Positions 1 to 64,000 of a stretch of 64,000 nt of DNA are shown here, one piece after another; the stretch's first letter is position 1, and the number at the start of each line of letters is the position of its first letter. Source of the DNA: Lachnospiraceae bacterium (GTDB lineage Bacteria > Bacillota > Clostridia > Lachnospirales > Lachnospiraceae); assembly GCA_015057025.1 (NCBI GenBank), contig SVFD01000001.1:434001-498000 (forward strand). Reading direction: 5' to 3'. Under the pieces are notes generated by a model. It was not told where the DNA came from, did not search any database, and worked only from the letters and a program-made list of their open reading frames with translations. Both the position numbers and the translations under genes were made by a program.

Positions 1-2
1 AT

Positions 3-50
3 CGGGGCAAGGCATTTCGTGCCATAAAGAAACTTATGGAAGAAATGTAG
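3..50 (+). CDS. C-terminal tail of an RdgB/HAM1-type XTP/dITP pyrophosphatase (partial)
   Basis: Only the last 15 codons and a TAG stop are in the window. They read RGKAFRAIKKLMEEM, which resembles the usual end of RdgB (HAM1) nucleotide pyrophosphatases, where a conserved SHRGKA motif precedes the final helix. In Clostridia rdgB often sits directly upstream of a YfcE-type phosphoesterase, and that is the next gene here, 52 bp downstream. The call rests on a short tail plus neighbourhood, so it is a reasonable guess and not a firm identification. Confidence 0.5.
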   Translation, partial: RGKAFRAIKKLMEEM

Positions 51-102
51 AAGAGAAAATATACTAATATAAAGATGATTATTTGATATAAAAGGTGTAG
101 TA

Positions 103-594
103 GTGAAAATATTAATTTGTAGCGATACCCATCGGGTCAATGACAATTTTTATAAGGTTTTGGAAGATGTTTCACCGGTGGATTTGATTATTCACTGCGG
201 TGATGCAGAAGGAACCGAGTGTGAAATGGAAGCAATTGCAGGCTGTGATTTCGAAGTTGTTAGCGGAAATAATGACTTTTTTACCATTTTACCCAAGGAA
301 CGGATTCTGGATATAAAAGGAAATAAAATTCTGGTTACCCATGGGCATTATTACAGCGTGTCTGCAGGATATGAGCGTTTGGCGGAAGAAGCTGCGGCAA
401 GAGGATGTAATATGGCTTTCTTTGGGCATACTCATTTGCCTTATATGGGTGAGATGAACGGTGTTTTCCTTGTAAATCCCGGAAGTTTAACTTATCCGAG
501 GCAGTTTGGACGTGTGCCGACCTATGTGATTATGGAAGTGGATGAGCAGGGGGAGGCGCATTTTACACAGTGCAGTTTGGCAAAAGAGGAATAG
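103..594 (+). CDS. YfcE/MJ0936-family metallophosphoesterase
   Basis: A 163-residue single-domain calcineurin-like phosphoesterase, probably cytosolic, hydrolysing phosphodiester or phosphomonoester bonds with a two-metal centre. The metal-binding motifs are in order: SDTH (D8, H10), HCGD, GNND, THGH and GHTH. Length fits the MJ0936/YfcE family (about 160-185 residues). The start is GTG at 103, with a GGTG-type ribosome binding site about 8 bases upstream; MKILICSDTH is the canonical family N-terminus. It probably shares a transcript with the upstream rdgB-like gene. The physiological substrate of this family is not settled. A paralogue lies at 55916-56461. Confidence 0.85.
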   Translation: MKILICSDTHRVNDNFYKVLEDVSPVDLIIHCGDAEGTECEMEAIAGCDFEVVSGNNDFFTILPKERILDIKGNKILVTHGHYYSVSAGYERLAEEAAARGCNMAFFGHTHLPYMGEMNGVFLVNPGSLTYPRQFGRVPTYVIMEVDEQGEAHFTQCSLAKEE

Positions 595-647
595 AGGTTA
601 GAGTAGGCGCGGATGCGTAATCGTGTTGGTTACAGGAGAATATAGAT

Positions 648-1478
648 ATGAATGAACTGTATAAGGAAGTTAGGGAAATTATAAATTTTGAACTTGATAA
701 GGCGGAGGAAGGGCGTACCCACAAATATTGTAAAAATCTTCGCATAATAGGTGGTGTATTAACGGCATTAATCGTTGTGGCAGGCATTTTGGGAATATAT
801 TGTGTTTATGCTGACATTCATTGGGGATTCTATGCGTTTTTGGCATTTACACTTCTTAGTGTTGTGTTGTTTAAGGTTTATCAAACGAAAAATATTACGC
901 GTTTGACGCAACTGGCTAATGATGACTGTTGTGTCATTAAGCCATTGACTGCCTATGTTGTTATGTTACAGTATTCTCGTCGTGCGAAAAATTGTGATGC
1001 TGTATTGCAATGTATCGGAAGTATGCTTTTTTATATGGGTAAATTTAAGGAATGCAAGGCTGTTGCCGGCTTGTTGGAGAAATATTCTGACACGATTGTT
1101 GGGAAATCATATCGATATTCTCTTTTGGCTATGGTTGCATTGGTTGAAAAAGACAGAGAAACAGTAAAAACTTGCATTGAAGAAATTGAGACACTTGTGT
1201 CACAAACCCCGGCGCAATATGTGAGAGAGGCATTTCGCATTATTTCAAAGTATCCGGAGATTTTGGAAGCTGAAGAAAGCGGCGATTATGCTAAAATGAT
1301 AGAGCTGTTGGAATTAGATGATGCAAAAACGTTTACTCTTAAAAAGATTAGTGCCAATTATCGCTTATATAAGGTGGCAATAGTGGCCGGTTTAAAGGAA
1401 GAAGCTTCAAAACACCGCGCTTATGTAGTTGAAAAGGGTGGGGATACCTTTTATAAAAAGGAATTGGAGAGCTGTTAA
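648..1478 (+). CDS. Membrane protein with cytosolic helical C-terminal domain, unknown function
   Basis: A 276-residue protein I cannot place in a named family. Residues about 35-57 and 59-78 are two closely spaced hydrophobic segments, forming a membrane hairpin after a short charged N-terminus. The remaining roughly 195 residues are helical and soluble-looking. They are rich in paired amphipathic helices spaced like TPR-type repeats, which suggests a cytosolic protein-interaction domain. It lies 54 bp after the phosphoesterase on the same strand and may be co-transcribed with it. The start ATG at 648 follows an AGGAG-like sequence at about 635. Function unknown. Confidence 0.6.
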   Translation: MNELYKEVREIINFELDKAEEGRTHKYCKNLRIIGGVLTALIVVAGILGIYCVYADIHWGFYAFLAFTLLSVVLFKVYQTKNITRLTQLANDDCCVIKPLTAYVVMLQYSRRAKNCDAVLQCIGSMLFYMGKFKECKAVAGLLEKYSDTIVGKSYRYSLLAMVALVEKDRETVKTCIEEIETLVSQTPAQYVREAFRIISKYPEILEAEESGDYAKMIELLELDDAKTFTLKKISANYRLYKVAIVAGLKEEASKHRAYVVEKGGDTFYKKELESC

Positions 1479-1510
1479 TTAGCTTATTTTAAAAAAATTA
1501 AAAAAAGATG

Positions 1511-1539
1511 TTGACAATTCCTGAAACATTTCATATAAT
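1511..1539 (+). promoter_or_regulatory. Sigma-A promoter of the tRNA unit
   Basis: TTGACA at 1511-1516 and TATAAT at 1534-1539 are separated by 17 bases, an exact match to the vegetative consensus. Transcription would start near 1546, about 36 bases before the tRNA-Pro gene, as expected for a stable-RNA promoter. Confidence 0.85.
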
Positions 1540-1581
1540 AACACTTGCGTCACGACGAAACGCACTGGTCGATACAGACTG

Positions 1582-1655
1582 CGGGGTGTGGCTCAGTTTG
1601 GTAGAGCACCTGGTTTGGGACCAGGGGGTCGCAGGTTCGAATCCTGTCACCCCGA
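1582..1655 (+). tRNA. tRNA-Pro (anticodon TGG)
   Basis: A 74-nt cloverleaf. The acceptor arm CGGGGTG (1582-1588) pairs with CACCCCG (1648-1654) and the discriminator is A1655. The anticodon stem is CCTGG/CCAGG with loop TTTGGGA, giving anticodon TGG at 1616-1618. The T-arm carries GGTTCGAATCC. The 3' CCA is not encoded. Confidence 0.95.
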
Positions 1656-1677
1656 TTGCAATTTTATAATTTTACAT

Positions 1678-1748
1678 GCGGGTGTAGTTCAATGGTAGAA
1701 CATCAGCCTTCCAAGCTGAATACGTGGGTTCGATTCCCATCACCCGCT
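1678..1748 (+). tRNA. tRNA-Gly (anticodon TCC)
   Basis: A 71-nt cloverleaf. The acceptor arm GCGGGTG pairs with CACCCGC (1741-1747) and the discriminator is T1748. The anticodon stem TCAGC/GCTGA encloses loop CTTCCAA, giving anticodon TCC at 1710-1712. The T-arm contains GGTTCGATTCC. CCA is not encoded. It is 22 bp after tRNA-Pro, in the same transcript. Confidence 0.95.
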
Positions 1749-1760
1749 TTTGTTATGCGA

Positions 1761-1789
1761 AAAAACTCAAGCCTAGCTTGAGTTTTTTT
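1761..1789 (+). terminator. Intrinsic terminator of the tRNA unit
   Basis: AAACTCAAGC and GCTTGAGTTT form a perfect stem around a very short loop (CTA overlaps the stem base), followed by a run of T residues at 1783-1789. Confidence 0.85.
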
Positions 1790-1797
1790 CATAACAA

Positions 1798-1898
1798 GCG
1801 GAAGCGTAAACCGCCCCCGGGATTCGGTCTAAGCTTCGCTTCGGTCGGCGCTAAGCCGAGGTCCACTGTACCTCGAGCGCCCCATCCCCCGTTTTTTT
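1798..1898 (+). other. GC-rich structured element downstream of the tRNAs
   Basis: This stretch is much more GC-rich than its surroundings and has no open frame of note. Its strongest fold is a two-part hairpin: GGCGCT (1847-1852) with AGCGCC (1876-1881), and CGAGGT (1857-1862) with ACCTCG (1870-1875), with a 4-nt bulge AAGC and a 7-nt loop. GGGAT (1819-1823) can pair with ATCCC (1884-1888) to close it, and GCGG/CCGC (1798-1801/1811-1814) makes a small outer hairpin. A T-run at about 1892-1898 ends the unit. It may be a second terminator, a processed RNA or a repetitive extragenic element; I cannot tell which. Confidence 0.4.
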
Positions 1899-1950
1899 AT
1901 TAAAATTAAAAAGGGACTAAAATATCAAGTAGAGTATCTGCTTATTCTTC

Positions 1951-1979
1951 TTGACAACCCAAGGAAACAGATTGACAAT
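1951..1979 (+). promoter_or_regulatory. Candidate promoter for the TSUP fusion gene
   Basis: TTGACA at 1951-1956 and GACAAT at 1974-1979 are 17 bases apart, which would put the start site about 28 bases upstream of the ATG. A second TTGACA at 1972-1977 with TATAAA at 1994-1999 is also present, but it would start transcription inside the ribosome binding site, so it is less likely to serve this gene. Confidence 0.4.
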
Positions 1980-2013
1980 AAATATACAAGATATATAAAT
2001 AAAGGAGCATTCT

Positions 2014-3540
2014 ATGGAATACCTCGTCGTCATCATAGCATCTATACTTGCCGGTGTGGGCACCGGACTTGTGGGACTGTCAGCTGCTACGGCTATGGTT
2101 CCGCTTTTAATTGTTTTATGCCCGACCTTTCGAGGAGAACATGGTGCATATATGGCAACTGCCATTGCATTGGCAAGTGATATTCTTGGTTCGGCAGTAA
2201 CTACGGGGATATATGCGAAAAATAAAAAGATTGATTTAAAACACGGTTGGATTATGACCGCTTGTATTATTTCCATGTGCGCAGTGGGGTCTGTTGCGGC
2301 TTTTTTTACACATCAGCAGGTACTGGGCGGATTTTCCTTGTTTTTATGCGTTGCAATCGGTATTCGATTTCTTGTGAAGCCGGATTCTAAGAAAAAGGAA
2401 TCCGTTTCTGCTTTGCATAAGCTGACCATAAAAGAGATTGCAGTTTCTTTGTTTTTTGGTTTAACTATAGGATTTGGCACCGGCTTTTTTGGCTCCGGTG
2501 GCGGAATGATGATGTTAATTGTTTTTACTGCTTTTTTAGGATATGATCGTAAAACTGCAGTGGGTACTTCTACTTTTATTATGACATTTACGGCACTAAT
2601 TGCTTCTGTAAGTCATATTCTGATAGAACCTGCAATTATATTGGAATGTTGGGATTATTTATTAATTGCAATTGTAACTGCTACTGTTTTTTCCATGCTT
2701 AGTGCGCAGTTTGCAAATAAAGTAAATGGTAAGCTTGTTGGAATCGTGACCGGAGTGATTCTTCTGGCGCTGGGGCTTACAATGATTACTTTGAATTACA
2801 GGAATATAATTTTGGAAAATATAGATGTAGTACTGCTTTCGGAATTTGGACGGGTATTTGGTCTGTTTATTGCCATTATTGTTGCGGCAGCGTCTGTTTT
2901 AATCATTATCCGCTATACAACCAAGGTGCCGGGATATGTATTTCGCAAGCTGTTGCATATTGTAGCTATGCTGGCAATTTTTCCTCTTCTTTTTTTGACA
3001 GATATTTGGTGGATGGCCGTGGCTGTGGATGTTGCTTTTTTAATTTTGGTGATTATTGCGTTACAGCTTGTGGAAAAGTGTAAGTTTTATGATGGACTGT
3101 TTCAGCAGAAGGGCAAACATGAAGTTATTATCAGTTTTATATGTCTGTTTTCGATGATAGGAGTTTTTATTGCGCTCTGTTGGGGGCTTCTTGGCCCTGA
3201 GTATAAATATATGGCGGCGACTGCAATGATGGCGTGGGGACCCGGCGACGGTTTGGCTGCAATTGTGGGTATTACCTGGGGTAAAAAGAAGCTGACCGGT
3301 AAAATGATAGAAGGCACCAAAACTGTGGAAGGTACGGTTGCCATGGGTGTTACTTCTTTGGTATGTACAGCATTGACACTTATATTTATGAGCAATTTAA
3401 GGTGGTATGTAATCCTTCCCACGGCACTTGTTGTAGGTGTGATTGCGGCTTTTACGGAGTTGTTTACCAAGAAAGGGTGGGACACGATTACCGTGCCTGT
3501 GGTTTCGCTTGTGGTGTTATTGGTTGTAGGACTGTTATAA
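2014..3540 (+). CDS. TSUP (TauE/SafE) permease fused to a dolichol/phytol-kinase-like domain
   Basis: A 508-residue integral membrane protein with two recognisable halves. Residues 1 to about 260 look like a sulfite-exporter TauE/SafE (TSUP) permease: repeated glycine-rich hydrophobic helices, including a TGLVGLSAATA segment near the start and GFGTGFFGSGGGMMM in the second repeat. Residues about 285-508 look like the polytopic CTP-dependent kinase family that includes dolichol kinase, DGK1 and phytol kinase. Signatures are FRKLLHI near the domain start, then PGDGLAAIVG (G411-D412-G413) and GTKTVEGT, which match that family's nucleotide-binding region. TSUP proteins normally stop at about 250-300 residues, so the fusion is odd. 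The ATG follows AAAGGAG. Substrate of either half is unknown; a link between anion export and lipid-alcohol phosphorylation is only a guess. Confidence 0.7.
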   Translation: MEYLVVIIASILAGVGTGLVGLSAATAMVPLLIVLCPTFRGEHGAYMATAIALASDILGSAVTTGIYAKNKKIDLKHGWIMTACIISMCAVGSVAAFFTHQQVLGGFSLFLCVAIGIRFLVKPDSKKKESVSALHKLTIKEIAVSLFFGLTIGFGTGFFGSGGGMMMLIVFTAFLGYDRKTAVGTSTFIMTFTALIASVSHILIEPAIILECWDYLLIAIVTATVFSMLSAQFANKVNGKLVGIVTGVILLALGLTMITLNYRNIILENIDVVLLSEFGRVFGLFIAIIVAAASVLIIIRYTTKVPGYVFRKLLHIVAMLAIFPLLFLTDIWWMAVAVDVAFLILVIIALQLVEKCKFYDGLFQQKGKHEVIISFICLFSMIGVFIALCWGLLGPEYKYMAATAMMAWGPGDGLAAIVGITWGKKKLTGKMIEGTKTVEGTVAMGVTSLVCTALTLIFMSNLRWYVILPTALVVGVIAAFTELFTKKGWDTITVPVVSLVVLLVVGLL

Positions 3541-3561
3541 GGAACGATTTCTGACTGATAA

Positions 3562-3598
3562 ATCCCCTCCTTGTCGGGCATCCGATAAGGAGGGGATA
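3562..3598. terminator. Hairpin between convergent genes
   Basis: ATCCCCTCCTTGTCGG pairs with CCGATAAGGAGGGGAT across a short loop, with one G-U wobble. It lies between the stop of the TSUP fusion and the stop of the convergent lipoprotein gene, so it may terminate both. There is no clear T-run on either side. Confidence 0.6.
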
Positions 3599-3633
3599 TT
3601 CATGTACTGTATGATATAGATATTAAGACGGCA

Positions 3634-4560
3634 CTATCTTTCTGTCGATTCGGTTGCTGCGTTTATAACCTCTTCGGGTATGATAACTTCTGCATATTCC
3701 GTACTGGTAACTTGCAGGGAAATTGTCATTTCAAAACCGACTGCTTCTGCTTCGTCGTTAGTGGCGCCATATGTGATTTCTATAGAAGAAAGCTGTTGGG
3801 TCTCTTTATCAATTGTATATAGTGCGTTAACTTGTGTACCGTCTTCTATATTACTTTCTGTTGTCAGTGCATTAATGTTGCCGCTGACATTTTCGTATGA
3901 AAGTGTACCGCTGATTACGTATGTGGTATCGGTTTCTTCAATTATTTTTAAATCTGTAACATTCTCATAATAATTTGAGAGTTCAGAGTTGTTTTGTACA
4001 TCATCTTTTAACCAATTATCAGTAAAAGGTACCGCAGTGTAAGAAGTATAACCGTCTTCATCCGTTACGGTATAGACAATGGTTTCCTGCTCGGTTACGG
4101 TTCCGAAAGCGGTAGTGGTGGTTGTGCCTTGACCTACATAGGTTCCGTTAACAGCATCCACAGTATTTTCCGTGCGTTGTACAATTTCTATAGAGGTTGA
4201 AACATCGCCAAATAATCCGCTCAAATCGGACCCCATATCGCCCAAGAGTTCAGAACCCATATCCATTACAATTTTAATTTCGCAATCATATGAATAAGAA
4301 GTCAGGCTATTAACGGCAGTGTCCAAAAGCGTTTTTGCTTCATCATCACTTTCAGCAGATGCATCCTCATCTGACATAGGTTCTTCGGTTTCACTTACTG
4401 TTTCTGATACCGAAGGCTCTTGTTCTTCAGAAGGATTTTCAATGACGATTTCAGCACTTTCCGATTCCGGAAGTAATGCACCGAGTTTGTTTAAATTACA
4501 GCCAACCAAAGTGCTGATACACAACAAACTCAGAAAAACTAAAATAAATTTTGATTTCAT
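3634..4560 (-). CDS. Secreted lipoprotein, unknown function
   Basis: A 308-residue protein with a lipoprotein signal peptide: MKSK, a hydrophobic core and the lipobox LVGC (cysteine 21), so it should be diacylated and anchored on the outer face of the membrane. Residues about 30-75 are an acidic, Ser/Glu/Pro-rich linker. The remaining part has alternating beta-strand character with many Thr and Tyr residues, in the style of lipid- or peptide-binding LppX/LolA-like folds or DUF6612-type lipoproteins, but I see no decisive motif. It is monocistronic, with its own promoter (4593-4621). The start ATG has AAAGGAG 9 bases upstream. Confidence 0.75.
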   Translation of the reverse strand: MKSKFILVFLSLLCISTLVGCNLNKLGALLPESESAEIVIENPSEEQEPSVSETVSETEEPMSDEDASAESDDEAKTLLDTAVNSLTSYSYDCEIKIVMDMGSELLGDMGSDLSGLFGDVSTSIEIVQRTENTVDAVNGTYVGQGTTTTTAFGTVTEQETIVYTVTDEDGYTSYTAVPFTDNWLKDDVQNNSELSNYYENVTDLKIIEETDTTYVISGTLSYENVSGNINALTTESNIEDGTQVNALYTIDKETQQLSSIEITYGATNDEAEAVGFEMTISLQVTSTEYAEVIIPEEVINAATESTER

Positions 4561-4592
4561 AAAAATAGTTCTCCTTTTACAATTTGAACCTA

Positions 4593-4621
4593 ATTATAGA
4601 ATATTACATTATAAATGACAA
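4593..4621 (-). promoter_or_regulatory. Promoter of the lipoprotein gene
   Basis: On the minus strand, TTGTCA (4621-4616) and TATAAT (4598-4593) are spaced by 17 bases. The start site would be about 25 bases upstream of the ATG at 4560. Confidence 0.7.
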
Positions 4622-4644
4622 GAATGCAAAATTTATTTAGTGCC

Positions 4645-4692
4645 AAATTGTCACAAAATCCCTAAAAACTCTTCCAATTTGTGCGACAATTT
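4645..4692. promoter_or_regulatory. Imperfect inverted repeat upstream of the metallo-beta-lactamase gene
   Basis: AAATTGTCACAAA (4645-4657) is mirrored by TTTGTGCGACAATTT (4678-4692), apart from two extra bases in the right arm. It lies in the space between the divergent lipoprotein and nuclease genes, just before an AT-rich TACAAT (4695-4700). It may be an operator or simply a hairpin. Confidence 0.3.
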
Positions 4693-4734
4693 GATACAAT
4701 ATTAACATGTATTGGAAACAGGGGAGGGACTTAC

Positions 4735-6339
4735 ATGAAACTTACTTTTGTGGGCGCTACACATGAGGTTACGGGTAGTTGCCATTATCTGCATGCCTGC
4801 GGTAAACATATCCTTGTGGACTGTGGTATGGAACAGGGTGTCAATGTATACGAGAACGTTGAAATTCCCGTAGAACCGGCGTTAATTGATTATGTTTTAC
4901 TGACACATGCACATGTTGACCACTCTGGTCATCTGCCTCTTTTATATGCTAGAGGCTTCCGCGGACAGGTAATTACTACAGATGCAACTGCAGATTTGTG
5001 CAGTATTATGTTACGTGACTGCGCGCATATCCAGATGCAGGAAGCAGAGTGGAAGAGCCGTAAGGCAAAACGTCATTCCAATCAGGAGAAGCCGGAACCG
5101 CTTTATACCATGGAAGATGCTGACGGCATTATCAAAAGAATCATTCCCTATCATTATGATAAAAAATTTGAATTGTGTCCCGGTATTGAAATTCGTTTTA
5201 CCGATGTGGGACATCTGCTTGGTTCAGCCAGCATAGAAGTATGGATTTGTGAGAACGGTGTTAATAAGAAGATTGTATTCTCCGGTGATATCGGTAATAC
5301 GGACCAGCCTTTATTACGTGATCCTCAGTTTATTAAGGAAGCGGATTATGTGGTTATGGAATCTACATATGGTACCCGTATTCATTCCAATGAAAAGCCG
5401 GATTACGTTGGTGAGTTGACACAGATTTTGCAGGAAACCTTTGACAGAGGCGGTAATGTAGTCATTCCTTCTTTTGCAGTGGGAAGAACTCAGGAAATGC
5501 TTTATTTCCTAAGACAAATCAAGAATCAGGGTCTTGTAAAAGGACATGAGAATTTCAAGGTATTTGTGGATAGCCCATTGGCGGTGGAAGCAACAGGTAT
5601 TTTCCAGCAGAATGTACAGTATTGTTATGATGAAGAAGCCCTTGCCCTTGTTAAAGCAGGTATTAACCCTATTGCATTCCCCGGTTTGAATCTTTCCATT
5701 ACCAGTGAAGAATCCAAGGCAATTAACTTTGATGATGACCCGAAGGTTATCCTTTCGGCATCCGGTATGTGTGAAGCCGGTCGTATCCGTCATCACTTAA
5801 AACATAACTTATGGCGTCCGGAATCTACGATTCTCTTCGTTGGCTATCAGTCAGTGGGAACTTTGGGACGAATTCTTGTAGAAGGTGTGGATGAAGTAAG
5901 GCTCTTTGGTGAACCCATTGAAGTGCGTGCACAGATTCGTGTACTTGCCGGTATGAGCGGTCATGCGGATAAGAACGGTTTGATTCAGTGGCTACAGGCT
6001 ATTGAAACCAAGCCGGAGCGTGTATTTATTGTACATGGCGAAGATATGACCTGTAACGCTTTTACGGATTGTTTAAGACATGAATACGGCTACAATGCAT
6101 ATGCACCTTTTAGCGGCACCAGAGTAAACCTTGTGACCAATGAAATTGAGTACGAGGCATATCCCGTACCTGTCAAGAAGAAAGAAACTCAGAAGAGAGT
6201 TACCGAAGTATTTGCCCGTCTTCTTGCGGCCGGAAATCGTTTGCTTGCGGTTATTGCCAAGAACGAAGGTGGAGCAAACAAAGATTTGGCGAAGTTTGCT
6301 GACCAGATTAATTCTTTGTGTGATAAGTGGGATAGATAA
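4735..6339 (+). CDS. Beta-CASP metallo-beta-lactamase RNA-processing-type hydrolase
   Basis: A 534-residue protein of the zinc-dependent MBL/beta-CASP superfamily (relatives of CPSF-73/Ysh1-type ribonucleases), expected to cut RNA endonucleolytically or exonucleolytically in the cytosol. The N-terminal zinc motif HAHVDH is at H58, H60, D62 and H63, followed by GDIGN. The beta-CASP region contains PSFAVGRTQE and SASGMCEAGRIRHHL. The C-terminal RNA-specificity region contains MSGHAD and VHGED. I chose ATG 4735 because it gives the standard MKLTFVGA N-terminus and follows GGGGAGGG at 4721-4728. The last 50 residues are a basic/helical extension. It is a single gene ended by a terminator at about 6410. 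The family fits well; the RNA target is unknown. Confidence 0.88.
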   Translation: MKLTFVGATHEVTGSCHYLHACGKHILVDCGMEQGVNVYENVEIPVEPALIDYVLLTHAHVDHSGHLPLLYARGFRGQVITTDATADLCSIMLRDCAHIQMQEAEWKSRKAKRHSNQEKPEPLYTMEDADGIIKRIIPYHYDKKFELCPGIEIRFTDVGHLLGSASIEVWICENGVNKKIVFSGDIGNTDQPLLRDPQFIKEADYVVMESTYGTRIHSNEKPDYVGELTQILQETFDRGGNVVIPSFAVGRTQEMLYFLRQIKNQGLVKGHENFKVFVDSPLAVEATGIFQQNVQYCYDEEALALVKAGINPIAFPGLNLSITSEESKAINFDDDPKVILSASGMCEAGRIRHHLKHNLWRPESTILFVGYQSVGTLGRILVEGVDEVRLFGEPIEVRAQIRVLAGMSGHADKNGLIQWLQAIETKPERVFIVHGEDMTCNAFTDCLRHEYGYNAYAPFSGTRVNLVTNEIEYEAYPVPVKKKETQKRVTEVFARLLAAGNRLLAVIAKNEGGANKDLAKFADQINSLCDKWDR

Positions 6340-6409
6340 AAGAAATTAAAGATATTCGCAGGGATATTTTAAATTTTATATACTTTTTAATAATTATATT
6401 TCATAAAAG

Positions 6410-6443
6410 ATACAGCTGTCATAAACGATGGCTGTATTTTTTG
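6410..6443 (+). terminator. Intrinsic terminator after the nuclease gene
   Basis: ATACAGC (6410-6416) pairs with GCTGTAT (6431-6437), followed by TTTTTT. Confidence 0.7.
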
Positions 6444-6575
6444 TGCAAAAATACAAAAAACAAAAGTCCTGATTTGTTTAAAAGGACGAAAAAAGAAATA
6501 AAAAGTATAAAAATGTAACATTTGCGTACTTTTTTTCGTTTGATTTGAAAACAAATAAAAAAAGGAGCGTCAATT

Positions 6576-9500
6576 GTGAAAAAAGGAAATTTTGGAAAAG
6601 AAAGGCTTATTACGTTTTTTTCGCGTAATGGCAAACGAATTGTAGCAGCACTTATGGTTGCGGTTATGGTTGTAACCTGGTGCATGACAGATTTTGTGGT
6701 AGTGGCAGAGGAAATCGAAAGAGTAATTACGGAATGGACGGATGAAGCCGTACATGACAATCCTTTTGATTATGCCATGTTTGCAGGTGATGAGAATAAT
6801 ATTCTTTGCATCAATGCAAACAGTGTAAAAGTAAATGGTGACGTACATACAAATAAAGGCTTTTTGTATCATGGTAACACCATTGAAGTAAGCGGAATAC
6901 TGGAAAGTAAGGAAAATGTACAGATTTCAGTATCCGATGCGGACTATCTGAATAAAATAGGAAAAATAAAAGAAAATGTTGAAGTCATTGACTGCGACAA
7001 TATTTTTAATGAAATTGTTGAAGAAATCGGAGAAGATGCAACGGTTTGTAACGGATATGCCAATTACAGCGGTATTGGCATCTATGATGATACCATTGTT
7101 TACGGTGATGCCGGAATTTTCTCAAGTAAGTTTTACGGTGATTGTGTTTTTGTGGCAACAGGCAACATCCAGTTTGGTGTGGAAAACTTAAGCAGTGTTA
7201 ACGGCGGAAGGATTTTTATGGGTTCCCAAAGCGGGAATATTACGATTAATGCGTCTGATACGCAATTAGACGGCATTATTTATGCGCCTAACGGAACGGT
7301 TATGATTACGGGGTCTAATGTGCAGATTAACGGTAGAATCATTGCAAAGCAGATTCTTTTCTATGGTTCTAACCTGACCATAAATGCGTCGCCGGAAGAT
7401 TTGACCATTTTGGACTGCCTACAGAATGAAATATCAGTTGAAATTAACTGTGTTGAAACTGTTAAGGAAAATGAAAAGGTAGTTCCTGTGTTAACCGGTA
7501 CGGGAAGCAACAAGTGGGATAAGGATGCCATCGTCTGGTCTGTAAACACCATAAAAGGTGAAAACAGCGAAGAATCTGTAGAAGGAGAGGATTATGTCCT
7601 TCTTGCAGAGGATGATAAGTTAAATCCCGAGTTGGTATTTTTAGAGGCAGGAACTTATGAAATTAAGGCCGATGTTACATATAAGGAAAAATTATATACA
7701 GCCTCAAAATTAATTTCCGTAACGGAAGATTTAGCACCGGAAGCAGTGCTTGATACCGAGGCTTTTTATCTGCGAAATGCGGAGGGAGAGGCTGAGATTA
7801 TTTTAAAAGATGCTTCCTATTCCTTGGATGGCAATGAGATTATCAGCCGTCGTTACGTAATATATTATGATGCAAATAATGATGGTCTTTATGATGTGAC
7901 GGAAGAGGTTGAGACCATAAATGAAAATGTTGCAGAGGTGACATATCAGACCGGGGATGTGGGTAACTACAAGGCATTTCTTTGGGTGTGTGAGGATTAT
8001 GATGAAGAAATATATGAAGCTGTAGGAGAAACAATATTACGCAGTGCATCTGCCACAGTAACCTTTGAGGTTGGAAATGTGGCTCCCGAAATTCAGGAGA
8101 ATATCAGCCGTGTGACAGAGGCGGATATTCTTTACCTCTATGGAGAAAAAGCAAGCGAACAGGCCATGGCAGAGCTTGCAAGGACAGAAGAGAAGCTGGC
8201 AGCAGAGGGTGTTGTTTATACAAGAGAGGATATTTGTATCAACGATAGTCCTGCGGAAGAGTTAAAAGAGCTGGCAAAGCTTATGGAATCCCGTCAATTA
8301 GTAGACGGCAATATCTATGTCATCTATGAAGAGGAAGTGTGGTCAGATTATACGGATGCAGAGCGCGCCGCATTTGAGGAAATAATTGCAGAATCCGGCG
8401 CACGGTATATACAGTTTAATGAAGAAACAGAAAGCAGTACATACGTAAACTGGATTTGTGATGGAGAATCAAAGGTAAGCAACGAAGTTGGCACAAATCT
8501 GCTTGCAGGCAGCAGGGTGGAATATGCCGGGGTATACAGGGATTATGAAAATGATCCTAAGTTCAGCATAGAATACACCTACAGTATTACCAATGGTTCT
8601 GATGTGGAAAACAGTGTAGTTAGTGCTCCGATTAATATTCTGACTAAGCCCGGTGTATATGATATCAGTGTAAAAGTGCAGGATAATCCGGTAGGAGATA
8701 ATGAGGCCTATGATGAATACAGATTGTGGTCAGAGGAATACAGCATCTGTCAGGACTTGGTGGTATGTGAACGCCCGGTTTGTTCTTTTGATGTGGAATT
8801 GACAGAGGATGAAGAGAATACAGGCCTTTGGAAGATTACCGTAAAAGACACCTCTGGAAATGCGGCAGCAGGTGAAGGTTCAGATATCAGTCACAGCTAT
8901 AAAAAAGCCGGCGAAGAGCAGTGGAATGAAGATAGTCTTCCTACAGAATTAAATGCAGGCGAAGTCTATCTGATTAAGGGCGTTATTACGGATGCTTACG
9001 GTAATGAAAGCCTGCCTGCAGTTGAAGTGATTTGCGTACCGGAAACAGCTGAGCCTGAAATAGAGATTACGGCATCCTTATCGGTACAGCCTAAGATAGA
9101 AATTCTTCTTGTGACAGAAGATAACAATGCTTTAAATGAGGAATATAAATCAATTCTGGAAGAATATGATGTGGCTTATGAAGAAGCCGGTTGGGAATAT
9201 AATTATAATTCTACCTATTTTTGGGAAGGTGAATTTGGAGTTTACGAAGGACACTATTATTATATTCCTGCCGTGAAACCTGACTGGTTGGGTGCGAAAG
9301 AACTCTGTGAGCAGATGGGCGGACATCTGGTAACGGTTTCTTCCAAAGAGGAATCAAACTATATCAGAGATTATGCCGTGGCAGTAGACAGAGACGGATA
9401 TGTGGCAATCGGATTCCATGACAGTAATGTGGAAGGCCAGTGGGAGTGGGTTACCGGAGAGCCTGTAGTTTATAAGAGATGGAGAAGAGGAGAACCCAAC

Positions 9501-12500
9501 GACGGAAGGCGTAATCAGGATCATGCATTCATGTATACGAATGGTTATTGGGATGATGGTTACAATGACAGAACCAGCGACTATTTTCTATGTGAATGGG
9601 ACAGCCAGGAAGATTTCTTTGCCGGTCGAAGCAATATATTGGATGATATCAAATCCCATCAGGGTGGTATCAAACTGATTATTACCGACTTGTATGAAAC
9701 TGACTTCTCAGAAGAAAACAAGGGCTTCTGGGAAGAGAATATGTATGAAACAGGCGCTGATGTTTGTATGGTATCGGATGCAGATATGCTCCGTCAGGTT
9801 CTGGATGCCTATATGCCTAAGACATCAGAGGCTACCCATATCTGCTATGTGGGCGATGAAGTAACATGTGAGGGCAATTATACCGGACTTGATACTGAAG
9901 AAGGCTATTCATGGCAGTTTGTTACGGATTATGAAGCCTTTGATGGTAGCGATGCAAGTCATACGGTTGCAACGGAATTACCTGTATTAGACAAGGCAGG
10001 TATCTATACCATTACTTTAGCTGTATACAGAACAATCAATGGCGAAATAACGGAAGAAATTACAGTGCCCGTAGCAGAGCTTACGGTACATGACAGGCCT
10101 GTGGCAGACATAGAGGGAAGTGCATGGAGAGACCATGAGAACCCCGATGTGGCATATACGGAAGTGACCTATGAGGCAGCTTCTCCTTCCTGGGGACATG
10201 CCCAGAATCAGGGCATAGATGGCTATGACTTTGCTTATAAAAAGGTAGGCGAGACGGAATGGAATATCGGACGTCTTCCTGAAACCGTGGATTTGGATGC
10301 GATTTATCTGGTACGCCTGACCGTAACAGATGTCAAAGGCATTTACAGTTATCCGGCAGTGGGATGCATCTCCTCCAAGGGCTTAGAACTTCCCGATATT
10401 ACCAAGCCGGAAATCGAAATCACCTTATCCAAGAATCCTGCTGTGGTAGGAGATGAAATCAGTATCGGTTTTGAAGTATCCGATGATAAAGGGCTTTCAG
10501 AATACGCTCTTTACATTGACGGAGAAGTGGTGGGATGTGAAAACGGTACATACAGCTTCGTGCCGGAAGAAACCGGAGATTATGTAATCAGCGGCTATGC
10601 CAAGGATGCCGCCGGCAATGAAAATACCGTGAATCATATTCTTAGTGTAAAAGAAGAAATCTTCAAGGATACCAAGGCTCCCATCGTGGAGATTACTCAG
10701 GTTAAAAATAACGAAGCCAACCCTGAGATTGTAGAATTCTACGGTACAGTGAAGGATGAAACTGCTTTATACGAGTATCGCTTAAGCGGATACTGTATGG
10801 AGGATGCCAATACTCAGATATTGGTAGCATCCGGCAGTGATAATCTTGAGAATGTTTTCTTGGGTAGTATTGATTTAAGTACCATACCCGAGGGTAGCTA
10901 TGAATTTATCCTGTATGCCAAGGATATGGCAGGAAATGAAAGCAGTGACAGTGTAAGCTTTGTCAATGCTGTTCTTAGTCTGGAATTTGAAAGCCTGACT
11001 CAGGATAGCGAGAATGATTGTATCCTCTTTACGGGGCATATATCAGAAGGCGGCGGTAATGTTACCGTGGCTTATACCTGTGTGGAAAACAACACCGGAA
11101 TGGTGGTAGCAGTAGAAAACGTAAGCAATGACGGAACCCTTTGTAAAATCAAAACTTCAGATTTGATTACGGGTAAATATACCTTAACCGGTGTAGTAAC
11201 CGACCAATACGGCAATACCATATCAGCCTATGCAGTCTTTGATTATACGGAAGGAATCAGCACTGAGGCAGAGACGGAAGTGGAAGAAACCACACCTGCC
11301 TTTGTCTGGGAAGGTGCGGCATTTAACGAGGACCACAGTGCCATTATTATAAAAGGCACTAAGGGTAGTGAGACGACTCCTACCTTTACCTGTGTGAATG
11401 TAGAGACCGGAGAGGAATATGCTTTAGAGGCAAGTGAGGACGGCAATGTAAGTACCTTAACTCTCTTCACGCAGAACCTTGTAACAGGAAGCTATAGGGT
11501 ATCCGCATTTGACCCTGTAAGCGGCGAAGTGGTAGCAAGTGTAACCCTTAACTATAATAAAACCATTACAGAGGAAGAAACCGAAGAAGAGGTATTAACG
11601 GAGAGTGCGGCAATTACAATTTCCGTAGCGGGAGTAAGTCTTGATGAGACCAATGAAAACCTCCTTGTAAGCGGTAGTGTGGGCGGAGGCTTGGCTCCCG
11701 TTACCGTAAGTGTGGAATGTACCAACGTGGACACCGGAGCTGTTGTAAACGGCGAGGTGGCAGAGGATATGACCCAGGGACTTCTTGCTAAGGTTCCTGT
11801 AGCCCACATGACGGATGGTAATTATGAGCTTAAGATAACCGTTACGGATGCAGAAGGAAATACCTGTGTTGCCGGCGGTAGTTTCCGTTATACGGCAGCC
11901 AAGGAAGGCAGCGGAACTGCCTCTATGGGACAGTCCGGAAGCGGCGAAACCTTCCCCTATGACGAAACGGATGTAATACCGCCTACGGGAAGCTTTTATC
12001 TGGATACCACGGAAACGTATCTGAAGGATGCAACCAATGTGGTGGCAACCATCAGTGATGATAAGGCAATCTATAAATATACGCTGGAATACCGCCTTAA
12101 GGGGAGTGATGAATATATTCTGCTGGCAGAAGGCAATGAGGCGGTAAACAATGAAGTAATCGCAGTTTTTGACCCCACACTTCTTAAGGACGGGGTTTAT
12201 GAGGTGCGCTTAAATATTTATGACTTTGGCGGTTTTTGCGCTTCGGCGGTATCGGAATATACCGTAGCCGGAGGCTTAAAGGTAGGCAACATGTTCATAG
12301 GTTTTACGGATGTATCTGCGAAGATTTATGACATGTCCCTAAATGTAAACCGCTATTACAGCAGTATTGATAAGGCAGCCGGAGATTTTGGGGTAGGCTG
12401 GAACCTGGAGTTACAGGGCATGTATTTACAGCCTTCCAACGACTTAACAACAGGGTATGAAACAAAGGTAACAGGAGAAGAATTATCCACCACCTTCAGC

Positions 12501-15500
12501 ATTGCGGAAACGGTGAGCCATGATGTAATTCTCTACTTTGGTGACGGCAGCAGTGAGGTCTTTACACTTTCACTCTCACCGGCATCCCAACATTTGAAAC
12601 CCATAGACCATGTAACGGTAGGCTTTAGATGCATAGACAACCCTAACGTGAAACTTGAAATCGTTGGAAATGCCGGAGCCCAGTATATTGATTCCTACCT
12701 TTGGTGGGATGATGAAAGCAATTATTCCGGCTTGCAGTATAAGTATACCGATGCCAATGAGGTTTCTTATTACTTCAATTCGGCAGGTACTTTGACAGCT
12801 ATTGAAAACGAGTATGGCGACAGGGTCAAAGTAACAGATCAAGGCTATGAATTTGATGATGGAAGTAGTATTATAATTACAAGGGATGAGCTTGGAAGAG
12901 TAACCTCTATTACCAACCGGGAAGGCAAGGCTTGTACCTACGAATACGATGCCAACAATAACCTGATCCGCTACACCGACACCACAGGCAACGTGGTATC
13001 CTATACCTATGACATGAACCATAACCTCCTTGCCATTCTGGACGAAAACGGTAAGGCGGTAGCCCGCAGTGAATATGATGCACAGGGCAGACTGGTTGCC
13101 ACCATAGATGCGGACGGAAATCGTATCGAATACGATTATGACCCCAATGCAAGGATGCAGTCCGTAAGGGACCGCCTGGGCAATGTTACGGTGTACTATT
13201 ATGACGACCAGGGTAATGTAACCAAGGAAGTAGACCCTTACGGCAATATTACCCTTCGTGAGTTTGACGCTAAGGGCAACATCACCCGACTGGTGGATAA
13301 GTGTAACAATGAAATGAAGTACACTTACGACAGTCAGGGGAACATGACAGGGGTGGAATTCCCTAACGGCCTTATCATAGGCAATACCTATGATACCTCA
13401 AACCGCCCCACAGGCATCAGCCTTGGGGATTACATTGATATGAGCATTGCCTATGACAATAAGGGCAATGTGACCGGAACCGTGGACGGTAACGGCAATA
13501 CCGTAACCTACAGCTATGACAGTAACGGTATGCTAAGCAGTATCAGTGATGATATCGGCACCATTCAAAACACCGTATACAGGGAGGACGGACAACCCTT
13601 ATCGGTTCGGAATGCTTCCGGCACCACCTTCCTTTACAATTACGATGCAGAGGGCCTGTGTACCTCCATTCAGGTACAAAGCCCTGACGGTGCGTTACTG
13701 TATACTTATACATACACCTATGATGAACGGCACTACTTATCCTCCATGACGGATACCTTAGGCAACGTGCAAACCTTCGAGACAGACGCAAGTGGTAACA
13801 TCCTTGCAAAGACAGACGCCCTTGGTAACCGTACGGAATATACCTATGACATACAGTCAAACCTTGTAAAAGTGCTGTATGCGGACGGTACAGGTGAGAG
13901 CTTTACTTATGATGCGGAAGGCAATGTCATTACATCGGTAAACCGCTTGGGTCAGACCGTCACCATGGAATACGATAAGTTAAACCGCTTAAAGAAGATT
14001 ACATACCCTGACGGCACCAAGGAAAGCTATACCTATGATGCAGTAGGCAATGTCCTTACCCATACTTCCGTCACGGGAGCGGTAACCACTTATACATATG
14101 ACTGTACCTATCAGGTAACAAGTGTTACCGATGCTGCAGGGGGAGTCATCAGCTATACCTATGATGACCTTGGCAGGGTGGAAACCGTAACAGACTGCCT
14201 TGGTAACATCACATCTTACGAATACGATAAGAACAATAATGTTACAGCCATGGTATACCCGGATAAAACCCGCGTTACCATGGAGTATGACGCAAGAAAC
14301 CGCCTGGTTGCACAGACGGATGCCTACGGCAGTAAAACCACCTATACCTATGATAACAGTGATTACCTGGTGGCAGTTACCACCCCCTTAGGTGCAAAGA
14401 CTGTCTATGAGTATGACTGCTTCGGTAACTTAACCCTTGTAAAAGATGCAAGGGGTAACAGCACCACCTATACTTACGATGCATTATCCAGGGTAATAAG
14501 TGTCACCAATCCTCTTGGGAACACCTGCACCTATGAGTATGATGCCAAGGGTAATGTCATAAGTGCTACCGACTTTGGCGGTAATACAAGTACCCATGTC
14601 TATGACAGCATGGGAAGACTGATTCAGACGGGACTTGGAGAGGAAACGGTACGTTATACTTACCGAAACGGTCTTCTCAGTGCAGTGACGGATGCCTCCG
14701 GTGTAGTGAAATATGAGTATGACACCTATGGCAGACTGATATCCGAAACGGATACCTTCGGCAATGAAATTAAATATACCTATGATGCTTACGGCAGAAT
14801 AGAAACCCTTACAAGCGGTGAGGTAAGCATAAGCTATACTTATGATATCTTAGACCGAATCATCACCGTAACGGATGCACATGGTAACGTAACCACTTAT
14901 ACCTATGATGCCTGCGGCAGAATCATAAGTATCAGGCATGCCAACGGAATGGAGACCGCCTATACCTATAGCGTATGCGGTCAGGTAGAGAAGGAAACCG
15001 TTACGGATGTAAAAGGTAAGATTGTCATGGAGTATAGCTATACCCATGGCTTAAACGGTGAAACCTTAACGGTGGAAGAAACCGAAGGAGACAGTGTTAC
15101 CGAGGTGGCTTATACCTACGATAAGGAAATGCGCCTGACAGGGGAAACACGCAGCCAGGGAGAGAACAGCTTAAGCATTACCTACACCTACGATGCGGTA
15201 GGAAACCGTATCTCCAAGACCACCACTGTAACCGGTGATATCTCCGGTATGGTAAATGAGACCATAGAAGAAGGAACCATTACTTACACTTACAATGCAT
15301 GGAATCAGCTGGTAAGTGAGAAACAAAGTGGAACCGACGCGGATTATAGCTACGATGAATCAGGAGCCATCTTAAGTCTCAGCGGTGATAAGAATATCAC
15401 CTATACCTACGATGCTAAGGGAAGGCTTGTTAAGTATGTCACCAGAGAGAACGGAACACCCGTTATCACAGAATATACTTACGATTATCAGGGAACCAGA

Positions 15501-16823
15501 ACCTCCAAGACCGTAGATGGTAAGGAAACGCAGTACATTACCTATAGCATGAACGGTTTATCTTATGTGCTGTATGAAGCAGATGCTTCCGGTAATGTTA
15601 CAACCGAGTATGTGAGAGGCTACCAGCTTCATACCATGACGAAAGATTCTGAAACCTATGTGTACTTAAGTGATGCACATATGGATGTCAGGGCACTGGC
15701 AGACAGTGAAGGTAACCTTGTAAACCGTTACCGTTATGATGCATGGGGAAATACCCTGTATGCGGAAGAAGAAGTAGAGAATCCCTACCGCTACTGTCAG
15801 GAAGAGTACGATGCAGAGAGTGGTAACACTTACCTTAGGGCAAGGTACTACAACGCAACAAGTGCTAACTTCCTAAGTGCGGATGCATATGCAGGAAGCA
15901 TAGACAATCCCATGACTTTAAACAAGTATGCCTATGCAGGAGCAAACCCTGTGATGTATGCGGACCCAAGCGGGTATATGTTTACCATGGCGGAGTGTTT
16001 GACAAGCATTAATATGCAGACTATGCTTCGTTCCTCTTTTGCAGGAGCTGTTATAGGTGGTATTTCGAATGGACTTTACTGTGCAGGAGATACCATGTCT
16101 GCCGGCGGAGATTGGGATCAGATAATCCGTTCCTTTTTTGAAGGATTTGGAACAGGTAGTGTTACGGGAATGTTTATGGGTGCACTGGGAAGTGTATTCA
16201 TGGCATGGAAGTATTTTAAGATAGCAACAGGTGCTCTTGCAATCTTCGGTTTCTACAGAGGTGTAGACAGTGCAGGAGAAGCCTTGGAAGAAGGTAATGA
16301 ATATCAGGCATTGTATCGTCTTGGAACCAGTGTGTTCAGTATTACAAACTGGTACAGAATGTTTGGTAAGGATACTGCCAGAGCCATTGAGCAGGCATTG
16401 AGACAGGCACAGCAGAAAGCAAGTGTCGTTGCTGCCGGAGTAGTGACTGCTATAAGTGCAAGAAGTGGGCAGAGTGGTTCTGGAATAAAGACGCTTTTTC
16501 ATTACACTAATGAAAAAGGCATGAATGGAATTTTACAATCAAATCAGCTAAATCCTTCATTGAGAGCCAATAATCCTAATGATGCGAGATATGGAGATGG
16601 TCAATATTTATCGGACATAAAACCGAACACACAAACCCCCGTAGGTTTAGCTAAGATATTTATTAATGTTCCTAATAAATATAAATATACACATTATGTT
16701 GAAATTGATGTAACTGATTTGAATGTGGTTCAGGGAAGAGAGGGAGTATTTATAATTCCTAATAGTTCGCCTTTGAATTTATCAAATAGAATTGTTAGTA
16801 CAGGCCCTGTAGTTATAGAATAG
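6576..16823 (+). CDS. Giant secreted RHS/YD-repeat polymorphic toxin with ART-HYD1-like tip
   Basis: A 3,415-residue polymorphic toxin of the WapA/RHS type. Residues about 20-45 are a Sec-type signal segment ending near VVVAEE. Residues 60-270 form a regular beta-rich region like polymer-forming bactofilins. PKD/Ig-like modules follow. Residues about 885-1010 look like a C-type lectin domain (AKELCEQMGGHLVTVSS, EWVTGEPV, GEPNDG, YFLCEW). More Ig-like modules (for example near 1275-1360) run to about 1900. Residues about 1900-3130 are the YD-repeat shell, closed by the RHS core with PSGY near 3135. Residues 3140-3290 are a glycine-rich hydrophobic linker. The tip, about 3306-3415, starts LFHYTNEKGMNGIL and contains ARYGDGQYLSDI, matching the Tox-ART-HYD1 ADP-ribosyltransferase family. 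The toxin would modify a target in a competing cell. Its candidate immunity gene follows directly. Confidence 0.88.
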   Translation: MKKGNFGKERLITFFSRNGKRIVAALMVAVMVVTWCMTDFVVVAEEIERVITEWTDEAVHDNPFDYAMFAGDENNILCINANSVKVNGDVHTNKGFLYHGNTIEVSGILESKENVQISVSDADYLNKIGKIKENVEVIDCDNIFNEIVEEIGEDATVCNGYANYSGIGIYDDTIVYGDAGIFSSKFYGDCVFVATGNIQFGVENLSSVNGGRIFMGSQSGNITINASDTQLDGIIYAPNGTVMITGSNVQINGRIIAKQILFYGSNLTINASPEDLTILDCLQNEISVEINCVETVKENEKVVPVLTGTGSNKWDKDAIVWSVNTIKGENSEESVEGEDYVLLAEDDKLNPELVFLEAGTYEIKADVTYKEKLYTASKLISVTEDLAPEAVLDTEAFYLRNAEGEAEIILKDASYSLDGNEIISRRYVIYYDANNDGLYDVTEEVETINENVAEVTYQTGDVGNYKAFLWVCEDYDEEIYEAVGETILRSASATVTFEVGNVAPEIQENISRVTEADILYLYGEKASEQAMAELARTEEKLAAEGVVYTREDICINDSPAEELKELAKLMESRQLVDGNIYVIYEEEVWSDYTDAERAAFEEIIAESGARYIQFNEETESSTYVNWICDGESKVSNEVGTNLLAGSRVEYAGVYRDYENDPKFSIEYTYSITNGSDVENSVVSAPINILTKPGVYDISVKVQDNPVGDNEAYDEYRLWSEEYSICQDLVVCERPVCSFDVELTEDEENTGLWKITVKDTSGNAAAGEGSDISHSYKKAGEEQWNEDSLPTELNAGEVYLIKGVITDAYGNESLPAVEVICVPETAEPEIEITASLSVQPKIEILLVTEDNNALNEEYKSILEEYDVAYEEAGWEYNYNSTYFWEGEFGVYEGHYYYIPAVKPDWLGAKELCEQMGGHLVTVSSKEESNYIRDYAVAVDRDGYVAIGFHDSNVEGQWEWVTGEPVVYKRWRRGEPNDGRRNQDHAFMYTNGYWDDGYNDRTSDYFLCEWDSQEDFFAGRSNILDDIKSHQGGIKLIITDLYETDFSEENKGFWEENMYETGADVCMVSDADMLRQVLDAYMPKTSEATHICYVGDEVTCEGNYTGLDTEEGYSWQFVTDYEAFDGSDASHTVATELPVLDKAGIYTITLAVYRTINGEITEEITVPVAELTVHDRPVADIEGSAWRDHENPDVAYTEVTYEAASPSWGHAQNQGIDGYDFAYKKVGETEWNIGRLPETVDLDAIYLVRLTVTDVKGIYSYPAVGCISSKGLELPDITKPEIEITLSKNPAVVGDEISIGFEVSDDKGLSEYALYIDGEVVGCENGTYSFVPEETGDYVISGYAKDAAGNENTVNHILSVKEEIFKDTKAPIVEITQVKNNEANPEIVEFYGTVKDETALYEYRLSGYCMEDANTQILVASGSDNLENVFLGSIDLSTIPEGSYEFILYAKDMAGNESSDSVSFVNAVLSLEFESLTQDSENDCILFTGHISEGGGNVTVAYTCVENNTGMVVAVENVSNDGTLCKIKTSDLITGKYTLTGVVTDQYGNTISAYAVFDYTEGISTEAETEVEETTPAFVWEGAAFNEDHSAIIIKGTKGSETTPTFTCVNVETGEEYALEASEDGNVSTLTLFTQNLVTGSYRVSAFDPVSGEVVASVTLNYNKTITEEETEEEVLTESAAITISVAGVSLDETNENLLVSGSVGGGLAPVTVSVECTNVDTGAVVNGEVAEDMTQGLLAKVPVAHMTDGNYELKITVTDAEGNTCVAGGSFRYTAAKEGSGTASMGQSGSGETFPYDETDVIPPTGSFYLDTTETYLKDATNVVATISDDKAIYKYTLEYRLKGSDEYILLAEGNEAVNNEVIAVFDPTLLKDGVYEVRLNIYDFGGFCASAVSEYTVAGGLKVGNMFIGFTDVSAKIYDMSLNVNRYYSSIDKAAGDFGVGWNLELQGMYLQPSNDLTTGYETKVTGEELSTTFSIAETVSHDVILYFGDGSSEVFTLSLSPASQHLKPIDHVTVGFRCIDNPNVKLEIVGNAGAQYIDSYLWWDDESNYSGLQYKYTDANEVSYYFNSAGTLTAIENEYGDRVKVTDQGYEFDDGSSIIITRDELGRVTSITNREGKACTYEYDANNNLIRYTDTTGNVVSYTYDMNHNLLAILDENGKAVARSEYDAQGRLVATIDADGNRIEYDYDPNARMQSVRDRLGNVTVYYYDDQGNVTKEVDPYGNITLREFDAKGNITRLVDKCNNEMKYTYDSQGNMTGVEFPNGLIIGNTYDTSNRPTGISLGDYIDMSIAYDNKGNVTGTVDGNGNTVTYSYDSNGMLSSISDDIGTIQNTVYREDGQPLSVRNASGTTFLYNYDAEGLCTSIQVQSPDGALLYTYTYTYDERHYLSSMTDTLGNVQTFETDASGNILAKTDALGNRTEYTYDIQSNLVKVLYADGTGESFTYDAEGNVITSVNRLGQTVTMEYDKLNRLKKITYPDGTKESYTYDAVGNVLTHTSVTGAVTTYTYDCTYQVTSVTDAAGGVISYTYDDLGRVETVTDCLGNITSYEYDKNNNVTAMVYPDKTRVTMEYDARNRLVAQTDAYGSKTTYTYDNSDYLVAVTTPLGAKTVYEYDCFGNLTLVKDARGNSTTYTYDALSRVISVTNPLGNTCTYEYDAKGNVISATDFGGNTSTHVYDSMGRLIQTGLGEETVRYTYRNGLLSAVTDASGVVKYEYDTYGRLISETDTFGNEIKYTYDAYGRIETLTSGEVSISYTYDILDRIITVTDAHGNVTTYTYDACGRIISIRHANGMETAYTYSVCGQVEKETVTDVKGKIVMEYSYTHGLNGETLTVEETEGDSVTEVAYTYDKEMRLTGETRSQGENSLSITYTYDAVGNRISKTTTVTGDISGMVNETIEEGTITYTYNAWNQLVSEKQSGTDADYSYDESGAILSLSGDKNITYTYDAKGRLVKYVTRENGTPVITEYTYDYQGTRTSKTVDGKETQYITYSMNGLSYVLYEADASGNVTTEYVRGYQLHTMTKDSETYVYLSDAHMDVRALADSEGNLVNRYRYDAWGNTLYAEEEVENPYRYCQEEYDAESGNTYLRARYYNATSANFLSADAYAGSIDNPMTLNKYAYAGANPVMYADPSGYMFTMAECLTSINMQTMLRSSFAGAVIGGISNGLYCAGDTMSAGGDWDQIIRSFFEGFGTGSVTGMFMGALGSVFMAWKYFKIATGALAIFGFYRGVDSAGEALEEGNEYQALYRLGTSVFSITNWYRMFGKDTARAIEQALRQAQQKASVVAAGVVTAISARSGQSGSGIKTLFHYTNEKGMNGILQSNQLNPSLRANNPNDARYGDGQYLSDIKPNTQTPVGLAKIFINVPNKYKYTHYVEIDVTDLNVVQGREGVFIIPNSSPLNLSNRIVSTGPVVIE
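13522..15985 (+). repeat. Direct repeat copy A (RHS shell and core)
   Basis: This 2,464-bp stretch of the first RHS gene recurs colinearly at 19751-22214 with a constant offset of 6,229 bp and no indels that I can see. The first 1,233 bp (13522-14754) appear identical. Scattered substitutions begin at 14755 and continue to the RHS core. Similarity stops just after the codons for PSGYMFT, where the toxin-specific tips begin. Confidence 0.93.
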
Positions 16824-16838
16824 GTGAGGTGTAGTTAT

Positions 16839-17279
16839 ATGAAATATGTATTACTGAAATTAGAAAGAGAAAAATACTGGATTGAAATAAATAATGACGG
16901 GTATGCGAGTAGACAAATTTTTATGGATATTAACAATAAAATTCATATTTCTTGTTTGGAAGACTGCTTGGCAGAAGGATTAATTAATGAAAAAGATATA
17001 GAAGCTAATATTATTAATATAACAAAACAAGAGTTTGAAGATATGTGGACACTTGTACTAAAAATGTATGAAAAACAATGGGAGGAAATTAAGAAACGAT
17101 ATCAGATTGGCACTTGTATACAAGGGGTTAATAGTCACTCCTATCCACAAGGAACCGTTATTAAGGGAAGGGATTTTTTTGCAATTTACAAGGGAAATAA
17201 ACCATTTTACCCTAATAAGTTAGTTCAATATGAAGTGAAATCATATGATAATCTAAATATGTGGTTAGTAGTAGAATGA
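16839..17279 (+). CDS. Candidate immunity protein for the ART-HYD1-like toxin
   Basis: A 146-residue soluble protein encoded 15 bp after the toxin stop, the standard position for an immunity gene in polymorphic-toxin loci. I do not recognise its family. It has no signal peptide or membrane segment, is mixed alpha/beta, and has an acidic helical middle (about residues 50-85) and a beta-rich end. The start ATG 16839 follows GGTGAGG at 16823-16829, which overlaps the toxin stop region and suggests translational coupling. The DNA is distinctly more AT-rich than the RHS shell, as is usual for swapped immunity genes. Its role is inferred from position. Confidence 0.7.
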   Translation: MKYVLLKLEREKYWIEINNDGYASRQIFMDINNKIHISCLEDCLAEGLINEKDIEANIINITKQEFEDMWTLVLKMYEKQWEEIKKRYQIGTCIQGVNSHSYPQGTVIKGRDFFAIYKGNKPFYPNKLVQYEVKSYDNLNMWLVVE

Positions 17280-17286
17280 CGGATAT

Positions 17287-17526
17287 GTAACAGCTAGAGG
17301 AAACGGCTATACCCATGATGCCAAAGGCAGACCGGTTAAGTATGTCGCCAGAGAGGATGGAACTTTCGTTATCATAGAGTACACTTACGATTATTAGGGG
17401 AGCAGAACCTCCAAGAACGTAAATGGTAAGGGAACAAGGTACGTAACATACAGCATGAACAGCTTATCCTATGTGCTGTATGAAGCGGATTCTCTTGATA
17501 ATGTTACAACATACAAGAGTATACCC
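17287..17526 (+). pseudogene. Decayed RHS-core fragment
   Basis: Translated in one frame, this region reads like the RHS segment around 15400-15620: YTHDAKGRPVKYVARE, then IEYTYDY, a TAG stop at 17395-17397, GSRTSKNVNGKGT, TYSMNSLSYVLYEADS and DNVTTYK. It has an in-frame stop, many substitutions and no start. It is the residue of an older RHS cassette. Confidence 0.85.
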
Positions 17527-17659
17527 AGCAGGTAAGGAAGGATGGGGACAAATACCAGGACCTAATTCCTTAATAGATAGATTAAATGTTAGAAAAGGAT
17601 TACCGGCTTTTACAGACATGCCTAATGCAAATAAAATCAGTATCGGAGGAAATAAATAG
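17516..17659 (+). pseudogene. Orphan toxin-tip remnant
   Basis: Just after the RHS fragment the reading frame shifts, and about 45 codons stay open, reading VYPAGKEGWGQIPG, then NSLIDRLNVRKGLPAF and TDMPNANKISIGGNK before TAG at 17657-17659. The stop overlaps the GTG start of the next gene (TAGTG). This layout suggests the last part of a former RHS toxin tip still sitting against its immunity gene. I do not recognise the toxin family. Confidence 0.55.
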
Positions 17660-17997
17660 TGAGTAATCAAGGTAGACTTCATATTGTTTTAGAAGCAGTT
17701 AAAAAATACATTTTGGAAATTGAGGAAAAAGAATTATATAAAAAATGTAATATTGAGATATTGATAGATTCGAGTGATGCTTACAGAGTAGCCCTTCAGT
17801 TTGATAATTGTATGGGTGAAATAATAGTTAATCAGCCAGATTTTGCACCCTATAAACACGTAAAAATTGAAATGCTATCAAGTATTGATAAGGAAATTAA
17901 GTATATTTTCGTGTGGCATGATAACGAGAAAGATACTGTGGAAGAAATATTACTTAATATTAAAAAGGGATTTGATATTGCAAATGATTATAGGTGA
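17659..17997 (+). CDS. Orphan candidate immunity protein
   Basis: A 112-residue soluble protein with a helical N-terminus (about residues 5-30), a beta-rich centre and a final helix. It starts with GTG at 17659, overlapping the stop of the toxin-tip remnant, and CGGAGGA lies 10 bases upstream. Small size, AT-rich composition and position behind a decayed RHS cassette make it a candidate immunity gene retained after its toxin was lost. Such orphans can protect against toxins of sibling strains. I do not recognise the family. Confidence 0.65.
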   Translation: MSNQGRLHIVLEAVKKYILEIEEKELYKKCNIEILIDSSDAYRVALQFDNCMGEIIVNQPDFAPYKHVKIEMLSSIDKEIKYIFVWHDNEKDTVEEILLNIKKGFDIANDYR

Positions 17998-18159
17998 GCA
18001 ATAATATGATAAATTCTTTGCAATAAGCTTAATGCCATAGAAATAGTTGCTAATATAGATTTTAGCAAAAAGTTTTGTAGAATAGGCGAGTGCAATGTTC
18101 AGAAATTATAGTAAAAAAGATACATAACATAAAAAATAGTAATACGAAAGGATAAAAAT

Positions 18160-19593
18160 ATGAAAAAAAACAAAAAGAGTGGAATTAGTAGTGTATATTC
18201 AATAAATTATATTACAATTGTTTTGTGCATAATATCTTTAGCATTATTGATTGTAACATGTATAAATCATTATAATATGCAACGGAGTTATTCGGACAAG
18301 TTGGTTGAAATAGATAGACGAATAGTTGCTATTACATCAAGTGATATAGAAGATGAATTAGAAAATATTTATCTTGAATATTACAATCAAATTGATCAAA
18401 AAGCCACAGACACTATTAATATTGTTGTAGCATTCTTTGGAACTGTATTCTCATTAACAACAATTGTAAATACTATTGTTGCTGTTCGCATTCCAAAACA
18501 ATTTGAAGATAAGATGGATGATATGGATGTCAAAATAAAAGATATTGAAAAAAGAGCAATTAGTATAATAGCGTCGGCAATGTATACCGAATTGACATCA
18601 TCAAAATCTACAACACGTGAAAAAATAAGTGCAATCACTGAAATTATAGATGAACATGGAGATGAAACTGGTGATTTTTATTTCTTACGTGGTTTTTTAT
18701 ATGATGATATTAAAGATTATGAAAAAGCAAAAAATGATTATAAGCAGGCTAAGCGAAATGGTGGTTCTGATTATGCATATCATAATAGTATGGGGGTTTT
18801 GTATAACAATATTATGTTGGACTCAAATAAACGCATAGAAAAACATAATGCTGTTAAAAAGGCTGAGTATCATTATAATAAGGCAATAAAATTGCGCGAG
18901 AAGCAAGAAGGGGAAGCTAGTGATTTTCATTGCAATTTAGCATGCCTATATCAAGATTATGGTAAATATTTGATGAATGTGGATGATAATGTCGATATTC
19001 AAGAGGCTATGAAATATTTATCCTCAGCTATGAGTGAATTTAATATTGCTATTTCAGCTAATCCGGAAAATTTAACTGCGTATTTAAACAGGGGAATATC
19101 ATATAGTGAAAAGGGAGAAAAGTACTATCTTGATGCATATAGTGATTTTATTATGTGTAGAAAAATTGACTCTGATAATAAGAATGCACTTAGAGAACTG
19201 ATAGATATTTCTTTAAAATTGTATGAACGAACGGGAGAATTTAGCTATTACGAGGAGGCAAAAAGAGCAACTTCCAAATTAAGACAAGAAATTAATAGAT
19301 TAGATGCACTTCAGCGTAGAATAGATGTAATTGGAGAGCGCGTTTCAAAAGGGTTAATTGCTCAAATTGATGAGAGAATAGGCGATCTTTCTGTTGAAGA
19401 AGCAAAAAAATATAAGCCTGACACAAAAGAATATTCGGATGGAATAGTTGAAGCAATAACACATTATCAGTCAGCTATGGCATATTATAGAGAAACAAAA
19501 AGTGAAGAAGCAAGAGAGAAAATTAATTGTATAACTGAAAAAATTAATTTAATAACGGACAATTCTATAATTAGTCCACCTGCTACAAATTAA
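18160..19593 (+). CDS. Membrane-anchored TPR-repeat protein, unknown function
   Basis: A 477-residue protein. Residues about 15-37 and 83-107 are membrane segments with a short coiled charged stretch between them. Residues 108-140 are a coiled-coil-like charged helix (DKMDDMDVKIKDIEKRA). Residues about 165-345 carry TPR-type repeats (for example FLRGFLYDDIKDYEKAKNDY, YHYNKAIKL and AYLNRGISYSEKGEKY). The rest is charged and helical. It is AT-rich and lies between the decayed cassette and the second RHS copy, unlike a typical immunity gene in size. It may be cargo of the island, a receptor-type immunity protein or an unrelated insertion. AAAGGAT lies 8 bases before the ATG. Confidence 0.6.
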   Translation: MKKNKKSGISSVYSINYITIVLCIISLALLIVTCINHYNMQRSYSDKLVEIDRRIVAITSSDIEDELENIYLEYYNQIDQKATDTINIVVAFFGTVFSLTTIVNTIVAVRIPKQFEDKMDDMDVKIKDIEKRAISIIASAMYTELTSSKSTTREKISAITEIIDEHGDETGDFYFLRGFLYDDIKDYEKAKNDYKQAKRNGGSDYAYHNSMGVLYNNIMLDSNKRIEKHNAVKKAEYHYNKAIKLREKQEGEASDFHCNLACLYQDYGKYLMNVDDNVDIQEAMKYLSSAMSEFNIAISANPENLTAYLNRGISYSEKGEKYYLDAYSDFIMCRKIDSDNKNALRELIDISLKLYERTGEFSYYEEAKRATSKLRQEINRLDALQRRIDVIGERVSKGLIAQIDERIGDLSVEEAKKYKPDTKEYSDGIVEAITHYQSAMAYYRETKSEEAREKINCITEKINLITDNSIISPPATN

Positions 19594-19750
19594 TTTATTC
19601 AATAGAAAAATATTATTTGTGAAACTTGATTTACTGAATTAGCTAGAAGAAAGAGCATGGAATAGATTCATGTATATATTTTTATATAAAATATATTTAA
19701 TGAAATTTAGAAACATTATGGTATGAGTTTTAAAAGAATATATTAATATG

Positions 19751-22214
19751 GTAACGGTATGCTAAGCAGTATCAGTGATGATATCGGCACCATTCAAAAC
19801 ACCGTATACAGGGAGGACGGACAACCCTTATCGGTTCGGAATGCTTCCGGCACCACCTTCCTTTACAATTACGATGCAGAGGGCCTGTGTACCTCCATTC
19901 AGGTACAAAGCCCTGACGGTGCGTTACTGTATACTTATACATACACCTATGATGAACGGCACTACTTATCCTCCATGACGGATACCTTAGGCAACGTGCA
20001 AACCTTCGAGACAGACGCAAGTGGTAACATCCTTGCAAAGACAGACGCCCTTGGTAACCGTACGGAATATACCTATGACATACAGTCAAACCTTGTAAAA
20101 GTGCTGTATGCGGACGGTACAGGTGAGAGCTTTACTTATGATGCGGAAGGCAATGTCATTACATCGGTAAACCGCTTGGGTCAGACCGTCACCATGGAAT
20201 ACGATAAGTTAAACCGCTTAAAGAAGATTACATACCCTGACGGCACCAAGGAAAGCTATACCTATGATGCAGTAGGCAATGTCCTTACCCATACTTCCGT
20301 CACGGGAGCGGTAACCACTTATACATATGACTGTACCTATCAGGTAACAAGTGTTACCGATGCTGCAGGGGGAGTCATCAGCTATACCTATGATGACCTT
20401 GGCAGGGTGGAAACCGTAACAGACTGCCTTGGTAACATCACATCTTACGAATACGATAAGAACAATAATGTTACAGCCATGGTATACCCGGATAAAACCC
20501 GCGTTACCATGGAGTATGACGCAAGAAACCGCCTGGTTGCACAGACGGATGCCTACGGCAGTAAAACCACCTATACCTATGATAACAGTGATTACCTGGT
20601 GGCAGTTACCACCCCCTTAGGTGCAAAGACTGTCTATGAGTATGACTGCTTCGGTAACTTAACCCTTGTAAAAGATGCAAGGGGTAACAGCACCACCTAT
20701 ACTTACGATGCATTATCCAGGGTAATAAGTGTCACCAATCCTCTTGGGAACACCTGCACCTATGAGTATGATGCCAAGGGTAATGTCATAAGTGCTACCG
20801 ACTTTGGCGGTAATACAAGTACCCATGTCTATGACAGCATGGGAAGACTGATTCAGACGGGACTTGGAGAGGAAACGGTACGTTATACTTACCGAAACGG
20901 TCTTCTCAGTGCAGTGACGGATGCCTCCGGTGTAGTGAAATATGAGTATGACACCTATGGCAGACTGATATCCGAAACGGATAGCTTCGGTAATGAAATT
21001 AAATATACCTATGATGCTTACGGCAGAATAGAAACCCTTACAAGCGGTGAGGTAAGTATAAGCTATACCTATGATATCTTAGACCGTATCAGCACCGTAA
21101 CGGATGCACATGGTAACGTAACCACTTATACCTATGATGCCTGCGGCAGAATCATAAGTATCAGGCATGCCAACGGTATGGAGACCGCCTATACCTATAA
21201 CCTGTGCGGTCAGGTAGAGAAGGAAAACGTTACGGATGTAAAAGGTAACATTGTCATGGAGTATAGCTATACCCATGGCTTAAACGGTGAAATCTTAACA
21301 GTAGAGGAAACCGAAGGAAATACCGTTACCAAGGTAGCCTATACCTACGATAAGGAAATGCGCCTGACAGGGGAAACACGGAGTCAGGGAGAGAACCGCT
21401 TAAGCATCAGTTACACCTATGATGCGGTAGGAAACCGTATCTCCAAGACCACCACCGTAACCGGTGATATTTCCGGTATGGTAAATGAGACCATAGAAGA
21501 AGGAACCATTACTTACACTTACAATGCATGGAATCAGCTGGTAAGTGAAAAGCAGGAGAGTGATGATTCAAGCTACACCTATGATGAATCGGGAGCTATT
21601 TCAGGCATCAATGGAGATAAGAACATCACCTATACCTACGATGCTAAGGGCAGACTTGTTAAGTATGTCACCAGAGAGAACGGAACACCTGTTATCACGG
21701 AATATACTTACGATTATCAGGGAACCAGAACTTCTAAGACCGTAGACGGTAAGGAAACGCAGTACATTACCTATAGCATGAACGGTTTATCTTATGTGCT
21801 GTATGAAGCAGATGCATCAGGCAATATAGAAGCCGAATATGTCAGAGGCTGTCAGCTTCATACCATGACAAGAGACTCCGAAACCTATGTGTACTTAAGT
21901 GATGCACATATGGATGTCAGGGCACTGGCAGACAGTGAAGGTAACCTCGTAAACCGCTACCGTTATGATGCATGGGGCAATACCCTGTATGCGGAAGAAG
22001 AAGTAGAGAATCCCTACCGCTACTGTCAGGAAGAATATGATGCAGAAAGCGGTAACACTTACCTTAGGGCAAGGTACTACAACGCAACAAGTGCTAACTT
22101 CCTAAGTGCGGATGCATATGCAGGTGAGCTGAATAATCCCATGACCTTAAACAAGTATGCATATGCAGGAGCAAACCCTGTGATGTATGCGGACCCAAGT
22201 GGGTATATGTTTAC
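19751..22214 (+). repeat. Direct repeat copy B (truncated RHS shell and core)
   Basis: Colinear second copy of 13522-15985. The left junction is abrupt: upstream of 19751 the sequence is AT-rich and unrelated to RHS. The right end is where the toxin tips diverge. Recombination between the copies would delete 6,229 bp. Confidence 0.93.
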
Positions 22215-22968
22215 GATTATTGAAACGCAGCTTAGGATAGCAATGGAGAATATACTAAGGAATATGGAACAAATCCATTATACCGGTATGTTCTGCGGAT
22301 TTGCATCGGCGATTGATACTGCTTTGTCAGGTGAAGGAGATGTAATGACATCCTTCATGCAGGGGTATGTGACCGGAGTGGCCGGAGCCAGTGTTTTATA
22401 TGGTTTAATGGCATTCCCTTCCATTATGCTGGAAGTTAAGATGCTGATTGGTGTATTCCAGTCCGTAGGAGTGGGATTAGGTCTGTATTATATGAATGAA
22501 GCCTGGGATGACGGTAATGTACCATTGGCAGTGTATCGAACCATGATGACAACAGCGGATATCATGACGCTGTATCAGCAGTTTGGACCGGAGTTTGCAA
22601 ATGGCTGGAGATATTATTTTGGTAATGCAGGAGGACAGAGTGCTACTAGTTCTTGGGTTAGAAACTTAGATAACACAAGCGATTTAAATGTAGATGATTT
22701 CATATCATTAAAAGATAATGGTGTTGTGAAAGTTAATACATCAGGTAGTGATAGACCATTAACAGGGGCACCTAATAGTTATTATAAAACCGGAAATGGA
22801 GAGCATATATTTGTATATGATGGAGATGGAAAATTAATATACGATATAAGCAGTAGTCGAGTTAAAGGTTTTAAAATAAATATTGACCCTAATGGTATTG
22901 AACATTATCAAGCATATAAACTAGAAGGTGCTGTGCCAGACGCAATTAAAGAATTATTTGGATGGTGA
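19759..22968 (+). CDS. 5'-truncated RHS cassette with a different toxin tip
   Basis: A 1,069-residue open frame that lacks the signal peptide, lectin and Ig-like modules of the first RHS protein. Residues 1-818 are YD repeats plus the RHS core, almost identical to the first copy. The tip differs: a hydrophobic glycine-rich linker (about 830-950), then a unique C-terminal domain (about 960-1069) with PNSYYKTGNGEHIFVYDGDG, KLIYDISSSRVKGFKI and a final AIKELFGW. I do not recognise this domain; the conserved-looking His, Asp and Arg suggest an enzyme. There is no ribosome binding site before the ATG, which is only 8 bp inside the duplicated DNA, so the cassette is probably silent until recombined into the full-length gene. 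A candidate immunity gene overlaps its stop region. Confidence 0.85.
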   Translation: MLSSISDDIGTIQNTVYREDGQPLSVRNASGTTFLYNYDAEGLCTSIQVQSPDGALLYTYTYTYDERHYLSSMTDTLGNVQTFETDASGNILAKTDALGNRTEYTYDIQSNLVKVLYADGTGESFTYDAEGNVITSVNRLGQTVTMEYDKLNRLKKITYPDGTKESYTYDAVGNVLTHTSVTGAVTTYTYDCTYQVTSVTDAAGGVISYTYDDLGRVETVTDCLGNITSYEYDKNNNVTAMVYPDKTRVTMEYDARNRLVAQTDAYGSKTTYTYDNSDYLVAVTTPLGAKTVYEYDCFGNLTLVKDARGNSTTYTYDALSRVISVTNPLGNTCTYEYDAKGNVISATDFGGNTSTHVYDSMGRLIQTGLGEETVRYTYRNGLLSAVTDASGVVKYEYDTYGRLISETDSFGNEIKYTYDAYGRIETLTSGEVSISYTYDILDRISTVTDAHGNVTTYTYDACGRIISIRHANGMETAYTYNLCGQVEKENVTDVKGNIVMEYSYTHGLNGEILTVEETEGNTVTKVAYTYDKEMRLTGETRSQGENRLSISYTYDAVGNRISKTTTVTGDISGMVNETIEEGTITYTYNAWNQLVSEKQESDDSSYTYDESGAISGINGDKNITYTYDAKGRLVKYVTRENGTPVITEYTYDYQGTRTSKTVDGKETQYITYSMNGLSYVLYEADASGNIEAEYVRGCQLHTMTRDSETYVYLSDAHMDVRALADSEGNLVNRYRYDAWGNTLYAEEEVENPYRYCQEEYDAESGNTYLRARYYNATSANFLSADAYAGELNNPMTLNKYAYAGANPVMYADPSGYMFTIIETQLRIAMENILRNMEQIHYTGMFCGFASAIDTALSGEGDVMTSFMQGYVTGVAGASVLYGLMAFPSIMLEVKMLIGVFQSVGVGLGLYYMNEAWDDGNVPLAVYRTMMTTADIMTLYQQFGPEFANGWRYYFGNAGGQSATSSWVRNLDNTSDLNVDDFISLKDNGVVKVNTSGSDRPLTGAPNSYYKTGNGEHIFVYDGDGKLIYDISSSRVKGFKINIDPNGIEHYQAYKLEGAVPDAIKELFGW

Positions 22969-22973
22969 TAAAA

Positions 22974-23465
22974 ATGGAGAATGTCAAAATATTTAAAAGC
23001 ATAGTTGATGAAACAATCAAAAATGAGATTATAGATGCTAACTGGTGTACGGATTTAATTCAGTACGGCACATACAAGTGCAAAATGGATGGTTTAATAG
23101 CTGCTGCATATTTGTACTGTCCCCAAATCATACAGGTTAAAGATTATATATTTATTAAGCAATTTTGGAATTGTAGTACCGAGGAATCTATGGAGCGCAT
23201 TCGTAGATTGGAAGAACAATATGGTTGCGATAAAAAATCTATTGAAATGAGTGTCAATACATGGAGCATAGGTGATTTCTTTATTGGCGACTCTAGTGAA
23301 TTTATGGATAATGAAAAGTTAATTCGACAATTTGGTGATGCAATAGTATATTTTTGGAAGATTAGAGTAAAGGAATTATTGCCAGAAAGAGAAATTATTG
23401 TCGAATTAGGTAATGATTTAATAGGTGAATTTGGATTATGCATTACTATGTATGAAGAAACTTAA
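22974..23465 (+). CDS. Candidate immunity protein for the second RHS tip
   Basis: A 163-residue soluble acidic protein placed 5 bp after the stop of the second RHS cassette. I chose ATG 22974 because GGTGAT (22964-22969), part of a classic Shine-Dalgarno complement, precedes it. An alternative ATG at 22962 would overlap the toxin stop and add four residues. The protein has mixed helices and strands, several aromatic residues and no membrane segment. I do not recognise the family. Immunity function is inferred from its position. Confidence 0.68.
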   Translation: MENVKIFKSIVDETIKNEIIDANWCTDLIQYGTYKCKMDGLIAAAYLYCPQIIQVKDYIFIKQFWNCSTEESMERIRRLEEQYGCDKKSIEMSVNTWSIGDFFIGDSSEFMDNEKLIRQFGDAIVYFWKIRVKELLPEREIIVELGNDLIGEFGLCITMYEET

Positions 23466-23602
23466 TTGATGGAGAGAAGCAAGGACTAATTATAGAACTA
23501 TCAAGTAGTAACACATGTGTAATGATTAAGTTTGGTATGGTGCAAGCAGTAGGCGTAAAAGATGAAGGTATTGTGCAAGGCAATCTTTTTTTGTGGCAAT
23601 GA
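23459..23602 (+). pseudogene. Fragment of a further immunity-like gene
   Basis: An open stretch of 47 codons without a start, in a different frame from the preceding gene: NLIDGEKQGLIIELSSSN, then VMIKFGMVQAVGVKDEG and QGNLFLWQ before TGA. The dense beta-strand pattern looks like the end of a small soluble protein. The position suggests the remains of another immunity gene of the island. Confidence 0.35.
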
Positions 23603-23784
23603 GATATAAAAATACAAAGATATTGTTTTTATGAATGTCATGTATGAGGTAAAAGATGGTGAATTTGCTAAGCAAATTAATCAAATTTGTGATGGTGGAA
23701 TGCGGTGGAAAAGTGACACCACCTAAGCTAGTATGTGCATGGGAATGTAGAAACCGAAAATTCGAATAGCAATCACCATCTTAA

Positions 23785-24000
23785 CAGAAGAAGTTAAAAA
23801 TATATGCTAAGGAGAAATATATTAGAGTGTCAGAATCAAAATATTCTAAGGAAATGAATATGAGAAATAAAGAATTGGAAACAAAACTCAAAGAAAGAGA
23901 ACGTGAGATAAAGAAGCTACAGAGTATGATAGAAGAGGAAAAGGAGAAAGTAGATATTCTAAAAAAATCCCTGCACATCTTTACGCAACAGCCAGAATGA
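23785..24000 (+). pseudogene. IS3-family OrfA tail
   Basis: Open from just after a TAA stop, the frame encodes a charged leucine-zipper-like helix (ELETKLKEREREIKKLQSMI, then EEEKEKVDILKKSLHIFTQ) ending in TGA at 23998-24000. This matches the C-terminal coiled coil of IS3 OrfA proteins. The N-terminal helix-turn-helix part is missing. Confidence 0.65.
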
Positions 24001-24287
24001 AATATGAAGCAATCAGCAAATATAGCTCCACTTTCTCGGTAAGAAAGATGTGCAAAGTGTTGGAGCTTGATTCTTCGAATTACTACCGCTGGAAACGTGC
24101 AGAAGAGAAACGGAAGCAGAAGATATCCGATGAGTTGAAGCTTGTTAAACAGGTAGAAAAAGTTTTTAATGACAGTGATAAAACCTATGGATATAGAGCA
24201 ATGCAAAGTGCATTAAAAAATGAAGGAATTGTAATTAGTGAATATAAAATAAGAAGAATAATGAGAGAGAATATGATTATATCATAG
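23997..24287 (+). pseudogene. IS3-family OrfB (transposase) N-terminal fragment
   Basis: Ninety-six codons resembling the N-terminal HTH_21 region of IS3 OrfB transposases: FSVRKMCKVLELDSSNYYRW, and then KTYGYRAMQSALKNEG and YKIRRIMRENMI, followed by a stop. A complete OrfB is about 270-300 residues with a DDE integrase core, so roughly two thirds are absent and the protein cannot catalyse transposition. Confidence 0.8.
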
Positions 24288-24411
24288 TCTATAATCTATT
24301 TATCAATAATTAAATATGGGGCTGTCCCTGTGATAATTAACGGGGATGGTTTGTGATGCGGTAGCTTTCCCTGTTTTTTTATATAAATTTTAGGGAAAGG
24401 AGAAAGTAGGA

Positions 24412-24537
24412 ATGGAGGCTTTTATGACTTGTCCGGTAATTATCATTGAAGAAGAAAATCCTATCCCTCAAACACCCCATGAAACAACCCGGTTACAGCA
24501 TTTTCGATTCTTTCAGGCTGTATGCCTGAATAGTTGA
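24412..24537 (+). CDS. Possible 41-codon ORF antisense to the end of the MocR gene
   Basis: ATG 24412 follows a good ribosome binding site (AAAGGAGAAAGTAGG) and opens 41 codons beginning MEAFMTCPVIIIEEENP. The second half runs antisense into the MocR-type gene, so it is either a truncated remnant whose start survived or chance. The ribosome binding site is the only positive argument. Confidence 0.2.
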   Translation: MEAFMTCPVIIIEEENPIPQTPHETTRLQHFRFFQAVCLNS

Positions 24538-25864
24538 TAATCAAAGTATGCTCTTTAGCTCTTTTTTTATCATGGAAATACTGGCTTAAGCAGGAGATAT
24601 GAATCCCCTGTTTTGCAATTCGCTTTATAAGTTCCTCATCTGAATATGGTGTATCGATTTCAAGAAGAAAGTGCAATCCCGCATTTTCTTCTTTTATTTT
24701 TACCTTGTTAAAATGTTTTTGGCTACGGATACAATTAAGCAGATTATCTCTCTGCACACGGTAATAATTGCGCATGCGATTAATATGTTTTTCCATGTAT
24801 CCCTTTTCAATAAACTGATAAAGGGTGTACTGGTCGAAATTAGATACGGTGCAGGCATAGAAATTAAGCTCCTGACTATATCGGTCTGCCAAGGCTTTGG
24901 GAAGAACCATGTAGCTGATACGGATGGTGGAGCTTAAGCTTTTGGAAAAGGTATTCATATAAATTACCTTGCCGGCAGAATCGATACTTTGTAAAGAGGG
25001 AATCGGCTTACCGGTTAAGCGGAATTCGCTGTCATAATCGTCTTCAATAATATAGCGTTGTTCGTCTTGGGATGCCCAGGAAAGAAGCTCATATCGTCGG
25101 CTGACAGGTGTAATAATACCTGTAGGGAAGTGGTGGGATGGCGATATGTGAAGTATGTCTGCCTCTGTGGCGGTTAATGCATTCATGTTTACGCCGTTTT
25201 TATCCATGGGAACATGTACGCAGATTACATTGTTTGCCTCATAGATACGGGTGATTTTCTGATACCCCGGATCTTCTACGGCATACACCTTATCCCGTCC
25301 GAGAAGCTGAATAATAATACCATACAAGTATTCCGTACCGGCACCTACAATAATCTGCTCCGGTTCTACCAACATGCCGCGGAACTGGTACAAATAGTCT
25401 GCAATTGTTTCGCGAAGCGGCAAAATTCCGCCGGAGGGGGAACGCATCATAAGCTCTTTGGCATAATCGGACATGGTCATGCGGTTGAGTTTACTCCAAG
25501 TCGCAAATGGGAAAGTGTCAGCCAGCGTAGAGTTATTTGCAAAATCCGCATAATAATCAGAGGTTGCAATTTCTTTCTTCTGTCTCCTTTCCGGGCGAAG
25601 CGTTTCTAAAGGTTTTAAGGAGGTAATATCACTGACATAAAAACCGCTTTTGGGCACAGAATATAAGTATCCTTCCGCCATTAACTGGTTGTAGGAGTTT
25701 TCCACTGTAATGGTACTGACATTTAAGTTTTTGGCAAGAGCCCTTTTTGAGGGAAGTTTTTCGCCTGATTTTAAGGCTCCTGATAAAATATCATTTTTGA
25801 TTTGTCTGTACAGATATTCATACAGACTTTGCTGTCCGCGGTTTTCGAAAGAATATGTCAACAT
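24461..25864 (-). CDS. MocR/PdxR-type GntR regulator with aminotransferase domain
   Basis: A 467-residue regulator with an N-terminal GntR winged helix (residues about 10-75: LYEYLYRQIKNDILSGALK, LPSKRALAKNLNVS) joined to a fold-type-I PLP-dependent aminotransferase domain (about 110-460). The PLP lysine is K308 in NTFSKSLS. GAGTEYLYG and EDDYDSEF are other family signatures. MocR proteins bind PLP as effector. Here the gene is divergent from a pyridoxal/pyridoxamine kinase gene 183 bp away, the classical PdxR arrangement, so it probably controls PLP salvage. AGGAGAAGCC-type sequence precedes the start. Confidence in the family is high; the PdxR role is inferred from the neighbour. Confidence 0.88.
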   Translation of the reverse strand: MLTYSFENRGQQSLYEYLYRQIKNDILSGALKSGEKLPSKRALAKNLNVSTITVENSYNQLMAEGYLYSVPKSGFYVSDITSLKPLETLRPERRQKKEIATSDYYADFANNSTLADTFPFATWSKLNRMTMSDYAKELMMRSPSGGILPLRETIADYLYQFRGMLVEPEQIIVGAGTEYLYGIIIQLLGRDKVYAVEDPGYQKITRIYEANNVICVHVPMDKNGVNMNALTATEADILHISPSHHFPTGIITPVSRRYELLSWASQDEQRYIIEDDYDSEFRLTGKPIPSLQSIDSAGKVIYMNTFSKSLSSTIRISYMVLPKALADRYSQELNFYACTVSNFDQYTLYQFIEKGYMEKHINRMRNYYRVQRDNLLNCIRSQKHFNKVKIKEENAGLHFLLEIDTPYSDEELIKRIAKQGIHISCLSQYFHDKKRAKEHTLIINYSGIQPERIENAVTGLFHGVFEG

Positions 25865-25877
25865 GGCTTCTCCAATC

Positions 25878-25935
25878 TGACCATAAAAAAATATTGCAAA
25901 TTGGTTATTTTAATAAGGTCAAATAAAAGTATAAT
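25878..25935. promoter_or_regulatory. Divergent regulatory region between the MocR-type and kinase genes
   Basis: TGACC (25878-25882) and GGTCA (25917-25921) form a spaced inverted repeat. TATAAT at 25930-25935 faces the kinase gene with only a weak -35, as expected for an activator-dependent promoter. On the minus strand TTGACC (25922-25917) lies 17 bases from TTGCAA (25899-25894). The exact MocR sites cannot be fixed by eye. Confidence 0.35.
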
Positions 25936-26047
25936 GTACAGTATCGAAAATGTAAAGCCTAAAGATTTACATACAATATTTGTAAAAATAAAGAGGTTCA
26001 TTTGACATATTTATGCAAGATTATAGTAAGAAAAGGAGATTTATGAA

Positions 26048-26881
26048 ATGAAAAGAATCGTAACCGTTCAGGATATTTCGTGTGTGGGTAAGTGCTCTTT
26101 AACCGTTGCATTACCTATTATTTCCGCCATGGGTGTGGAGACTGCCATTATTCCTACCGCGGTTTTATCCACCCATACCATGTTCAGTGAATTTACCTGT
26201 AAGGATTTGACTGACCAGGTCGAGCCTATTACGGCGCATTGGAAGCGTGAAAAATTGGATTTTGACGCGATTTATACAGGTTATCTTGCGTCAGAAGAGC
26301 AGATTGAATTATTAAAAAAGATGTTTGCTGATTTTAAGACAGAGAAAAACTTAATCGTGGTCGATCCGGCTATGGCAGATAATGGTAAATTATACCCTGC
26401 TTTTGATGAGAAGTTTGCTAAGAAGATGGCAGAACTTTGCGGATGTGCGGATATGATACTTCCCAATATTACGGAAGCTTCTTTTATGACAGGAATCGAA
26501 TATAGAGAGAAGTATGATGAAGCTTATGTGAAGGAAATGCTTCTTGCTCTTGCTAAGTTAGGGGCTAAGACTGTTATTCTTACCGGCGTAAGCTTCAAGG
26601 AAGGAACCACCGGCGTTATGGGTTATGACAGTGTGACAGGTGAATTCCACTATTACTGCCATACAAAGCATGCCAAGTCATATCATGGAACCGGCGATGT
26701 GTTCTCAAGCACTTTCGTAGGTGCTATGATGAATGAGCTTAATTGGAAAGAGGCAATAAAAATAGCTGCAGACTATACAGCGGAATGTATTTATGTTACA
26801 ATGAACGATAAAGATGGTTGCTGGTACGGAGTAAATTTCGAAACAGCAATACCGGGGCTTCTGAAGGCCTTGGACAAATAA
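26048..26881 (+). CDS. Pyridoxal/pyridoxamine kinase (PdxY/PdxK type)
   Basis: A 277-residue ribokinase-superfamily enzyme that phosphorylates pyridoxal, pyridoxamine or pyridoxine with ATP in the vitamin B6 salvage pathway. It begins KRIVTVQDISCVGKCSL, with the family's N-terminal substrate-binding motif. VVDPAMADNGKLY is the ATP-site region. The catalytic motif GTGD (G214, T215, G216, D217) is in HGTGDVFSSTF. Length is normal. The ATG at 26048 follows AAAAGGAG. The divergent MocR-type gene suggests control by PLP level. A short membrane-protein gene follows 22 bp downstream. Confidence 0.9.
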   Translation: MKRIVTVQDISCVGKCSLTVALPIISAMGVETAIIPTAVLSTHTMFSEFTCKDLTDQVEPITAHWKREKLDFDAIYTGYLASEEQIELLKKMFADFKTEKNLIVVDPAMADNGKLYPAFDEKFAKKMAELCGCADMILPNITEASFMTGIEYREKYDEAYVKEMLLALAKLGAKTVILTGVSFKEGTTGVMGYDSVTGEFHYYCHTKHAKSYHGTGDVFSSTFVGAMMNELNWKEAIKIAADYTAECIYVTMNDKDGCWYGVNFETAIPGLLKALDK

Positions 26882-26903
26882 TTGTGTAAAAGGAGAGAGT
26901 AAC

Positions 26904-27224
26904 ATGAACAAAGTATTATCTTGTATTTTATCGTTTTTGCCGGCTGTACTTATCTTTTCGTCATTATTGGTTTTTTTTGCCTGCTATATGATTTTCGGTG
27001 AAGGAACTATGACGGCATTTGAAACAATCCTGGCATTTTTGATAATAGGAGTGGAATTCATCGGAGTAATTTTGACCTTTGTAATTATGATTTGGTATAT
27101 AGTGAAAGTATTTAAGAATCCCGAACTGTCTACAGGTATGAAGATTCTCTGGTGCTTCCTCCTGTATTCCTTCAATCTCTTTATATATCCGGTATTCTGG
27201 TTCATTTACATCCGTAATGAGTAA
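26904..27224 (+). CDS. Small three-helix membrane protein, PLDc_N-like
   Basis: A 106-residue protein with membrane segments at about residues 8-30, 37-66 and 82-102. The last segment, KILWCFLLYSFNLFIYPVFW, resembles the PLDc_N (phospholipase D-nuclease N-terminal) membrane motif found in many small Firmicute proteins. There are no catalytic residues. It follows the kinase gene closely, with AAAGGAGAG before the ATG, and probably shares its transcript. Function unknown. Confidence 0.65.
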   Translation: MNKVLSCILSFLPAVLIFSSLLVFFACYMIFGEGTMTAFETILAFLIIGVEFIGVILTFVIMIWYIVKVFKNPELSTGMKILWCFLLYSFNLFIYPVFWFIYIRNE

Positions 27225-27290
27225 TCATATTCAAGGATATATTGTAAAGTAAATTATAAAGCAACAAATATATACTCATACATAAAACAA

Positions 27291-27350
27291 GGTGAGGAAG
27301 TTATCTTTTCTTCGGGGAGCGTCCCTAAGAAAAAAGATAACTTCCTCACC
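27291..27350. terminator. Long bidirectional hairpin between convergent genes
   Basis: GGTGAGGAAGTTATCTTTT (27291-27309) pairs perfectly over 19 bp with its complement at 27332-27350. The centre (CTTCGGGGA/TCCCTAAG) forms an additional imperfect stem. It is symmetrical and lies between the stops of the PLDc_N-like gene and the minus-strand DUF6062 gene. Confidence 0.75.
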
Positions 27351-27365
27351 GTATTATTATAACAT

Positions 27366-28130
27366 TTACTTCTTCTGCTGATATACAGGGTCAGCGGGAT
27401 ACCCACCTTTTAACTTCTGCATACCGCGCTGAATCGCATCTTTGGAATTCTTCCAGTCGGCATCCTTATTACGGTAGTCAAATTTTTCAACAAGCCAGGA
27501 AACATCCTCCTGCAGACGGTCCATATGTTTTTGCTGTAATTCGAACATTGCCGGGTAGAAGTCAGCCTTCTGTTTATCGTTTAATTTACTTTCACCGGCT
27601 TCGCACAAATCACCGAAGTGGTGGAGGCAGAAGCCTTTGCTGTTTTTTACTTTTTCTACGAATTCAGGGTCTCTTTTATACATAACAAAAAAAGTGTCCA
27701 CATAACGCTCATAGGTATCCGCAAAACGTTTACAGATGTAGCAGGACTCATCTTTTTCTTTTACCCAGGCAGCAACTGAGTTTTTGCATTCCGGACCGGA
27801 CTTGGCGAATTTGGAACGGAAGGTAGATTTTTCGGGTTGATATTTCTTCATCACATCTGCCATCTGTTTGCGCATTTCTATGTAATGGGTTTTAAGAATC
27901 CATGCATTTCCCAGAGTGTTACCATAGTCAAACATCTTTTTAAAATGAGCACGGCAAAAGCCCGCCTTATCGGTTGCTTCTCTTACATCACTTTCCATGT
28001 AAGAAGAGCCGGAGCCAAGGGCAAAGTCTAATAAATCCTGTTCCACTTCACGTTCTACGAAGCAAAAAGGGCATTCGTCATTGGCATTCATGGCATCATT
28101 TAAAGGAATGGTATATAACTGTTCTTTCAT
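27366..28130 (-). CDS. DUF6062-type cysteine-pair protein
   Basis: A 254-residue soluble protein without signal peptide. It carries two similar cysteine/histidine modules: CPFC followed by GFCRAHFKKMFDYGN, then CYIC followed by GFCLHHFGDLCE. This looks like an internal duplication, probably two structural metal sites or redox pairs. The pattern matches the DUF6062 family of Clostridia, whose function is not known. It is encoded 20 bp after the membrane protein gene at 28151-28858, so the two form an operon. Confidence 0.72.
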   Translation of the reverse strand: MKEQLYTIPLNDAMNANDECPFCFVEREVEQDLLDFALGSGSSYMESDVREATDKAGFCRAHFKKMFDYGNTLGNAWILKTHYIEMRKQMADVMKKYQPEKSTFRSKFAKSGPECKNSVAAWVKEKDESCYICKRFADTYERYVDTFFVMYKRDPEFVEKVKNSKGFCLHHFGDLCEAGESKLNDKQKADFYPAMFELQQKHMDRLQEDVSWLVEKFDYRNKDADWKNSKDAIQRGMQKLKGGYPADPVYQQKK

Positions 28131-28150
28131 CTTTCGTATCCTTTCATAAA

Positions 28151-28858
28151 TTAAGGGGTTTCAAAAATATATTCAACAAAGGAAACTGCCATTTCGGTTC
28201 TGGGTGAAATGGAAATAATTGCAAGAACCGGTTCGGCGTCTTCCGGATAAAGTCCTAATTCCTTGATACGGGGGGCATCACCGATATAAATACCGATAGG
28301 GTAGTCGGTGCCGTATTCATCGGGATTGAAATAGTAGATAAGTCCCTGTTCGTCCAGCTCCTGGTATAAATCTGCAGGAAGAATGTCTTTTAAAGGAGGC
28401 CGGTAAAAACCGTTTATTTCATACATTTCAATCTGCTGGGCACTTCCGATTAAAACATCCATATCGCCATGCTCTCCGGTTTTGGAAAGTTTCATGTCGA
28501 TTGCAATATTAAAGTCATGGGTAGAAACAGGGTCCAAGGCATTGGACACATCAAAAAGCAATTGATATTCATCCGTGTTAATACCTTCATGCGCGGCAAA
28601 GTCCTGCATAAACAGAGTAACAGGTTCTGTATTATCCGCTACATAGAAATTTGTATTCAGTGCATAGCCCGTAAAAGCATAGGGCAGAGGGCGGAATACG
28701 GTATAATGCAGTACCAAATATACAATAAAAGCAAGAATTAACAATCCAACACATACATGTACCTTATAATAATGCCAAAAATGCTTTAGTTTCTCTGAAG
28801 TACTTCGCTCTTCCAATACTTTTTGATTCTGTTCTTTGATTTCATCTCTGATTGACAC
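28151..28858 (-). CDS. Single-pass membrane protein with extracellular domain
   Basis: A 235-residue protein with a charged cytoplasmic N-terminus (about 35 residues), one membrane segment at about 36-56 (VHVCVGLLILAFIVYLVLHY) and an extracytoplasmic mixed domain of about 175 residues. The outer domain contains IDMKLSKTGEHGDMDVLIGS and RPPLKDILPADLYQELDEQG, which reads like a periplasmic-binding-like fold (a metal- or solute-binding shape), but I see no decisive motif. First gene of the operon with the DUF6062 gene; promoter at 28900-28928. Confidence 0.6.
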   Translation of the reverse strand: MSIRDEIKEQNQKVLEERSTSEKLKHFWHYYKVHVCVGLLILAFIVYLVLHYTVFRPLPYAFTGYALNTNFYVADNTEPVTLFMQDFAAHEGINTDEYQLLFDVSNALDPVSTHDFNIAIDMKLSKTGEHGDMDVLIGSAQQIEMYEINGFYRPPLKDILPADLYQELDEQGLIYYFNPDEYGTDYPIGIYIGDAPRIKELGLYPEDAEPVLAIISISPRTEMAVSFVEYIFETP

Positions 28859-28899
28859 TTGAAATTCCTCTCTTATTAAAAAAATAAACCAATAAAATT

Positions 28900-28928
28900 A
28901 TCATAATCTTCCAAAACTTTAAGGTCAA
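28900..28928 (-). promoter_or_regulatory. Promoter of the minus-strand membrane/DUF6062 operon
   Basis: On the minus strand TTGACC (28928-28923) and TATGAT (28905-28900) are 17 bases apart, 42 bases upstream of the ATG. Confidence 0.6.
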
Positions 28929-29003
28929 GCCTTATTTTATATGCCTGTTGTGAACGAAAAGTGAAAATAGTATTAAAAAAGAAAAAAGGTTTTGAATTTA
29001 GCC

Positions 29004-29032
29004 TTGAATCTTTTTCAAGAATGTACTATTAT
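29004..29032 (+). promoter_or_regulatory. Promoter of the DUF6106-type gene
   Basis: TTGAAT (29004-29009) and TATTAT (29027-29032) with 17-base spacing, 55 bases upstream of the ATG at 29088. Confidence 0.5.
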
Positions 29033-29087
29033 GTTAGAAATCGTATTTTTATAATATCTTTTTTATAGGTAATCTGGGAGTGACAGA

Positions 29088-29591
29088 ATGAGTGAAGCAT
29101 ACAAGGAGCTTTTAATCAAGCAGGGTGAAAATAAGAAGGACAAGTTTCTCGGTATTGCAATGGTTGTAACAGCCTGCATTTCACTTGTAAGCGGATTACT
29201 TATAAATTTTTTGTTTCTGTTGGGGACGGTTCTGTTCGGAATTCTTTCTTATGTAGTATATTTCCGTAAAATGAAAGTAGAATATGAATACACATATATG
29301 GACAAAGAGCTCCGTATTGATCGTATTTATAATGAATCGAAAAGAAAAAGGGTTACGGTTCTTGATTTGGGTAAAATGGAGATTCTTGCGAAAGAAGATT
29401 CTTATCATTTGGACAGCTACAAGAATCGTCAGGCAAAAGAGATGGATTTTTCCACCGGTCTGGAGGATACGGAAGAATTATCTACTTATGTTATGTATTA
29501 TGCAGGTACGGACAAGTATTATTTGTCCTTAACCGAAGATTTTATGAAAGCAATACGTCAGACCTTACCTCATAAGGTCAAGGCGGATTGA
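29088..29591 (+). CDS. DUF6106-type membrane protein
   Basis: A 167-residue protein with two membrane segments (about residues 21-38 and 40-58) forming a hairpin, followed by a basic beta-rich cytosolic domain of about 105 residues (VEYEYTYMDKELRIDRIYNE, KRKRVTVLDLGKMEIL). The pattern matches the DUF6106 family, usually found just upstream of guaB in Lachnospiraceae, as here (38 bp gap). PH-domain-like membrane proteins have a similar layout. Function unknown. Confidence 0.65.
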   Translation: MSEAYKELLIKQGENKKDKFLGIAMVVTACISLVSGLLINFLFLLGTVLFGILSYVVYFRKMKVEYEYTYMDKELRIDRIYNESKRKRVTVLDLGKMEILAKEDSYHLDSYKNRQAKEMDFSTGLEDTEELSTYVMYYAGTDKYYLSLTEDFMKAIRQTLPHKVKAD

Positions 29592-29596
29592 TATAA

Positions 29597-31084
<1,488 letters not shown>

Positions 31085-31119
31085 TTTGCCGAAATCTGAA
31101 CGAATTTGTTTTATATAAG

Positions 31120-31150
31120 ATAAAAGGATTGCGAAGCAAGTTCCTTTTAT
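31120..31150 (+). terminator. Hairpin downstream of guaB
   Basis: ATAAAAGGA (31120-31128) pairs with TCCTTTTAT (31142-31150), and TTGC/GCAA makes an inner stem. The U-tract is weak, so it may be a leaky terminator before the BlaI-like gene. Confidence 0.5.
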
Positions 31151-31185
31151 ATAAATACACATATGGATTTTGGAGGTTTTTACTG

Positions 31186-31554
31186 ATGAGAGCACAACAC
31201 GCGACAGAATGTGAATTACTGGTCATGAAGTGCATCTGGATGAATCCTGACAAGGAATTGTCCATGCCTGCAATCAATGAACTGGTAAATAAGACTTATA
31301 ATAAGGAGTGGGCGCCTCAGACAGTTTCAACATTTTTGAAGAGACTGCGAAACAGAGGATTTATTGAGGCTGAGCGCCGAGGACGTTCCTTTGTTTATCA
31401 TAGTCTGATTAATGCTGAGGACTATAAAGCTGCAACCGTAATGGATTGTTGCGAATTCTGGTGTGAAGGAGACGCTGCCAAAATGGTTGAAATCGTAAAA
31501 GAAGACAGAGGTCTTTCAGCAGAAGAAATTAAAAAATTGAAAGAACTTTTATAA
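31186..31554 (+). CDS. BlaI/MecI/CopY-family repressor
   Basis: A 122-residue winged-helix repressor of the BlaI/MecI family: TECELLVMKCIWMNPDKELS begins the DNA-binding domain, KEWAPQTVSTFLKRLRNRGF is the recognition helix region, and a short C-terminal dimerisation helix pair follows. ATG 31186 is preferred because TGGAGG lies 10 bases upstream; longer starts lack a ribosome binding site. BlaI-type repressors are normally paired with a BlaR1/MecR1 sensor protease, but no such gene is adjacent. It may therefore respond to another signal or act with a distant partner. Confidence 0.85.
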   Translation: MRAQHATECELLVMKCIWMNPDKELSMPAINELVNKTYNKEWAPQTVSTFLKRLRNRGFIEAERRGRSFVYHSLINAEDYKAATVMDCCEFWCEGDAAKMVEIVKEDRGLSAEEIKKLKELL

Positions 31555-31582
31555 AGTTATTTTCGTAAATTTGCAGAAGATA

Positions 31583-31616
31583 AAAGTGGTCTATCCGAAT
31601 CCGGGTAGACCACTTT
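31583..31616 (+). terminator. Hairpin after the BlaI-like gene
   Basis: AAAGTGGTCTATCCG pairs with CGGGTAGACCACTTT across a short loop, with one wobble. It is followed only by a weak T-rich stretch. Confidence 0.65.
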
Positions 31617-31664
31617 GTACATTTAAGGTAAGTGCAGTCGGAGCAGAAAGAAAAAGGTGTTATC

Positions 31665-32042
31665 ATGTATGATGTCAATAAAACAGTGATTATGAATGGC
31701 TTGGATATAGAATATTTGATGCGTGGTTTGGAAATTTCAGATAATATTGGGACAATTACACAGAAGAAATTAGAAGATTTGCAAAAATCCATAAAACGTA
31801 TGAAGCAACCGGTACCTAAAATAAACGAATGTAAAACATTACAGGACTTTTTGGAAGCATCCTACCATGATGAAAATTACGATTATGATACCCGTTACAG
31901 CGAAGGCAGAGTTGGAAGATATTATATTAGTTGGGAGAATATGTTAGAAATTGACAATCGTCTTATTCAGTTGCATAATGGAACGGAGAAAATGCTATTT
32001 AAAATAAACGGAATAGAAAAATTTATACAGAGTAAAATATAA
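31665..32042 (+). CDS. Hypothetical small soluble protein
   Basis: A 125-residue protein with no membrane segment. It is charged and predominantly helical, with YDYDTRYSEGRVGRYYISWE as its most distinctive stretch. ATG 31665 (MYDVNKTVIM) was chosen because AAAAAGGTG precedes it; the frame also extends 11 codons upstream. It lies 38 bp before the flavodoxin-fold gene on the same strand. I do not recognise the family. Confidence 0.5.
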   Translation: MYDVNKTVIMNGLDIEYLMRGLEISDNIGTITQKKLEDLQKSIKRMKQPVPKINECKTLQDFLEASYHDENYDYDTRYSEGRVGRYYISWENMLEIDNRLIQLHNGTEKMLFKINGIEKFIQSKI

Positions 32043-32080
32043 CAGAAGCAGAATGAATTAAAGAAAGGACAGAAGAGTAA

Positions 32081-32710
32081 ATGAAAGTATTATTGGTATG
32101 CGGCAGCCCTCATAAAGAAGGATGTACTCACACAGCTTTGACAGAGGTTGCCAAAACATTACAAGAAGAAGGAATTGAAACTAAGGAAATTTGGATAGGA
32201 AACAAGCCGGTGGGAGGTTGTACTGCTTGCGGAGGTTGTGCAGGTAAAGGAAAATGCATCTACGATGATATTGTAAATCAGGTTCTTGATGAGATTGATA
32301 CATACGATGGTTTTATTTTTGGAACACCGGTTTATTATGCATCACCTAACGGAAGTATGTTAAGTTTTATGGATCGCCTTTTTTATGCAGGTGCGGCTAA
32401 GATGGCATATAAGCCGGCAGCGGCAGTTGCGTCAGCAAGACGAGGCGGAACAACCGCAACCTTTGATGCCATGAATAAATATTTTACCATTAACAATATG
32501 CCTGTTGTATCATCCAGATACTGGAATATGGTACACGGAAGTAATGGAAAGGGAGAAGATGTTTTACAGGATGAAGAAGGCTTGCAGACCATGCGCTATT
32601 TAGGACGCAATATGGCATGGATTTTGAAATGTATTGAGGCCGGAAAGAAAGCCGGTATTGATGCACCTAAGCCTGAAGAAAGTAAGATTATGACGAATTT
32701 TATAAGATAA
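32081..32710 (+). CDS. Flavodoxin-fold NAD(P)H-dependent oxidoreductase with cysteine cluster
   Basis: A 209-residue FMN-binding reductase of the NADPH-dependent FMN reductase/iron-sulfur flavoprotein group. The N-terminal phosphate loop is GSPHKEGCTHTAL, and FGTPVYYASPNGSM is the second FMN contact. A cysteine cluster at C47, C50, C53 and C59 (GGCTACGGCAGKGKC) looks like the iron-sulfur flavoprotein motif, so it may hold a [4Fe-4S] cluster as well as FMN. Substrate unknown; roles in redox or oxygen stress are typical. AAAGGAC precedes the ATG. Confidence 0.8.
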   Translation: MKVLLVCGSPHKEGCTHTALTEVAKTLQEEGIETKEIWIGNKPVGGCTACGGCAGKGKCIYDDIVNQVLDEIDTYDGFIFGTPVYYASPNGSMLSFMDRLFYAGAAKMAYKPAAAVASARRGGTTATFDAMNKYFTINNMPVVSSRYWNMVHGSNGKGEDVLQDEEGLQTMRYLGRNMAWILKCIEAGKKAGIDAPKPEESKIMTNFIR

Positions 32711-32826
32711 CAAAAAATTGTGACATAAAATGACCTTTTAGATTAAAAATAAGCGTTTATATGTTTGTTTTTATCTGAAGGGGCATTTTTTTGTTAAATA
32801 TAATTTATATATAAGTTAAAAAAATA

Positions 32827-32854
32827 TTGACAAAATAAAAGTTGCTGTTATACT
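32827..32854 (+). promoter_or_regulatory. Promoter of clpB
   Basis: TTGACA (32827-32832) and TATACT (32849-32854) are 16 bases apart, about 90 bases upstream of the clpB start. I see no CIRCE or CtsR operator overlapping it. Confidence 0.75.
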
Positions 32855-32946
32855 GATAATAGAACAAACAAAACAAGTAAAACAGAAAAGATAGAAATTA
32901 AACTAATAAAGGAATGTATAGTTCTGATATAAAGGAGGAGTATGTT

Positions 32947-35538
32947 ATGGATGGTTCTAAATTTACACAGAAATCTCTGGAAGCTTTGGAAAACTGTCAG
33001 AAGCTTGCAGATGAGTACGGAAATCAGGAAATTGCGCAGGAGCATCTTCTGTATGCCCTTCTCACAATTGAAGACAGTCTTATTCTTAAACTGATTGAAA
33101 GAATGGATATTAACAAGGAGCATTTTTGCAATCGGGTTTTAAATATGATTGAGAGACGTCCTAAAGTTTCCGGAGGACAGCCTTATGTCGGAAATGATTT
33201 GCGAAAAGCTTTAGGAAAGGCAGAAGATGTTGCAAAGCAGATGGGTGATGAGTTTATTTCTGTAGAGCATCTGTTTCTTGCTATGTTAGAGTTGCCTTCA
33301 ACGGATATGAAGGCTCTATGGAAGGAATATGGCATAAGTAAAGAACGTTTTTTGCAGGCTTTAGCTACTGTCCGGGGGAGTCAACGTGTAACGGGAGATA
33401 ATCCGGAGGCGACTTATGATACCTTGAATAAGTATGGTCAGGATTTGGTAGAGAAGGCGCGAGGACAGAAAATGGATCCTGTTATTGGCAGAGATAATGA
33501 AATTCGTAATGTAATCCGGATTTTATCCAGAAAAACAAAGAATAATCCTGTCTTAATCGGTGAACCGGGTGTGGGTAAGACCGCAGTGGTAGAAGGGCTT
33601 GCACAACGTATTGTCAGGGGAGATGTGCCTCTTGGACTTAAGGATAAAAAGATATTTGCTCTCGATATGGGAGCTTTGGTAGCAGGTGCCAAGTATCGCG
33701 GTGAGTTTGAAGAGCGTCTGAAAGCAGTATTGGATGAAGTGCGTCAGTCGGAGGGCGAAATTATTCTTTTTATTGATGAACTCCATACCATTGTAGGTGC
33801 AGGTAAAACGGATGGTGCTTTAGATGCCGGCAATATGTTAAAACCTATGCTTGCAAGAGGAGAGTTACATTGTATCGGTGCTACAACTTTGGATGAATAT
33901 CGTAAGTATATTGAGAAAGATGCGGCTTTGGAACGTAGATTTCAACCGGTATTGGTGGATGAACCTACGGTTGAGGATACCATATCCATATTGCGTGGTA
34001 TAAAAGAGCGATATGAGGTTTTCCACGGCGTGAAAATTATGGATAATGCTTTGGTCAGCGCAGCAACATTGTCTCATCGTTATATTACAGACCGTTTTTT
34101 ACCGGATAAGGCTATTGACTTGGTTGATGAGGCTTGCGCCTTGATTAAAACAGAGTTGGATTCCATGCCTACTGAATTGGATGAATTGCAACGTAAAATT
34201 ATGCAAATGGAAATTGAAGAAGCAGCATTAAAGAAAGAAGATGACAGATTAAGCCGTGAACGTCTGGAGGTTTTACAAAAAGAACTGGCAGAAGAAAAGG
34301 CTGAGTTTGCCAATCGTAAAGCACAGTGGGAAAACGAGAAGACTTCTGTTGACCGCTTAAGTAGTATGCGTGAAGAGATTGAGGAGGTAAATAATCAGAT
34401 TCAGGTAGCGCAAAGAGAGGGTAATCTGGAAAAGGCAGCAGAATTAAGCTATGGCAAATTACCGGAATTACGGAAGGCTTTGGAAGCAGAAGAAGAGAAA
34501 ATAAAAAATGGCGGGTTGACTCTTTTGCATGAAAGTGTATCCGAAGAGGAAATAGCCAGAATTATATCCAGATGGACAGGTATTCCTGTAGCTAAATTGA
34601 CAGAATCCGAGAGAAATAAAACATTACATTTGGAAGAAGAATTGCATCGCAGAGTTGTAGGGCAGGATGAAGGCGTGGCTATGGTTACGGAAGCGATTAT
34701 TCGTTCCAAAGCCGGTATTAAAGACCCTACAAAACCTATAGGTTCCTTCCTGTTTTTGGGACCAACAGGCGTAGGAAAAACAGAACTTGCCAAAACTCTG
34801 GCAGAGGCTTTGTTTGATGACGAAAGTAATATGGTCCGTATCGATATGAGTGAATATATGGAGAAACATTCAGTATCCAGATTAATCGGGGCACCTCCCG
34901 GGTATGTTGGATATGATGAAGGCGGACAGTTGACTGAAGCGGTCAGAAGAAAACCCTATGCAGTAATTCTCTTTGATGAGGTGGAAAAGGCACATCCGGA
35001 TGTCTATAATGTGCTTTTACAGGTGCTGGATGATGGTAGAATTACAGATTCCCAGGGAAGAACCGTTGATTTCAAGAATACAATTCTGATTATGACTTCA
35101 AATATCGGTGCAGATGATTTGTTGGAAAGCATGGAAGAACATGGAGATATCACTGATGAGGCTTTGGCATGTGTTCATAGTAAGCTTCGAATGAATTTCA
35201 GACCGGAATTTTTAAACAGACTGGATGAAATTGTTATGTTTAAGCCTTTAACTAAAGAGAATATTTCCGGCATTGTTGATTTAATAATTGAGGATTTAAA
35301 CCATAGAATCGCAGATAAAGAAATTAGTCTCGCGGTAACTGTAGCGGCAAAGGATTACATCGTGGAGCAGGGATATGACCCTACTTACGGAGCCAGACCT
35401 CTAAAAAGGTATGTACAGAAGAATGTAGAAACTCTTCTTGCAAGGAAGATTCTGGCCGGAGAGGTTCAAATGGGTGATGTGGTAACGATTGATATCTCAA
35501 ACGATAAATTAGTGGCTGTTGCAACAGGTAATGTATAA
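32947..35538 (+). CDS. clpB: ATP-dependent disaggregase ClpB
   Basis: An 863-residue AAA+ unfoldase that works with DnaK to rescue aggregated proteins. Order: Clp N-domain (about residues 1-150), AAA-1 with Walker A GEPGVGKT (205-212), a long coiled-coil middle domain (about 400-525), AAA-2 with Walker A GPTGVGKT (605-612) and sensor/arginine motifs, then the C-terminal D2-small domain. The long middle domain and the absence of a ClpP-binding IGF-type loop distinguish ClpB from ClpC/ClpA. ATG 32947 follows AAAGGAGGAG at 32931-32940; an upstream in-frame start lacks this. Monocistronic, with its own promoter and terminator. Confidence 0.95.
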
Positions 35539-35647
35539 TATGCCCTGATGACGCTATTTGTTTGTGAAAGAAGAAAGAAGACGGTTATATTGTTGAAACA
35601 ATGAAAATCGGTTGATTTCCCATGGCAGATATTTTATAATTTAATGA

Positions 35648-35679
35648 AAGGGCGGTGGAGATTGCTCCATCGCCTTTTT
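35648..35679 (+). terminator. Intrinsic terminator after clpB
   Basis: GGCGGTGGAG pairs with CTCCATCGCC (one G-T wobble) around ATTG, followed by TTTTT. Confidence 0.8.
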
Positions 35680-35741
35680 AGATGTAAAAATGGCTGAGAA
35701 GGCAGTATTAAAGACTGTTTTAGAGAGTAGGAGAGCGTAAA

Positions 35742-35915
35742 ATGATTCCAAAGGATCCGGTTATGTTATTGAGTTTTTTAAATCTTAAACTTCGGGACTA
35801 TTACAAAAGTGCAGAAGCAATGTATGAAGATTTAGACCTTGACCGCAGTGAAATAGAAGAAAAACTTGCGGCAATCGGATACAATTATGATAAGGAGAAA
35901 AATCAATTTGTCTGA
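35742..35915 (+). CDS. DUF4250 small protein
   Basis: A 57-residue protein beginning MIPKDPVMLLSFLNLKLRD and ending AAIGYNYDKEKNQFV, a strong match to the DUF4250 pattern (PKDPVMLLS at the start, EKLAAIGY in the middle, YD..NQF at the end). It is helical and soluble; the family's function is unknown. GGAGAG lies 8 bases before the ATG. Its stop overlaps the TTG start of the following ASKHA gene (TTGTCTGA), so the two are translationally coupled. Confidence 0.82.
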   Translation: MIPKDPVMLLSFLNLKLRDYYKSAEAMYEDLDLDRSEIEEKLAAIGYNYDKEKNQFV

Positions 35916-37236
35916 GAATATATCAGTGAATTTCCAAAGTGGTGGCTGCGTGGATTGTAGTAACTGCGGGCTCTGTGGAAAAGGAAAAAAAGAAGCTAGT
36001 GTAATAACGGATAGCGTAAACGCACCGAAAATAGTAGGAGTGTCACAGACGACACAAGAGAGCGATGTGGCCTTGCAAGCGGTAGGAGAGACGTTTGTTG
36101 CGGAGCAAGCAGAAGAAATTCCAACCCTCGTTGCGGTGGACCTAGGTACTACAACCATCGGTATGTATTTAATCAATGCCCTTTCGGGAGAACAAATGGG
36201 AGTATTTGTATCATTAAATCCCCAGCAGATTCACGGTGCCGATGTGATTTCAAGAATATCCAATGCCAATGCCGGTAAAAAGGATGAATTGCAGGCACTT
36301 ATTTTAGAAACCATTGAAAACGGTGTAAAGAAGCTTGTAAAAGAACGAACACCGAAATTAATTGTTATTTCGGGAAATACCGTCATGGGGCATTTGTTAA
36401 TGGGTTATGATGTTTCGACATTGGGGGTATATCCTTTTAAGGCAGAAAGGCTGGAGCAGGCAGAAACTGCCGTTTGCGGTATTAAAACAATTCTGATGCC
36501 CGGGGTTTCGGCTTTTATCGGTGGAGATATTGTGTCCGGTCTTTATACTCTTGGTTTTAGAGAGAGTAAGGACGTTTCTCTGTTGATTGACCTTGGCACC
36601 AATGCAGAGATGGTAATTGGTAATTGCGATAAGATGCTTGCACTTTCCGCGGCGGCAGGACCGGCTTTTGACCAAAAGGTATACGGTAGTCAATTGATAA
36701 AGGCGGTAGCGCAGATTCTTAAGGAAGAAAAGGCTGACAGAACAGGTTGTTTGGCAGATGAATATTTTGAACTGGGCTGTATTGCAGGAAGGACTCTTGT
36801 AAAGCAGGAAGAAATCCGTGAGTTACAGAAAGCAAAAGCGGCTGTATATACGGGTATTGTTTTGTTGGCAAAGGAGTATGGTGTTTTACTTGATGATATT
36901 CAGAAGGTATATATTGCCGGAGGTTTGGGCTTTTATCTGGATATGGAATCAGCATTTGAAATCGGCCTGTTTCCCAAAGAATTTATTGGGAAAACGGATG
37001 TGGTGGGGAATACCTCGTTAGAGGGTGCCTATCGTTACGGACTGGCATTGGAGAAAGATGATGCTGCGGATGCTGAAAGAAGAGTAAAAATACCGGGAAG
37101 TATTGATGTGAAAGATGTAGATTCTGAGACTACACCGGAACGGGAGCTGAAAGAACTTCTTTCTAAGGTAAGAGAATTAAATTTAGCGGAATTAGAAGGC
37201 TTTGAAGAAACGTATATAAATGCCATGAATTTTTAA
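35908..37236 (+). CDS. ASKHA-domain (DUF4445/RamA-like) activator with N-terminal cysteine cluster
   Basis: A 442-residue protein of the acetate/sugar kinase-Hsc70-actin fold group that reactivates corrinoid proteins (RACE/RamA-type, DUF4445). The N-terminus carries C14, C17, C20 and C23 (CVDCSNCGLC), an iron-sulfur-type cluster motif. The ASKHA part has AVDLGTTTIGMYL (ATP-phosphate-binding loop), SGNTVMGHLLMG, IGGDIVSGL, LLIDLGTNAEMVIGN, AAAGPAFD and YIAGGLGFYLDM. I chose TTG 35908 because AAGGAGAAA (35892-35899) precedes it; the frame opens further upstream but the DUF4250 stop region lies there. No methyltransferase or corrinoid protein gene is nearby, so its target is unknown. Confidence 0.78.
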   Translation: MSENISVNFQSGGCVDCSNCGLCGKGKKEASVITDSVNAPKIVGVSQTTQESDVALQAVGETFVAEQAEEIPTLVAVDLGTTTIGMYLINALSGEQMGVFVSLNPQQIHGADVISRISNANAGKKDELQALILETIENGVKKLVKERTPKLIVISGNTVMGHLLMGYDVSTLGVYPFKAERLEQAETAVCGIKTILMPGVSAFIGGDIVSGLYTLGFRESKDVSLLIDLGTNAEMVIGNCDKMLALSAAAGPAFDQKVYGSQLIKAVAQILKEEKADRTGCLADEYFELGCIAGRTLVKQEEIRELQKAKAAVYTGIVLLAKEYGVLLDDIQKVYIAGGLGFYLDMESAFEIGLFPKEFIGKTDVVGNTSLEGAYRYGLALEKDDAADAERRVKIPGSIDVKDVDSETTPERELKELLSKVRELNLAELEGFEETYINAMNF

Positions 37237-37310
37237 GAGATAAATTTGAGAGAGTGTTAAGCAAGCGTCTTTTATGGTGTACATAAAAGGCTGATTGGAA
37301 AGGATTTACA

Positions 37311-38657
37311 ATGGATTTGTTTTCTTACATGAGAGAAAATAAAATGAAGCAGGAATCGCCTCTGGCGGCAAGAATGCGTCCAAAAACTTTGGACGAAGTG
37401 GTTGGGCAGCAGCATATTATCGGTAAAGATAAGCTGTTGTATCGTGCAATTCAAGCTGATAAGCTTCAGTCGGTTATTTTTTACGGACCGCCGGGAACCG
37501 GAAAGACAACCCTTGCTAAGGTAATTGCCAATACTACCAGTTCGGAATTTACTCAGATTAACGCAACCATTTCCGGGAAAAAGGAAATGGAAGAAGTGGT
37601 GAATCAGGCAAAAAATACCCTTGGCATGTATGGTAAGAAGACTATTTTGTTCGTAGATGAAATTCATCGTTTCAATAAGGCACAACAGGATTTTTTGCTT
37701 CCGTTTGTAGAAGATGGTACGGTTATTTTAATCGGTGCTACCACAGAAAATCCTTATTTTGAGGTGAATGGGGCGTTAATCTCCCGATCGGCAATTTTTG
37801 AGTTGAAACCTCTGGAAAAAGAAGATATTAAGAAGCTTATCGAAAGAGCTGTTTACAATCAGGACTGCGGTATGGGTTCTTATGATGCGGTAATTGACGA
37901 AGATGCAGTTGAGTTTCTGGCTGATATGTCAGGAGGAGATGCGCGACATGCCCTGAATGCAGTTGAGCTTGGTATCATGACTACGCCGCGGGGAGAAGAC
38001 GGTAAAATACATATTACTGCGGAAGTGGCAGGGGAATGTATTCAAAAGAAACTTTTGCGATATGATAAGGCCGGAAATAACCACTATGATACAATCTCTG
38101 CTTTTATCAAGAGTATGAGAGGTTCTGATCCGGATGCGGCAGTGTATTATCTTGCAAAAATGTTGTCTGCCGGAGAAAGTGTAACTTTTATCGCAAGAAG
38201 AATTATGATATGTGCTTCAGAGGATGTGGGAAATGCGGATCCTAATGCCATTCAGGTGGCGGTCAGTGCTTCTTTGGCGGTAGAACGTATCGGCATGCCG
38301 GAGGCTCAGATTATTCTTGCCCAGGCCGCCGCCTATGTGGCCTGTGCACCCAAGAGTAATGCGGCTGTGAATGCCATTAGTGAAGCTATGAGTTGCGTAG
38401 AGGAGACCGGAGATTTGCCGGTACCGCCGCATTTGATGGATGCCCATTATAAGGGTGCCGCAAAGCTGGGGCATGGACTGGATTACAAATATTCCCATAA
38501 CTATCCCAATCATTATGTGGAGCAACAGTATCTGCCCTATGAATTAACAGGTACTAAGTTTTATGTGCCTTCGGATCAGGGGTATGAAAAGAAGATTGAT
38601 GAGCATATGAAGCGTATCAGACAGGCAGAGAGAGCGCGAAAAGAAAAGGAAAATTAA
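37311..38657 (+). CDS. rarA: Replication-associated recombination protein RarA (MgsA)
   Basis: A 448-residue AAA+ ATPase of the RarA/MgsA/WRNIP1 family, acting at stalled replication forks in complex with single-strand-binding protein. Walker A is GPPGTGKT (59-66), Walker B is LFVDEIHRF, sensor 1 is ATTEN, and the C-terminal MgsA oligomerisation domain contains GSDPDAAVYYLAKMLSAGE and CPKSNAA-type residues. Length is normal. AAAGGATTTACA precedes the ATG. The next gene starts 9 bp later. Confidence 0.95.
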   Translation: MDLFSYMRENKMKQESPLAARMRPKTLDEVVGQQHIIGKDKLLYRAIQADKLQSVIFYGPPGTGKTTLAKVIANTTSSEFTQINATISGKKEMEEVVNQAKNTLGMYGKKTILFVDEIHRFNKAQQDFLLPFVEDGTVILIGATTENPYFEVNGALISRSAIFELKPLEKEDIKKLIERAVYNQDCGMGSYDAVIDEDAVEFLADMSGGDARHALNAVELGIMTTPRGEDGKIHITAEVAGECIQKKLLRYDKAGNNHYDTISAFIKSMRGSDPDAAVYYLAKMLSAGESVTFIARRIMICASEDVGNADPNAIQVAVSASLAVERIGMPEAQIILAQAAAYVACAPKSNAAVNAISEAMSCVEETGDLPVPPHLMDAHYKGAAKLGHGLDYKYSHNYPNHYVEQQYLPYELTGTKFYVPSDQGYEKKIDEHMKRIRQAERARKEKEN

Positions 38658-38666
38658 AGGGAATAG

Positions 38667-40214
38667 ATGCAGAAGTTTAAAAAGGAAGATTATAGTATGA
38701 AAAAAATAGCTGAAATATGGAGTGATAAAGAAAATAGAAATATGTTGCTAAAATGTGCTGTAGTCATGATATATCCGTTTTTGTTGTGTTGTTTATATTG
38801 CTACATAAGAGGTACTTCTTTATTTGAACTTTATTTACCTAATTCAAATTACAATGATGTTTTATTTTACTATAAACAGGTTGAAGGAATTCTGTCAGGT
38901 GGAATACCGAAAGGATATTTTGGATATAACGAAAGTAGAGCATTGTACGGAAGTTTTGCTACATGGAATCCGTTATTATTTTTGCCATGGGTTATTTGGG
39001 GGCTTGTATTTGGTTGGGGATATATGTCAGTATTGATTTGTAATATCGTAGTTTTTTCTTTAGCATTAGTTTTTTTTGTTTTATTGACGAAAATAGAATG
39101 GAAAAATATTGTAATGCTAATAATAATGCTTTCCATATTTCCAAGTTTATCCTTTTATTTATTGCAGGGATTGCCGGAAACAATAGTTGTTTCTGTTTTA
39201 TTAATATACTTTGGATATTCCATTAAAGCAGAGAAAGAAACGCTGAAGCTTGGATATATTATAGCCATGTTTGTGACGAGTTCGTTTCTTACAATCTGCA
39301 GACTATTCATGATAGTGTTGGTAATTTTGCCATGCATATATTTAGTAAAGTTAAAAGGAAAAAAAGCAATAGCTGTTTCAGTGCTTATATTTGCCTTTAA
39401 TTGTATTGCATACTTTATTTGTAACAAGCTGTTTGCAAGTGAATATATTATGCCATTGATGAAAACAAATATAATTTCAAGCATACTTGCCGGAAATATA
39501 TGGAGTGTTGTACCGTATATTAAACAATTATTACAGTTTATACTAATGGCTTTTTCAGTGGGGCTGACTGCCGGGACACATTATGTTATTGCTATTTTAA
39601 CGGCAGGTATTTTACTTGTTCTATATAGTACAAAAAGCAAAACGAATAACAGAATAAGTAATATTATGTTTGTAATAACTGTTATTTGCCTTATTGGTGC
39701 TACGTTAACCTTAGGACAAAAAATAAGCGAGGGAGGAAGGCACATTTATGCGTTTTCGATTGTTGGGATAGCTTTATGCAGTGTAAATAAATGTAATATA
39801 AAAACAATTGTTTCAAATGTGGCAATTATCGGTGTGATGGCAATTTTCATATTTAATGGAGCTATAATTCCGGCGGAGTATGATATTCCTATGCCAAATG
39901 CCGAATTGCAAAGTAATATTGAATACTGGAAATATGAATTTGAAGAAAGCGGAATAGAAGTTACAAGTACGTTGGGATGGGAGAATACAGTTGTTTGGCC
40001 GGTAAATTCTGTGGAACAATATGAGTTATACGCTTTGCCGAAAGGAATGGGAATTAGTTGTTGCTTACATCCTTATATTGTAGAGAATATAAAGGAGTTA
40101 AAAAGTAAATATATTATTGTTACTATAGATAGTGAATTGCATCAATTGTGTATGGAAGAGAAATATTATGAAATTGGCAGGTCAGAGAAGGTAGTAATAT
40201 ATCAACGATATTAA
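38667..40214 (+). CDS. Polytopic membrane protein, GT-C-glycosyltransferase-like
   Basis: A 515-residue protein with about 10-11 membrane segments. The first extracytoplasmic loop carries DVLFYYKQVEGILSGG and then RALYGSFATWNP, in the position where GT-C (ArnT/PMT-like) transferases hold their catalytic acidic and aromatic residues. The final 120 residues form a soluble domain with several Trp and Tyr residues. This suggests a lipid-linked sugar transferase or polysaccharide-modifying enzyme, but no motif settles it. It begins 9 bp after rarA, with AAAGGGAATAG before the ATG; an alternative ATG is at 38697. Confidence 0.6.
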   Translation: MQKFKKEDYSMKKIAEIWSDKENRNMLLKCAVVMIYPFLLCCLYCYIRGTSLFELYLPNSNYNDVLFYYKQVEGILSGGIPKGYFGYNESRALYGSFATWNPLLFLPWVIWGLVFGWGYMSVLICNIVVFSLALVFFVLLTKIEWKNIVMLIIMLSIFPSLSFYLLQGLPETIVVSVLLIYFGYSIKAEKETLKLGYIIAMFVTSSFLTICRLFMIVLVILPCIYLVKLKGKKAIAVSVLIFAFNCIAYFICNKLFASEYIMPLMKTNIISSILAGNIWSVVPYIKQLLQFILMAFSVGLTAGTHYVIAILTAGILLVLYSTKSKTNNRISNIMFVITVICLIGATLTLGQKISEGGRHIYAFSIVGIALCSVNKCNIKTIVSNVAIIGVMAIFIFNGAIIPAEYDIPMPNAELQSNIEYWKYEFEESGIEVTSTLGWENTVVWPVNSVEQYELYALPKGMGISCCLHPYIVENIKELKSKYIIVTIDSELHQLCMEEKYYEIGRSEKVVIYQRY

Positions 40215-40260
40215 ATTTAGAGTAGGCTTTTTACGCTAATATGAAAGATGAGAAACTTAT

Positions 40261-41910
40261 ATGAAAGAAAAAAAATTAGCAAAAATAAACATATCAACTC
40301 GAAGAACGATTATATTGACGACTGTTAGTATTTTCATTACTATTGCCATGGTGTTTGGATATCAAATTGATAAATATTCAATGATACATGTCAGATTCAT
40401 TACAGTTATCGCACTATTAGCCGGAATAATTATGACATTTGTAAGTTTGTATATTATATTTTATCTTTTTGATTTTATAAAAGCCAAGGGCAATTTAAAA
40501 AAAGAATTATCAAAATGGAAAATTTTTTTGCTTATATTTGGAATTATAATAATAGTGTGGTTTATAAATTTTTTAGCACTATATCCGGGATTATTTGTTT
40601 TTGACGCCAGTTGGCAGTGGGATATGTATCAAGGTAAAGAACCATTATCTGAACACCATCCAATATTACATACACTATTGATGGGCTATATTGTGGATTG
40701 GGTGTATTCTGCGACGAATTCCTTTAACGCAGGAGTGGCAGTATATACTATGTTTCAGATGGTAATTTGTGCACTGAGTTTTTCTTATATGATAACTTAT
40801 GTATATGAAAAAATAAGATCATATCCGGTTTTAATTTTGTCGGTGTTATTTATTTCTTTTCATCCCACTATAATATTACAAGTTATGTCATCAACCAAAG
40901 ATACGTGTTTTTTGGCATTTGCACTTTTGAGTATGGTTTTATCCTTGGAGTTAATTGAGAATCCGGATTTGTTTTTGCATAAATTTACTAAATGTTTCGG
41001 GTTGGTAATGTCCGTTACGCTTATGGTAATATTTAGGAATAATTGTATATATGCACTACCGTTTCTTTTGTTTTTTACTTTTATATTTATAAAAAGAGAG
41101 AAGAAACGCTTTATGGGAATCGTTTTAATGTTTGGAATTCTTTTCTTATTATATAAATGTGTTTTTGTACCAAATGTTATTACTGCAGAAACAGATGGAA
41201 GAGAAATGCTTTCTGTACCGGTGCAGCAGCTGATGAGAATATATAACTCAGAAAATGCTGATATAGAATCAGAAGAAAGAGAAGCGATAGAAAAATTAAT
41301 TGAAGAGAACGGGAGATTATATTATGATCCCAAAATATCTGATTGGCCCAAGGCGCAATTAGATATGGATTATTATAGAAAAAATCAGGCTGAGGTAAAT
41401 GGTATATACATTGATTTGATAAGAAGGAACTTTAAACTGTCTGTTGAGTCCTTTTTAGAAAATACATGTGGTTTCTGGTATCCGTTTTCGAAATTGGCTA
41501 TATCATATAATACGGAAGCTTATTGGGTGTTTACTGATTATGGTTGGTATTCAGTGGTAAATAGTAAGTTTCCGTTGGTGTATGATCTTTATAAACATTT
41601 TGAATCCTATAAGTTTGCAGAAGGCAAGCCTTTAACAATGCTGTTTTATGCACCTGCTACTTACTTTTACATTTTTTTGGTTATGGCAGCATATGCAATT
41701 GATCAAAATAAAAAGAAATTTATAACGATTTGCGCTTTTGTTTTGATGTTATGGTGTACCTATTTATTGGGACCTGTTGCTTTAGTAAGATATACTACGT
41801 ATTTATTTGCAATGGTTCCGCTATACTTTGTTATTATAATGGAAAAAGAGGATAAAACGATTAATATAGATGAGAAAATATGTAATCAAAAAGCGGAGCA
41901 GTTAAAATAA
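40261..41910 (+). CDS. Polytopic membrane protein, DUF6020-like
   Basis: A 549-residue protein with about 12 membrane segments and one long outer loop between about residues 320 and 460. The first outer loop has DASWQWDMYQGKEPLSEHHP followed by ILHTLLMGYI, reminiscent of the GT-C-like DUF6020 family of Clostridia. The gene ends tail-to-tail with a DUF4364 gene, overlapping it by 9 bp inside a hairpin. Its start lacks a strong ribosome binding site. Its substrate is unknown; surface polysaccharide modification is a plausible role. Confidence 0.62.
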   Translation: MKEKKLAKINISTRRTIILTTVSIFITIAMVFGYQIDKYSMIHVRFITVIALLAGIIMTFVSLYIIFYLFDFIKAKGNLKKELSKWKIFLLIFGIIIIVWFINFLALYPGLFVFDASWQWDMYQGKEPLSEHHPILHTLLMGYIVDWVYSATNSFNAGVAVYTMFQMVICALSFSYMITYVYEKIRSYPVLILSVLFISFHPTIILQVMSSTKDTCFLAFALLSMVLSLELIENPDLFLHKFTKCFGLVMSVTLMVIFRNNCIYALPFLLFFTFIFIKREKKRFMGIVLMFGILFLLYKCVFVPNVITAETDGREMLSVPVQQLMRIYNSENADIESEEREAIEKLIEENGRLYYDPKISDWPKAQLDMDYYRKNQAEVNGIYIDLIRRNFKLSVESFLENTCGFWYPFSKLAISYNTEAYWVFTDYGWYSVVNSKFPLVYDLYKHFESYKFAEGKPLTMLFYAPATYFYIFLVMAAYAIDQNKKKFITICAFVLMLWCTYLLGPVALVRYTTYLFAMVPLYFVIIMEKEDKTINIDEKICNQKAEQLK

Positions 41911-41918
41911 CTGCTCCG
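41894..41918. terminator. Perfect hairpin overlapping two convergent stop codons
   Basis: CGGAGCAGTTA, AAA and TAACTGCTCCG form a perfect 11-bp stem. It contains the TAA of the gene ending at 41910 and the TAA of the minus-strand gene ending at 41902, so one element can terminate both. Confidence 0.72.
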
Positions 41919-42417
41919 TTAAATATTGGTAAATTTGCTGATTTTTATCTTGCCATTTATTACAGATGGACGATGCGATGTCTTCTGTAGGTACAGTCAG
42001 TTTAATACTGACCAGTTCGGTATTACGGTCTTTGGCCCAGAGATGTGCTTCGTATTCACCATTTGTAGAGCGATAATAATCTGCAAGTACAGATACCTCA
42101 TTTCTTAGATCCATTTCGTTTTCACGAAAATAATTCACAATATCTTCTTTGATTGCATCGCTGATACGGTTCTCGAAGAAAGATAAGGTATTCATGCCTT
42201 CTTCTGTAATAGAGAATAAGGTGCGGTTTCTTACCGTTTTAGCAGCAATCAGATTATTCTCTTTCAGATCGGAGAAGACTTGTTGCAGAGTCAGGAAATT
42301 AGTATAGTCCTTTTCTAATATAAAATCTCCGATTTGGGAGCTGCTTAAAGGGAAACTTACTTTATTGAGCATGTATAAAACAATTAATTTGTAAAGTGTA
42401 AGCGGATCCTGGATCAT
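41902..42417 (-). CDS. DUF4364 winged-helix regulator
   Basis: A 171-residue protein. Residues 1-85 form a winged-helix domain (LYKLIVLYMLNKVSFPLSSS, LQQVFSDLKENNLIAAKT and an RTLFSITEEG wing), resembling PadR/DUF4364 regulators. The rest is a mixed dimerisation domain with NEMDLRNEVSVLADYY. DUF4364 proteins are common in Lachnospiraceae; their targets are not established. The gene is convergent with the membrane gene at 40261 and is 79 bp from the next minus-strand gene. Confidence 0.8.
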   Translation of the reverse strand: MIQDPLTLYKLIVLYMLNKVSFPLSSSQIGDFILEKDYTNFLTLQQVFSDLKENNLIAAKTVRNRTLFSITEEGMNTLSFFENRISDAIKEDIVNYFRENEMDLRNEVSVLADYYRSTNGEYEAHLWAKDRNTELVSIKLTVPTEDIASSICNKWQDKNQQIYQYLTEQLF

Positions 42418-42496
42418 GGATTAACCTCTTTTCTTTTGGACTGGATTTTATCTTACAACAATGATAAGGAAACCGCAAGTGCCGAAAGAAGTTTCT

Positions 42497-44218
42497 CTAT
42501 TCAAATTGTGCCTGTAAAATCAGAAATTCTAATCCATTAGAGCATTGAAGAGTATCGGTAACAATTAATGAACTGTTCGGATATTTCTCATTAAAATAAT
42601 CGATTAAATAATTGTAATCAGTTTGTTCACTATTCATAAAAACGAAGAAAACATTATCCGACTTCAAAACAGCTTCTTCGTAGGATGAGTAACCGAATTG
42701 TTCAATAATAGAATCTGCCCAAGGGCTGTTTGCAGTCCAGCCGCCCAACAAAATAAAATTGTTACAAGAAGCAGGAGTTCGCGAAAAAATATTTTCATAA
42801 AAGTATGAAAAACTCATTGTGTCTAAAAGATATAAATTGTCCTCGTTTTCATAGAAATATTCTCTGGCTTCCTGATATGCATCTGAATGCAAAAGATAAT
42901 TCTTGTTTTGTTCAATTGCAGCACAAGTATTAGGGATTCCTTCTTTTATGGATATGAAAAGTAAACATGCTATTGAAAAAATGCAAAAAATATTTCTTAA
43001 GCTCTTTTTTAAGACAAAATCTTTCCATGGTTGATTCTTGAGTAATATTGCTAAAAGCATTAGCAATTCTACGACATAGATTCCTTGCGTAACACGAGTA
43101 ACAGGACGTCCGATATATAATATATAGAACCAAATAATATTTCTGCCACAGAATAAAGCTAATACATCCCATATATTTTGTTTGTTCTTTGATAATATAA
43201 TTAAGAGAATAGTAAAAAAATACAGTGCATAAACAATTAAATTTAGGGGGCGGTCTGCATATGAGTCAGTGTGCCTTTCTATGAAAGAAGAGCAGATTTC
43301 TCTGAGAATAAAATCGGAATCAGGTAACAAATCTTCCATCCTTTGCATAAAATGGACATTTATGTTTTCGTCAAGTAATAGCTGATAATTTGTGACAGAT
43401 ATATATGATTGATACGTAATGTCAAGGGATTTATATTCTTCAGCGTATTCCTGGTAGTCTGGGAAAGCGCTATAATCAACTATGTTTGAACGCGATGTAT
43501 TATATGTTTTAAAAGTACTCCATTGGTCAGAAGAGTAAGCAATTTTTTCGGAAACCACAGAAAGTGTGAGGATACTTAAGAGAATTATAAAGTATGCCAA
43601 TAGGGATTTGAATAGTTTGTGATTTCTTGCCCATTTTATAATTATTAAAAGAAGGAAGGTGGGTAAAAACATTATACAAGCTGTGTTTCTTAGTTCCAAT
43701 GAGAGAAAAAACAGTATAAAACTTGGAATGTTATTTATAAGAAAATCTTTTATATTTTCTGTTTCTTCGGAAAGATAAAAGAAGATAATTGATGCAGCGC
43801 AAACAATGGCGGTAATTGTAGTAAATTGTATATTAATCAAATGAATTGCAGTAAATGATAATGCTATAAAAATAACAAGAATTGTCCCCGGTGCTCGATA
43901 TGTCTTTTTTTTAATGTGTTTCATGCACATGTAAATAGACAAAATAATACTAAGATAACCATATGAAAATAACAAAATACCATACCAAGGTACGGGAGGA
44001 AATAATTTGTAAAGTGTGCTTAAAAAAAGACCGGTTAGATATCCAATATGTAAAAGATGTGCTTCGGGGGTTCCGGTTAATTCTCCGGAAACGATTTGTT
44101 TCATATATAAATCGTCATTGTTATAGAATACGAAAGGCATATCCACGATTGCAAACAAAATAAGCGGTATAAAAATGTATAATAAAATATCAAAATTTAT
44201 CTTCTTTTCTTTGGACAT
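42497..44218 (-). CDS. Polytopic membrane protein, GT-C-like
   Basis: A 573-residue protein with about 12 membrane segments. The first outer loop has FVFYNNDDLYMKQIVSGELT, then GTPEAHLLHIGYLTG, where the acidic pair and aromatic residues resemble the catalytic loop of GT-C transferases. The last 130 residues form a soluble outer domain with a Rossmann-like flavour (NLYLLDTMSFSYF, NSSLIVTDTLQ). ATG 44218 (MSKEKKIN) is preferred because CCGGAGAA lies 9 bases upstream; a longer start at 44260 overlaps the -10 element. It is the third such large membrane protein in this area; the three are not close copies of each other. Function unknown. Confidence 0.58.
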   Translation of the reverse strand: MSKEKKINFDILLYIFIPLILFAIVDMPFVFYNNDDLYMKQIVSGELTGTPEAHLLHIGYLTGLFLSTLYKLFPPVPWYGILLFSYGYLSIILSIYMCMKHIKKKTYRAPGTILVIFIALSFTAIHLINIQFTTITAIVCAASIIFFYLSEETENIKDFLINNIPSFILFFLSLELRNTACIMFLPTFLLLIIIKWARNHKLFKSLLAYFIILLSILTLSVVSEKIAYSSDQWSTFKTYNTSRSNIVDYSAFPDYQEYAEEYKSLDITYQSYISVTNYQLLLDENINVHFMQRMEDLLPDSDFILREICSSFIERHTDSYADRPLNLIVYALYFFTILLIILSKNKQNIWDVLALFCGRNIIWFYILYIGRPVTRVTQGIYVVELLMLLAILLKNQPWKDFVLKKSLRNIFCIFSIACLLFISIKEGIPNTCAAIEQNKNYLLHSDAYQEAREYFYENEDNLYLLDTMSFSYFYENIFSRTPASCNNFILLGGWTANSPWADSIIEQFGYSSYEEAVLKSDNVFFVFMNSEQTDYNYLIDYFNEKYPNSSLIVTDTLQCSNGLEFLILQAQFE

Positions 44219-44258
44219 AATATTCTCCGGTTTGTTGTATATATCATTTTGTGCTTTC

Positions 44259-44286
44259 ATTTTAACATAAATTAACAGGTTTTCAA
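44259..44286 (-). promoter_or_regulatory. Promoter of the minus-strand GT-C-like gene
   Basis: On the minus strand TTGAAA (44286-44281) and TAAAAT (44264-44259) are 16 bases apart, overlapping the longer possible start of the gene and supporting the start at 44218. Confidence 0.5.
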
Positions 44287-44560
44287 GTGTGCTATGGGTG
44301 AAATGGAGGAAAAAGCATGTGAATGATAAAAAACTCTTTTATTTTTAGAAAATGTGTTGTATAATAAATTCGCTAATCATATCGACATATCTTTTAGAAT
44401 ATAATTCCCCAGATGGACAGATAAAGTACGAAAGAAGAATATTGAACCGTTAGATTTATATGGCATAAAATAGAACCGTTTTTTTGTGTATGAAATATAT
44501 AAAAAGTTACATAGAAGCAGTTTTGCGTAAAAAATCCGGATAAAACAGGAGGAGTTCGCC
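44287..44560 (+). other. Leader region of rho
   Basis: There is no gene in this stretch. A TATAAT at 44360-44365 is a plausible -10 with only a weak -35, leaving a leader of about 190 bases before rho. It contains two direct GAACCGTT motifs (44444-44451 and 44471-44478) and a T-run. Long leaders of rho genes are often autoregulatory, but nothing here proves that. Confidence 0.3.
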
Positions 44561-45967
44561 ATGAGAGAAAAGTATGAGTCGCTTAGTTTAACAGTATTGC
44601 GAGATTTGGCTAAAAGTATCGGAGTAAAAGGTGTTTCAACTATGAAAAAAGAAGAGTTGGTTGATATTCTGATTGCCAAAGAAGAGGAAAAAGCAAAAGA
44701 AACAAAGACAGAAGATAAAAAGAACGAGAATACGAACGCGGAAGAAAAGGGTAAGGAATCATCTAAGACCGCAGAAAAGATTGAAACTGCAGAAAAAGGA
44801 AGAGAAGAAGAAAAAAGTGAGCCGAACATGGCAGAACTGGATAGCGGTATTGCTGCAGACGGTATTTTGGAAGTGCTTCCTGACGGATATGGTTTTATTC
44901 GTTGTGAAAATTATCTTCCCGGAGAAAATGACGTATATGTGGCGCCCAGTCAAATTCGCCGTTTTGGTTTAAAAACCGGAGATATTATTGAGGGTAATAC
45001 ACGTATTAAGACACAGAATGAGAAGTTCTCTGCACTTTTATATATCAGGAAAATCAACGGCTATACTCCGGAAGAGGCGCAGAAAAGAGCTAATTTTGAG
45101 GATATGACCCCTATTTTCCCGGATGAAAAGATTAAATTGGATATTCCCGGCGCGCCGGTATCTATGCGTATTATGGATTTAATCAGCCCGGTAGGCAAGG
45201 GGCAGCGTGGTATGATTGTTTCGCCGCCCAAAGCCGGTAAAACTACATTGCTTAAGTCTGTGGCCAAATGTGTAAAATATTCCAATCCGGACATGCATAT
45301 GATTATTCTCCTCATTGATGAGCGTCCTGAGGAAGTGACCGATATCAGGGAGGCAATTGAAGGTAAGAATGTGGAAGTTATTTACTCTACCTTTGATGAA
45401 ACGCCGGAACATCATAAGAGAGTTGCAGAAATGGTTATTGAGCGTGCAAAGCGTCTTGTAGAGCATAAACAGGATGTCATTATTCTTTTAGACAGTATTA
45501 CACGCCTTACCAGGGCGTATAATCAGGTTATTCCTCCTAGCGGCAGGACTTTGTCCGGTGGTTTGGATCCGGCGGCCCTACATATGCCTAAACGCTTCTT
45601 TGGTGCAGCAAGAAATATGCGTGAAGGCGGTAGTCTCACCATTCTTGCAACTGCTTTGGTAGATACCGGAAGTAAGATGGATGATGTAGTTTACGAGGAA
45701 TTTAAGGGTACCGGTAATATGGAAATGGTACTCGACCGTAAGCTTTCCGAAAAGAGAGTATTTCCGGCAATTGATATTCCTAAGTCAGGAACAAGAAGAG
45801 AAGACTTATTGCTTAATCAGGGTGAGCTTGAGGCTATCAATTCTATGCGAAAAGCATTTAATGGTATGAAGCCTGAGGATGCGGTAGACAAGGTTATTGA
45901 CCTGTTCTCCAAGACCAAAAACAACCCGGAATTTGTAGAAATGATGAAAAAAATTCATTGGATGTAA
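44561..45967 (+). CDS. rho: Transcription termination factor Rho
   Basis: A 468-residue RNA-dependent ATPase that terminates transcription. The N-terminal Rho helix-bundle (about residues 1-50, [20 protein letters not shown]) is followed by a Lys/Glu-rich insertion of about 45 residues (positions about 45-90), the cold-shock RNA-binding domain ([20 protein letters not shown]) and the ATPase core with Walker A PPKAGKTT (222-229), Q-loop and R-loop. Such charged insertions vary between species. The ATG follows ACAGGAGGAG. It begins the block rho-rpmE-DUF1385-prmC-prfA. Confidence 0.97.
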
Positions 45968-45974
45968 AAAATGC

Positions 45975-46003
45975 TTGCAATCGTAATAAACGCATGTTAT
46001 AAT
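45975..46003 (+). promoter_or_regulatory. Promoter of rpmE
   Basis: TTGCAA (45975-45980) and TATAAT (45998-46003) are 17 bases apart, about 60 bases upstream of the rpmE start. Confidence 0.8.
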
Positions 46004-46064
46004 GAACAAGCTGTTTGTTAGAAAAGCAAATAAAGGTTATTTTTTAATATAGAGAGGTGAGAAA

Positions 46065-46268
46065 ATGAGAGAAGGAATTCATCCTGAATACTATCAGGCA
46101 ACCGTAACCTGTAACTGTGGCAACACATTTGTAACCGGATCTACTAAGAAGGATATCCACGTAGAAGTATGTTCTAAGTGCCATTCTTTCTACACAGGTC
46201 AGCAGAAGGCTGCACAGGCTCGTGGACGTATTGATAAGTTCAATAAGAAGTACGGTGTGGAAAGCTAA
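46065..46268 (+). CDS. rpmE: 50S ribosomal protein L31
   Basis: A 67-residue protein of the zinc-binding (C+) L31 type: C16, C18, C36 and C39 in CNCG and [15 protein letters not shown] and the C-terminal [10 protein letters not shown] are typical. The zinc-bound form acts as a zinc store, replaced by the C- paralogue when zinc is scarce in some species. AGAGGTG precedes the ATG. Confidence 0.97.
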
Positions 46269-46281
46269 TAAGCGACATGAT

Positions 46282-46318
46282 AGGTTGAGGTATCTAGGTA
46301 TCTCAACCTTAATTTTTA
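46282..46318 (+). terminator. Terminator after rpmE
   Basis: AGGTTGAG (46282-46289) pairs with CTCAACCT (46302-46309) around a partially paired loop, followed by a T-rich tail. Confidence 0.7.
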
Positions 46319-46378
46319 TTTCATAGGTGTTGTCTATGAAATAAAATGATATGCGAACTCTTTTTTCGGAGGAAACCA

Positions 46379-47428
46379 ATGGCGAAAAAGAAATCATGTT
46401 ATTCAGGAATTGGCGGACAGGCTGTAATGGAAGGCATTATGATGCGTAATAAGGATCGTTATGCTGTTGCAGTTCGTAAGCCGGATCAAAACATTGAGCT
46501 TCATGTGGCTGGCTATGAACAGTCAGAAAGTTGGACCAGAAAGGTTCCTTTTGTCAGAGGTGTCTTTAATTTTATTGATTCATTGACATTAGGAATGCAG
46601 ACATTGACGTTTTCAGCAAGCTTTTATGAAGAGGACGAAGAAGAAACGGGATTTGACCGTTTTATGGGTAAAATTTTCGGTGCTAAGGCAGAAAAGGTAA
46701 TGATGATTATTACTGTAATATTTTCTATTGTTCTTGCATTGGCGATTTTTATGATTTTACCTTATTTTGTCGCGTCACTTTTAGAGAAGTATTTAAGTAA
46801 TCCTTCTTTGATTGCGATTATCGAAGGTCTTTTAAGAGTTATTATTTTCGTGGTATATGTTTTGCTGATTTCGTTAATGAAAGATATAAGAAGAGTATTT
46901 ATGTATCACGGAGCAGAGCATAAGTGTATTAACTGCATTGAAAGCGGTAAGCCGTTAAATGTAAAAAATATTATGAAGAGCTCCAGATTTCACAGAAGAT
47001 GTGGAACCAGTTTTCTTTTGATTGTAATGGTAATCAGTATTATTTGCTTCTTTTTTATCCGTGTGGATAATATGGCATTAAAACTGGTGCTTCGAGTTGC
47101 ATTGATTCCTGTGATTGCGGGTATATCTTATGAAGTGTTAAGACTGGCAGGAAAGTTTGATAACTGGTTTATCAGACTTATTTCGGCTCCAGGTATGTGG
47201 TTACAGCGTATAACGACCAAGGAACCGGATAAAGATATGGTGGAAGTTGCAATTAAAGCTGTGGAAGCTGTATTTGATTGGAAGACGTATCTGAAAGAAA
47301 ATTTTAATTACGAACCGGCTGATGATGAAGAGTGGTTGGACGAAGAAGACGAAGAAGACTTGGAAAAGACTGATTTGAATGAGACGGTTTCGGAAACTGT
47401 TGAAGCAGATAGCGTGGATGAAACGTAA
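46379..47428 (+). CDS. DUF1385 membrane protein
   Basis: A 349-residue protein of the DUF1385 (YqhQ-like) family with about four to five membrane segments (about residues 95-125, 135-165, 205-225, 230-250). Conserved motifs are SGIGGQAVMEGIMMRNKDRY near the start and YHGAEHKCINCIESGKPLNV, whose His and Cys residues could bind a metal, then RCGTSFL. The acidic C-terminal tail is low-complexity (DDEEWLDEEDEEDLE). DUF1385 genes regularly sit between rpmE and prmC in Clostridia, as here. CGGAGGA supports ATG 46379. Biochemical function unknown. Confidence 0.88.
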   Translation: MAKKKSCYSGIGGQAVMEGIMMRNKDRYAVAVRKPDQNIELHVAGYEQSESWTRKVPFVRGVFNFIDSLTLGMQTLTFSASFYEEDEEETGFDRFMGKIFGAKAEKVMMIITVIFSIVLALAIFMILPYFVASLLEKYLSNPSLIAIIEGLLRVIIFVVYVLLISLMKDIRRVFMYHGAEHKCINCIESGKPLNVKNIMKSSRFHRRCGTSFLLIVMVISIICFFFIRVDNMALKLVLRVALIPVIAGISYEVLRLAGKFDNWFIRLISAPGMWLQRITTKEPDKDMVEVAIKAVEAVFDWKTYLKENFNYEPADDEEWLDEEDEEDLEKTDLNETVSETVEADSVDET

Positions 47429-47455
47429 AACGCCAGTTTGGCGAAGGATTAAATC

Positions 47456-48292
47456 ATGACCTATAAAGAAGTATATGAATCCGGAGTGAATAAATTAAAA
47501 GAAAATGACTGTAAAGAAGCCGTGCTGGATGCCAGGCTTCTTTTGGAGTATATATGCCATACCAATCGAAATGATTTGTTGGCACATGGAGACAGGGCGG
47601 TATCGGCAGAAGAATTGGTACAGTATATTACTTGTCTTGAGCGAAGAAGCAAGGGTGAGCCTTTACAGTATATTACCGGTGAACAGGATTTTATGGGGCT
47701 TACGTTTAAGACTCATGAAAGCACACTGATTCCGCGTCAGGATACGGAGTGTTTGGTGGAAGAGGCTATGATGCATCTTCACGATGGTATGCGGATTTTG
47801 GATATGTGTAGCGGTTCCGGATGTATACTGTTAAGCCTTTTGAAATACAGTAATGATTGTATTGGTGTAGGTGCGGAACTTCACCCGGAGGCAGTGGCAC
47901 TCGCGAGAGAAAATGCAGAAAATCTGGGGATAGAAGCTACTTTTATAGAAAGTGACTTGTTTAGTCAAGTGGAAGGAAAGTATGATTTGATCGTATCCAA
48001 TCCGCCTTATATCGAGAGTGAAGTCATTGAAACGCTGGATAGGGAAGTGAGAGAGCACGAGCCTATGAGTGCTTTGGACGGCGGTGCGGACGGACTGGAC
48101 TTTTATAGAAAGATTACGGAAGATGCCCGGAAGTATTTGAGTCGCGGCGGTAAAATCTTCTATGAGATAGGATATAATCAGGCGGAAGCAGTAAGTGATA
48201 TCTTGCGCCGAAACGGATATATTGATATTGTAGTAAAGAAGGATCTGGCAGGTTTGGATCGAGTGGTATATGCCACATACTTGGAGGATTAA
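47456..48292 (+). CDS. prmC: Peptide chain release factor N5-glutamine methyltransferase
   Basis: A 278-residue SAM-dependent methyltransferase that methylates the glutamine of the GGQ motif of release factors. The N-terminal helical substrate domain is followed by the Rossmann domain, with [17 protein letters not shown] (SAM-binding loop) and the catalytic NPPY at 182-185. It is 1 bp away from prfA, its substrate, and precedes it in the operon. Confidence 0.96.
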
Positions 48293-48293
48293 G

Positions 48294-49364
48294 ATGTTTG
48301 ACAGATTAGAAGATTTATTGATTCGTTTTGAAGAAATTATGGGAGAACTGCAGGAACCGGGAGTAACCGACAACCAGCAACGTTTTCGTCAGCTCATGAA
48401 GGAGCAGAGCGATTTGACCCCTATTGTAGACGCTTATAAAGAGTATAAGCAGTCAAAACAGGATATTGAAGACAGTATCGCCATGTTGGAAGAAGAAAGT
48501 GACGAAGACATGCGAGAAATGTTAAAAGAAGAGCTTGCGGATGCAAAGAAGCGTGTGGAAGAGTTAGAGCAGACCTTGAAAATTCTTCTTTTACCCAAAG
48601 ATCCTAACGATGATAAAAACGTTATCGTGGAAATACGCGCAGGTGCCGGCGGCGATGAAGCTGCTTTGTTTGCAGCTGAAATGTATCGTTTATATGTTCA
48701 TTACGCAGAAAGTCAGCGGTGGAAGATTGAAACCATCAACGTGGATGAAATCGGTATCGGCGGTATGAAGGAAGTTGAATTTATGATTTCCGGCCAGGGT
48801 GCATATTCTAAGTTAAAATATGAAAGTGGTGTACATCGTGTACAGCGTGTGCCCGAGACCGAATCCGGCGGACGTATTCATACATCTACCATTACCGTAG
48901 CAGTAATGCCTGAAGTAGAAGAAGTTGACGTTGTAATCAACGATAATGATATCCGTATCGACGTAATGAGAGCGTCAGGTTGTGGTGGACAGTGCGTTAA
49001 CACCACCGACTCAGCAGTGCGTTTGACCCATATGCCTACCGGTATTGTTATTTACAGCCAGACTGAAAAATCCCAAATTCAGAATAAGGCTAAGGCATTT
49101 GCATTATTACGTGCGAAATTATATGATTTGGAGATGCAGAAACAGCATGATGCAGAAGCGGAGCTTCGTAGAAGCCAGGTGGGTACAGGAGACCGTTCAG
49201 AAAAGATTCGTACCTATAACTTCCCCCAGGGCCGTGTAACAGACCATAGAATCGGTTTGACACTGTATAAGCTTGAGAAGATTATGAATGGTGACATTCA
49301 GGAAATTATTGATGCTTGTATTGCAGCTGACCAGGCTGCCAAGCTTGCAAAGATGAATGAGTAA
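48294..49364 (+). CDS. prfA: Peptide chain release factor 1
   Basis: A 356-residue release factor recognising UAA and UAG stop codons. The GGQ motif is at residues 231-233 ([19 protein letters not shown]), the substrate of PrmC. An anticodon-like recognition region ([16 protein letters not shown]) is in the middle. ATG 48294 follows TTGGAGG with the prmC stop in between. Length is normal. Confidence 0.96.
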
Positions 49365-49385
49365 GCTATGATTGTAAAATATAAT

Positions 49386-49426
49386 AAAGGGCGTTTGTTC
49401 TGCTTGCAGAATGAGACGGCCTTTTT
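49386..49426 (+). terminator. Terminator after prfA
   Basis: AAAGGGCGTTTGTTCTGC pairs imperfectly with GCAGAATGAGACGGCCTTT, followed by a T-run. Confidence 0.7.
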
Positions 49427-49470
49427 ATATTTTGGAAACAAGAAGATATAATTAAAAATGGATTTAATTT

Positions 49471-49575
49471 TTGACGAAACTTGATGTAAATCCTGAATTT
49501 ATCGTTATTCCCAGTGACCTAAAGAAGGTTTTTGGCAATAAAAGTAATATATCTATTGACCGCATTGGTCTGTGA
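49471..49575 (+). pseudogene. Short remnant ORF
   Basis: TTG at 49471 opens 34 codons, reading LTKLDVNPEFIVIPSDLKKV, then FGNKSNISIDRIGL before TGA. There is no ribosome binding site. It reads like the middle or end of a larger protein, so it may be what remains of a deleted gene. Weak evidence. Confidence 0.25.
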
Positions 49576-49609
49576 ATAATATTTGTTATAACGGAGAAAT
49601 ATTTATATT

Positions 49610-50494
49610 ATGGAACTTATATGGAAAGATATTACATTTGAAGAAAAAGAAACTTTTGAACGGTTTTATCAATATAAAACCAGCCGGGGGTGTGAGCTGT
49701 CCTTTTCGAATAATTTTCTTTGGGTAGCTCATTACGGAACAAAGTGGAGTATTATAGAGGAATGTTTGGTCTTTTATAATCCGCACAGGGAAAGTGTTTC
49801 TTTTCCGATTGGTAAAAATCCCTATGGGGCGATTGATGTATTGATGAAATACTATGAAGAACAGGATAAGCCGTTTATGATGCATCTTGTGACTAAAGAG
49901 CAGTTTAAGGAACTTGAGGAACATTATCCGGATAGATTTGAAATAGAATATATCCGCGATGTGGCGGATTATATTTACGAGGCAGAAAGTCTGGGAACTC
50001 TAGCCGGCAAAAAACTTCATGCCAAAAGAAATCATATTAACCGATTTATTGAGAATTATCCGGAATGGACCTATGAAGAAATTACGGATGATAATTTGGA
50101 GGACTGCCTGGATATGGCGCAGAAATGGCGGGAATATAACAATTGCGATGAGGATCCGGACAAAAAAGCCGAGTTATGCGTAACGCTTCAGGCTTTAAAA
50201 AAACGTAAGGAAATCGGATTGACAGGAGGCGCTATTCGTACAAGAGACGGGATTGTAGCTTTTTCGTTGGGAGCTGCGCTTACAGATGATACGTTTGTCG
50301 TTCACATCGAGAAGGCTTTTGCAGATATACAAGGAGCATATCCGATTATTAATCGAGAATTTGTTTTACATGCGGCAAAAGGATATAAATATATAAACCG
50401 TGAGGAAGATTTGGGCGAAGAGGGATTGCGAAAGGCAAAAATGTCTTATAATCCGGCGATTTTATTGGAAAAAGGCAATGTTAGACTGATATAG
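49610..50494 (+). CDS. DUF2156 (phosphatidylglycerol lysyltransferase C-terminal-like) protein
   Basis: A 294-residue cytosolic protein made of two GNAT-like halves, as in the DUF2156 family and the C-terminal domain of MprF lysyl-phosphatidylglycerol synthetases. Signature stretches are GKKLHAKRNHINRF and REEDLGEEGLRKAKMSYNP, and HIEKAFADIQGAYPIINREF. It has no MprF membrane flippase domain, so a direct membrane lipid role is not implied. Many such orphans exist in Clostridia; substrates are unknown. CGGAG precedes the ATG. Confidence 0.83.
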   Translation: MELIWKDITFEEKETFERFYQYKTSRGCELSFSNNFLWVAHYGTKWSIIEECLVFYNPHRESVSFPIGKNPYGAIDVLMKYYEEQDKPFMMHLVTKEQFKELEEHYPDRFEIEYIRDVADYIYEAESLGTLAGKKLHAKRNHINRFIENYPEWTYEEITDDNLEDCLDMAQKWREYNNCDEDPDKKAELCVTLQALKKRKEIGLTGGAIRTRDGIVAFSLGAALTDDTFVVHIEKAFADIQGAYPIINREFVLHAAKGYKYINREEDLGEEGLRKAKMSYNPAILLEKGNVRLI

Positions 50495-50532
50495 TCAATA
50501 AAAATATTTTTGAAAGCATAATTCAAAATAAT

Positions 50533-50572
50533 AAAAACCGATTTTTCTGCATTTGCAGGAAAGTCGGTTTTT
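50533..50572. terminator. Bidirectional terminator
   Basis: AAAAACCGATTTTTCTGC pairs with GCAGGAAAGTCGGTTTTT around ATTT. It separates the convergent DUF2156 and AraC genes and touches the AraC stop codon. Confidence 0.82.
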
Positions 50573-51533
50573 ATATATGTGTTAATGACAGACCAAAGTG
50601 ACTAAGTTTGTCGCGGTGTTCGGTTTTACTATAACGACGATATTCGGTAGGGGTGCAGTTAAAATATTTTTTAAATAACTTGTTAAAATAGCTGGTATTA
50701 TTAAAGCCTACGGATGCGGCCAATTCTGAAATGGAAGTTGTGTTTCTGTCATTTTGCAGAATTCTGTCAGCTGCTTGAAGGATACGATATCGCATCAAAT
50801 ATTCAAAAGGTGTCAAATTAACAGCCCTTTTAAAACAACGACAACATTCACTTTTACTTACGTGGATGGATGCGGCAATATCATCTAAGGTTATGGCTTC
50901 CGGATAATGATTTTGGATATAAAGAATTGCATCTTTTATTCTTGATTCGTCCGGTGATAAGGATGGTGTTTTGGGCGAAGAAACCGTTGGCAGGTTTTTT
51001 TTACATTTCTTTAAAAGAAGTAACCAAAGCTGACATAATGCGCTTTTGGTAGAGAGCTCATATCCGAATTCCTGTGAAAAATTTACATCAAAAATATCAC
51101 TAATATAAGACAGAACACTGCGCCCCCACATATCTTTTCTGTCAAAGATAATATAGCGAAGCGAAGGGTCTTCGATTACGGGTGTGATATATCCTTTGGC
51201 AAGGGAAGAGGTTGCGTTTTGAAATAAGCATCCGGGATTAAAAATCAAAGAAAGCAGGATGCATTCATCATTTTCAACAGAACGAATCGCATGAAGAACA
51301 TTATGATTTAAAAATATGGCCTGGCCTTCTTTTACAATTATCTTTTCTTCACCAATTGTAAATTCTGCAGTGCCTGTTTTGACTAAATTGATTTCCAATT
51401 CTTCATGCCAGTGCCAACGCACGTAATTCATGTACATTTTGCTCGGTTCCACGTAATATATTCCTACGGGATAATCTTCGTTTGAATGAGCCATAATCTT
51501 TTGAAGTTTTGGATTCGGGGTAGAAGATAACAT
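50571..51533 (-). CDS. AraC-family regulator with cupin sensor domain
   Basis: A 320-residue regulator with an N-terminal cupin (about residues 25-110: HWHEELEINLVKTGTAEFTI, VKEGQAIFLNHNVLHAI) and a C-terminal double helix-turn-helix (about 215-310: AITLDDIAASIHVSKSECCR and ISELAASVGFNNTSYFNKLF). The inducer is likely a small sugar or related metabolite, but none is implied by neighbours. ATG 51533 follows AAAGGAGG; the longer frame has no ribosome binding site. It is divergent from a diguanylate cyclase gene. Confidence 0.87.
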   Translation of the reverse strand: MLSSTPNPKLQKIMAHSNEDYPVGIYYVEPSKMYMNYVRWHWHEELEINLVKTGTAEFTIGEEKIIVKEGQAIFLNHNVLHAIRSVENDECILLSLIFNPGCLFQNATSSLAKGYITPVIEDPSLRYIIFDRKDMWGRSVLSYISDIFDVNFSQEFGYELSTKSALCQLWLLLLKKCKKNLPTVSSPKTPSLSPDESRIKDAILYIQNHYPEAITLDDIAASIHVSKSECCRCFKRAVNLTPFEYLMRYRILQAADRILQNDRNTTSISELAASVGFNNTSYFNKLFKKYFNCTPTEYRRYSKTEHRDKLSHFGLSLTHI

Positions 51534-51559
51534 GCTGTTCCTCCTTTCTGTTTTCTTAT

Positions 51560-51588
51560 ACTTTACCAAGCAAAAGAATAAATGACAA
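51560..51588 (-). promoter_or_regulatory. Promoter of the AraC-family gene
   Basis: On the minus strand TTGTCA (51588-51583) and TAAAGT (51565-51560) are 17 bases apart. Confidence 0.6.
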
Positions 51589-51604
51589 GATTTTTTTATT
51601 TCTC

Positions 51605-51633
51605 TTTTCAAATTGATAATAATAGGTTATAAT
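51605..51633 (+). promoter_or_regulatory. Promoter of the diguanylate cyclase gene
   Basis: TTTTCA (51605-51610) and TATAAT (51628-51633) with 17-base spacing. The -10 covers the earliest possible ATG of the gene, supporting the start at 51698. Confidence 0.55.
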
Positions 51634-51697
51634 GCTATTATATATGTCGATATATTGTGTATCGATGATGGGGTGTATACGAAATAGAGGGATTCTT

Positions 51698-52792
51698 ATG
51701 GGAAATCTGAAACATTACTATCAGGCGCTTAAGAGCGGAGATGTATTTTTTGATGAATATCGTAAGTCAGCTTTGATATTAGGTGCTGTTACGATTTTAC
51801 ATGCAGTATTTGCGTTGTTTTTTCTGCTGACGGATGTGTTGGTGCTTTCTGTTTACAACATAGCTGTTGTTGCGGCATATCAGGGAATATTACTTTTAAT
51901 AAAAAAGAAGAGAGTATATTTAGCTTACATATTAACCTGTATTGAAGTTGTAGTGCATGCAATTCTTGCTACCCTTCTTGTTGGATTTGCAAGCGGCTTT
52001 CAGGTATATTGTGTTGCTATGATAGCAGTATCCTGTTATGTTACTTTTACATGGGAGTGTTTCAAAAAAGGCACTGCTGAAACTTTGTTGTTTTCGCTGT
52101 TTTCCATGTTTGGTTATTTTGGTTGCTATGCCCTATCTAAATATGTTGAGCCGTTTTTCGTAGTTGACGAACTGGCTTCTACTATCATGTACATTGTAAA
52201 TGCGCTGTTGATGTTTACAATTATTTTCAGCTTTATGATGTTGTTATTCTGGGATATTAATCACCGTAGCGATAAACTTGCAGCCAAAAATAGTCAGTTG
52301 GATGAAATGTCCAAGAAAGATCCGTTGACTAAGTTGTATAACAGAAGATTCATGAATTATGAATTAAATCGCAGAATGTCGGATTTGATGACGGATGGTA
52401 AAATATTTGGATTGATTATGGCGGACATTGATAATTTTAAAAAGGTGAATGATACCTATGGTCATGAAGCCGGAGATGATGTGCTTATTGCAGTAGCAAA
52501 TGAGTTTACCAATGCCTTACGAGGTGATGACTGCGTTTGCAGATGGGGTGGAGAAGAATTCCTTGTCATTATTAACGGAAATCATCATGTAACCGGTGAG
52601 GTTGCGGAGCGTATCAGAAAGAGAATTGAGGAATTATCAATTGAGACGGGTGGTCATAGTTTGAAAGTTACAATGACTTTCGGTATCAGTGAATCCATTC
52701 CGGGCTTAAGAGTGGAAAGATTGATACAGATAGCAGATGAACGTCTTTATAAAGGAAAACAAAGCGGAAAGAACTGTGTCATCAAAGAATAA
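51698..52792 (+). CDS. Membrane-bound diguanylate cyclase
   Basis: A 364-residue protein with an N-terminal membrane domain of about six segments (about residues 25-190) and a C-terminal GGDEF domain (about 205-360). The active motif is GGEEF (284-288), preceded by DPLTKLYNRRFMNYEL and MADIDNFKKVNDTYGHEAGD. It should make cyclic di-GMP from two GTP, with the membrane part as sensor. The RxxD inhibitory site is not obvious. ATG 51698 follows AGAGGGA. A terminator follows at 52815. Confidence 0.9.
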   Translation: MGNLKHYYQALKSGDVFFDEYRKSALILGAVTILHAVFALFFLLTDVLVLSVYNIAVVAAYQGILLLIKKKRVYLAYILTCIEVVVHAILATLLVGFASGFQVYCVAMIAVSCYVTFTWECFKKGTAETLLFSLFSMFGYFGCYALSKYVEPFFVVDELASTIMYIVNALLMFTIIFSFMMLLFWDINHRSDKLAAKNSQLDEMSKKDPLTKLYNRRFMNYELNRRMSDLMTDGKIFGLIMADIDNFKKVNDTYGHEAGDDVLIAVANEFTNALRGDDCVCRWGGEEFLVIINGNHHVTGEVAERIRKRIEELSIETGGHSLKVTMTFGISESIPGLRVERLIQIADERLYKGKQSGKNCVIKE

Positions 52793-52814
52793 AAAAGTAT
52801 TTCAGGTAAATACT

Positions 52815-52847
52815 AGGAGTATCGTTTATGCGATACTCCTTTTTTAT
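52815..52847 (+). terminator. Terminator after the diguanylate cyclase gene
   Basis: AGGAGTATCG (52815-52824) and CGATACTCCT (52831-52840) form a perfect stem, followed by TTTTTT. Confidence 0.85.
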
Positions 52848-52874
52848 TTTAAGATTTTATTGTGGAATGGCAGA

Positions 52875-53534
52875 ATGAAACAAAAAACAGTATATTTAAA
52901 AGCAGAAAAGAATGTAAAGATTAATAAAGATAAGGTTTATTTGGGAGATGTTTTTAAAGTTGCAAGCTCCGATAAATTACTATTGCAAAAATTAAAAGCA
53001 GTTTTAATATTTGATTTTTCGAAAAAACAGAAAAATAATAGCGAAAAAACATCTAAGAATGAAAGCAGAGCTGTCATTAGTATTTTAAAAGTAATTGATA
53101 TCGTGCAAAAAATAGACACTGATGTCGAAATTGTGTCTTTGGGAGAGAATGATATTGTATTAGAATGTATAAAAGATAAAAGTGAAAAACAAGTTTTTGT
53201 TCTTGCAAAAGTGATATTTGTGTCTTTGGTATGTTTTTTTGGCACTGCTTTTACAATTATGGCTTTTCATAATGACATTGATGTCACTGGATTATTTAAA
53301 AGAATTTACGAGATGTTTGGCATAAGATATTCGGGGGGAGCAGGTGCACTTGAGATAGGATATTCTATTGGTCTTGGTGCGGGAATTATTGTTTTTTACA
53401 ATCATATCGGGAAACGTAAGATTACCAAGGACCCCACACCCTTAGAGGTTGAAATGAGAATTTATGAAGATGATGTAAATCAAACATTAATCGATAATGC
53501 AGACCGGGAAGGGATAGAGGTGGATGTTAGTTAG
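52875..53534 (+). CDS. spoVAA: Stage V sporulation protein AA
   Basis: A 219-residue protein matching SpoVAA, part of the SpoVA machinery for dipicolinic acid movement into the forespore. The N-terminal soluble part contains KINKDKVYLGDVFKVAS and a basic linker; two membrane segments (about residues 113-135 and 155-175) follow, then a C-terminal tail with DPTPLEVEMRIYEDDVNQTL, the most typical stretch. ATG 52875 is preceded only by TGGAATGG. Its end overlaps spoVAB by 11 bp. No strong promoter of vegetative type lies between it and the terminator at 52815, compatible with forespore (sigma-G) expression, but no sigma-G site was verified. Confidence 0.82.
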   Translation: MKQKTVYLKAEKNVKINKDKVYLGDVFKVASSDKLLLQKLKAVLIFDFSKKQKNNSEKTSKNESRAVISILKVIDIVQKIDTDVEIVSLGENDIVLECIKDKSEKQVFVLAKVIFVSLVCFFGTAFTIMAFHNDIDVTGLFKRIYEMFGIRYSGGAGALEIGYSIGLGAGIIVFYNHIGKRKITKDPTPLEVEMRIYEDDVNQTLIDNADREGIEVDVS

Positions 53535-54000
53535 TGTTTTAGGAATGGGGCTGATAGGAATATTTAGCGGTCTTATGGTATCGGGAGGAGTGTTTACGGC
53601 ACTTTTGGCTCTGGGACTGGTTCCCAGATTTGCAGGTAAGACCCATACTGCAAATAAGGTACTTACCTATGAGAGTGCTGTGGTAACCGGCTGTATTACG
53701 GGCGGTTTGTTAAGTGTTTTTCCGATATCTGAAATGTTGGTGACTGGTATATATAAATTTGTTTTCTTTGAAAGCGAAGCTTGGAATGTGATTGCGGGCG
53801 GAATTATGATGGGAAGTGGTTTTTTTGGCGGTTGTTTCGTGGGATGTGTAGCTTTGGCAATTGCGGAAATGCTTGACAGTATACCCATTTTTGCGAGGAG
53901 AGTGGGTTTTAAGAAAGGGCTTGGGATTGCAGTTTTAGCAGTAGCTGTCGGGAAAGTCGTAGGTAGTTTGGTTTATTTTGGGATGGAAGTATACAGATAA
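53524..54000 (+). CDS. spoVAB: Stage V sporulation protein AB
   Basis: A 158-residue membrane protein matching SpoVAB, with about four membrane segments. GLMVSGGVFTALLALGLVPR and TANKVLTYESAVVTGCITGG are characteristic. The ATG overlaps the end of spoVAA, so the two are coupled. In Bacillus, SpoVAA and SpoVAB lie in one operon with SpoVAC-AF; here spoVAC follows only after a pseB-like gene, and AD/AE/AF are not in the window. Confidence 0.85.
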   Translation: MLVSVLGMGLIGIFSGLMVSGGVFTALLALGLVPRFAGKTHTANKVLTYESAVVTGCITGGLLSVFPISEMLVTGIYKFVFFESEAWNVIAGGIMMGSGFFGGCFVGCVALAIAEMLDSIPIFARRVGFKKGLGIAVLAVAVGKVVGSLVYFGMEVYR

Positions 54001-54009
54001 GGATATTAC

Positions 54010-54038
54010 TTTGCATAATTTGCAATTTGTGATATAAT
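54010..54038 (+). promoter_or_regulatory. Upstream promoter for the pseB-like gene
   Basis: TTTGCA (54010-54015) and TATAAT (54033-54038) are separated by 17 bases. Confidence 0.5.
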
Positions 54039-54094
54039 GTCACAGGATGTTTGTAGTAACGGATATTGTAAAAGGCAGAACATTTAAGAATAAT

Positions 54095-54123
54095 TTGCCA
54101 ACTAATCATAATTATGCTAAAAT
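54095..54123 (+). promoter_or_regulatory. Second promoter for the pseB-like gene
   Basis: TTGCCA (54095-54100) and TAAAAT (54118-54123) are 17 bases apart, placing a start site about 35 bases before the ATG. Confidence 0.55.
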
Positions 54124-54166
54124 ATCGTTTGGTAAACTATAACTTACTACTGTCTTGGAGGCAACT

Positions 54167-55162
54167 ATGTTAAATGATAAAGTAATTTTAATAACCGGCG
54201 GAACCGGAAGTTTTGGTAAGACATTTACCAGATATGTCTTGGAGAACTATAATCCGAAGAAGATTATAATTTATTCCCGTGATGAATTTAAGCAATTTAA
54301 TATGCAGAATGATTTTAAAGAATATGCAGCTAAAATGCGTTTCTTTATTGGCGATGTTCGCGATAAAGAGCGTTTGTTGCGTGCGTTTGAAGGTGTGGAT
54401 TATGTGATTCATGCAGCTGCTATGAAGCAGGTTCCTGCTTGCGAATATAATCCTTCTGAAGCGATTAAAACTAATGTGGAAGGTGCACAAAATATTATTG
54501 ATGCGGCTTTAGACAGAGGGGTTAAGAAGGTAGTAGCGCTGTCTACCGATAAGGCGGTGAATCCAATTAATTTATATGGTGGAACCAAGTTGGTATCGGA
54601 CAAACTGTTTATTGCAGCTAATGCATATGCCGGCGCTAAGGATGTTTGTTTCTCGATTGTACGTTATGGCAATGTTGCCGGTAGCCGCGGCTCGGTAATT
54701 CCGTTCTTTAATAATATTATCAAAAACGGCGGAACAGAGCTTCCTATTACTGATTACAGAATGACAAGATTTTGGATTAGCCTTCGACAGGGTGTTGAAT
54801 TGGTCATTAAGGCGTTGGAAGAAGCAAAGGGCGGAGAAACATTTATTTCCAAAATTCCTTCTTTTAAGATTACTGATTTGGCACAGGCTATGTTGCCCGG
54901 TTGTGAAATGCCTGAGGTAGGTATTCGCGAGGGAGAAAAACTTCATGAGATAATGATAACCGTAGAAGATTCCATGCATACTTATGAGTATGATAAACAT
55001 TATGTGATTTATCCTCAAATTGTTTGGGATGAAAAGAAACGTGTAATACCTACAGGTAAGCAGGTGGCGGAAGGCTTTTCATATAGCTCAGGCAACAATA
55101 CGGAATGGTTATCGGTGGAAGAAATTAAAGAATTGTTGAAGACGGTGGATTTAGAAAAATAA
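54167..55162 (+). CDS. UDP-N-acetylglucosamine 4,6-dehydratase (PseB-like)
   Basis: A 331-residue short-chain dehydrogenase/reductase. The NAD(P)-binding loop is ITGGTGSFGKTF, and STDKAVNPINLYGGTKLVSD is the catalytic segment characteristic of inverting PseB/FlaA1-type dehydratases. VRYGNVAGSRGSVIPFF is also typical. The product feeds pseudaminic acid or related sugars. ATG 54167 follows GGAGG (54157-54161). No other pse genes are in the window. Confidence 0.85.
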   Translation: MLNDKVILITGGTGSFGKTFTRYVLENYNPKKIIIYSRDEFKQFNMQNDFKEYAAKMRFFIGDVRDKERLLRAFEGVDYVIHAAAMKQVPACEYNPSEAIKTNVEGAQNIIDAALDRGVKKVVALSTDKAVNPINLYGGTKLVSDKLFIAANAYAGAKDVCFSIVRYGNVAGSRGSVIPFFNNIIKNGGTELPITDYRMTRFWISLRQGVELVIKALEEAKGGETFISKIPSFKITDLAQAMLPGCEMPEVGIREGEKLHEIMITVEDSMHTYEYDKHYVIYPQIVWDEKKRVIPTGKQVAEGFSYSSGNNTEWLSVEEIKELLKTVDLEK

Positions 55163-55186
55163 TAAAAACGTAAAAAAGTATCAAAT

Positions 55187-55222
55187 AAAAGAGCAACCTT
55201 TTATAAGGTTGTTCTTTTTTAT
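55187..55222 (+). terminator. Terminator after the pseB-like gene
   Basis: AGCAACCTT pairs with AAGGTTGTT around TTAT, followed by CTTTTTTATT. Confidence 0.85.
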
Positions 55223-55333
55223 TATACAAGACTTTTATTATGAATAATATAATTAAAAAAAACAAATACTTACTGGTAACAAATAGCTATAGCAAAATTC
55301 AGAAAGGAACTGCATTGCAGAATAATTAATTTC

Positions 55334-55795
55334 ATGGACACAAAACAGGGACAGCAGATTTATCAGGACTATATTGAAAAAGTAACTCCAAAGGCTAATT
55401 TAGGTGCACGTATGTTGAAAGCCTTTATAGTAGGAGGACTTATATGTACCATAGGACAGTTTATTGTGGAACTTCTGCAGAATTTTGGAGGACTGAAAAA
55501 GGAGGATGCTTCTTTGTATTGTACACTTATTTTGGTTCTGTCAAGTGTAATTCTTACAGGCTTGGGAATTTATCGTAAGATTGTAAATTTTGCCGGTGCC
55601 GGTGCGTTGGTACCAATCACGGGTTTTGCAAATTCTGTTGCATCAACTGCTATTGAGTATAAATTTGAGGGGCAGGTTTTTGGAATTGGATGTAAAATAT
55701 TTACAATTGCAGGACCGGTTATTTTGTATGGTATTTTATCAAGTTGGCTTTTAGGTTTAATCTATTGGATAGGAACTTTGTTGGGCATTGCGTAA
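55334..55795 (+). CDS. spoVAC: Stage V sporulation protein AC
   Basis: A 153-residue membrane protein matching SpoVAC, the mechanosensitive-type channel component of the spore SpoVA complex. AFIVGGLICTIGQFIVELLQ and GAGALVPITGFANSVAS are conserved stretches. About five membrane segments. The ribosome binding site is poor: AAAGGA lies about 25 bases before the ATG. In many Clostridia spoVAC is followed by spoVAD and spoVAE; here a phosphoesterase gene follows instead. Confidence 0.85.
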   Translation: MDTKQGQQIYQDYIEKVTPKANLGARMLKAFIVGGLICTIGQFIVELLQNFGGLKKEDASLYCTLILVLSSVILTGLGIYRKIVNFAGAGALVPITGFANSVASTAIEYKFEGQVFGIGCKIFTIAGPVILYGILSSWLLGLIYWIGTLLGIA

Positions 55796-55915
55796 AAGAG
55801 TTTGCCAACATTTGGGTATAAAGAGCTATATTTTGTGCCGTAATAGCGGAACTAATTGACACGCTATCCGTTAACATTTAAAATAAATACGAAAATACGA
55901 ACGGATGGTAAAAAT

Positions 55916-56461
55916 ATGAAATACTTTATTGCATCAGATATTCACGGTTCATTAAAATATTGTAAAAACTTATTCGAGGCATTTGAAAGAGAGCAGGCGG
56001 ACAAAATTCTTATATTGGGAGATTTGCTTTATCATGGTCCCAGAAATGATTTGCCGGAAGAATATAATCCGAAAGCGGTTATTGAACTTTTAAATCAGTA
56101 TAAGAATAAAATTATTTGTGTTCGCGGAAACTGTGATACGGAAGTGGATCAGATGGTATTGGATTTTCCGATTATGGCAGATTATGCTGTTCTTACCATG
56201 GATGATGTGGTAGTGTATGCAACTCATGGTCATGTCCATGGAGAAAATAATCCGCCGAAGCTTTGCGGGAAGGATGTTCTTCTGTGCGGACATACGCATG
56301 TACCTAAATGCGAGCAGAAGGAGGGATTCTTTTACATGAATCCCGGTTCTGTTTCCATACCTAAGGAAGAAAGCTGGCATGGATATATGATTTGGGAAGG
56401 CAGAAACTTTACATGGAAGGACATGAAAGGCGATATCAGGTTGGAATATAATATCGGTTAA
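55916..56461 (+). CDS. YfcE-type metallophosphoesterase
   Basis: A 181-residue calcineurin-like phosphodiesterase. Motifs are SDIHGS, GDLLYHGP, RGNCD, ATHGHVHG and CGHTHVPKC. Length matches E. coli YfcE (about 184 residues). ATG 55916 is chosen for its clean family start MKYFIASDIHGS after GGATGG; upstream in-frame codons lack a ribosome binding site. It is a paralogue of the gene at 103-594 but not closely similar. Confidence 0.87.
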   Translation: MKYFIASDIHGSLKYCKNLFEAFEREQADKILILGDLLYHGPRNDLPEEYNPKAVIELLNQYKNKIICVRGNCDTEVDQMVLDFPIMADYAVLTMDDVVVYATHGHVHGENNPPKLCGKDVLLCGHTHVPKCEQKEGFFYMNPGSVSIPKEESWHGYMIWEGRNFTWKDMKGDIRLEYNIG

Positions 56462-56495
56462 GAATGCAGTAAATACAATTTAAATAAAAATAAGT

Positions 56496-56533
56496 AAAAG
56501 AGCGCGACATTTTATACAAAGTTGTGCTCTTTT
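56496..56533 (+). terminator. Terminator after the YfcE-type gene
   Basis: AAAAGAGCGCGAC pairs with GTTGTGCTCTTTT, with wobble pairs, followed by a short T-tract. Confidence 0.72.
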
Positions 56534-56536
56534 GTA

Positions 56537-56588
56537 TTGTAAAAAACTCACAACATAATATTATAAATGTTGTAAAAAACTCACAACA
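56537..56588. repeat. Tandem 19-bp direct repeats in a promoter region
   Basis: TTGTAAAAAACTCACAACA occurs at 56537-56555 and again at 56570-56588, a spacing of 33 bp. The stretch between them contains ACAAC...GTTGT symmetry. Two evenly spaced copies just upstream of the 56649 gene look like regulator binding sites. Confidence 0.45.
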
Positions 56589-56613
56589 AAAGAGTGGTTT
56601 TTTCTTAAAATAA

Positions 56614-56642
56614 TTGACTTACGGATTATAAACGAATATGCT
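56614..56642 (+). promoter_or_regulatory. Promoter of the surface cluster, close to the start codon
   Basis: TTGACT (56614-56619) and TATGCT (56637-56642) are 17 bases apart. The start site would fall almost on the ATG at 56649, which lacks a ribosome binding site, so the first gene may be read from a leaderless message. Confidence 0.4.
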
Positions 56643-56648
56643 GTTAAT

Positions 56649-58016
56649 ATGAAAAAAACATTGATTCTTTATCCGTTTATTTTTATTATAATTGCACTGT
56701 CTTGCTTGGGCTTTTTAATGCTGACTGCGTTAATTCCCCGGGAGGCAATTTGCGATAATGCAAAGCAGAGCGCAAAGTATTTTCAAGAGGCACCTTTGTT
56801 TGAATATTGCGCGGGCGAATTGGAAAACTTCAGAAGAGATAATTATGCGGATTGTATTTCTACCTCAATTGCATATCATTTTGGAGAAGGAAATGTCTAT
56901 GGCTCGGTAATCAGTGCTGAGTTTGCTCATGAGTCTAAAGAGAATGTGAATGAGTCTTTTTATCGAAAGATACAGGGGGAAGAAGTGGAAACGGAGCAAT
57001 ATTCCAGATACTGGCATGGTTCCGCCGGAGTCATCCGCTTGCTATTGACTGTTATGGATATTCAAACCATGCGATATGTGATGACGGCAATGGGAATCAT
57101 ATTAAATGCCGGATTGGTTATTGTGTTGATAAGAAAAGGCCAGAAGGTTTTGGGAATCATTTATAGCATTGCTTTTCTCTTGGTTAATGGGGTATTTGCG
57201 TTGGGATGTTTGGAATATGGATTTATTTTTCTGCTTATTCCGCTAACCGGTTTGTTTCTGCTTATGAGCCCATGGATGAAAAAAGAGCAAAATGCACAAT
57301 TGACTTTTATGGTCACTGGAATGTTGACTGCTTTTTTCGATTTTTTAACAACGGAGACCCTGACCTTTACGGTGCCTTTTGTCATATATTATATAGTCGT
57401 GTATCGCGCCAATGTATCTGTAAAAGAAGCCGGTATCAGTAAAGAGAAGCAGAAAACATGGCTTTTTCTCTTGAAAAGCGGTTTGAGTTGGTTTGCAGGT
57501 TATGCAGGTATGTTTGCTTGTAAATGGTTTTTGGCGGTTAGTCTTTTAGGTAAAGAAGCGTGGATTACAACCTTTGAGTCTGTCAAAGAGCGTATTGGCG
57601 GGGAAGTAAGTACGGTTGCGGATTCCGTAAATGAAACAGTTACATTTACAGAGCGTATTCAGGGAATATTTGTGAGAAACCTTGGTTGCCTGTATTGGGG
57701 AAGTAATAATATGAAAATAACAACGGTTTTAGTGGTTACCTTTATTATACTTATGTTGTTGAGTGTGTTCTGGTATATGGCGAGAACTAATTCACCCAAA
57801 GCCGGATTGGGAGTTCTGATAGCAGTAAGTATAATCCCGTATATCAGATTTTTATTTCTTAGTAATCATTCTTATATACATTACTTTTTTACATATAGGG
57901 CACAGATGGTTACAGTTTTGGTGATTTTATACATAATTTATGATAATTCGGTTTTATCAGAACCGGTAAAAAAGAGAAATAAGGAGGGGATTTCATGCAG
58001 GAAAAAAGCAAAGTAA
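56649..58016 (+). CDS. Polytopic membrane protein, unknown function
   Basis: A 455-residue protein with about 10 membrane segments and an outer N-terminal domain (about residues 25-125) rich in aromatic and acidic residues (AKYFQEAPLFEYCAGELENF, then FYRKIQGEEVETEQYSRYWHG). The layout resembles membrane glycosyltransferases of the GT-C type, but without a recognised motif. It is the first of four genes in a cluster; its end overlaps the next gene by 22 bp. Confidence 0.55.
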   Translation: MKKTLILYPFIFIIIALSCLGFLMLTALIPREAICDNAKQSAKYFQEAPLFEYCAGELENFRRDNYADCISTSIAYHFGEGNVYGSVISAEFAHESKENVNESFYRKIQGEEVETEQYSRYWHGSAGVIRLLLTVMDIQTMRYVMTAMGIILNAGLVIVLIRKGQKVLGIIYSIAFLLVNGVFALGCLEYGFIFLLIPLTGLFLLMSPWMKKEQNAQLTFMVTGMLTAFFDFLTTETLTFTVPFVIYYIVVYRANVSVKEAGISKEKQKTWLFLLKSGLSWFAGYAGMFACKWFLAVSLLGKEAWITTFESVKERIGGEVSTVADSVNETVTFTERIQGIFVRNLGCLYWGSNNMKITTVLVVTFIILMLLSVFWYMARTNSPKAGLGVLIAVSIIPYIRFLFLSNHSYIHYFFTYRAQMVTVLVILYIIYDNSVLSEPVKKRNKEGISCRKKAK

Positions 58017-59113
58017 TGAAATACAGATACAAGGGCTTGTTTGCATTGCTTTTAGGTTTGATGCTTATTGTGTGTTGGATTCAAATGCCGGAAGTGGCAT
58101 ATGCGACAGAAAATGCTTTTCCGGAGAATGAGTATGACGGGAATTCACTATATAATTCCGGTTCCGAGATTGAGCCCGAAGAGGAAATTGACACAAGTAT
58201 AAGTAAGCAGGCAGGACATATAAGTGTGTCGGTCGATGATTATATCTATGGAACAACTGTACAACCTCAAGTAACAAGTAATACCGGAGATGTAAGTAAG
58301 GCAGTTTTAACATTTAAGGTTACAGGTGCATCGGATAGTACATATACTTCGCAGATGCCTACAGAGGTAGGTAGTTATACAGTACAGGCGGTACTGCCGG
58401 AAGATACATACTATGCCACAGCGGTGGCTACAGATACATTTACAATCAGCTATTTAACATCACCGTCACCGGCGTATGAATTGATAGGGACACCGGGAGA
58501 GAATGGTTGGTATACATCGGACATTACAATTGTTCCGCCTCAGGGATATGAAATGTCTGTTGGAAACAGGGATTCGTTTAGTACGGAAGGATATGTTGTA
58601 TCCGAGGAAACGAACATGTTGCATATATATTTAAAAAAGACTTCTACAGGAGGAATGACAGACGTAATATCTATTGCAAACTTAAGAATTGATACACAAG
58701 CTCCTTTGGTAAGTAATCTTGATTCTCAAAACGAATATTATGTTGATTCGTTGGAAGTTAATTTTTTTGAAGATAATTTTGATTCCGTAACAGTAAATGA
58801 AGAAAGCGTAGAGGTAGAAGATTATTCTGACGGTCAATATGGTTTTGCAATTGAAAGCGGAATGAAACGAATGACTTTTACCATTAAGGTAAAAGATGAT
58901 GCAGGAAACGAAACAATGGTTTCGGTCATCATAGGTCCGGCATGGTTAGAAGACGGAATCGTGGGAGAAGGTGAGTATTATCTTGAGAAAGGGGTAGAGT
59001 ATTCGTTTCCGGCGAATGCACAGTGGCAGAAGGATGGAGATAATACTGTTTATTCCGGAGGGGTGAGTTTTTATTCCAATGAAGAAGGCGTGGTAACGTT
59101 TACTCAGAAATAG
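57995..59113 (+). CDS. Secreted Ig-like-domain protein
   Basis: A 372-residue exported protein. The signal peptide has core GLFALLLGLMLIVCWIQMP and a cleavage region near AYA-TE. After an acidic linker come two or three beta-sandwich modules: about residues 75-150 (VSVDDYIYGTTVQPQVTS, TEVGSYTVQAVLPEDTYYA, a FIVAR/MBG-like style), about 155-235, and about 240-320 (TQAPLVSNLDSQNEYYVDSL). No anchor is visible. AAGGAGGGG precedes the ATG. It overlaps the upstream membrane gene and is followed by the FecR-domain gene 10 bp later. Confidence 0.7.
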   Translation: MQEKSKVMKYRYKGLFALLLGLMLIVCWIQMPEVAYATENAFPENEYDGNSLYNSGSEIEPEEEIDTSISKQAGHISVSVDDYIYGTTVQPQVTSNTGDVSKAVLTFKVTGASDSTYTSQMPTEVGSYTVQAVLPEDTYYATAVATDTFTISYLTSPSPAYELIGTPGENGWYTSDITIVPPQGYEMSVGNRDSFSTEGYVVSEETNMLHIYLKKTSTGGMTDVISIANLRIDTQAPLVSNLDSQNEYYVDSLEVNFFEDNFDSVTVNEESVEVEDYSDGQYGFAIESGMKRMTFTIKVKDDAGNETMVSVIIGPAWLEDGIVGEGEYYLEKGVEYSFPANAQWQKDGDNTVYSGGVSFYSNEEGVVTFTQK

Positions 59114-59123
59114 GAGGAGTGGC

Positions 59124-60083
59124 ATGTCGAAAAAGAAAAAAATGATTATAGGCAGCGCAGCGGCAGCAGTTGTTGTAATCGGTATTGTTGTAACTCTGCT
59201 TTTGGTTTTTAACAAAGATGAAGCCTACAGAGTCATTAAGGTATTGGAACTTGATGGTAGCGCTGTTGTGGAGCGTGAAAATATCGGAGAATTACAGGCA
59301 TATACAGGTATGACTTTGCAAAGTGGTGATAAAGTAAGTGTTGCGTCAAACAGTATGGTAGTATTGCAGATGGATGATGATAAATATGCGTATATAGAAG
59401 AAAATTCTGTATTATCCATGGTGGCGGAGGGAACTGCAAGAGACAGCAAAACGACAATACAGTTAGAAAAAGGAGCAATCACCTGTCATGTAGACGGTAA
59501 ATTAAATGGCAGTTCATCTTACGAGGTGCATACCCAGAATTCTGTTATGGCTGTTCGCGGAACGGTATTTCGTGTGGCTTTTTACGGTGAAGAACAATTA
59601 TCGGATGATTTTATAAATGATGCAGACGGCGTGGTTCGGGTATCTGTTTATGACGGAGAAGTAATGGTAACACTTAAGAATCCTGATGGAAGTATGGGTG
59701 AAGGAAAGAGTATATATGCCGGTGAGCAGGCAGGTATAGGAAATGATAGTTCCAGTAGCTTTTTCTTAAACGATGTGGATTTAGAAAAACTTCCGGCACC
59801 GGAAAGCAAACGTCAGGTATGGGAAGCATTGCAGGCTATTGTTAATAAAGGAGAAAAAATATCTGCCTCCCAGGAAGAACTCGATAAAATACTGGAAGAG
59901 TTAAACGGGCAAACTGTGTATAAAGTATACTATTATGCAAACGGACAGTTGTTTGCTATTCAGGAAGTAAATTCAGGACAAACAGCCACACAGCCTGATT
60001 TATCACCTTCCGCATCGGGAAGATGGAACATAGATTTTAGTAAAACGATTATGCAAGACACCAATGTGTATTGGGAACAATAA
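59124..60083 (+). CDS. FecR-domain membrane protein
   Basis: A 319-residue single-pass protein: short basic cytoplasmic N-terminus, membrane segment at about 9-29 (IGSAAAAVVVIGIVVTLLLV) and an outer FecR/sensory domain (about residues 40-210: TGMTLQSGDKVSVASNSMVV, VHTQNSVMAVRGTVFRVAFY, VRVSVYDGEVMVTLKN). The C-terminal 90 residues are a small charged extension. FecR proteins often act with ECF sigma factors, but there is none nearby, so it is more likely a structural or sensory surface protein. GGAGGAG precedes the ATG. Confidence 0.78.
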   Translation: MSKKKKMIIGSAAAAVVVIGIVVTLLLVFNKDEAYRVIKVLELDGSAVVERENIGELQAYTGMTLQSGDKVSVASNSMVVLQMDDDKYAYIEENSVLSMVAEGTARDSKTTIQLEKGAITCHVDGKLNGSSSYEVHTQNSVMAVRGTVFRVAFYGEEQLSDDFINDADGVVRVSVYDGEVMVTLKNPDGSMGEGKSIYAGEQAGIGNDSSSSFFLNDVDLEKLPAPESKRQVWEALQAIVNKGEKISASQEELDKILEELNGQTVYKVYYYANGQLFAIQEVNSGQTATQPDLSPSASGRWNIDFSKTIMQDTNVYWEQ

Positions 60084-60101
60084 AAGATGATGAGGTAGTA
60101 C

Positions 60102-60881
60102 ATGAAAAAGTTATTGATGATTCCGGATAGGTATCATTTGGAAGCAGATGTAGAATTGGCGAAGAAGTATTCATTGGGGTATGAATATAATGATTTTTTT
60201 AATCCGTCTGTATTAGATAATAAAAATGAGCAGGCGGAGATTGTAAAAGGATATCGAGATACTTATTTGCCCCAATATTCAACCCTGCACGGAGCATTCT
60301 TTGATGTGATTCCTTTTAGTTTGGATGAAAAAATCAAAGAGATATCCATGCTCAGAATTGAGCAAAGTATTTCTGCGGCGCAAAAGCTGGGGGCATCAGC
60401 TGTGATTTTTCATACAAACTATAATCCCTTTTTAAATTCTCCTTCGTATATAAATGAATGGATTTCACAAAATGAAAATATATGGAGCGGTATATTGGAT
60501 AAACATCCGGATATTTCCGTTTACCTGGAGAATATGTTTGATACGACGCCGGATATTATGGAAGAGTTATCGTCAAGATTGTGTAGGCACCAAAACTATG
60601 GCGTTTGTCTTGATTATGCTCATGCAGCCTTGTCCAAGGTGGCACCTTTGTGGTGGGCTAAACGTCTTGGTAAATATGTTAAACATGTGCACATCAATGA
60701 CAATGATTTGGTAAGTGATCTTCATCTTGCCTGGGGAGACGGTAAAATAGACCGTCACGTTTTCTATGAAGCATATGAGCAGTATATGAACGGTGCCACT
60801 GTTTTGGTAGAAACGTCTTCGTATGAAAATAAAAAACGCTCTTTAGAAATGCTTGTAAAAGAAGGATTTATATCTGTTTAG
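60102..60881 (+). CDS. TIM-barrel sugar isomerase/epimerase-like protein
   Basis: A 259-residue protein of the xylose isomerase-like/AP endonuclease 2 TIM-barrel superfamily. VIFHTNYNP, VYLENMFDTTP, GVCLDYAHA and HVHINDNDLVSDLH carry the metal-ligand-type His, Glu and Asp residues. It may isomerise a sugar or cyclic polyol. It is the fourth gene of the cluster, 18 bp after the FecR-domain gene. Substrate unknown. Confidence 0.8.
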   Translation: MKKLLMIPDRYHLEADVELAKKYSLGYEYNDFFNPSVLDNKNEQAEIVKGYRDTYLPQYSTLHGAFFDVIPFSLDEKIKEISMLRIEQSISAAQKLGASAVIFHTNYNPFLNSPSYINEWISQNENIWSGILDKHPDISVYLENMFDTTPDIMEELSSRLCRHQNYGVCLDYAHAALSKVAPLWWAKRLGKYVKHVHINDNDLVSDLHLAWGDGKIDRHVFYEAYEQYMNGATVLVETSSYENKKRSLEMLVKEGFISV

Positions 60882-60889
60882 GGATAATA

Positions 60890-60921
60890 AAAAACGTATG
60901 TCGGATTCGGCATGCGTTTTT
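60890..60921 (+). terminator. Terminator after the TIM-barrel gene
   Basis: AAAACGTATG pairs with CATGCGTTTT (one wobble) around TCGGATTCGG, followed by a short T-run. Confidence 0.78.
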
Positions 60922-60935
60922 CTTTGTTCCATAAT

Positions 60936-60987
60936 CGAACAAATATTCGAAAAAATACTTGATAAAACAAACAAATGTTCGTATAAT
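60936..60987 (+). promoter_or_regulatory. Sigma-A promoter with two LexA-like (SOS) boxes
   Basis: TTGATA (60959-60964) and TATAAT (60982-60987) are 17 bases apart. CAAACAAATGTTCG (60968-60981) fills the spacer, and CGAACAAATATTCG (60936-60949) lies just upstream. Both resemble the Firmicute LexA operator (CGAAC, four bases, GTTCG), with one mismatch each by my reading. A LexA dimer on the spacer site would block RNA polymerase. Transcription would begin near 60994. Confidence 0.72.
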
Positions 60988-61010
60988 ATAAAAGAAAAGT
61001 AGAAGAAAGG

Positions 61011-62474
61011 ATGTCCGATTACAATTTTAAGAGTGATTGGATTGTATTTAAATCTATGTATACATTACGTACAGAAATGACAACGGAAGAAAAACTGGAA
61101 ATTTTGGCAGATGCGGCAAAATATGATGTTGCCTGTACTTCCAGTGGTGTAGACCGTAAGGGGAAGAAAGGCGCTTTGGGAAATTGCAGTGCGGCGGGAA
61201 TCTGCCACACTTTTGCTTCGGACGGAAGATGCATTTCGCTGTTGAAGATTCTTATGACAAATCATTGTATTTTTGATTGTAAATATTGTATAAACCGTAA
61301 ATCCAATGATATACCGAGAGCTGTTTTTACACCGAAAGAAATTTGCGAAGTGACCATTGAATTTTATAAAAGAAATTATATTGAAGGATTATTTTTAAGT
61401 TCAGGTATTGTTAAGAGTCCGTCACATACCATGGAACTGATGTGTCAGGTTCTATACCAATTAAGAACGGAATATAAGTTTAACGGTTATATACATATTA
61501 AGGCGATTCCTGGAGTGCCGGATGAATTGATTGCCAAAGCAGGATACCTTGCGGACCGCGTCAGTATTAATATGGAGTTTGCGGCGGAAGAGAGCTTAAA
61601 GAAGTTTGCGCCCAATAAGAATTTTAAAACCATTCTTAATCCCATGGAGAAAATATCCGATACCATAGCATTGCATCGTCTTGCTGTGGGAAAAGATGCA
61701 CGAATGGAGAGAAGTATCGGTAACCGCTACCTTGAAAACAGCATTTTTAATGTTAAAAAGCTGGAAGAACAAGGCATGGGCGGAAAACAGTTGCCGGCGA
61801 ACGTCATAAAAGGCGATTTAAGACGCTCTTTTGCACCTGCCGGGCAAAGTACCCAGATGATTATCGGAGCCGGAGAAGAGAGCGATTATGAGCTTTTACA
61901 GACGACACAACAACTATATCAGCAATATGATTTAAAAAGAGTATTTTATTCGGCATATGTGCCGTTAAATGAGGATGCGTCGTTGCCGGCAATAGGAACT
62001 CCGGTACCTCTATTGCGGGAGCATCGGTTATATCAGGCAGATTGGCTATTGCGTTATTATGGTTTTCAGGCAGATGAATTACTGACACACGAGAAGCCGG
62101 ACTTTAATCCACAGCTGGACCCTAAGTGTGATTGGGCTTTGCGACATTTAAATATATTTCCGGTAGAAATTATGACAGCCTCTTTCGATGTACTTTTACG
62201 GGTGCCGGGCATCGGGCCTACAAGCGCAAAGCGTATTATGCAGTCAAGAAGATACGGAAGTCTTGATTTTATGCATTTAAAGAAAATGGGTGTGGTCTTA
62301 AAGAGAGCGCATTATTTCATTACTTGCGGGGGGAAAATGATGTACAAGATACCTATAGAGGAACAGTATATTACCAAAGAATTAACCGTAGTCAATCGTA
62401 AAGAAAATTGGGAGATTGTGCATCGTAACCAATATCAGCAGATGTCCCTGTTTGATGATTATGCGTTAGGGTAA
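61011..62474 (+). CDS. Radical SAM protein, putative DNA repair/modification (TIGR03916-like)
   Basis: A 487-residue radical SAM enzyme. The [4Fe-4S] motif is C86, C90 and C93 (CIFDCKYC), after KYDVACTSSG with its conserved cysteine and GICHTFASDGRCISLLKILM. The AdoMet barrel covers about residues 78-330. The C-terminus has a helix-hairpin-helix DNA-binding motif at about 394-410 (RVPGIGPTSAKRIM). This matches the family described as putative DNA modification/repair radical SAM protein (TIGR03916). ATG 61011 follows AGAAGAAAGG with almost no spacing, so a slightly later start (61056 or 61077) is possible. It heads an apparent LexA-controlled operon with its usual partner. The reaction is unknown. 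Confidence 0.85.
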   Translation: MSDYNFKSDWIVFKSMYTLRTEMTTEEKLEILADAAKYDVACTSSGVDRKGKKGALGNCSAAGICHTFASDGRCISLLKILMTNHCIFDCKYCINRKSNDIPRAVFTPKEICEVTIEFYKRNYIEGLFLSSGIVKSPSHTMELMCQVLYQLRTEYKFNGYIHIKAIPGVPDELIAKAGYLADRVSINMEFAAEESLKKFAPNKNFKTILNPMEKISDTIALHRLAVGKDARMERSIGNRYLENSIFNVKKLEEQGMGGKQLPANVIKGDLRRSFAPAGQSTQMIIGAGEESDYELLQTTQQLYQQYDLKRVFYSAYVPLNEDASLPAIGTPVPLLREHRLYQADWLLRYYGFQADELLTHEKPDFNPQLDPKCDWALRHLNIFPVEIMTASFDVLLRVPGIGPTSAKRIMQSRRYGSLDFMHLKKMGVVLKRAHYFITCGGKMMYKIPIEEQYITKELTVVNRKENWEIVHRNQYQQMSLFDDYALG

Positions 62475-62504
62475 AAGCGGAGAACTGAAAGACGAGGAGG
62501 AAAA

Positions 62505-63269
62505 ATGTATATTTTTACCTGTCGTCCTGATTATGATTCCATGCTGACATGCATCTATGAAGCGTGGGCGAGTAAAAAAGGACATAAGAATATTAAACTG
62601 TGTTTGGAACCAATAGAACAATATACATTATTTGATGAATACATTCATATAGAACCGGATGAGAAGAAGGCAGAACGGGTCAGTCAATCTGTCTGGCATA
62701 AAATATCACCCCGGGTTTACAGTGAAATGGGGTATGCCCTACTTTCCTTTGAGGAGGATGCTTTGGATATCGTCTATAGGGTATTAATATTGGGCTTTCA
62801 TTTTGGCAGGGATGTCTTGGATATGATACAGTATAGGGAGATAGCAAGATTTCGTGAAATCAGGAAGCTGGTAAGTCGGGAAGTGCATTCGTTTCGGGAG
62901 TTTTTGCGATTTTATAAGGTAGAAGAGAAAGTATATGTGGCACATTTTGAACCCAGAAGTCGTGTACTTATGCCGGTAGCAAGTTATTTTTCAGACCGCA
63001 TGCCTTCTGAACATTGGATGATTATTGATGATATTCACAAGGAAGCGATCGTACATCCGAAGGACGAAACATGTTATTTAAGAATTCTTTCCGATGAAGA
63101 AGCAGAGGCTCTGTCTCACACGGAACAGGAAGACTTTTATACCCGCTTGTGGAGAAATTACTTTCATACTATGGGTATACGTCAGCGTGAGAACAGAGCC
63201 TGTCAAAAAAATCATTTTCCTTTATGGATGCGTAAGCATGTTACGGAGTTTCGGGAAGTGTATGAATAA
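62505..63269 (+). CDS. TIGR03915-type DNA metabolism partner protein (DUF4130-like)
   Basis: A 254-residue soluble protein beginning MYIFTCRPDYDSMLTCIYEA, which matches the TIGR03915/DUF4130 family, found beside TIGR03916 radical SAM proteins and fused to uracil-DNA-glycosylase domains in some Proteobacteria. VHSFREFLRFYKVEEKVYVA, FSDRMPSEHWMIIDDIHKEA and the C-terminal YFHTMGIRQRENRACQKNHF are conserved-looking stretches. It is 30 bp after the radical SAM gene (AGGAGG before the ATG). Likely acts with it on damaged or modified DNA. Its end overlaps the minus-strand GGDEF gene by 29 bp. Confidence 0.83.
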   Translation: MYIFTCRPDYDSMLTCIYEAWASKKGHKNIKLCLEPIEQYTLFDEYIHIEPDEKKAERVSQSVWHKISPRVYSEMGYALLSFEEDALDIVYRVLILGFHFGRDVLDMIQYREIARFREIRKLVSREVHSFREFLRFYKVEEKVYVAHFEPRSRVLMPVASYFSDRMPSEHWMIIDDIHKEAIVHPKDETCYLRILSDEEAEALSHTEQEDFYTRLWRNYFHTMGIRQRENRACQKNHFPLWMRKHVTEFREVYE

Positions 63270-64000
63270 CCCGGTTTCTTCCGTGGGACTTGGCATAATA
63301 TAATTTTTCATCGGCGGATTGTACATTTTCGGCGGTAGTAAGAGCTGCATCCAATTCACTGACACCAAAGCTCATGGTTACTTTAATGTCTAAATCTTCA
63401 AAGTGACATACGGAAGATTCAATGGTTTGACGGCAGTTTTCTGCAAAGGCGGAGGCTTGTGTTAAGTCCTTGTCCGGAAGCAACATAATAAATTCTTCAC
63501 CGCCCCAGCGGAAGATACCGTCATCGATGCCTACAAGGCTTAAATATGTATTTGCCACATGCTTTAAGACGGCATCGCCTGCGTTATGTCCCCAAGTGTC
63601 ATTGACACGTTTGAAATGGTCGATATCGCAGATGATAATGGAAGCTTTTTTTGTCGCAAGGATAGGAACAATAAATTTCTCGTAATGAATATAAAGTCCG
63701 CGACGATTTTTTAAACCGGTAAGCTGGTCTTCCGTAGCCTCGCTGTAAAGCAAATAGGATTCCAATGTTTTTCCGCAAAATGCTGTTGCCAGTTTGATAC
63801 GTTTAATATCTGTTTCATTAAAGGAAGAATCTTTACCGTTTTCATCTAATTTATTGACTGCCTGATATGCGCCGATTACTTTGCCTTCTGAATTTGTAAC
63901 GGGTACTGTAAGAATGGATTTGGTTACATAGCCTGAACTTTTATCTACATCGCTGTTAAAACGCGGATCGTTGTAAGGATCATTGATTACAAGTAACTCG
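63241..64000 (-). CDS. GAF-GGDEF diguanylate cyclase (partial at window edge)
   Basis: The minus-strand frame is open to the window edge. Residues nearest the edge form a GAF-like sensor segment (VINDPYNDPRFNSDVDKSSG, VTVPVTNSEGKVIGAYQAVN-type), followed by a complete GGDEF domain with DQLTGLKNRRGLYIHYEKF, CDIDHFKRVNDTWGHNAGD and the active motif GGEEF. It should make cyclic di-GMP in response to a ligand. A start at 63765 would drop the GAF part, so the true start lies beyond 64000. It is convergent and overlapping with the TIGR03915-type gene by 29 bp, with no terminator between. Confidence 0.85.
   Translation of the reverse strand, partial: ELLVINDPYNDPRFNSDVDKSSGYVTKSILTVPVTNSEGKVIGAYQAVNKLDENGKDSSFNETDIKRIKLATAFCGKTLESYLLYSEATEDQLTGLKNRRGLYIHYEKFIVPILATKKASIIICDIDHFKRVNDTWGHNAGDAVLKHVANTYLSLVGIDDGIFRWGGEEFIMLLPDKDLTQASAFAENCRQTIESSVCHFEDLDIKVTMSFGVSELDAALTTAENVQSADEKLYYAKSHGRNRVIHTLPETP

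Follow-up and report, generated by a model that had tools for sequence, protein, structure and literature searches.

A radical SAM gene pair of a Lachnospiraceae bacterium with conserved LexA-type operators and a predicted clamp-binding tail: a candidate SOS-induced DNA repair operon

The gene pair encoding a TIGR03916 radical SAM protein and its TIGR03915 partner, located in a 64,000-nt stretch of DNA from a Lachnospiraceae bacterium (hereafter the window, meaning the whole stretch that was analyzed), is best read as an SOS-induced, clamp-tethered radical DNA repair operon, a full reading to which we assign a probability of about 0.6. The family carries the name 'putative DNA modification/repair', and a known reaction was not found. 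Widespread control of the LexA type, combined with a clamp-binding tail, would indicate when and where the pair acts, namely at damaged replication forks, and the reading, if true, would give bacterial DNA repair a radical enzyme that is tethered to the clamp. A role in DNA damage as such, for which the earlier note had argued, is very probable and is supported by the regulation, the partner context and the clamp-binding motif. More broadly, it might be hypothesized, at slightly less than even odds, that TIGR03916 and TIGR03915 form a widespread replisome-coupled radical repair machine with a polymerase-type clamp tag, a second metal site, a metal-less DHH (Cdc45-like) partner, LexA control in at least three lineages via different operators, and a chemistry distinct from that of spore photoproduct lyase.

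The proposed mechanism is as follows. LexA bound at two operators would block the promoter until DNA damage leads, by way of the RecA filament, to LexA cleavage and thus to release of the promoter. The C-terminal QLSLF-type motif would hold the TIGR03916 protein on the beta clamp at replication forks or fresh gaps, where its helix-hairpin-helix (HhH) motif may contact the DNA and its 5'-deoxyadenosyl radical might reverse or remodel a lesion of base or sugar that blocks replication. Cys42, Cys65 and Cys74 probably form a second metal site, and the TIGR03915 protein, with a DHH-like fold without the metal-binding DHH signature, may serve as the DNA-binding or targeting subunit of what would presumably be a complex of the two proteins. 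That DNA is the substrate is what we infer here, and reversal of a lesion, over another modification, is a tentative proposal for the chemistry that we hold to be rather less probable than its opposite. The features on which this reading is built are listed in Table 1.

Table 1. Features of the operon, with positions in the window.
Feature	Position	Strand	Basis
Terminator-like hairpin 3' of the preceding gene, setting the operon apart	60890..60921	+	
Predicted LexA box 1, CGAACAAATATTCG	60936..60949	+	pattern search; conservation
-35 hexamer TTGATA	60959..60964	+	
Predicted LexA box 2, CAAACAAATGTTCG, inside the promoter spacer	60968..60981	+	pattern search
-10 hexamer TATAAT	60982..60987	+	
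TIGR03916 radical SAM protein, 487 aa	61011..62474	+	profile score; start codon uncertain
Codons Cys42 to Cys74: three near-invariant cysteines and His66, possible auxiliary cluster	61134..61232	+	
CX3CX2C radical SAM cluster motif, Cys86/90/93	61266..61289	+	220/220 aligned; Radical_SAM match
Helix-hairpin-helix motif, aa 384-414	62160..62252	+	sub-cut-off Pfam match and profile search
QMSLF, predicted beta-sliding-clamp-binding motif, aa 477-481	62439..62453	+	ortholog alignment; same as PolC end
TIGR03915/DUF4130 partner, 254 aa, DHH-like predicted fold	62505..63269	+	profile scores

Both genes had been identified from the sequence as a radical SAM protein and its known partner family, and both assignments hold with scores above the curated cut-offs: the first open reading frame reaches 675.8 bits to TIGR03916 (rSAM_link_UDG; cut-off 343.5), the second 228.4 bits to TIGR03915 (cut-off 112.25) and 144.2 bits to Pfam DUF4130 (cut-off 27). 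TIGR03916 is the sole NCBIfam match of the radical SAM protein up to E 0.001, and TIGR03915 is the only match of the partner, in which no UDG domain was found. Conservation in the ortholog alignment begins only at about aa 27, which leaves the choice of start codon, at 61011, in some doubt. With the terminator-like hairpin upstream and, 3' of the pair, a convergent diguanylate cyclase gene on the complement strand, the unit comprises two genes, in agreement with the claim of the earlier note that the promoter drives these two only. The locus is a typical representative of an already named family, its nearest named relative among the best 80 of 590 confirmed stretches being a Lachnospiraceae bacterium with 84% identity. 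TIGR03916 was detected in 91 of 150 genomes of the same family (87 above cut-off) and, above cut-off, in 45 of 199 genomes of the phylum. The distribution of the pair is patchy, and the sole genome of the same genus in the first sample is without it.

Four sets of loci were compared. The same-family set holds 84 loci, with the host genome, the partial genes of G063 and G031, a second partial piece in G045 and sub-cut-off matches omitted. The named set (L104-L183) consists of the best 80 of the 590 confirmed stretches and is not independent of the unnamed loci, as the two overlap (L107 and L060, for instance, have contigs of equal length). The set from other families of the phylum comprises 44 places above cut-off and G194 just below it, the host genome, the partial piece G294 and weaker matches being omitted. 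Finally, the plasmid set consists of 14 regions among 158 records with a match (40 listed), from which L189 (Eubacterium eligens) was kept out.

The C-terminal tail of the radical SAM protein is loosely conserved apart from a Q(L/M)SLF motif near its end, in which the Gln and the Leu are invariant among 33 aligned orthologs. In a larger alignment of 220 proteins, from which 5 of 225 loci were omitted as short or broken, position 477 is Gln in 218, 478 is Leu, Met or Ile in 213, 479 is Ser in 185, 480 is Leu in 185 and 481 is Phe in 196. A first tail pattern was matched by 78/84 same-family, 63/80 named, 10/14 plasmid-set and 15/45 other-family proteins. A broad pattern, written after the tails of the first pattern had been inspected, was found within the last 50 residues in 83/84, 76/80, 14/14 and 43/45 proteins of these sets (216 of 223 in total, thus absent in 7), with shuffle means of 9.0, 9.5, 1.4 and 4.2, respectively. 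A strict pattern occurred in 69/84, 56/80, 10/14 and 17/45 proteins, with shuffle means of at most 0.23. Outside the tail, the protein bodies contained the strict form in 1 of 220 cases and the broad form in 43. The motif is rare in the TIGR03915 partners (strict form in 2/83, broad form in the last 50 residues in 6/83), and we therefore place the tether on the radical SAM subunit. Proteobacterial tails read QLSLF, QLALF, QLSLL and similar, often as the very last residues, and the radical SAM protein of Parabacteroides ends in RQLILPFID.

QL[SD]LF is the consensus by which replication polymerases such as PolC hold the sliding clamp. PolC of the host genome ends in NQMSLFDFV and the radical SAM protein in QMSLFDDYALG, so that the QMSLF is identical in two otherwise unrelated enzymes that would have only the tether in common; a polymerase IV-like protein of the host carries QINMF. 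Among 30 related genomes, 2 of which gave no usable PolC end, the motif is present at 26 of 28 PolC ends, in 14 cases identical to that of the radical SAM protein of the same genome, and the two misses are one incompletely read end and one altered tail. The resemblance of this short motif strongly suggests that the radical SAM protein binds the beta clamp, which we consider very likely. In a partial coverage of the literature, no paper was found on a clamp-binding motif plus radical SAM, TIGR03916, or UdgX plus radical SAM. The clamp motif at the level of the family is the new and testable point of this study and was not found in print.

The partner gene is adjacent in 83/84 same-family, 80/80 named, 40/45 other-family and 13/14 plasmid-set loci, and at the one same-family locus without it just 14 bp of sequence are left after the radical SAM gene. 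Structural modeling of the TIGR03915 partner yielded a predicted structure resembling DHH/RecJ folds (PAP phosphatase 8a8k, RecJ and Cdc45), with low TM-scores of 0.33-0.42 to 8a8k. The DHH metal motif, invariant in a DHH reference set, is absent from the invariant columns of the TIGR03915 alignment. Homology to DHH proteins by sequence was rejected, as comparison of the partner profile with 14 DHH-DHHA1 stretches gave a probability of 0.2%, and only a resemblance in fold is claimed. Among solved proteins no relative of TIGR03915 was found by sequence.

In the Proteobacteria sampled, TIGR03915 is joined to UdgX, a protein that covalently captures uracil-derived abasic sites; the fusion was found in 11 of the 14 plasmid-set loci, which are 11 of the 12 proteobacterial loci sampled, and is lacking in the window operon. 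The two fused partners scanned score 326.5 and 339.5 bits to TIGR03914. The hallmarks that the abstract of PMC10359453 gives for UdgX, namely GEQPG, an HPS-type motif and a basic loop containing His, are readable with small variations in five fused partners. It might thus be speculated that the pair acts on uracil, on abasic sites or on the covalent UdgX-DNA adduct, with UdgX as the sensor in Proteobacteria and TIGR03915 alone elsewhere. A related pair points in the same direction, COG4277-COG1573, the former of which we take to be the same protein family as TIGR03916. Passages of PMC8565304 describe this pair as predicted to be LexA-regulated in Bacteroidetes, with Verrucomicrobia and Alphaproteobacteria cited, and treat the operon as a uracil-DNA glycosylase system of uracil-based base excision repair. 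However, the partner in that pair has a UDG domain and the window partner has none; no UDG domain is fused to the partner in any of the 84, 80 and 45 loci of the phylum; the two UDG-fold genes of the host both lie away from the pair; and the basic-loop pattern is without a match in one of the fused partners themselves (L238). A uracil or abasic-site pathway is therefore unlikely, and we return to the reading as a clamp-tethered radical repair enzyme.

Outside the CX3CX2C motif of this enzyme, Cys42, Cys65 and Cys74 are found in 219, 218 and 219 of the 220 aligned proteins and His66 in 99%, while Cys439 (87%) and Cys373 (66%) are not universal. The pattern suggests that the three cysteines and His66 may provide an auxiliary cluster or hydrogen-donating cysteines. 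The HhH motif noticed earlier is present, though its Pfam score of 22.6 bits lies below the cut-off of 27: a profile of 33 orthologs compared with solved proteins independently recovered a ComEA-related HhH at E 4e-4, with Topoisomerase V (0.1) and RuvA (0.4) as weak matches. Apart from HhH proteins, the comparison of TIGR03916 with solved structures by sequence gave just weak matches, to radical SAM proteins among others.

A radical SAM protein with a DNA-binding motif and under SOS control could also be a functional analog of spore photoproduct lyase that directly reverses a UV photoproduct. SplB (COG1533) is, according to passages of PMC8565304, a radical SAM DNA repair protein that is SOS-regulated in several species. 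Nevertheless, we regard this reading as quite improbable, as TIGR03916 is the only NCBIfam hit of the window protein up to E 0.001, and many carriers are, judging from record titles, gut bacteria that are seldom exposed to UV. In addition, extra cysteines, a DUF4130/UdgX partner and a clamp motif are to our knowledge not features of SplB. Even less probable, to a degree that leaves it little room, is a programmed DNA modification such as a damage-induced base modification or a defense function. It is permitted by the NCBI family name, and the Agrobacterium locus has a gene for an AbiEii-type toxin in its vicinity; against it stand the LexA-type operators in several lineages and the clamp tag, and besides AbiEii no defense or methylase annotation was seen in the annotated neighborhoods examined. 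A defense role was rejected, as neither of the two window proteins matches a PADLOC defense model up to E 0.01.

LexA control of such a pair is supported here but is not new, as it was predicted earlier for relatives (PMC3828012, PMC8565304), a point that the earlier note does not mention. Passages of PMC3828012 predict it for CAC3343-CAC3344 of Clostridium acetobutylicum, a pair described just like the present one and likened to it by description, not by sequence; they concern this single species, and a survey of relatives, the clamp motif and a mechanism do not appear in them. A radical SAM protein of Streptomyces, vnz_31145, known here by its description, is placed in the LexA regulon in passages of PMC9380542. 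In the study of the C. difficile LexA regulon (PMC4234289) the word 'radical' is absent; passages of the same study give the E. coli and B. subtilis forms of the LexA box.

In the window, the earlier note had described a promoter with 17-bp spacing, one LexA-like box in its spacer and a second just upstream, and its coordinates and features proved right. The promoter, TTGATA-17 nt-TATAAT, has 11 of 12 hexamer matches; box 2 occupies the spacer as far as the -10 hexamer, and box 1 lies 9 bp upstream of the -35 hexamer. Each box has one mismatch to CGAAC-N4-GTTCG, and the two are the only such sites in the window. Because at least two one-mismatch sites were also obtained in 15 of 100 shuffles of the window, the window alone is no proof of the boxes, which comes from conservation. 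The host genome has one lexA match, preceded at about 120 bp by an exact GAAC-N4-GTTC, and at least 13 such exact sites. These include sites upstream of recA and of genes resembling polymerase IV (Y-family), sbcD and a DinG-type helicase (lexA and recA scoring above the curated cut-offs, the other three below theirs), and several further ones lie within or beside ordinary genes. The box at recA and at the polymerase IV-like gene reads GAACAAATGTTC, from which box 2 departs at a single base. Across the host genome, no enrichment of the pattern is seen when one mismatch is allowed (531 sites vs 913 for a reversed control), and single weak sites accordingly mean little.

A comparison of the regions upstream of TIGR03916 genes, along the lines proposed in the earlier note, strongly supports the operators. 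When one mismatch is allowed, 82 of the 84 same-family loci have the box in the region from -200 to +60 relative to the expected start; 67 have at least two boxes and 42 an exact one. Eleven permuted palindromes used as controls were found in 2-16 of the 84 loci, with two sites in at most one locus. After dinucleotide shuffling of these regions, boxes turned up in 6.5 loci on average and in no more than 12, and the true pattern was found within the gene in 9 of the 84. The last two boxes are spaced by 25-32 or 55-61 bp in 42 of 68 loci (window included), and 158 sites, again including the window, share the consensus (C/A)GAACATATGTTC(G/T). The box was also found in 68/80 loci of the named set (permuted forms 1-12) and in 32/44 loci of other families of the phylum (permuted forms 0-15); in 13 of the 45 loci of the latter set it was absent or the upstream sequence was too short.

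Beyond the phylum, the plasmid set yielded other operators. One GGA-N5-TCC at -211 of the Parabacteroides locus and two one-mismatch sites beyond -100 of the Gemmatirosa locus are unconvincing, and the Acinetobacter locus had none of the six box types tried at these three loci. All nine alphaproteobacterial loci carry an exact GAAC-N7-GAAC, the form that the LexA box takes in that clade (0-1 of 9 for eleven permuted forms), and both betaproteobacterial loci have an exact CTGT-N8-ACAG (none for the permuted forms), in each case within about 40 bp of the start. The conservation in the same family, the same box at lexA and recA of the host and the clade-specific boxes in the Proteobacteria sampled together argue, at the level of sequence, that the pair is almost certainly controlled by LexA. 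That the boxes are chance palindromes or sites of another regulator, as the window shuffles and the lack of genome-wide enrichment might suggest, is hardly credible, given that 82 of the 84 orthologous loci have them and that this one gene is preceded by LexA-type boxes of three forms, which differ between clades.

At the orthologous TIGR03916 loci from Lachnospiraceae genomes that carry double LexA boxes, the last two boxes are preferentially spaced by 25-32 or 55-61 bp (42 of 68 distances, the window included), and this preference suggests that the operators may be phased.

The product of the TIM-barrel gene that precedes the operon has a weak likeness to the cobamide phosphodiesterase CbiR and to deoxyribonuclease IV, in both cases below the NCBIfam cut-offs. 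The gene stops before a terminator-like hairpin located 3' of it, and it seems to have no relation to the operon.

Genes flanking the operon (window coordinates)
Gene	Position	Strand	Remark
FecR-domain protein	59124-60083		second gene upstream from operon
TIM-barrel, sugar isomerase/AP endonuclease-2 type	60102-60881		first gene upstream from operon
Diguanylate cyclase (GGDEF)	63241-63999	complement	convergent with operon; truncated by window end

Elsewhere in the window's own genome, exact LexA-type boxes lie at 1501-1512 of stretch L009, followed by a membrane-protein-like ORF with no NCBIfam match, and, in an intergenic location, at 1501-1512 of stretch L006. Both boxes may mark new SOS genes.

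The radical SAM gene is also present on an Acinetobacter element, the A. baumannii plasmid record L243, where the TIGR03915 partner lacks the UDG-type domain UdgX and none of the six box types tried was found upstream. In the phage collection the gene occurs in ten records (H41-H50), two of which annotate it as such.
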